A DNA stretch of 22,995 nt from a virus: the IMG/VR virus record IMGVR_UViG_3300024262_000259, positions 1 through 22,995 of that record, one strand, 5' to 3'. Below are positions 1-22,995 of this stretch, piece by piece. A program made the translations under genes and the position numbers. Under the pieces are notes generated by a model, which searched no databases, was not told the origin of the DNA, and saw only the letters and a program-made list of their open reading frames with translations. Numbering within the stretch: position 1 is the stretch's first letter; each line of letters opens with the position of its first letter.

Positions 1-386
1 TCATTATGTCTCATCATATCTCATCTACACCCTATATCTACTTTTTAGATAAAATAAAAAAGATTGGATTTAAAGGATTCATTTGTAATCATTTACAATT
101 TTTAAAATGTATTTCTAAAAATGATATTACCTTCTAGAAAGACGTTTAAAGTCATTTCAATAATAGGTAGTTGAGATTACTATTTTTATTTTTAGAACAA
201 AACAACCATAAACAGGAGAGGGTATCAGGATATCCATCCTTTTGTTTAAAAGATCAATTTAAATGAATGGGTCCAGATGATTGTCTATCTTGCAATCATC
301 TGACTCATCATTTTTTTAAAAGAATTTCTAATTCAGCTTTTGTTAGGAATTCTAAAATTAAAAAAAGCATAGAATGAGGTAATAGG
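1..386. promoter_or_regulatory. AT-rich non-coding leader upstream of the polymerase gene
   Basis: No credible gene is visible on either strand in this leader. It contains several dyads: TTGTAA-N4-TTACAA at 83-98, TATCTA-N5-TAGATA at 35-51, a 10-bp perfect stem at 274-283/293-302 with a 9-nt loop, and an imperfect 8-bp stem at 321-328/346-353. A run of seven T begins at 311, eight bases after the 10-bp stem, so that hairpin is only a weak terminator candidate for whatever lies upstream. The decamer CCTTCTAGAA (130-139) recurs in the non-coding region after the capsid gene (11956-11965). The leader probably carries the promoter or operator for the operon starting at 387, and possibly a replication origin because it abuts a polymerase gene. 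Those roles are inference. Confidence 0.4.
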
Positions 387-1796
387 ATGTTTAATCTGTA
401 TGAGAAAGTTCCGTATCAGAAGATTTTTGAAATGTTAGAGATCTCTGATATAAGTTCTCAGTTAGGAAATGGTAGACCAACTAAGCGATCTCTAAAGAAT
501 GAGAAGAAACAATTACGAGTAGTATGGTTTATCGAGGAGATTTTTAGTAGGCAACTTTACTGGTCTAGTTTAGATAGTGACAACTATCCAGTATGCGAGT
601 TTGATGAGTGTAATCATTTCAATTTTTGCTCTATTGAACGACAAAGGATACTAGGGGCCCTAAATCCTACTCTAATATTGAAAGCATTGGCTGATTTAAA
701 GGTCATTAGCACAGTTAGGGGATACTCATATACCGACAAGTATCACAAACCTTATTTATACCGTTTTATCGATCATCCTGGGCCTGTTATAGGTAAAATG
801 AGAATGAGACGGGAGTTTAAGAATCTTAAGAAGTCAGTTAAATCATTATATGAACTGCGGGTTTCTCCATTAAAGCAAGCTGGATTGATGCCAATTGCAT
901 ATCAGTTAGCACAGTTATCATTCAATATTACTGAAGATGAGTTTAAAGAGATTGTAATAAAACGTTATCCTAAGTATGAGAAGAATAAGATTGAAAATAA
1001 CAAAGATGCAAAATCTCTAAAAGATTATCTTAAAATCCAACAATCTCAGCTAAATAGAATTTATGAATGGAATAATGAAAGTGTCAGTGAAAGGATTTCG
1101 AAACACTTTCGCATTGATGAGTTTTCAGGTAGACTACATACTATCTTTTCAACTATGATGAAAGAGATCCGAGCATATGTAGTGTCTGGGAAGGATCAGA
1201 TCTTTTTCAATGAGATTGATATCGTTGTATCTCAGTTATCATTTATGGCAAATATGATGTACAAGGATGGTGTAAGAGGAGAATGGATAAATAGCGTATT
1301 ACATGGAGAAACTGATCCTCATACTTTTACAGCTAATAAGTTAGGAATATCTAGAATTAATGCCAAGAAGATCAATTATACTATTCTGTTTTGCCCTGTA
1401 TTCTCACAACATCATCAGGATTTTTGTAAATCGTTCCCAGCAGAAGGTGAATTTTTAACTAATCTGAAAAAAACAAAGTCGAAGAATCTTGCAGAAAAGT
1501 ATACATATAAGTATCAGCATGATAAAGATGGCAACATGATCCAGAACAAAGACGGATCATTTAGAAAATCTTCAACCATCTATAAGTCAGCGTCATGTGA
1601 GATGCAAAAGGTAGAAACTGAATTGATGAAGAAAGTATGGAAAAAGCTGAGAAAGTGCAAAGTTCATTTTTTACCAGTTCATGATGCAGTATATGTAGAA
1701 AGAAGTTTTGCTAAGGAAGCTGAGAGAATAGTACTAGACATTCTAAATCAAGATTATTATAAGTTTAGTATTACCAATAAGGAGATTTCGAAATGA
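387..1796 (+). CDS. Compact family-A DNA polymerase-like replication protein
   Basis: This 469-residue protein carries the signature positions of a PolA/T7-type polymerase in the right order, but it has no 3'-5' exonuclease domain and is about half the usual size. Visible matches, with Klenow equivalents, are: GRL at 248-250 (R249 = R668), motif A around D278 (D705) with Q283 where E710 is expected, the D-x-H-T-x-T-A block at 310-316, an O-helix with exact spacing R323, K327, Y331, F335 (R754, K758, F762, Y766), Q407 (Q849), and motif C V-H-D at 431-433 (H881, D882) followed by A434 instead of E883. Both catalytic aspartates are kept. Residues about 85-128 resemble a winged helix-turn-helix, as in replication initiators. 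GAGGT at 376-380 supports the start. The stop overlaps the next start (ATGA). A replication role is likely; whether it is an active polymerase is not certain. Confidence 0.72.
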   Translation: MFNLYEKVPYQKIFEMLEISDISSQLGNGRPTKRSLKNEKKQLRVVWFIEEIFSRQLYWSSLDSDNYPVCEFDECNHFNFCSIERQRILGALNPTLILKALADLKVISTVRGYSYTDKYHKPYLYRFIDHPGPVIGKMRMRREFKNLKKSVKSLYELRVSPLKQAGLMPIAYQLAQLSFNITEDEFKEIVIKRYPKYEKNKIENNKDAKSLKDYLKIQQSQLNRIYEWNNESVSERISKHFRIDEFSGRLHTIFSTMMKEIRAYVVSGKDQIFFNEIDIVVSQLSFMANMMYKDGVRGEWINSVLHGETDPHTFTANKLGISRINAKKINYTILFCPVFSQHHQDFCKSFPAEGEFLTNLKKTKSKNLAEKYTYKYQHDKDGNMIQNKDGSFRKSSTIYKSASCEMQKVETELMKKVWKKLRKCKVHFLPVHDAVYVERSFAKEAERIVLDILNQDYYKFSITNKEISK

Positions 1797-1984
1797 AAAA
1801 ACAGAAAATGGTAACTTTAGAAATCTCAGAAGAGCTACATAAAAAGTTATGTACCATCCAACTTATGCAAAAAGAACTTCATGGTAAAAGAGAACAACTA
1901 AGAAAGATTCTAGAAAGACTCATCATCACTGAAAATGATATTCTCTATAATGAGTATCTACAATATAGGAATACATCGAAATGA
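1793..1984 (+). CDS. Small putative DNA-binding protein
   Basis: This 63-residue charged protein starts inside the stop codon of the polymerase-like gene (ATGA overlap), so the two are translationally coupled. An N-terminal stretch that could form a beta strand (M-V-T-L-E-I-S-E-E-L at about 6-15) is followed by a long, basic, helix-forming region to about residue 45. That outline resembles ribbon-helix-helix proteins, but there is no diagnostic motif and the family cannot be fixed by eye. It could act as a regulator or as an accessory to the adjacent replication protein, which is inference from position. Its TGA stop overlaps the ATG at 1981. Confidence 0.5.
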   Translation: MKKQKMVTLEISEELHKKLCTIQLMQKELHGKREQLRKILERLIITENDILYNEYLQYRNTSK

Positions 1985-2103
1985 TTGAACTAAAAACAGA
2001 TAAGAATCAACTGTTCGAATGTGAACATCTAATACCAATGCTTTTCAAGATTACAGGATGCGGCGACCTGATATATATGAAGATGAGCAAGACATCATAC
2101 TAA
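1981..2103 (+). CDS. N-terminal fragment of the first paralog, out of frame with 2058-2366
   Basis: This 40-codon frame starts with an ATG overlapping the previous stop and has AGGA about 10 bases upstream (1967-1970). Residues 1-26 resemble the N termini of the two following genes: M-I-E-L-K here against M-I-H-L-K at 2363, and L-F-K-I-T-G here against L-C-F-K-I-S-S and N-I-F-Q-I-T-D downstream. After residue 26 the resemblance stops, and it resumes one frame back (-1) in the frame read from 2058. The most economical reading is one ancestral gene of about 128 codons, 1981-2366, with a single frameshift between 2058 and 2101. No X-XXY-YYZ slippery heptamer is visible there, so a mutation or sequencing error is likelier than programmed slippage. 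Confidence 0.5.
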   Translation: MIELKTDKNQLFECEHLIPMLFKITGCGDLIYMKMSKTSY

Positions 2104-2366
2104 CACTACAACAGGTAGACGTTAGTAACTACAAAGTAGATTCTCTTATGGATAAGATAGCACCTGAGGCTAATCACATTATCAACATAAGGATAAATTC
2201 AGATTTTATTATGGATGACCAAGAAGTATTTGTGAGTGAAATAGTTCCAGACTTTAATAGTGATAAGTATATAGTAGAAGTCAGAATTAGATTCCGTAAG
2301 AAAATTCAAATAACCTACAATGGAAAAGCATCACTGACATTAACATCAGTAAACATTACACCATGA
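2058..2366 (+). CDS. Paralog 1 of a three-gene unknown family (body)
   Basis: This 102-residue reading frame is of unknown function. It shares with the next two genes a core in which a hydrophobic I-x-x-x-L segment is followed about 12 residues later by L-x-x-K-I-A/V-P-E and then H-I/L-I/V. Here the second part reads L-M-D-K-I-A-P-E-A-N-H-I-I. The C-terminal half looks like alternating beta strands. The nominal ATG at 2058 has only AGG three bases away as a ribosome site, which is too close. The frame is open upstream to 2025, and the missing N terminus is encoded in another frame from 1981. It may therefore be expressed only by frameshifting, or be the remnant of a broken gene. It ends in an ATGA overlap with the next gene. 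Confidence 0.6.
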   Translation: MRRPDIYEDEQDIILTLQQVDVSNYKVDSLMDKIAPEANHIINIRINSDFIMDDQEVFVSEIVPDFNSDKYIVEVRIRFRKKIQITYNGKASLTLTSVNITP

Positions 2367-2743
2367 TCCATTTAAAAGACCTAGTAAATAAGTATTTTAC
2401 GATTCATCCATTTGATGGTTTATGTTTCAAGATATCGTCAATTCTTAAGACAGAAGTTTGTAAACAGATAGGAATCTTTGGAAGGATTCCTAAGTCATAC
2501 GATATCCATATGGTACTCGAAGAAGTAAAATGTGATGCAGATATTGAAATACTATTGCACAAAATAGCTCCTGAAGTTCACCATCTAATTGACTTAGACA
2601 ATAAAATTGAAATTACTATAGACAATGTAGACATGTTCGTAAAAGATATTCAGTATGAAACTATTTTCGGAGAGCTAGCAGTTGTAGCAGTTCTTAGTAT
2701 TAAATATATCAAAACTAATACCGGCTTTGTATTACCAGTATGA
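2363..2743 (+). CDS. Paralog 2 of a three-gene unknown family
   Basis: This 126-residue protein of unknown function has the full-length architecture of the family: an N-terminal segment with F-K-I-S, the I-x-x-x-L helix (I-H-M-V-L-E-E-V, about residues 48-55), the L-L-H-K-I-A-P-E-V-H-H-L-I core (about 64-76), and a C-terminal region of alternating hydrophobic residues typical of beta strands. It has no signal peptide, membrane segment or cysteine motif. Its start overlaps the stop of paralog 1 (ATGA) and its stop overlaps the start of paralog 3, so all three are co-translated. Tandem duplication and divergence are seen in the sequence; the function is unknown. A small multimeric or oligomer-forming role would fit three co-expressed paralogs but is speculation. 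Confidence 0.68.
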   Translation: MIHLKDLVNKYFTIHPFDGLCFKISSILKTEVCKQIGIFGRIPKSYDIHMVLEEVKCDADIEILLHKIAPEVHHLIDLDNKIEITIDNVDMFVKDIQYETIFGELAVVAVLSIKYIKTNTGFVLPV

Positions 2744-3087
2744 TGAATGATTTACAATTTCTTTTTGATAAGATCTATCGTATTGGAGATTATGGTCTCT
2801 TCAATATATTCCAGATTACAGATTCTTCGACCATTAGTGATCATTCTATATTGAAAATTCTAAGCATCACAATGATTCTTAAAGAACTACCAAGTAATCA
2901 ATCTGAAGCAGATATACTCCTTGATAAAATAGTTCCAGAATTAGAGCATATCGTTCCATTAACTCCAATGGGAACTTTCATATTTGAAAATGGTGCAATT
3001 TTGGCTAGTAAGGAAATGAATTATGATAAAGATACCAATTCAGCAGTTATAACAGTATCTCTGACAATTCATAAAATAAAAGAATAA
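2740..3087 (+). CDS. Paralog 3 of a three-gene unknown family
   Basis: This 115-residue protein of unknown function is the last of the tandem paralogs. It keeps the family core (I-T-M-I-L-K-E-L, then L-L-D-K-I-V-P-E-L-E-H-I-V at about 60-72) and a strand-rich C terminus. Two adjacent ATG codons (2740 and 2743) could serve as start; the first overlaps the preceding stop. It ends in TAA, and a 33-base gap with TATAAATA at 3091-3098 precedes the next gene, so a new transcript could begin there. The sequence of the three paralogs has diverged widely, so the duplication is old, unlike the near-perfect duplication a little further downstream. Confidence 0.68.
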   Translation: MMNDLQFLFDKIYRIGDYGLFNIFQITDSSTISDHSILKILSITMILKELPSNQSEADILLDKIVPELEHIVPLTPMGTFIFENGAILASKEMNYDKDTNSAVITVSLTIHKIKE

Positions 3088-3120
3088 ATTATAAATATCT
3101 ATTACAACTGAGGATACATT

Positions 3121-3306
3121 ATGTCAGAAGATAAATGGACAGAGCAGGCATGGACATCTATGGCTGTTAGGAAGTCAGTAAAGGAGAAATTCGATCTTGC
3201 TTGCTCCAAAAAACATGCAAGGACAGGTGAAAAGGTAAACAAGACTGGTCTTATTGAAGAAACACTTCTTAAATTTGTTGAAAAGGAAAATAAAAACAAT
3301 GGTTAG
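3121..3306 (+). CDS. Ribbon-helix-helix-like small protein
   Basis: The 61-residue product has the outline of a small DNA-binding regulator: a short strand-forming segment (T-S-M-A-V-R-K, about 12-18), a basic helix, a loop containing G-E-K-V-N-K-T-G, and a second helix (L-I-E-E-T-L-L-K-F-V). This recalls the ribbon-helix-helix fold used by phage repressors and antitoxins, but the assignment rests on pattern only. TGAGGA (3109-3114) is the ribosome site. The last eight bases overlap the start of the next gene in another frame. The 3' end of this gene (from 3259) was copied by a tandem duplication and now forms the C terminus of the next gene. Confidence 0.6.
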   Translation: MSEDKWTEQAWTSMAVRKSVKEKFDLACSKKHARTGEKVNKTGLIEETLLKFVEKENKNNG

Positions 3307-3720
3307 CGCTAAAGTAAACAACCCAGTCAAAACCATCCCATCAGGTACTCAAGATCCAAAAGATGCTCAGATTAAGAAACTCACAGAAGAAGTTGATCAT
3401 TTCAGAAGAATCCTAAAAGTTCTACAGAGAAAGTATAAGAAACTCACAGAAGAAGTTGATCATTTCAGAAGAATCCTAAAAGTTCTACAGAGAAAGTATA
3501 ATCAACAAACTGTAGACATTGAAACACTTCTTAAATTTGTTGAAAAGGAAAATAAAAACAATGGTTAGCGCTAAAGTAAACAACCCAGTCAAAACCATCC
3601 CATCAGGTACTCAAGATCCAAAAGATGCTCAGATTAAGAAACTCACAGAAGAAGTTGATCATTTCAGAAGAATCCTAAAAGTTCTACAGAGAAAGTATAA
3701 TCAACAAACTGTAGACATTG
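3259..3720 (+). repeat. Nested tandem duplication
   Basis: Two levels of direct repeat are visible. The outer copies begin with GAAACACTTCTTAAA at 3259 and at 3521; by eye they are identical through the coiled-coil gene down to ACATTG (3720). Inside the first copy a 63-bp block (from 3374) is repeated head to tail (from 3437), so the first copy is 63 bases longer than the second. Without that block the outer offset is 199 bases, which is not a multiple of three and explains why the copied tail of the upstream gene is read in a different frame. The lack of divergence implies a recent event or an assembly artefact. Confidence 0.9.
3299..3568 (+). CDS. Chimeric coiled-coil protein created by tandem duplication
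   Basis: The product is 89 residues if started at ATG 3299; the frame also opens upstream, but AAGG at 3283-3286 favours 3299. After an N-terminal stretch with T-I-P-S-G-T-Q-D come two identical 21-residue units rich in Lys, Glu and Leu, encoded by a perfect 63-bp tandem repeat. Twenty-one residues are three heptads, so the repeat lengthens a coiled coil without breaking its register. After N-Q-Q-T-V-D-I the protein ends in E-T-L-L-K-F-V-E-K, which is the C terminus of the ribbon-helix-helix-like gene just upstream. The gene is therefore a fusion left by a duplication event, and the next gene (3561) is the likely intact parent. Confidence 0.55.
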   Translation: MVSAKVNNPVKTIPSGTQDPKDAQIKKLTEEVDHFRRILKVLQRKYKKLTEEVDHFRRILKVLQRKYNQQTVDIETLLKFVEKENKNNG

Positions 3721-3779
3721 TAAACCTTGAAGCAGCTCTTGAGTTATTAAAAGAAAGACAACAGGATGATAAAAAATGA
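3561..3779 (+). CDS. Small coiled-coil protein, likely intact parent copy
   Basis: This 72-residue protein, started at ATG 3561, is identical to the upstream gene at its N terminus but carries a single copy of the 21-residue coiled-coil unit. After N-Q-Q-T-V-D-I it continues into its own C terminus (V-N-L-E-A-A-L-E-L-L-K, then a basic tail), which extends the predicted helix. There is no signal peptide or membrane segment. It lies between two small putative nucleic-acid-binding proteins and ends in an ATGA overlap with the zinc-ribbon gene. The function is unknown. Coiled-coil oligomerisation is likely from the heptad pattern, and the two copies could form mixed oligomers. Confidence 0.6.
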   Translation: MVSAKVNNPVKTIPSGTQDPKDAQIKKLTEEVDHFRRILKVLQRKYNQQTVDIVNLEAALELLKERQQDDKK

Positions 3780-3931
3780 TTTGTCCAAAATGTATAGATA
3801 TGAATATAGTATGTAAAGAGATTTCAACTAAAGGGACAGATGATATAAAACAATTCGTTTGTCCTAATTGTGGAACTACATACTCCAGTAAAACATCAAG
3901 AAAGAAAGACTGGAATATAAAAGTTAAATGA
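3776..3931 (+). CDS. 51-residue zinc-ribbon protein
   Basis: This short frame begins with an ATG overlapping the previous stop (ATGA at 3776-3779) and ends with a TGA overlapping the next start (ATGA at 3928-3931), which strongly supports it as a real gene. The product has two paired-cysteine knuckles, C-P-K-C at residues 3-6 and C-P-N-C-G at 29-33, spaced as in a zinc ribbon, with an extra Cys at 13 and a basic C terminus (S-R-K-K). Small phage zinc ribbons often bind nucleic acid or host transcription and replication factors; here that is inference from the fold type. Confidence 0.72.
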   Translation: MICPKCIDMNIVCKEISTKGTDDIKQFVCPNCGTTYSSKTSRKKDWNIKVK

Positions 3932-4662
3932 TCTCTTTCTTAATTCCTTATAGAGATAGACAACACCATCTGAAATATCTCCCAGATAATATCTCTTCTC
4001 ATTATGATAACTATGAAATACTAATTGGTGAACAAGATGATGACTTACCATTCAAACGAGGACAACTACTAAACGTTTTAGTTGACCTTGCTCAGTTTGA
4101 AACACTTGTCCTTATGGATGTTGACTGCAGGATCATTGAAAGGATCGATTTTGAGCATTTACTGGCCACTCACGGTCTCCCAGTCATTCCTTGGTACTAT
4201 AGACAGGAAACAGAAGAACTATCCTCAAATGAGTTTAAAATTCTAATTGGTGAAAGGTATGCAAATGGTGGATTCGGTGGAATTTCCTGCTGGACTAAAG
4301 ACCAATACTTATCATCTGGTGGAGCAAGTAATCTATGTAGTGGATGGGCAGCAGAAGATTCGATAATGTTTCTAAGGACAGAGTATAAACGATTGAAAGA
4401 TGATCTCTACCATATCAAGCATAGATCCAAACCATTAGAATTCAGTACGAATAATAGTAAAAAACAATTAGTAAAACATAATAGGAGGATATGGAAGCTT
4501 ACACAAAGACATAATATTGATCCACAGCAGGATGGTATATATCAAACAATAACAGATATATGTCAAGTAGATACTACTATACCAAACTGTAAACATTTCA
4601 AAATTTCAAACATCACAGTTCCAGATACGTTTAAATATCCAGAACTATTACCAAGAGGATAA
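3928..4662 (+). CDS. GT7 (beta-1,4-galactosyltransferase-like) glycosyltransferase
   Basis: This 244-residue enzyme has the motif series of family GT7: I-P-Y-R-D-R at 6-11 in the nucleotide-binding first strand, F-K-R-G-Q-L-L-N-V at 42-50, the metal-binding D-V-D at 64-66, the G-G-F-G-G-I-S turn at 114-120, and the acceptor/sugar-specificity block S-N-x-x-x-G-W-A-A-E-D at 134-144 (W-G-G-E-D in animal enzymes). It would transfer a sugar, probably galactose or GalNAc, from a UDP donor. No signal peptide or transmembrane anchor is seen, so it should be cytoplasmic, and the C-terminal 90 residues are not clearly part of the catalytic core. It starts inside the stop of the zinc-ribbon gene. The target is unknown: virion protein, DNA base or host glycan are all possible. 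Confidence 0.8.
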   Translation: MISFLIPYRDRQHHLKYLPDNISSHYDNYEILIGEQDDDLPFKRGQLLNVLVDLAQFETLVLMDVDCRIIERIDFEHLLATHGLPVIPWYYRQETEELSSNEFKILIGERYANGGFGGISCWTKDQYLSSGGASNLCSGWAAEDSIMFLRTEYKRLKDDLYHIKHRSKPLEFSTNNSKKQLVKHNRRIWKLTQRHNIDPQQDGIYQTITDICQVDTTIPNCKHFKISNITVPDTFKYPELLPRG

Positions 4663-4668
4663 CCACAG

Positions 4669-4926
4669 ATGAAATTATTCAAAGTACGAAATCTTAAGTC
4701 AAACCAACAATCTTTAGTAATATCCAATGATCCTGCATCAACTCTAATAAAGAAGATCGCAGTTAAACTTCATGTGGATCCATCATATATCAAAGCACAA
4801 TCCATTGGAAACGGTACAGAAGAAGAGATGAAAGAATTACTAAAGGAAACAAATGAAAAATTCAAAGACAAGCAAAAAAGAAAGCCAGGAAGACCAAAGA
4901 ACGAAGAAAAGACAAAAGAGGGCTAA
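4669..4926 (+). CDS. Small basic protein with C-terminal AT-hook-like motif
   Basis: The 85-residue protein has an N-terminal half of mixed strands and helices, an acidic helix at about 50-62 and a strongly basic tail containing R-K-P-G-R-P-K (71-77). That is close to the G-R-P core of an AT-hook, which inserts into the minor groove of AT-rich DNA, the composition of this genome. No enzymatic motif is present. GAGG about ten bases upstream supports the start. The last 74 bases overlap the next frame. A role in binding phage or host DNA is inferred from the tail only. Confidence 0.6.
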   Translation: MKLFKVRNLKSNQQSLVISNDPASTLIKKIAVKLHVDPSYIKAQSIGNGTEEEMKELLKETNEKFKDKQKRKPGRPKNEEKTKEG

Positions 4927-5062
4927 TATAATTTCTAATATCTTTATGTGGAGCGTAATTTCAGTTGTTGGATATATGGTATTCTACAGCTCCTATTTGA
5001 GGTTTGGAACTCCATCCCTAACTGAAACCCAGATACTACTGAAACTATTATTCATTGATTGA
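4853..5062 (+). CDS. Small single-span membrane protein overlapping the AT-hook gene
   Basis: This 69-residue frame begins inside the preceding gene in another frame, with AAAGGA seven bases before the ATG, a better ribosome site than at the internal ATG 4946. The first 28 residues are very rich in Lys, Arg and Gln because they read the basic AT-hook coding sequence in another frame. A single hydrophobic segment follows at about 30-49 (F-M-W-S-V-I-S-V-V-G-Y-M-V-F-Y), then a short tail. The positive N terminus predicts N-in topology. It could be a small holin-like or superinfection-related membrane protein, but no family is recognised. If only the downstream ATG is used, the product would be 38 residues. 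Confidence 0.5.
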   Translation: MKNSKTSKKESQEDQRTKKRQKRANIISNIFMWSVISVVGYMVFYSSYLRFGTPSLTETQILLKLLFID

Positions 5063-5069
5063 CTTCCGG

Positions 5070-5111
5070 ATTGCTATCAAATGGTTTAGTAGATTTTTCC
5101 ATGATAGCAAT
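5070..5111 (+). other. Hairpin preceding the terminator
   Basis: ATTGCTATCA (5070-5079) and TGATAGCAAT (5102-5111) form a perfect 10-bp stem with a 22-nt loop, five bases before the terminator stem. The two hairpins in series may add to termination or protect the 3' end of the upstream transcript. Confidence 0.55.
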
Positions 5112-5116
5112 ATACT

Positions 5117-5160
5117 AGGACACTATAGGTTTATACACGTTCACCTATAGTGTCCTTTTT
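5117..5160 (+). terminator. Strong intrinsic terminator of the early operon
   Basis: AGGACACTATAGGT (5117-5130) pairs perfectly with ACCTATAGTGTCCT (5143-5156): a 14-bp stem, a 12-nt loop, and five T at 5156-5160. It lies 54 bases after the last gene of the operon and marks the boundary between the accessory block and the orphan gene at 5213. Confidence 0.9.
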
Positions 5161-5212
5161 ATAGTCATTAGTAAGTTAGAAAATGGATGTTGAATATAAA
5201 CGGAAAATGTAG

Positions 5213-5578
5213 ATGATTGAATTAGTATGTATATATCATCCTGAAAAAGTATATAAAATTTATCCTGGGAATGAAGAACCACCAGCACTTAGAGTTGATC
5301 GAAAATTATATGGAGACGACTACATCTGTAAACCTGAAGAAGTTGAAAATCGTATAATACAACTGTTTGGGGATAAGAAAAAGGTTTATCGAAGGTCACT
5401 GTTTATTGTGACGTACCCAGATGGTTGTAAAACTACAATGCCAATGAGAGCAAGAGATGTTTCTGAGCAGTTTCAGATCTTTCCTGCGTCCATCCTTGTT
5501 GGAGATATCAAAAAATATACTCTTATGCGTGGGAAAAGGGCAGGATTTACAGTAGAGAGAGTTCCGGTGTCATCATGA
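5213..5578 (+). CDS. Conserved-looking protein of unknown function
   Basis: This 121-residue protein matches no family I recognise. It has no membrane segment or signal peptide and is rich in charged and aromatic residues. The segment R-R-S-L-F-I-V-T-Y-P-D-G-C-K-T-T-M-P (about 60-77) looks like two beta strands joined by a turn. The ribosome site is weak (CGGAAAA about 10-15 bases upstream). It is isolated between the early-operon terminator and the large control region before the terminase, so it must have its own promoter or depend on readthrough. It uses TGA as stop, like the early genes and unlike the late ones. Confidence 0.65.
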   Translation: MIELVCIYHPEKVYKIYPGNEEPPALRVDRKLYGDDYICKPEEVENRIIQLFGDKKKVYRRSLFIVTYPDGCKTTMPMRARDVSEQFQIFPASILVGDIKKYTLMRGKRAGFTVERVPVSS

Positions 5579-5590
5579 CCTTTTTTATAT

Positions 5591-5621
5591 AGGGGGTATA
5601 AAGCATTTATTTGAGGCTAAA
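5591..5621 (+). repeat. Direct repeat, copy 1, upstream of terminase
   Basis: This 31-base sequence differs from 5781-5811 at two positions, with core ATAAAGCATTTATTTGAGG. A shortened form (TATAAAGCATTT) occurs at 10368-10379, upstream of the capsid gene, so the element is probably regulatory rather than a chance duplication. Confidence 0.85.
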
Positions 5622-5780
5622 TCTGTATAATTTGGAAAAGAGGTGACCCGTCAAAAATGGTGTAGATGGGTATTAATAAATTTACCAGAAAGATAAATGA
5701 CTCTAAATATTCTTAAAGTCTCCAAGTTTTAGATGATTGATGTGTCTAAGAAAACGGCAGTTTAAATGACATAGATTACT

Positions 5781-5811
5781 AGGGGTCATAAAGCATTTAT
5801 TTGAGGCTAAA
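5781..5811 (+). repeat. Direct repeat, copy 2, upstream of terminase
   Basis: Second copy of the 31-base element, exactly 190 bases after the first. It is followed by the TTGGAAAA tandem run, whereas copy 1 is followed by TATAAT and a single TTGGAAAA. Confidence 0.85.
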
Positions 5812-5899
5812 ATTGGAAAATTGGAAAATTTCAAATTGCTAATGTTTAATTGGATGTGTGAGAGACTTTAAGACTGTTTAAAGATGAAGGAAAAACATT

Positions 5900-5998
5900 A
5901 TGACAAATTCAGTAGAAATTACGAACGATCTTAGTCATTACATGTGCCAAACAATATCCTCAGTGTGGAAGAATGATTTAAGTTTTCTTATTTTCTAG
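5900..5998 (+). CDS. Possible 32-residue peptide
   Basis: A short frame begins at ATG 5900 with GAAGGA (5886-5891) eight bases upstream, better than many real starts here. The product begins M-T-N-S-V-E-I-T and ends in hydrophobic L-S-F-L-I-F. Nothing identifies it; it could be a leader peptide or a chance frame. It is the only plausible coding sequence in the control region before the terminase. Confidence 0.25.
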   Translation: MTNSVEITNDLSHYMCQTISSVWKNDLSFLIF

Positions 5999-6075
5999 AT
6001 GGTATTGAGACACCTATAAATTGAATAATGCCCAATTATTTAAGAACTAAATATTAATAACGAGAGGATTATGTT

Positions 6076-6558
6076 ATGGCAACAAAGAAAGCAAAAAAGA
6101 AATCTAATGCTGGAAGAAAGTCAAAATACGATCCAGAGACTTTTCCAAAGCTAGCAGAAGAATTTGCCAGACAAGGAATGATAGATTTAGACATAATTAA
6201 GGCTCTCGGAATAAGTCATACAATGTTCTATACATACCAAAATAGACACCCGGAATTCAAGGAGGCTTTAAAAAGAGGGAAGGCTCCAGTTAACATAGAA
6301 GTAGAGAATGCTTTACTAAAAGCTGCCAGAGGATATATAGCTGAAGAAGTCCAAGAAGACATCCGAGTAGACAAGGATGGTAATGAAGTAATCTACAATA
6401 AAGTTAAGAAGAAAAAAGAAGTTCCCTCTAATATTACTGCTTGTATTTTCTGGTTGAAGAATAGGAAACCAGAAGTATGGAGAGATAAAGTTGAAGCTGA
6501 TGTGAATGTTAAAGGAGATATCAAAGTTTCTTTCGATAAAGAAGATGAAGATCTTTAA
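6076..6558 (+). CDS. terS: Terminase small subunit
   Basis: This 160-residue protein would recognise the packaging start on the phage DNA and load the large subunit. It opens with a Lys-rich arm and G-R-K-S-K-Y-D-P (13-20), typical of terS proteins. A helix-turn-helix at about 36-58 follows (I-I-K-A-L-G-I-S-H-T-M-F-Y-T-Y), then the F-K-E-A-L-K-R-G-K helix, an oligomerisation region, and N-R-K-P-E-V-W-R-D-K, another family hallmark. The acidic C terminus fits contact with the large subunit, whose gene starts in the stop codon (TAATG). GAGAGGA precedes the start. Its location immediately before the large terminase makes the assignment firm. Confidence 0.88.
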   Translation: MATKKAKKKSNAGRKSKYDPETFPKLAEEFARQGMIDLDIIKALGISHTMFYTYQNRHPEFKEALKRGKAPVNIEVENALLKAARGYIAEEVQEDIRVDKDGNEVIYNKVKKKKEVPSNITACIFWLKNRKPEVWRDKVEADVNVKGDIKVSFDKEDEDL

Positions 6559-7919
6559 TGCCAACCTTCAAAAAGAATTCTGGACAAGTACGAGCAATAA
6601 AGCTGTTATGTGACAAATCACGTTACAATATGCTTTATGGGTCATCAAGATCTGGAAAGTCTTTCATCTGCGCCTATGCTTTGTTTGTGAGAGCATTCAA
6701 AGCACCTGGTAGCAGACATGCAATAGTAAGAAGGTATCTTACCAATGTTAGAAGATCAATGTGGGATGGAACACTACAAGATATTATCAAACTGAAATTC
6801 CCGGATGTAAAATTCAGATTGAATAATCAAGATCTTGTCATTCATTTCCCTAATGGATCTACAATAGAACTTTTTGGTTTAGATGATAAGCAACGAGCAG
6901 ATCGTATTCTTGGTTTAGAGTTTTCCAGCTTTCTGTTTGAAGAATGTTCAGAGTTAGACTATTCATCCATCCAAGTGGCTCTAACAAGATTGGCTCAGAA
7001 AAATGACTTGAAGAAGAAAGCATACTTCACTCAGAATCCTACTGTAAAATCCCATTGGTCATATCAAACATTTATATTGCTTAAAGATCCTCTAGATGGT
7101 CATGACCTAGATACAGAGATGTATTCATATCTCAAAATGTCTACTGAGGATAATCTAGACAACATAGATAAGGATTATCTTAAGACTCTAGAATCCCTAC
7201 CATTTGTTCAAAGAAAGAGATTCCTGGCTGGTGAGTTCTCAGATGATATAGAAGGCGCTCTATTCAAACAGCTCTGGATTGAAAAGGGACGAGTATCTTC
7301 CTCAGATGAATTTCAATATGATAAAACTGTAATCTCATTGGACCCATCTGGCTCATCCAATAAATCTTCAGATGAATGTGGTATAGTAGTCACTAGTAAG
7401 AAAGATGAAGAATATTATGTGAATGAAGATGCTACTGATCAATTATCTCCTGCAATGTGGGCAAGGAAAGCAGTAGAGCTGTATTATAAGTATGAAGCCA
7501 ACTATATTTTAGCAGAAGTTAATTTTGGTGCAGACATGGTCGTGGAATGTATTAGAGCAGTGGATAAGTTTATCAAAATTGAAACAGTAAGAGCTTCAAA
7601 GGGAAAATTGATTCGGGCAGAACCGGTTTCAAGTCTATATGAATTTGATCAAGTTCATCATGTGGGTATCTTTCCTGAATTGGAAATGGAAATGACCAGC
7701 TATCTTGGTGAAGGTAAATCTCCAAACCGATTAGATGCACTTGTTTGGGGCATTACAGATCTATCTGGTGGTAAGAAGTTCATAAAACCATCATTCACAA
7801 ATATCGAAGAACCAAAGAAAGAACCTGGAAAATTTGAAATTAAACAACCAGAATATAAAGAAGATGATAGGTCGATGGTAGATATTATTGAAGACGAAGA
7901 CATGTGGAGTGAAATGTAG
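6558..7919 (+). CDS. terL: Terminase large subunit (ATPase-nuclease)
   Basis: The 453-residue packaging motor has an N-terminal ATPase with Walker A G-S-S-R-S-G-K-S (28-35) and Walker B F-L-F-E-E (125-129), the coupling segment F-T-Q-N-P (157-161), and a C-terminal RNase H-like nuclease with D262 (S-L-D-P-S-G), E320 (L-A-E-V-N-F) and D393 (R-L-D-A-L) as likely metal ligands. Length and motifs match the PBSX-type large terminase family. It translocates DNA into the prohead through the portal and cuts the concatemer. The start overlaps the terS stop by one base, so the pair is coupled. The C-terminal 50 residues are acidic and may be a portal-docking tail. Confidence 0.93.
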   Translation: MPTFKKNSGQVRAIKLLCDKSRYNMLYGSSRSGKSFICAYALFVRAFKAPGSRHAIVRRYLTNVRRSMWDGTLQDIIKLKFPDVKFRLNNQDLVIHFPNGSTIELFGLDDKQRADRILGLEFSSFLFEECSELDYSSIQVALTRLAQKNDLKKKAYFTQNPTVKSHWSYQTFILLKDPLDGHDLDTEMYSYLKMSTEDNLDNIDKDYLKTLESLPFVQRKRFLAGEFSDDIEGALFKQLWIEKGRVSSSDEFQYDKTVISLDPSGSSNKSSDECGIVVTSKKDEEYYVNEDATDQLSPAMWARKAVELYYKYEANYILAEVNFGADMVVECIRAVDKFIKIETVRASKGKLIRAEPVSSLYEFDQVHHVGIFPELEMEMTSYLGEGKSPNRLDALVWGITDLSGGKKFIKPSFTNIEEPKKEPGKFEIKQPEYKEDDRSMVDIIEDEDMWSEM

Positions 7920-7969
7920 ATACTATAAATGTTAGAACAAATCTTTAAACCATATCAGAGGATAACATA

Positions 7970-9205
7970 ATGAGTATCTTTTCACAGATAAAGAATTATT
8001 TCAGTAAAGAAGCTGCCGAAGATGATACTGGAAGCGGTACATCTATAATAACTCCAAGATTATCTAACTATTCTTCTTTCCAGGCAAAGCAGTTAATTAG
8101 TAAAAACAAATACTGGGTTTATGCATCAAGTAATAAGAATGCTAGTACCGTCTCCAGTGTATTACTAAGACTGTATTCTATAACTGATTCTATTAGTGGT
8201 CAAAAGAAACCAATAGTCCCGTATAGAGATATTACTAATAAGGAATTAAAGAAGTTAGCTGCACAAACTAATCTTAAAGCTAATCCACTATTAGATTCTA
8301 CTCTATCCATTGAACAGATATTCAGACATCCAGCTTTAGATCTATTAAACAAGACGAACATTCGACATATACTATACTTTATTCAAATTTATCTAGAACT
8401 AACTGGTAATGCCTATTTGTTTGTAATGAATAACAGATTTGGAATCCCTGAAGATATTCAGATAATCCCAAGTCAATGCATAAAGCCAAAAGTTATTGAT
8501 GGAGAAGTTAGATATATTCTTAGAAATGGTCCTGAAGAAATAGTATTATCATGTAAAGAGATCATACATTTCAAAAATCCTAATCCTGAGAATCCAGTAA
8601 TTGGCCTTTCACCATTAGCATCTGTAGTTCAATCAGAAGATCTATATCAATCTATGATATCTTATGAGTTTGCCTTAAATAACAATTCTGCTATTCCTGC
8701 AATGATTGTTAAGTACATCTCAGGAGAATTGAAGAGAGAAGATAAGATTAAAGTTGAAGCAGAATGGAATAAGGCATTAAGAGGAATCTCTAAGACTGGA
8801 AAAATTAAAGTCACAGATGAAAACTTCAATATAGAGAAAATCGGTCTTGATCCAAAAGAGATGCAATATCTTAAAGGAAAGAAGTGGGTTAGAGAAGAGA
8901 TTGCAGCAGCCTTTGGAGTTCCATTAGCATTACTTACTACTGATAATGTAAATAAAGCAAATGCAGATGCAGCCATAGAGATCTATAAACAGTTTAGTAT
9001 CATTCCAAGGATTCAACTGTTAGAGCAAACTCTTAATGCTGAATTGATTTCAAGATATGCTTCAGCAGATAGATTATTCGTAGCATTTGATCCAATTATG
9101 AGTGAAGATAAGGAATTCAAACTAAAAGAGATCACAGAACTGTTTGAAGCAAATATCATAGATAGAGATGAAGCTAGAATGATATACGGTTTAGAGATAC
9201 AATAA
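7970..9205 (+). CDS. Portal protein (HK97 type)
   Basis: This 411-residue protein forms the dodecameric ring at the head vertex through which DNA passes. Family hallmarks are the L-T-G-N-A-Y-L segment (about 144-150), I-I-P-S-Q-C-I-K-P followed by the V-R-Y-I-L strand, E-I-I-H-F-K-N-P (about 198-205), G-L-S-P-L, and the clip/stem part with K-W-V-R-E-E-I-A-A-A-F-G-V-P (about 304-317), matching the HK97-family portal region. AGAGGAT precedes the ATG. The 50-base gap before it contains CTATAAAT (7923-7930) and AGAACAAATCT (7934-7944), a motif shared with three other late genes. Confidence 0.92.
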   Translation: MSIFSQIKNYFSKEAAEDDTGSGTSIITPRLSNYSSFQAKQLISKNKYWVYASSNKNASTVSSVLLRLYSITDSISGQKKPIVPYRDITNKELKKLAAQTNLKANPLLDSTLSIEQIFRHPALDLLNKTNIRHILYFIQIYLELTGNAYLFVMNNRFGIPEDIQIIPSQCIKPKVIDGEVRYILRNGPEEIVLSCKEIIHFKNPNPENPVIGLSPLASVVQSEDLYQSMISYEFALNNNSAIPAMIVKYISGELKREDKIKVEAEWNKALRGISKTGKIKVTDENFNIEKIGLDPKEMQYLKGKKWVREEIAAAFGVPLALLTTDNVNKANADAAIEIYKQFSIIPRIQLLEQTLNAELISRYASADRLFVAFDPIMSEDKEFKLKEITELFEANIIDRDEARMIYGLEIQ

Positions 9206-9230
9206 TTAGATATAGATGGAGATCCCATAA

Positions 9231-10334
9231 ATGAAAACTAAGTTAAATCTCAAGAAATTTCTTACACACCTTTCTGACGAGATGCAAGAAGGAATTGATT
9301 CTTGTTTGAAAGAATGTGAAGTTGATAATCCATATTTGAAAAGAATGGGTATGGTAGGAGATCTTACAATCTATAAGGGTGAAGAAAGAATTGTCCTTGC
9401 TACTATATCTAAAGTTGCTCTAGATCGTGATAGAGAAGTAGTAATGTCTAGTGGAATGGATATATCACAATATGAGAAGAATCCAGTAATCCTGGTGAAT
9501 CATAACTGGTCAGGAATTCCTGTAGGTCAATCATTACACACTATGACCTATCCAGATAGAGTTAGACAGAAGATCCAATTTGATTCAGATGAAGAATCCC
9601 TTACAATTTTCAATAAGTACCAATCTAAATCCCTTCGTGCATTTTCAGTTGGATTCGTTCCAATGGAGATAGCTGAAAATGGAGCTGCATTATTCAACCA
9701 GTATGCTGATATGGTTATTCAGGCTGGTTTTATGGATATAAAGGATGTAGATAATACTAAAAGATTCATTACTAAGTCTCTTCTTATTGAAAATTCAGTT
9801 GTAACTATTCCAGCTAATACTGAAGCTATTGCAGAAGCTATTTCTGATACTGAAGAAGTAGTTCCTGAAGAAGTTATTGAAACTCAACAAGACACATCAG
9901 GAATGCTTACTATTCAAACCCAAGCATCCAATAATGATGATGTTAAAACTAAAGATGTTTCAGAAGACATTCCTGAAGAAGATGAAATTCTTTCTGAAGA
10001 TGATTTAGAGGAAGTATTAGATATCATTGACTCTGAAGTTCTTGGTCCTGATGATGAAGAGAATTATGAAGAAGAGATTCCAGTAGAAGATGAAATTCTT
10101 TCTGAAGATGATTTAGAGGAAGTATTAGATATCATTGACTCTGAAGTTCTTGGTCCTGATGATGAAGAGAATGAAGATCCAGAGAATGAAGAAGAGATTC
10201 CAGTAGTTCCAGAAATCAAAACAGTAATCAGATTGATCAAACGGGCAACACCAGTAGAAGTTAAACAATTGACTGATGCTGATATTTCATTTATAGCTAA
10301 GCAAGAGATTTATAAGTCATTTGGAGGGATATAG
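9231..10334 (+). CDS. Prohead protease (HK97 type) with duplicated acidic tail
   Basis: Residues about 40-205 are an HK97-family (S78-like) serine protease that matures the prohead by trimming the scaffold part of the capsid protein. Likely catalytic residues are H91 (V-N-H-N-W) and S139 (A-F-S-V-G-F), with E187 in L-L-I-E-N-S-V-V-T-I-P-A-N as third-residue candidate. From about 205 the protein becomes extremely acidic. It contains two nearly identical 36-residue units (D-E-I-L-S-E-D-D-L-E-E-V core), then a short basic end (L-I-K-R-A). At 367 residues it is longer than a bare protease. The acidic tail may act as scaffold or internal head protein, which is inference. GGAGA about ten bases upstream supports the start. 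Confidence 0.88.
   Translation: MKTKLNLKKFLTHLSDEMQEGIDSCLKECEVDNPYLKRMGMVGDLTIYKGEERIVLATISKVALDRDREVVMSSGMDISQYEKNPVILVNHNWSGIPVGQSLHTMTYPDRVRQKIQFDSDEESLTIFNKYQSKSLRAFSVGFVPMEIAENGAALFNQYADMVIQAGFMDIKDVDNTKRFITKSLLIENSVVTIPANTEAIAEAISDTEEVVPEEVIETQQDTSGMLTIQTQASNNDDVKTKDVSEDIPEEDEILSEDDLEEVLDIIDSEVLGPDDEENYEEEIPVEDEILSEDDLEEVLDIIDSEVLGPDDEENEDPENEEEIPVVPEIKTVIRLIKRATPVEVKQLTDADISFIAKQEIYKSFGGI
9978..10172 (+). repeat. In-frame tandem duplication in the protease tail
   Basis: The 87 bases at 9978-10064 recur without change at 10086-10172, an offset of 108 bases or 36 codons. The short flank GAAGAAGAGATTCCAGTAG also occurs twice (10068 and 10188). Perfect identity indicates recent duplication or conversion. 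Confidence 0.9.
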
Positions 10335-10477
10335 ATTTTTCTTCTACAGAAAATAGAACTAAATAACTATAAAGCATTTTATGTATCCGAGCTCGTTAAC
10401 ATGGTAACCCCATGAGTATCCGGAAGAGGAATAGCTTGATTAAGATAAAAATCAATCTAAACCAAAAGGTACATTAG
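10335..10477. promoter_or_regulatory. Control region upstream of the major capsid gene
   Basis: This 143-base gap contains AGAACTAAATAAC (10355-10367), CTATAAAGCATTT (10367-10379; related to the repeat upstream of the terminase), TATCCG twice, and a weak hairpin TTGATT/AATCAA (10436-10455). It probably carries a strong promoter or leader for capsid expression; no sigma-70 consensus is clear. Confidence 0.4.
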
Positions 10478-11794
10478 ATGAAATTCAAGCTTAAAATGTT
10501 AGCTACTTGGAAAGAGTATGCTCAGGGCGATGTAATTGAAACAGATGAAGCAACAGCTAAGTCTCTGAAGTCTCTCGGTCTGGCTGAAGATTATGACGAA
10601 GTAGCTGAAGAAACTGCTAAGACAAAGAAAGCTGAACTTGATACTACGGTAAAGAGTGCAGTAGCAGAAGCAGTTAAAGCATCCTTGAAGGATATTAAAG
10701 GCACTGCTGGAATCTCTATTAATTACAATCCCGTGATTGAAGTTAGAGAAGAAGTTCCTACATTCAAAAGTCTTGGTGAACAGCTCCAGGCAGTAAAAGA
10801 CTTTGTTATTAGTGGTAATATGGATCCTCGTCTTGAGAATATTCAGAAGGCAGCTTCTGGGTATAATGAAACTGCTGGTGCTCAGGGTGGTTTCTTGGTT
10901 CAAGAAGATTTCCTGGATGAACTATCTCAGAGAACTTATGAGACTGGTGTATTGGCCTCTAAAGTTGCAGTAACCGAAATATCTGCAAATTCAAATGTCT
11001 TGAATTACACAGAAGTTTTGGATTATGATAGAACTGATGGTAATCGTCCTGTATCACTTACATGGTTGGACGAAGCAGCTGAAAAGCAGGCATCACGTGC
11101 ATCATTCCTTCGTAGAACTCTTACCCTTAAGAAGCTTGCTGGTATTTATTATGCCACAGATGAACTTCTTGAAGACCATGCTGCTCTTACTTCAGAAGTA
11201 GGTAGTTGGTTTGTAAGAGAGTTTGGCTTCATGCTGGATAGTGCTATTTATGATGGTACTGGTATTGGTACTCCAGAAGGTTATATGAATAGTTCCGCAT
11301 TGGTTACTCAGGGAGCAGAGGCTGGACAGGCAGCAGAGACAGTTGTTGCAGAGAATGTTTTGAAAATGTTCTCCAGAATGCCTTCTTACCTCCTTGGTGG
11401 TGCTGAGTGGTTTATAAATCAGCAGGTATTCCCGCAGTTGATGTCTATGACTCTAGCAAATCAGCCAGTATGGCTTCCGCCAAATGGTCTTGTTGGTGCT
11501 CCCGCAGGTCTTTTGCTGGGTAAACCTGTGAATATTATTGAGCAAGCAGATGCTCTTGGTACTGCTGGTGATATTACGTTTGGTAATATGTCTCAGTATA
11601 AAATGATCCGGAAGGGCGGAATTAAAGCCGCGTCATCGATACATGTCCGTTTCATAGAAGACGAAGTTTGTTTCCGCTTCTACCTTCGGGCGGATGGCCA
11701 TTCATCGTGGTCCGACACACTCACTCCGAAAAACGGTGGCGGGTCTGGATCTGAGTCAACATTGTCACCATTTATCGTTCTTGAAGATCGATAG
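10478..11794 (+). CDS. Major capsid protein (HK97 fold)
   Basis: This 438-residue shell subunit begins with a charged helical delta domain (about 1-75) of the kind used as internal scaffold and removed by the adjacent protease. The N-arm follows (T-F-K-S-L-G-E-Q-L, 95-103), then A-G-A-Q-G-G-F-L-V-Q (133-142), which typically lies near the mature N terminus, and the E-loop and P-domain. Further hallmarks are A-E-W-F-I-N-Q, the G-K-P-V-N-I-I block and I-E-D-E-V-C-F-R-F-Y-L-R-A-D-G near the end. Codon use is richer in G and C than in neighbouring genes, most sharply in the last 55 codons. The fold call is firm; the cleavage site is estimated. Confidence 0.93.
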   Translation: MKFKLKMLATWKEYAQGDVIETDEATAKSLKSLGLAEDYDEVAEETAKTKKAELDTTVKSAVAEAVKASLKDIKGTAGISINYNPVIEVREEVPTFKSLGEQLQAVKDFVISGNMDPRLENIQKAASGYNETAGAQGGFLVQEDFLDELSQRTYETGVLASKVAVTEISANSNVLNYTEVLDYDRTDGNRPVSLTWLDEAAEKQASRASFLRRTLTLKKLAGIYYATDELLEDHAALTSEVGSWFVREFGFMLDSAIYDGTGIGTPEGYMNSSALVTQGAEAGQAAETVVAENVLKMFSRMPSYLLGGAEWFINQQVFPQLMSMTLANQPVWLPPNGLVGAPAGLLLGKPVNIIEQADALGTAGDITFGNMSQYKMIRKGGIKAASSIHVRFIEDEVCFRFYLRADGHSSWSDTLTPKNGGGSGSESTLSPFIVLEDR

Positions 11795-11817
11795 AACTAG
11801 TTCTTAAGAATATATTG

Positions 11818-11855
11818 TCCCCCTGCTGCAATTAAATTTGTGGTAGGGGGATTTT
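11818..11855 (+). terminator. Intrinsic terminator after the capsid gene
   Basis: TCCCCCTGCTGC (11818-11829) pairs with GTGGTAGGGGGA (11840-11851), 12 pairs including three G-U, with a 10-nt loop and TTTT at 11852-11855. It lies 23 bases after the capsid stop. A 12-base palindrome AGAACTAGTTCT (11793-11804) overlaps the stop codon. Confidence 0.85.
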
Positions 11856-12000
11856 CTACGTAGTTTTGACAGTAGACTTTGGACCCCATTTATGTCATCT
11901 GTTATTTTGAGATTTTATAAGTCACAAGGGGATTAATATTTATAGACAACTAAATCCTTCTAGAAGTATTCCGGAACAAATCTAAAAAAGGATTAGTATA
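11856..12000. promoter_or_regulatory. Putative promoter region for the head-tail junction genes
   Basis: TTGACA at 11866-11871 is a perfect -35 hexamer. The best -10 at 17-base spacing is only TTTATG (11889-11894), so the promoter is weak or uses another factor. ATTTATAG (11937-11944, the inverse of the CTATAAAT found upstream of other late genes), the palindrome CTTCTAGAAG (11957-11966) and GAACAAATCTAAA (11974-11986) follow. AAGGA before ATG 12001 is the ribosome site. Confidence 0.35.
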
Positions 12001-12858
12001 ATGGGTTTGAATCTTACAACTTTAGAACTCACCAAAAGTTTCGCAGGTATTCCTACCGACACAACTTCACATGATATCTTCATAGAAACTTTAATCATTA
12101 GTACTTCAGATGAACTATCTACATATCTTGATCGTGACTTTGAGTTAAAATATCATAATGAGACATTTTATGGAGATAACACCAGGGATGTTTTACTCAA
12201 TACCTATCCTGTACGAAATATCCTATATGCTGGTCACTCAGGAGCAATTTGTGGATGTTCTGGTAATGTAGTAATAGATCTTACATATTCGGGCATAGAA
12301 CGTCCTACAATTCTTATTAATGATGACGCAGAAACATTAATTTTGAATACCGACTGTACATCTTCAGAATTACCAATAGCAATTTGTGATACCGTATTGG
12401 ATCTTTCTAATGCAATTAATCTGGAAACCGATTGGACATCTGAAGTTTCTAATGATCTTTATAACAAACTTCCAGCTAGAGCAATTACTGAAATCTTCGA
12501 AAATACTCTAGAAGATAGTGATGCAGAATATGAGTTTTCAATATTGATGCCATTAAACCAATTCAGACTAGTCAAAATGACTGAAAATGGACTGTATAAG
12601 GCAAGCACAACTATTCATTATGGGCATTCTTGTGTAGTTCTATATCAAGCTGGATATGAATTGACAGCAGATTTACCAACAGGACTTCAAACATTAGTTG
12701 CTAGAATTGTAGCTGATTATTACAGAAGTAGTACTAGAGATCTTTCTTTGGAAAGTGAGAAGGTTGGTGATTATTCATATAAGAATGCAGCAGGAGCCCA
12801 AGATATCATAAATAGATATTCCAGTCAACTCCAACAGTATAAAAACATTTCAGTTTAA
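12001..12858 (+). CDS. Head-tail connector (adaptor) protein with internal insertion
   Basis: The protein would dock under the portal to begin head closure. Its N-terminal about 75 residues follow the adaptor pattern: helix with D-I-F-I-E-T-L-I-I, Y-L-D-R-D-F, then E-T-F-Y-G-D-N-T-R-D-V-L-L and the Y-P-V-R-N-I strand. The C-terminal part (about 215-265) has the other hallmark, L-P-T-G-L-Q-T-L-V-A-R-I-V-A-D-Y-Y-R followed by E-S-E-K-V-G-D-Y-S-Y. Between them lies an insertion of about 130 residues, much larger than in lambda/HK97-type adaptors and rich in Asp, Thr and Cys, so the protein is 285 residues rather than roughly 100-200. The insertion may form an exposed domain on the neck. Confidence 0.75.
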   Translation: MGLNLTTLELTKSFAGIPTDTTSHDIFIETLIISTSDELSTYLDRDFELKYHNETFYGDNTRDVLLNTYPVRNILYAGHSGAICGCSGNVVIDLTYSGIERPTILINDDAETLILNTDCTSSELPIAICDTVLDLSNAINLETDWTSEVSNDLYNKLPARAITEIFENTLEDSDAEYEFSILMPLNQFRLVKMTENGLYKASTTIHYGHSCVVLYQAGYELTADLPTGLQTLVARIVADYYRSSTRDLSLESEKVGDYSYKNAAGAQDIINRYSSQLQQYKNISV

Positions 12859-12870
12859 CAGGAGGATATT

Positions 12871-13200
12871 ATGAGTTTTGTAGCACTCCTAACTGAAGAT
12901 TGTACAGTATGGGACCTGATAGGCAGAGATGGATTTAACCAGTATCAATTTGATATTCCAAGAACTATCAAAGTGAGATTTCAAGATAAAATAGAAAGAC
13001 GTATTGATGACAATGGTACTGAATTTATGTCTAGAGCAATCATCTATGCTACTGAAAAATTACCAAAGCATAGTTTCTTATATCGAGGAATTTCAACTGA
13101 ATTGGATCCAAAAGATCAAGAAGATGCTTACCAATTAAGAATTGCACAAAGATCACAGAATCCTCAAAATGATATTGAGGTTTTCAAACACATCATTTAA
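12871..13200 (+). CDS. Head closure (stopper) protein
   Basis: This 109-residue strand-rich protein fits, by size, position and pattern, the small stopper that plugs the connector after packaging and joins it to the tail. It has an N-terminal segment with D-C-T-V-W, a central R-F-Q-D-K-I-E-R-R-I-D-D-N-G-T-E-F-M-S-R-A-type strand-turn-strand (positions about 46-66), then A-I-I-Y-A-T-E, resembling the stopper/head-tail joining family. GGAGG nine bases before the start is the strongest ribosome site of this cluster. The order connector, stopper, tail completion, tail terminator, tube supports the call; sequence alone would not be decisive. Confidence 0.65.
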   Translation: MSFVALLTEDCTVWDLIGRDGFNQYQFDIPRTIKVRFQDKIERRIDDNGTEFMSRAIIYATEKLPKHSFLYRGISTELDPKDQEDAYQLRIAQRSQNPQNDIEVFKHII

Positions 13201-13221
13201 AAAGCTTCCACAGGAGCAAAC

Positions 13222-14628
13222 ATGGCACACAAAGTAACTATCGAAGAAGTCTGGAAAGGTCAAGACGTTTATATCATAGGCGGTGGACCATCTATCAACC
13301 AAATTGAAAATCTAGATGAGAAGCTTAAAGATAAGAAAGTAATAGGATGTAATGATGCCTATATGTTTTCTTGTGTAGATATATGTCTTAGTGGTGATAA
13401 ACAATGGTATGATGCCTATAAGGACAGAGAAGACTTTAAGAACTTCAAAGGTGTCATGATAAGTTGTAGTTCTGATGCTAAGAAGTTTGATAATGATATT
13501 AACTACGTCTTTCAACAAACCAATGGTATCTCTACTGATAGAATGAAGCTGGCATTTAATGGTAATACTGGTGCTGCTGCAATCAATATGGCTTTATTAA
13601 CTGGTGCCAAGAATGTCTTCCTATTGGGTTTTGATATGAAGGAAGACGAAGATGGTAATTCAAATTATCATGAAAATATCAATAGGGTGCCACAGAGAAA
13701 ATATAAGTATTACATGAAGAAGATGGGATTCATGTATGTTGAAATTCAAAAACACTTTCCAGATGCTTCTATCTACAATTGTAATTTAGATTCAGCTATT
13801 GATATCTTTCCAAAACTAAATCTAGAAGCAGCTCTTAATCATGAATTTGAAGAAGAGATCCTTCCTCCAGAGAAACTGGAAGTAGAAGATAAAACTGTTA
13901 CCCTGATAGATCTAAATAAACCGATGTGTGATGATACTGATAATGTTGACCCTCTAGAAGAGAAAGTAGAGGGGTTTAAAGAATATAATGGGAATCCAGT
14001 AGTGATGACTGTATTGAAATCTGGTGGAGACTTTACAGAAGAGCATGTATTATCTCTACAACTTCAAATTGCAGCTCATACAGATACAGATTATAGCTTT
14101 GTATGTTTAACTGATTTTGATCTACCTGACAACTTTGGAATCCAATTAGAAGAAGATCTTCCTGGGTGGCATTCAAAATTAGAGTTATTCAGATATGAGT
14201 GGGATGGCCCAGTAACCTATTTAGATTTAGATACAGTAATAACTTCAAATATAGATGACATTCTGAATCATAAAATCTCTTTTGGTGGCTTAGGTGATTT
14301 CAATAGACCACATAGATTTGCATCTGGAATGATGCAATGGACTGGAGACTATAGTAGAATACTCAATAGAATAAATGGAAGAGCTTTAGTTGGAAAGTCT
14401 AACTGGAACAAGATATGGGACCAGAGATTAATTGAAAAAGAACTAAACCATCATAGTATAGTTTGGACGAATCTACAAAAACATTATGAGAATAGAATAT
14501 TCAGCTATAAGAAACATGATATAGAATGTTCAGGAGTACCAGATACATGTTCAATCTTATGCTTTCATGGAACTCCTCGTCCTTGGAATACTGAAATGTT
14601 TAAGCATTTTTATAAGTTTGGAGAATAG
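13222..14628 (+). CDS. Two-domain protein: DUF115-like domain plus GT-A glycosyltransferase-like domain
   Basis: The 468-residue protein has two recognisable halves. Residues 1-200 show I-I-G-G-G-P-S (18-24), G-C-N-D-A-Y (42-47), G-N-T-G-A-A-A (114-120) and L-L-G-F-D-M (134-139), the motif series of DUF115/MAF-like Rossmann-type proteins linked to glycan and sialic-acid-type transfer. After an acidic linker (about 205-255), residues 258-468 look like a GT-A glycosyltransferase: W-H-S-K-L-E-L-F (316-323) and Y-L-D-L-D-T-V-I (333-340), with the metal-binding D-L-D at 335-337 and a late C-F-H-G-T-P-R-P-W. It may modify a virion surface protein. It sits among neck genes, an unusual place for an enzyme, and is probably a later insertion. 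Activity and substrate are unknown. Confidence 0.7.
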   Translation: MAHKVTIEEVWKGQDVYIIGGGPSINQIENLDEKLKDKKVIGCNDAYMFSCVDICLSGDKQWYDAYKDREDFKNFKGVMISCSSDAKKFDNDINYVFQQTNGISTDRMKLAFNGNTGAAAINMALLTGAKNVFLLGFDMKEDEDGNSNYHENINRVPQRKYKYYMKKMGFMYVEIQKHFPDASIYNCNLDSAIDIFPKLNLEAALNHEFEEEILPPEKLEVEDKTVTLIDLNKPMCDDTDNVDPLEEKVEGFKEYNGNPVVMTVLKSGGDFTEEHVLSLQLQIAAHTDTDYSFVCLTDFDLPDNFGIQLEEDLPGWHSKLELFRYEWDGPVTYLDLDTVITSNIDDILNHKISFGGLGDFNRPHRFASGMMQWTGDYSRILNRINGRALVGKSNWNKIWDQRLIEKELNHHSIVWTNLQKHYENRIFSYKKHDIECSGVPDTCSILCFHGTPRPWNTEMFKHFYKFGE

Positions 14629-14631
14629 TTT

Positions 14632-15075
14632 ATGGCATTCAAAATGAAGATATCCTCCAGATCAGGTAATACTAGAAAACAAATTAGTAAAATCTTAGAA
14701 TCTGGAGAAGAAGGTGCCCAACAAGGAATGAATCGATTATCTTCACAAGTCAAACAGCTATCTCAGCAATTGGTACCAAGAGATACTGGTAAGTTACATA
14801 ATTCTGCTTATGCAATTGGTAAAGATGGATATTCAGATATAGATGGTGGGGATGCTTCATTTGTATCCAATAGACAAGCTCAGTTAAGTGCAAAGAAAGG
14901 TCCACAAGCAGAAGTTGGTTATTCAGCAGATTATGCATTATTTGTACATGAGGATCTTCAAGCCAATCATCCAGTTGGACAAGCTAAGTTTCTAGAGGCA
15001 GCAGTTAGACGACTTAAAAATAGTGTAGTCAAGGATACAGCTAAATCTATGTCAAACGGAATGAAGAAAGTTTAG
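14632..15075 (+). CDS. Tail-completion / neck protein (HK97 gp10-like)
   Basis: This 147-residue protein has the markers of the gp10-like neck family: a basic helical N terminus, V-P-R-D-T-G-K-L-H-N-S (48-58), E-V-G-Y-S-A-D-Y-A-L-F-V-H-E-D (94-108) and, near the C terminus, A-K-F-L-E-A-A-V (117-124 region). In the lambda/HK97 type this protein sits between head-closure and tail-terminator proteins and helps join head and tail. Its position just before the tail terminator agrees. GGAG lies about ten bases before the start, inside the end of the preceding gene, with three bases between the two genes. Confidence 0.78.
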   Translation: MAFKMKISSRSGNTRKQISKILESGEEGAQQGMNRLSSQVKQLSQQLVPRDTGKLHNSAYAIGKDGYSDIDGGDASFVSNRQAQLSAKKGPQAEVGYSADYALFVHEDLQANHPVGQAKFLEAAVRRLKNSVVKDTAKSMSNGMKKV

Positions 15076-15129
15076 TTTGAAAGTAGTAAGATTTTAATAA
15101 AGAAGAACTAAATATTAAAGAGGGATCAT

Positions 15130-15546
15130 ATGCAACCATTTTCAGTTGATGTAAAAGATCTATTAGAAGCAGGTGCATTATGGGACTCTATATATTCAGT
15201 TCCAGTATTTGGTACAGATCTATTTATCTCACATGAACCAGATGAACCAGATACATGTATCACAATATATGATACACAAGGTTTAGATCCAGATCAAGAG
15301 ATAAATCCAGATAACAATTTCACTGAACATCCAGCATGTCAAATAAGAGTTAGATCAAATTCATATGAAGAAGCATATCAAATTATGAGGATATGTGTAA
15401 AGACTCTTAAGATTCGACCTCAGGCTATAAATAACTCATGCTATGGGTCAATTACACAATCTGGTACCATTAATAGCTTGGGTCAAGATGAACGCGATAG
15501 AACTCGATTAACAACAAATTTCATTGCTATTAGGGAGGAGTTGTAG
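15130..15546 (+). CDS. Tail terminator protein
   Basis: This 138-residue protein would form the ring that caps the tail tube and fixes its length before joining to the head. The pattern fits the minor-capsid/tail-terminator group: an N-terminal helix (D-V-K-D-L-L-E-A-G), the strand L-F-I-S-H-E-P-D-E-P-D-T-C-I-T-I-Y-D-T-Q-G (positions about 31-51), a second strand C-Q-I-R-V-R-S, then the helix E-E-A-Y-Q-I-M-R-I-C-V-K-T-L. Gene order (after the gp10-like protein, before the tube) is decisive. AAGAACTAAATATTAA (15103-15118), an exact copy of a sequence upstream of the small terminase, precedes it, with GAGGGA close to the start. Confidence 0.72.
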   Translation: MQPFSVDVKDLLEAGALWDSIYSVPVFGTDLFISHEPDEPDTCITIYDTQGLDPDQEINPDNNFTEHPACQIRVRSNSYEEAYQIMRICVKTLKIRPQAINNSCYGSITQSGTINSLGQDERDRTRLTTNFIAIREEL

Positions 15547-15604
15547 AGATAATTGACTTCTTTCTAAATAATGAGAACAAATCTATAGTAAATTCCAACC
15601 TACA

Positions 15605-15619
15605 ATAGGAGACTCCTAT
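15605..15619 (+). promoter_or_regulatory. Hairpin covering the ribosome site and start of the tube gene
   Basis: ATAGGA (15605-15610) can pair with TCCTAT (15614-15619) across the triloop GAC. The stem buries AGGA of the Shine-Dalgarno sequence and the first two bases of the ATG at 15618. It may limit translation of the tube protein or serve as a regulatory site; a 6-bp stem is only moderately stable. Confidence 0.45.
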
Positions 15620-16019
15620 GGCATGTCCGATTAGTCAATATTATACTGGCAATGGTGCAGATATCAGTTTTGCATCTGGATGGTTAGGAAGAATTGCTTC
15701 CTTCACTCCACCTTCAGCAACTAGAGAAGTCATTGATAACAGTGATATCTCACAAGATGTACGAGAAGAAGCTCCGGGTGATTTAGTCACATACGAAGAT
15801 TTGGCAGTTTCAATCGTATTTGATCCAGGTACAGAGCCGCCAATTGATCAGCCACCAGAAGACATCACAATTACGTATGATGATGGTGTTGTTCAAGAAT
15901 TCTGCGGATTCATGACTAATTATTCTCCTGGGGAAGCTACAAATGATCAAAGAATTATGGCTGATGTAACAATCCGAGTACAAAAAGCTGTAACATTTGA
16001 AGATAGTTCTTCAGTATAA
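15618..16019 (+). CDS. Probable major tail tube protein
   Basis: This 133-residue, strand-rich, acidic protein lies exactly where the tube protein is expected: between the tail terminator and the frameshifting chaperone pair. It has S-F-A-S-G-W-L-G-R-I-A-S-F-T-P-P (18-33), the turn T-R-E-V-I-D-N-S-D, a glycine/proline-rich middle, V-V-Q-E-F-C-G-F-M-T-N-Y-S-P-G (about 88-102) and a final strand A-D-V-T-I-R-V. The N-D/S pattern and the late G-F-x-x-x-Y segment resemble tube-fold proteins. Tube proteins are the most abundant tail component, which fits the gene's own terminator directly downstream. Size is small but acceptable. Confidence 0.68.
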   Translation: MACPISQYYTGNGADISFASGWLGRIASFTPPSATREVIDNSDISQDVREEAPGDLVTYEDLAVSIVFDPGTEPPIDQPPEDITITYDDGVVQEFCGFMTNYSPGEATNDQRIMADVTIRVQKAVTFEDSSSV

Positions 16020-16038
16020 TTAGTTTTTTAGTTAGCCA

Positions 16039-16072
16039 AAAATAGAGGGTCTTTAACAGGGCTCTCTATTTT
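16039..16072 (+). terminator. Intrinsic terminator after the tube gene
   Basis: AAAATAGAGGGTC (16039-16051) pairs with GGCTCTCTATTTT (16060-16072), 13 pairs including two G-U, with an 8-nt loop; TTTT at 16069-16072 is followed by CTATTTAT. It probably reduces chaperone and tape-measure transcription relative to the tube. Confidence 0.75.
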
Positions 16073-16104
16073 CTATTTATCCACAATCCCACAGGAGCAA
16101 ACCA

Positions 16105-16437
16105 ATGGATGCACGTAATAAGATCCTTCAGTTTAAAAAGGTTAAAACTGAAATTGTTAAGATGGAAGAATGGGATGATCTAGAAGTCCATATCCAAGGA
16201 TTAACAGGTCGTCAACTTGATTCCATCATGTCATCCGCTAAGAAGGATCAAGCTGACACGGACACTATGTTCAATTTGATCATTCTATGTTCAATGGATG
16301 AAAAAGGAAATAAAATTTTCAAAGATGATGATCTTGAAGTTCTAAAGGATATGCCTTTGGGCCCTGTACAGAAGTTAGGTACCAAATGTCTGGAAATTAA
16401 CGGATTCACATCTGTGGCAGATAAAAAAAAGAACTAA
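16105..16437 (+). CDS. Tail assembly chaperone, short (G-like) product
   Basis: This 110-residue protein is the unshifted product of the chaperone locus. It is mostly helical and charged, with the T-G-R-Q-L-D-S-I-M-S-S-A segment typical of G-like chaperones. It ends in D-K-K-K-N over a run of eight A. In lambda-type tails this protein coats the tape measure and keeps it soluble until the tube assembles, and is not found in the finished tail. The start has CACAGGAGCAAAC before it, a ribosome-site cassette also found before 13222. The 3' end contains the frameshift site described separately. Confidence 0.82.
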   Translation: MDARNKILQFKKVKTEIVKMEEWDDLEVHIQGLTGRQLDSIMSSAKKDQADTDTMFNLIILCSMDEKGNKIFKDDDLEVLKDMPLGPVQKLGTKCLEINGFTSVADKKKN

Positions 16438-16817
16438 AGTATGGATACGAGGGTCTCTGGTTTAAATTAGCAAAGACCCTTCATACTCCAGTAGAACTTC
16501 TTAAGGATCAAATTAGCGCCAAAGAGTTCAATGATTGGTATCATTATGAGTTATTAAATACTGATCCTATTGTTAGACTGGAATACTATCTTGCTAACCT
16601 AACTTGTATGTTTGCTAATGCTCATAGAGATCCAAAGAAACGTCCGAAGGCATTCGAGATATCAGATTTTCTATTATTTGATGATACTGTTTCAAATGAA
16701 GATAAGAAAGAAGGAATGTCTAAGGTTGAAATGTTATCCATGAGAACTCATATTGGGATGATGATCAAAGGAACAAGGAGGAACCAGAACAAATCTAAAA
16801 ATATGAATTCTAAATAG
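16105..16817 (+). CDS. Tail assembly chaperone, -1 frameshift (GT-like) product
   Basis: Ribosomes that slip back one base at A AAA AAG (16425-16431) read on as E-L-K-Y-G-Y-E-G-L-W-F in the -1 frame and stop at 16815-16817, giving a product of about 237 residues. The downstream frame has no good start of its own: the ATG at 16608 is deep inside a conserved segment. The extension contains I-S-A-K-E-F-N-D-W-Y-H-Y-E-L-L and A-N-A-H-R-D, the pattern of the T-like half of tail chaperones (region before and after 16608). The extended protein would bridge the tape measure and tube subunits, and the ratio of short to long forms is set by slippage efficiency. Confidence 0.85.
16425..16486 (+). promoter_or_regulatory. 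Programmed -1 ribosomal frameshift signal
   Basis: The heptamer A AAA AAG lies in the correct register at 16425-16431. Seven bases later a stem begins: GTATG (16439-16443) pairs with CATAC (16482-16486), and GAGGGTCT (16449-16456) pairs with AGACCCTT (16474-16481), separated by a five-base bulge, with a 17-nt loop. The zero-frame stop TAA is at 16435-16437. Slippery heptamer, spacer length and downstream stem are the three standard parts of a -1 signal. Confidence 0.85.
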
Positions 16818-16828
16818 GTAGATTAGAT

Positions 16829-19297
16829 ATGGCAGTTTTAGCAGATCAAATCCTCATTCAGTTTATAGGGGATATGCGACAGCTTAATTCCAGCTTGGAC
16901 AAGGTCAATAAGAATCTCGATAAGACTAAATCTGCCGCTCAAGGAGTTAATACAGTAATCAATGCGTCATTTGCAGCAGCTGGAGTTGCAATTGCGGTTG
17001 GAGTCAAGAAAGCCATAGAATTTGAAACTAGTATGGCTAAAGTAAATTCCATGCTTAATCTAAATAGTGTGGAGTTGCAAGCATTAGGCAATCAAGTTGA
17101 AGATTTATCTACTAAATATGGTAAGTCAGCAAATAAGATAGCAGATGCCCTATTTGATGTATCTTCAGCAGGATTTAAGGGTGCCGAGGCAATGAATGTA
17201 CTAAATGCCTCACTTGAATTATCATTAGCAGGATTTTCAGATGTAAAGACTACTAATGAAGCTGTTGTTAGATCCATTAAAGCTTTCAATTTACAATCAA
17301 GTCAAGCTAGTAAGGTTTCTAAGATTCTATTTGCGGCTATGAAGACTGGTCTAGTATCTATGCAAGAATTAGCATCGGTATGGCCTAAGGTAGCAGCTTC
17401 AGCAAATGCAGCAAATGTTCCTATTGAAGAGGCAGCAGCAGCATTTTCTAAACTTACAGATGTATTTAAGGCAGCAGAGGCAGCCACATTAGTCGATAGA
17501 TTCTTCAATAAAATTGCTACTGGTGGAAAGAAGGTTCAATTCTTAAGGAATGCATTAGGTAGAGGTGGGTTGGGAGCAGCTATTAGTGAGTTAAAAGCGG
17601 CTACTGCAGGTGATCCATTATCTCTTAAGAATCTTGGGTTTGCAGATAATGAACTAAAAGCTGCAATTCAATTGATGTCTGGATTTGAAGATAGATTGAA
17701 AGCAGTAAAAGATGCCCAGAATGATTTACAGGGGGCAGCAAAAGCAGCCGGTCAGACTACAGAAGTTAGATTAAAACGAACCATTGAAGAACTTAATAAG
17801 CAATTAAGAGAACTTGGTAATTCAGTAATTCCAATATTGAATAAGGTATTGAAAGCTCTTAATACTAATACTGGTAAGACAGCTGCTGGTATTACTGCTG
17901 TAGGTATTGGAGTATTAGCCTCAATACCAATCTTAAGAAACTTTATTGGAGTATTAGATGGATTGATTCAGGGTCTTACTGGTGTCGGAAAATCTATTTT
18001 TGGACTTAAAGAAGGAATGTTTCTGGCTATAAGTAATCCATTCTTTGAATTTATATTCAATGTAGGTAAAAATGTAAGACTTCTTACTCAAGCTATATTC
18101 TCATTGAATAATGCTCTTCTTGCATTAAAGGCAATTGCTGTAGCAATAGTGGCAGCTGCAGGTTTCTTCTTTGGAGATTGGATAGCTGGTGGGAACTTAT
18201 TTGCTAAAACTATAGATTATTTATCTGATAAATGGGCAAAATACAAGGTAACTATATCAGATGTTTCAAAAGCTACCAGAGAATTAGTAAAGGCAAATAA
18301 AGAATTTGCTGCTAGTGCTTCAGATGATAATAAAGTAAAAGTACTTGAAGCACAACTAAATAGAATAATTGCTCTTAGACGTGCTTTGATTGAAAATAAG
18401 AAACAGAATGGTTCCTTAAATGTTTCTTATATCAAAAGTCTTAAACCATTAGCAGATCGGATCAAGGCAAAGAAGGAAGAGATTAAACTTCTTAAAGATC
18501 AGATAAATCTAGAAGCTAAATTGGCAGCTGAACAAGCAGCAAGAATATCTGAGCAGAGATCCAATATTGTTGAACTTAGTAAACTTTGGAAGTCTTCACA
18601 AACTGCACTTGGTGAAATTAGAACTACTGGAGCACAAACATCTAAAGATAAATTCATAAATAATGAGCTTTCCAATCTTCTGAAGCAAAGAAAGGTATAT
18701 ACTGATCTAATAACTAAGATTGAAAAGATTGGAAATAGTCAAACTGGTTGGAATGTTAATCTAATTAAAGGTATCCAGTTAACTCAGAAAGAACTTACAA
18801 TTCTAGATGCTAAAATAGCCAAACAGAAAGAACTACTGGATATAATCTACACTGGTCAAGAACGAGAGAAGATCCTTTCAAAAGAGTTAGAAAGACTTAA
18901 TAAGATTGATGATTTCATTACCACTAATCCAATAGAAGCTCAGATAAAGGCATTAAAGCGTCAAAGAGATGCATTAATGGCTAATGCTAAATCTTGGAAA
19001 GAAAGTAATGCAATTCTATTAGCATATCAAAGACGTCTTGCAGCAATTCAACAGAGTAATGTTGGACCAGCTCCAGGTGTTGCAGCATCTGAATTTGGGA
19101 CCCAGCAAGCTGTTAGTATGAGATTGGCTGCACAAAGAGAAAGAGAAAATGCTTCTAATTCTCAGCAGATGAAGATTGATGTAGAAAATAAGAATGCTAA
19201 CCAAGCTGTTGAAAAGAATACTAAAGATATCAAGAATGAATTAGTAAAAACTAGAGCAAGTGTTAAGCAAGCTAAGCAGACAGTAGTAACATTTTAA
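16829..19297 (+). CDS. Tail tape-measure protein
   Basis: This 822-residue, largely helical protein sets tail length and is later ejected with the DNA. The N-terminal 300 residues contain the phage tape-measure family core (F-E-T-S-M-A-K-V-N-S, then D-L-S-T-K-Y-G-K-S-A and repeated Ala-rich helices). Hydrophobic stretches at about 45-60, 352-388 and 426-450 could insert in the host membrane during entry. From about 480 to the end it is long coiled coil rich in Lys, Glu, Gln and Leu. At about 0.15 nm per residue, the known rule, it predicts a tail near 120 nm. No lysozyme or peptidase motif is evident. AGAACAAATCT occurs 42 bases upstream. It follows the chaperones, as usual. Confidence 0.92.
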   Translation: MAVLADQILIQFIGDMRQLNSSLDKVNKNLDKTKSAAQGVNTVINASFAAAGVAIAVGVKKAIEFETSMAKVNSMLNLNSVELQALGNQVEDLSTKYGKSANKIADALFDVSSAGFKGAEAMNVLNASLELSLAGFSDVKTTNEAVVRSIKAFNLQSSQASKVSKILFAAMKTGLVSMQELASVWPKVAASANAANVPIEEAAAAFSKLTDVFKAAEAATLVDRFFNKIATGGKKVQFLRNALGRGGLGAAISELKAATAGDPLSLKNLGFADNELKAAIQLMSGFEDRLKAVKDAQNDLQGAAKAAGQTTEVRLKRTIEELNKQLRELGNSVIPILNKVLKALNTNTGKTAAGITAVGIGVLASIPILRNFIGVLDGLIQGLTGVGKSIFGLKEGMFLAISNPFFEFIFNVGKNVRLLTQAIFSLNNALLALKAIAVAIVAAAGFFFGDWIAGGNLFAKTIDYLSDKWAKYKVTISDVSKATRELVKANKEFAASASDDNKVKVLEAQLNRIIALRRALIENKKQNGSLNVSYIKSLKPLADRIKAKKEEIKLLKDQINLEAKLAAEQAARISEQRSNIVELSKLWKSSQTALGEIRTTGAQTSKDKFINNELSNLLKQRKVYTDLITKIEKIGNSQTGWNVNLIKGIQLTQKELTILDAKIAKQKELLDIIYTGQEREKILSKELERLNKIDDFITTNPIEAQIKALKRQRDALMANAKSWKESNAILLAYQRRLAAIQQSNVGPAPGVAASEFGTQQAVSMRLAAQRERENASNSQQMKIDVENKNANQAVEKNTKDIKNELVKTRASVKQAKQTVVTF

Positions 19298-19308
19298 GGT
19301 GATATAAT

Positions 19309-20241
19309 ATGGCAACTTTAACAGATGTAAGAGAAACCTTTGGAGAGAATAGAAGATCTGCTATTCAATCTGAAACCAATATTACATATTCTAGAGTCTT
19401 CTATGTAACCTTTGATGATGAAGTTGTAAATCTACAAGATGTATTGGATGCATCTGGATTACCTGCTATTGGTGATTTTTATATTGATTCTGGTACCTAT
19501 TCAACTTGTAGGACTAGAGAAGTATTAGAGCAAGATGGTAGTAGATCACAATTCGTTGTAATATGCACTTATGATTCTGCAGTTGATGATGAATCTGGAA
19601 CTTTAGATGGAAACCCATTAAATGATAATTGGAAGGTAGGAGTAAGTTCTAGAGATAGAGCAATTGCCCCAGCTTCATTATATCAATATGATCAGGTAAC
19701 TGATTTGTGGGTAGATAGGCCCGTTAGGAATACAGCAAAGGATGAATTCAACCCCACAGTCAACATCCAATCAAATGACCTCACAATCACTCTTACTAAG
19801 AATTACAGTGCGATTCAATGGGCATTACTTGAACATCAAAACAAAGCAAATCAGTCTTCTGTTGAAATCTGGGATAAAACATTTGAAGCAAGAAACCTTT
19901 TCTTAGATTCCATTCAAGTCTCAGGGTATCAAGAAAGAAACGGAACTGGTTTTTATACTCACACATTTAAGATCCATCGTAGAATACCATTATTGGATAC
20001 TATTGAAGGTTATCCAGGCGGAGGATGGGACTTAGTATTGTATAATGCTGGATATAATCAGTTGAAAGCTGGACCACCAATAGTAAAAACTAGAATCCTT
20101 ATAGCTGGTTCTCCTGCATCAACTCCACAACCTTTAGATGAAGATGGAGCATATGATCCAGATGAAGAACTATACATTCAATATAAACTTCATACAGTAG
20201 CATTTTCAGTATTTAATTTTCCAACTTCAGCGGATGAATAA
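19309..20241 (+). CDS. Tail-tip structural protein of unknown family
   Basis: The 310-residue protein lies directly after the tape measure, where distal tail or baseplate proteins are encoded. It is acidic and strand-rich, without signal peptide or membrane segment. Visible landmarks are F-Y-V-T-F-D-D-E-V-V (about 32-41), a V-S-S-R-D-R-A-I-A-P turn (111-120), T-V-N-I-Q-S-N-D-L-T-I-T-L-T (149-162), which resembles an immunoglobulin-like or tube-like strand pair, and an R-R-I-P-L-L segment (225-230). AAGGTGAT before the start is a strong ribosome site. I cannot assign it to a named distal tail family. It ends with A-D-E and TAA, two bases before the next ATG. Confidence 0.7.
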   Translation: MATLTDVRETFGENRRSAIQSETNITYSRVFYVTFDDEVVNLQDVLDASGLPAIGDFYIDSGTYSTCRTREVLEQDGSRSQFVVICTYDSAVDDESGTLDGNPLNDNWKVGVSSRDRAIAPASLYQYDQVTDLWVDRPVRNTAKDEFNPTVNIQSNDLTITLTKNYSAIQWALLEHQNKANQSSVEIWDKTFEARNLFLDSIQVSGYQERNGTGFYTHTFKIHRRIPLLDTIEGYPGGGWDLVLYNAGYNQLKAGPPIVKTRILIAGSPASTPQPLDEDGAYDPDEELYIQYKLHTVAFSVFNFPTSADE

Positions 20242-20243
20242 TT

Positions 20244-20423
20244 ATGCCGATAGAACCAGTTAGCTTTGATAAGAATGGAGCCAAAAGAATTGTCAATGCA
20301 ACACGTCTAGTTGAAAGTTTGGCTGGAACTGCTAATCCATACCGTCAAGAAAATGACAATGTTATGGCTAGTATTACTAGTCATGTTGCCAATGGTACTT
20401 ATAATGCAGTTCAAGTTCTATGA
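20244..20423 (+). CDS. N-terminal part of large tail protein, ending at in-frame TGA
   Basis: This 59-codon frame begins at ATG 20244, with GGATGAATAATT before it, a junction shared exactly with the next gene at 22853. It reads M-P-I-E-P-V-S-F-D-K and ends V-Q-V-L followed by TGA at 20421-20423. The same frame continues beyond the stop to 22850 without another stop. The sequence on both sides looks like one domain: residues before the stop (T-R-L-V-E-S-L, then N-G-T-Y-N-A-V-Q-V-L) lead directly to N-G-S-G-W-S-T after it. It is probably the true N terminus of the protein annotated from 20490. Tryptophan (TGG) is the natural residue for the stop position. Confidence 0.6.
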   Translation: MPIEPVSFDKNGAKRIVNATRLVESLAGTANPYRQENDNVMASITSHVANGTYNAVQVL

Positions 20424-20489
20424 AATGGTAGTGGGTGGTCTACTGTATCTGAAGGAATTGAATGGGGTGCTGCAACAGATGCTGGATTA

Positions 20490-22850
20490 TTGGTTGAAAC
20501 TAATGGAGATGAAGATGTTCCATCTAGTACTATCCTTCCAGTATTCCTATCATATGACTCTGATGGCGTGGCACAATGGGCATTTCATTTTCCAGTAACT
20601 ACTCCTATCACAATTGAACATCCATTCAAAATAGGTACTCAGGGATCCAATACTGTTTCAGTTGGAACTGATAGAGGAACTGTTACAGATCGTATTGATA
20701 TCTATGATGCATACCATGGCCAATATAGAAAAATTCAATTTACTACTGCAGATACATTAGCCTTACCAGCTGGAGTAGGACTCTTTTATGTTTACTACAG
20801 ACTTCTCAGGACCAATACACTAGAAGATCCTGGTGTAGATGCTACTGTTATATGGAATTATGAATTAGTAGTAGATACTACTTTACCAGATTTTGCAGAT
20901 GAAGATATAGATAACCAAGATAGAATGTGGGTCTTTGTTGGAACTGTAACTAGTAATGGATCTGTAATTACTGATATTGGACAAAGTTTAATGAGTTGTC
21001 CAATTGTATTCCCTAGACCATTACTTCCACCATTTGGCATTGTCTTATATGAAGATGGATTATGGGTAACTGATGGAGAGGTAACTACTGATTCTGGTGT
21101 CACAATTATTCCTGGTGCAGAGTATGACTTTACAGATGATATAACAGTTTATGTTGAAATTTCAGTATTACCTGGTGCTGCTCCAGTTATAGTAGGTACC
21201 CTACAGGATACACCCAGTGAAGACTTTGAGCCATATGAGTATGATGCGCTTAATGACAAGCTAATTAAACGGTTAGCTATATGTGAGATCCTTGAAGTAG
21301 AGAAACGAGTCATACCCCTCCAATATGGCCGTACTGCACCAGGTACCATGTATATACCTGACTTTCATACAGATATTCAATATCAAACTGATCCACGACC
21401 AGGTAATGTGACATTCTTAGGTGTTAAGCAGGATGAAACATTGGATGTTGGTACAGCTAAAGATCTATTCTTCGATGGAAGAGTCATTGCAGCTGAATTT
21501 ACTGGTGGTCCAATGGTTGATGACTGGGATATTAAAACTCTACAATGGGGTGGAGAAACTCAGACATATACTAAATCAATTCTAGAGAGTGTTCAACTAG
21601 TTGGTAATAATATTGTCTTTACTACATTCTCTAGAGAGTTAGAAAGTGAAAGAGGATTAGTTCAAGAATACACTGATACTGTTAATTCAAATATTTCAAT
21701 CCCATTGGATCCAGCCACAATCTTATGTGGAGATGGTATAGATGTAGAAGAAGTTCCTGCTGGCACTTTTACAATCTCAGCATTGATTAGAGAAGCTACA
21801 AATAGTCCAATCGTTGTAGATCTATCTGGTGGCTCACTTTGTGACAATTGGTACGAGTTAGATCTATGTGTAGATAAATCGATTGAAGTAGTAGATGATT
21901 GTGTTCAACTAGTTAATGATGAAGATGCTCCAGGTTCAGCTAAGTATTATGGAACCGATTGTGCTGGAGCTAAAGGTTGGCAAGGGATTGCAGATCTTGC
22001 AGATTCTGGAACTTGGTCTATTGACTGGGATGCAGTTAATTGTCTATTCAAATTAGAGAATGATGAAAACTTACCTGGTAATGGTCAATTCTATGGAACC
22101 GATTGTACAGGAGCTAAAGGGTGGTTTGGATTTTCAGATATAGTAGATTCTGGAACTTGGTCTATTGACTGGGATGCAGGAAGTTGTCTATTCAAACTGG
22201 AGAATGATGAAAACTTACCTGGCGATGGACATTATTATGGAACTGATTGTGATGGTCTTAAAGGATGGTTTTCATTTGATGATAGAGCATTAAACTATTC
22301 CATTGACTGGGATGCAACAGATTGTGTATTTAAACTATTCAATGATGAAGAGATTGTTGAATCCAGTAATTACTATGGAACTGATTGTGACTCTAATCAG
22401 GGATGGCATGACTTTGATACACTAGCAACCAATTATTCTGTTGACTGGGATGAAACCTATTGTGTATTCAAACTATTCAATGATGAAGAGATTGTAAGTG
22501 CTGCTAACTATTATGGAACTGATTGTAGTAGTAATCAAGGATGGCATGATATAAGTTCTCTAACTGGTGATTGGTCGGTAGTATGGGATAGTGGAACATG
22601 TAATTTCAAACTATATGCTGATCATGATCCTGATGCTGCTTCTGCTTGGACTTATTATGGAACTGATGGTTCAGCAAATCAGGGTTGGCAAACTACTACT
22701 TTAGTGACTGTGGTTTCTAATGTTAGATTGAATAATGATGGATCATTAGATATTAAAACAACAGATATTAGAGTATTTAATTCAGATACTGAAACTGATT
22801 GGGCGGCTGCTGGATCACTACCAACAACAGAATGCCCGGAGGATGAATAA
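20490..22850 (+). CDS. Large repeat-bearing tail protein, probable receptor-binding or baseplate component
   Basis: The frame is open from 20424 to 22850 and probably belongs to one protein of about 868 codons that begins at 20244. The nominal TTG start at 20490 has no ribosome site and lies inside a domain. The N-terminal part (A-T-D-A-G-L-L-V-E-T-N-G-D-E-D-V-P) has the look of phage tail structural proteins. The middle, to about 21830, is strand-rich, with alternating acidic and aromatic residues. The C-terminal 270 residues are six repeats with Y-Y-G-T-D-C and G-W. It should be a fibre or tip protein, given its place after the tape measure and tail-tip gene. The exact role is inference. 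It ends P-E-D-E then TAA, two bases before the next ATG. Confidence 0.7.
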   Translation: MVETNGDEDVPSSTILPVFLSYDSDGVAQWAFHFPVTTPITIEHPFKIGTQGSNTVSVGTDRGTVTDRIDIYDAYHGQYRKIQFTTADTLALPAGVGLFYVYYRLLRTNTLEDPGVDATVIWNYELVVDTTLPDFADEDIDNQDRMWVFVGTVTSNGSVITDIGQSLMSCPIVFPRPLLPPFGIVLYEDGLWVTDGEVTTDSGVTIIPGAEYDFTDDITVYVEISVLPGAAPVIVGTLQDTPSEDFEPYEYDALNDKLIKRLAICEILEVEKRVIPLQYGRTAPGTMYIPDFHTDIQYQTDPRPGNVTFLGVKQDETLDVGTAKDLFFDGRVIAAEFTGGPMVDDWDIKTLQWGGETQTYTKSILESVQLVGNNIVFTTFSRELESERGLVQEYTDTVNSNISIPLDPATILCGDGIDVEEVPAGTFTISALIREATNSPIVVDLSGGSLCDNWYELDLCVDKSIEVVDDCVQLVNDEDAPGSAKYYGTDCAGAKGWQGIADLADSGTWSIDWDAVNCLFKLENDENLPGNGQFYGTDCTGAKGWFGFSDIVDSGTWSIDWDAGSCLFKLENDENLPGDGHYYGTDCDGLKGWFSFDDRALNYSIDWDATDCVFKLFNDEEIVESSNYYGTDCDSNQGWHDFDTLATNYSVDWDETYCVFKLFNDEEIVSAANYYGTDCSSNQGWHDISSLTGDWSVVWDSGTCNFKLYADHDPDAASAWTYYGTDGSANQGWQTTTLVTVVSNVRLNNDGSLDIKTTDIRVFNSDTETDWAAAGSLPTTECPEDE
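21894..22700 (+). repeat. Six tandem Cys-containing repeats of about 45 residues
   Basis: Each unit follows the plan D-W-D-x-x-x-C-x-F-K-L-x-N-D-E, then six to eight residues, Y-Y-G-T-D-C, four residues, G-W and a variable end. Units 1-5 carry a Cys in both places; in the sixth, D-C becomes D-G. The first unit lacks D-W-D. Units 2/3 and 4/5 are most alike, which suggests stepwise duplication. The repeats could form a beta-rich shaft with regularly spaced cysteines. Confidence 0.88.
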
Positions 22851-22852
22851 TT

Positions 22853-22995
22853 ATGCCATTTTATTTAGTTGATGGAGACTTCCTATTAGTTGATGGGGAT
22901 TTTGCGATACATGAAAGATGTTGCTGTAGTTCTTCATCATCTAGTAGTTCCAGTAGTAGTTCCAGTAGTAGTAGTAGTTCTTCATCATCTAGTAG
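22853..22995 (+). CDS. Serine-rich tail protein, partial (runs off window)
   Basis: The frame begins at ATG 22853 with the same GGATGAATAATTATGCC junction as the gene at 20244. It reads M-P-F-Y, then the short repeat L-V-D-G-D-F twice, then A-I-H-E-R, three consecutive cysteines (C-C-C) and then serine only, to the end of the window (at least 22 Ser). The Ser codons are a mixture of AGT, TCT, TCA and TCC. The protein continues beyond 22995, so neither length nor family can be stated. Polyserine tracts in surface or fibre proteins act as flexible linkers. Cysteine-then-serine tracts are unusual. Confidence 0.65.
   Translation, partial: MPFYLVDGDFLLVDGDFAIHERCCCSSSSSSSSSSSSSSSSSSSSSS
22926..22995 (+). 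repeat. Serine-codon microsatellite
   Basis: The tract consists of AGT, TCT, TCA and TCC triplets. The block from TAGTTCTTCATC to CTAGTAG occurs at 22927-22947 and again at 22975-22995, with AGT/TCC triplets between. It runs past the window edge. Confidence 0.8.

Follow-up and report, generated by a model that had tools for sequence, protein, structure and literature searches.

A divergent phage protein in a large, mostly unannotated family of predicted TV-Pol-like minimal polymerases

Introduction

TV-Pols, which were defined by Iyer, Abhiman and Aravind in 2008 and predicted to have both primase and polymerase activity, are minimal family-A-like polymerases of 400-600 aa with two Asp residues, a conserved Arg, an RxxxK motif, and no nuclease (PMC2579912). 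They occur on mobile elements of Bacteroidota and Planctomycetes and in phages, have integrase neighbours with restriction genes nearby, and are linked to D5-like helicases or to an all-helical N-terminal domain (PMC2579912). CCPol of the staphylococcal cassette chromosomes also has a family-A palm and resides on an integrative element with a recombinase; together with MP, which has a predicted OB fold, it has been proven to synthesise DNA primers with its polymerase active site, whereas without MP it can only elongate them, and its gene adjoins that of a D5-type helicase (PMC7581432). Rice extended CCPol-MP to the PolA-SSB primases, which a survey found in Bacillota only (PMC10061031). Finally, a 2024 survey described divPolA1 and divPolA2 as phage proteins that are present beside a regular polymerase; divPolA2, from barbaviruses and related phages, has a palm domain and a novel N-terminal domain and coexists with PolB (PMC11348598).

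Here, we compare with these systems a protein encoded in a 22,995-base stretch of DNA (the window), which is an entire virus record. Because the window has no terminal repeat and its end falls in a Ser-codon repeat, it is probably a fragment of a phage genome; no integrase gene was seen in it.

Results

The polymerase ORF and its surroundings

The residues from which the original prediction read a minimal polymerase with family-A motifs (R249, D278, R323-K327-Y331-F335, Q407, and H432-D433) all lie at the claimed positions in an ORF that encodes 469 residues. The features of this ORF and of the gene that overlaps its end are as follows:

387..1796, + strand: TV-Pol-like minimal family-A-fold polymerase, 469 aa (ORF; structure model and fold search; family profile, 57.8 bits)
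489..776, + strand: aa 35-130, winged-helix-like N-terminal segment (predicted topology; same order in the relative L025)
882..1763, + strand: aa 166-459, thumb-palm-fingers (alignment to Klenow 541-914)
1128..1142, + strand: aa 248-252, GRLHT, with the Arg invariant in the family (49/49 rows; compare GRLHTNF in phage G20c Pol I, E=0.95)
1218..1235, + strand: aa 278-283, DIVVSQ, motif A with the putative catalytic Asp and Gln at +5 (D278, S282, and Q283 in 49/49)
1353..1391, + strand: aa 323-335, RxxxKxxxYxxxF, motif B, fingers helix (K327 and F335 invariant; R323 is R or K)
1605..1616, + strand: aa 407-410, QxxE (Q in 46/49, E in 49/49)
1680..1688, + strand: aa 432-434, HDA, motif C with the putative second catalytic Asp (H432 and D433 invariant; third residue Ser in 48/49)
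1793..1984, + strand: 63-aa ORF overlapping the polymerase stop codon (ATGA) (ORF list)

The product of the 63-aa ORF is possibly a small DNA-binding or partner protein. Directly 3' of the polymerase operon, three tandem small ORFs (2058-3087; 102, 126, and 115 aa) look paralogous and have a common DKIxPExxHiI-like stretch. Further along the window, a 200-nt tandem duplication with 96% identity (3259-3458 and 3521-3720) lies within overlapping small ORFs, a 108-nt tandem repeat with 95% identity (9962-10177) encodes an acidic repeat inside an ORF read as a capsid protease, and two ORFs amid the phage genes (3928-4662 and 13222-14628) resemble glycosyltransferases by reading only. The large terminase (6558-7919) has its closest counterparts, at 39%, in the Synechococcus phages Ssp-JY42 and Yong-M4-211 rather than in Bacteroidota phages.

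Recovery of a large family by motif search

By sequence, the window protein had no meaningful match in Pfam, NCBIfam, or the PDB, and PF00476 (DNA_pol_A) did not match the window record even at E<=10. Neither tblastn of phages and plasmids nor viral and genome scans with window peptides gave a usable relative; a phrog of unknown function (phrog_16320) matched residues 292-335 weakly (E=9e-4). The lack of sequence matches in Pfam, NCBIfam, and the PDB would suit an unrelated protein with chance motif matches, an explanation that is already contradicted by the structure, profile scores, and shuffles described below and to which we give almost no weight.

Relatives were recovered with a degenerate DNA pattern for the H-T to D..SQ stretch around motif A, which matched the window once and shuffled sequences not at all. 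The pattern returned 21 viral stretches, of which 20 encode related proteins, and those of sufficient length have all later motifs, in order. A second viral search with a nine-sequence alignment of only the GR.HT stretch returned 71 viral loci, and a looser pattern run on 84,980 species genomes of bacteria and archaea returned 64 stretches, including about 60 clear members (84-286 bits), nearly all from Bacteroidota together with two Pirellulales MAGs. One motif match (L020) and several short-frame matches were attributed to chance and dropped. In total, the motif search gave more than 130 members. Among 395 sampled Bacteroidota genomes, 15 have the family, with up to five matched stretches per genome, and one member, annotated only as a hypothetical protein, is encoded on the Hymenobacter qilianensis plasmid NZ_CP060788.1.

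To score the window protein, HMMER was used with --max and calibrated on shuffles, as the default filters concealed this protein. A profile built without it gave 53.0 bits (E=1.3e-18 for one sequence), and a profile of 133 other members gave 57.8 bits, with the match spanning residues 78-455. The sequence beyond the search pattern alone scored 36.0 bits against a best score of 11.7 among 5,000 shuffles, which, together with the near-invariance of the motifs in 49 aligned relatives, shows that the motifs listed in the original prediction did not arise by chance. The N-terminal part alone scored 1.3 bits, which is not significant. Bacterial and jumbo-phage members align from end to end as a single family (hhalign E=5e-65); in the tree, the window protein is a lone long branch with weakly supported placement. 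Based on these sequence comparisons, the window protein is a divergent member of a large, mostly unannotated family.

A family-A fold in the C-terminal 300 residues

As proposed with the original prediction, we examined structure models. The model of the relative L025 has a mean pLDDT of 89.3 and a pTM of 0.82, and that of the window protein has a pLDDT of 65.4 overall, rising to about 82-94 at residues 281-360 and 78-92 at residues 401-460. In the window model, residues 166-459 align with Klenow 541-914 (Z 11.3, rmsd 7.8, 258 residues), and the L025 model aligns with Pol theta (Z 13.6, 237 residues, rmsd 3.0). For both models, family-A DNA polymerases rank first with Foldseek and VIA-align. 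At the profile-profile level, the family aligned with 23 PolA sequences with a score of 36.7 (hhalign E=8.5e-4; best of 60 column-shuffled controls, 24.4) and with all motifs in order; the relation to DNA_pol_A proper shows only in this comparison, with no match of the window record to the PF00476 profile. Thus, the palm/fingers fold is present in the model, profile searching did not place the protein in an unrelated family, and a family-A thumb-palm-fingers fold in the C-terminal 300 residues is well supported by the models. Like DNA polymerase I, the protein would have thumb, palm, and fingers with motifs A, B, and C; unlike Klenow, it has no exonuclease domains and about 20 fewer residues before motif A. 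The predicted lack of an exonuclease domain was borne out in that nothing in the window model aligned with one.

We also considered that the protein could be a single-subunit RNA polymerase for phage transcription. Its relatives share with T7 RNA polymerase the Ser that follows HD, and mitochondrial RNA polymerases do appear further down the fold list; however, the best 50 Foldseek matches are all family-A DNA polymerases, comparison with the T7 and SP6 RNA polymerase profiles gave no significant match (E=0.54 and 0.07), and the family is found on islands and a plasmid. We therefore regard this explanation as very improbable.

Conserved residues and the altered acidic positions

R249, D278, K327, F335, K361, E410, H432, and D433 are invariant in the 49 aligned sequences, position 323 holds either R or K, and 46 sequences have Q at position 407. 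HD is followed by Ser in 48 rows and by Ala only in the window. Gln at +5 of D278 is invariant, also in relatives that were not selected on Gln. In a wider 134-row set, in which H251, T252, R262, D278, and Q283 were partly selected by the search patterns, position 335 holds F in 116 rows and Y in 15.

According to the original prediction, the acidic residues equivalent to Klenow E710 and E883 are replaced by Gln and Ala. Both residues are there: these positions are Gln/Ala in the window and Gln/Ser in relatives, with no Glu. The equivalence of Q283 and E710 presupposes an ungapped motif A and is likely but not proven, because in a profile-profile alternative the SQ of the family pairs with the SQ of DYSQ. 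From their distribution in the alignment, the Gln and Ser/Ala substitutions are old family traits, not decay.

The changes at the E710 and E883 positions could also point to a DNA-binding initiator in which the palm is a structural relic, and related elements have RRM-only, possibly inactive palms (PMC10061031). Yet both Asp residues, RxxxK, the Arg, and QxxE are retained across highly divergent members, and because the Asp pair, RxxxK, and QxxE show little or no variation, catalysis is likely retained; a relic palm is accordingly an improbable explanation.

A predicted winged-helix N-terminus

In the window model, the predicted N-terminal topology is H35-62, E78-79, H83-89, H94-103, E107-109, E124-127, with a pLDDT of about 47-75. 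In both models the elements follow the order helix-strand-helix-helix-strand-wing-strand, which is the winged-helix order; it is modelled confidently in L025 and poorly in the window protein itself. In the full-length profile match, which starts at aa 78, the N-terminal part of the window protein pairs only weakly with that of the family. By sequence, no solved winged helix in the PDB was recognised; the matches that appeared were to AAV Rep68, to viral RNA polymerases, and to a repeat protein, and we took none of them as a true relative. The winged helix of the original prediction stands as a predicted topology only.

Genomic context of relatives

Neighbouring genes of the relatives were clustered, and selected representatives were scanned and named. 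A tyrosine-recombinase cluster lies at most four genes away in 35 of 59 bacterial loci; within the same distance, 15 loci have an HTH_17 (excisionase-like) gene, 11 an AAA_24 ATPase, and 8 DUF3871. Further neighbours include a type I restriction methylase, a QueC/DpnII-type protein, a CAP12-TIR effector, and a terminase. In four 8-kb bacterial loci (L133, L121, L111, and L106), family members lie beside restriction, QueC/DpnII, and CAP12-TIR genes. We infer that the bacterial loci are defence-carrying integrative islands of Bacteroidota, and prophages. A full-length PolA is present in all 20 host genomes tested. The Hymenobacter plasmid (L096) has two replication-like regions (1-4398 and 27817-30450), with the family gene near one end and ParA and an annotated initiator at the other.

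Among the family-bearing phage contigs, 15 of the 17 longer than 120 kb encode PolB or PolIII alpha, for which reason we rejected the idea that the family protein is the sole polymerase of its large phages. DnaB is present in 13 of 28 contigs and DNAG_N in 1 of 28; Zn_ribbon_DnaG was found in 0 of the 17 large contigs, at least 5 of which have a Toprim-type primase-like ORF (Toprim_2), weakening the idea that the protein replaces a missing primase there. Because several smaller contigs are fragments that share jumbo-phage neighbourhoods, absences in them are uninformative. In two loci (L077 in G010 and L087 in G013), the family gene adjoins a second short PF00476-type polymerase, and these phages also encode PolIII alpha and DnaB.

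The separate PolB or PolIII alpha in the large phages would fit an accessory or repair polymerase for gap filling or lesion bypass rather than an initiator or primase, and a repair role has been suggested for the similar divPolA2 (PMC11348598). A repair polymerase would, however, leave unexplained both the conserved N-terminal domain and why integrase and excisionase-like genes accompany the family in small islands of PolA-bearing hosts, and we consider it unlikely.

Comparison with described systems

The family has the sequence features of TV-Pols (RxxxK in the fingers, an Arg before the palm, two Asp residues, and no fused nuclease), and its relatives share their location on mobile elements and in viruses with a link to integrases; it differs from TV-Pols in its predicted winged-helix N-terminus. 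In Ma-LMM01, which was the only TV-Pol yardstick and in which the TV-Pol gene could not be pinned with certainty, no ORF matches the family profile. The family fits the TV-Pol group by features and is of a kind that is already known. The original prediction held that a single protein that binds an origin and primes or extends DNA would be unusual; that it would lack precedent is wrong, as the same kind of protein is known from TV-Pols (PMC2579912) and from CCPol-MP (PMC7581432). From models and alignments, three points appear distinctive: the winged helix predicted at the N-terminus, the Gln that never varies, and the breadth of use in jumbo phages and islands of Bacteroidota.

Unlike the present family, CCPol keeps equivalents of E710 and F762, with E710 being the one lacking here, and no winged helix has been described for it (PMC7581432). 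With regard to divPolA2, a 435-aa protein of Rheinheimera phage Barba31A is in the BFVD fold list (E=5e-6, TM-score about 0.35). A much closer structural match to L025 is A0A8D9FR19 from an uncultured marine phage (TM 0.88, 37% identity, 393 columns); its name, 'Putative DNA polymerase I', is a database label only, and a literature search found no study of it.

Discussion

We suggest that the window protein is a phage-encoded, TV-Pol-like replication protein of the kind that is carried by mobile elements and primes or extends DNA, a reading that we consider reasonably probable. Several lines of evidence favour it. The family-A fold in two models, the profile-profile match to PolA, and the retained motifs argue for a replication protein, as does the presence of a host PolA in all genomes tested; relatives sit on islands and a plasmid, where mobile elements carry a rep or primase gene; and TV-Pols were predicted to be primase-polymerases on similar evidence (PMC2579912), while priming by CCPol-MP is proven (PMC7581432). 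By analogy with TV-Pols and CCPol-MP, the family protein may both bind an origin and prime. In such a mechanism, the N-terminal winged helix would hold DNA, perhaps at the origin of the element, where the palm would make or extend a short primer or first strand, and the host or phage replicase would then elongate it.

Several points count against this reading: CCPol primes only with MP and keeps the E710 equivalent (PMC7581432), some large phages have the Toprim-type primase-like ORF, a scan of DNA 1-386 for iterons found no array, and the Hymenobacter plasmid encodes another replication initiator, which is annotated as such. A bolder version of the replication-protein reading, which we consider possible but rather unlikely, is that one polypeptide would combine origin recognition by the winged helix with primer synthesis, that the invariant Gln would replace the sugar-selecting Glu, and that islands, plasmids, and phages would initiate with this protein as their entire module, needing no SSB-like partner such as CCPol requires.

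The family is widespread, yet it is unnamed in Bacteroidota genomes and jumbo phages because the versions of Pfam, NCBIfam, and PADLOC tested have no entry for it. The choice between ribo- and deoxynucleotides can be tested through the invariant Gln and the F or Y of motif B. If the family does prime DNA, the third, PolA-type class of primases would extend beyond Bacillota, and the family would offer a single-gene model of primer-free initiation by a polymerase.
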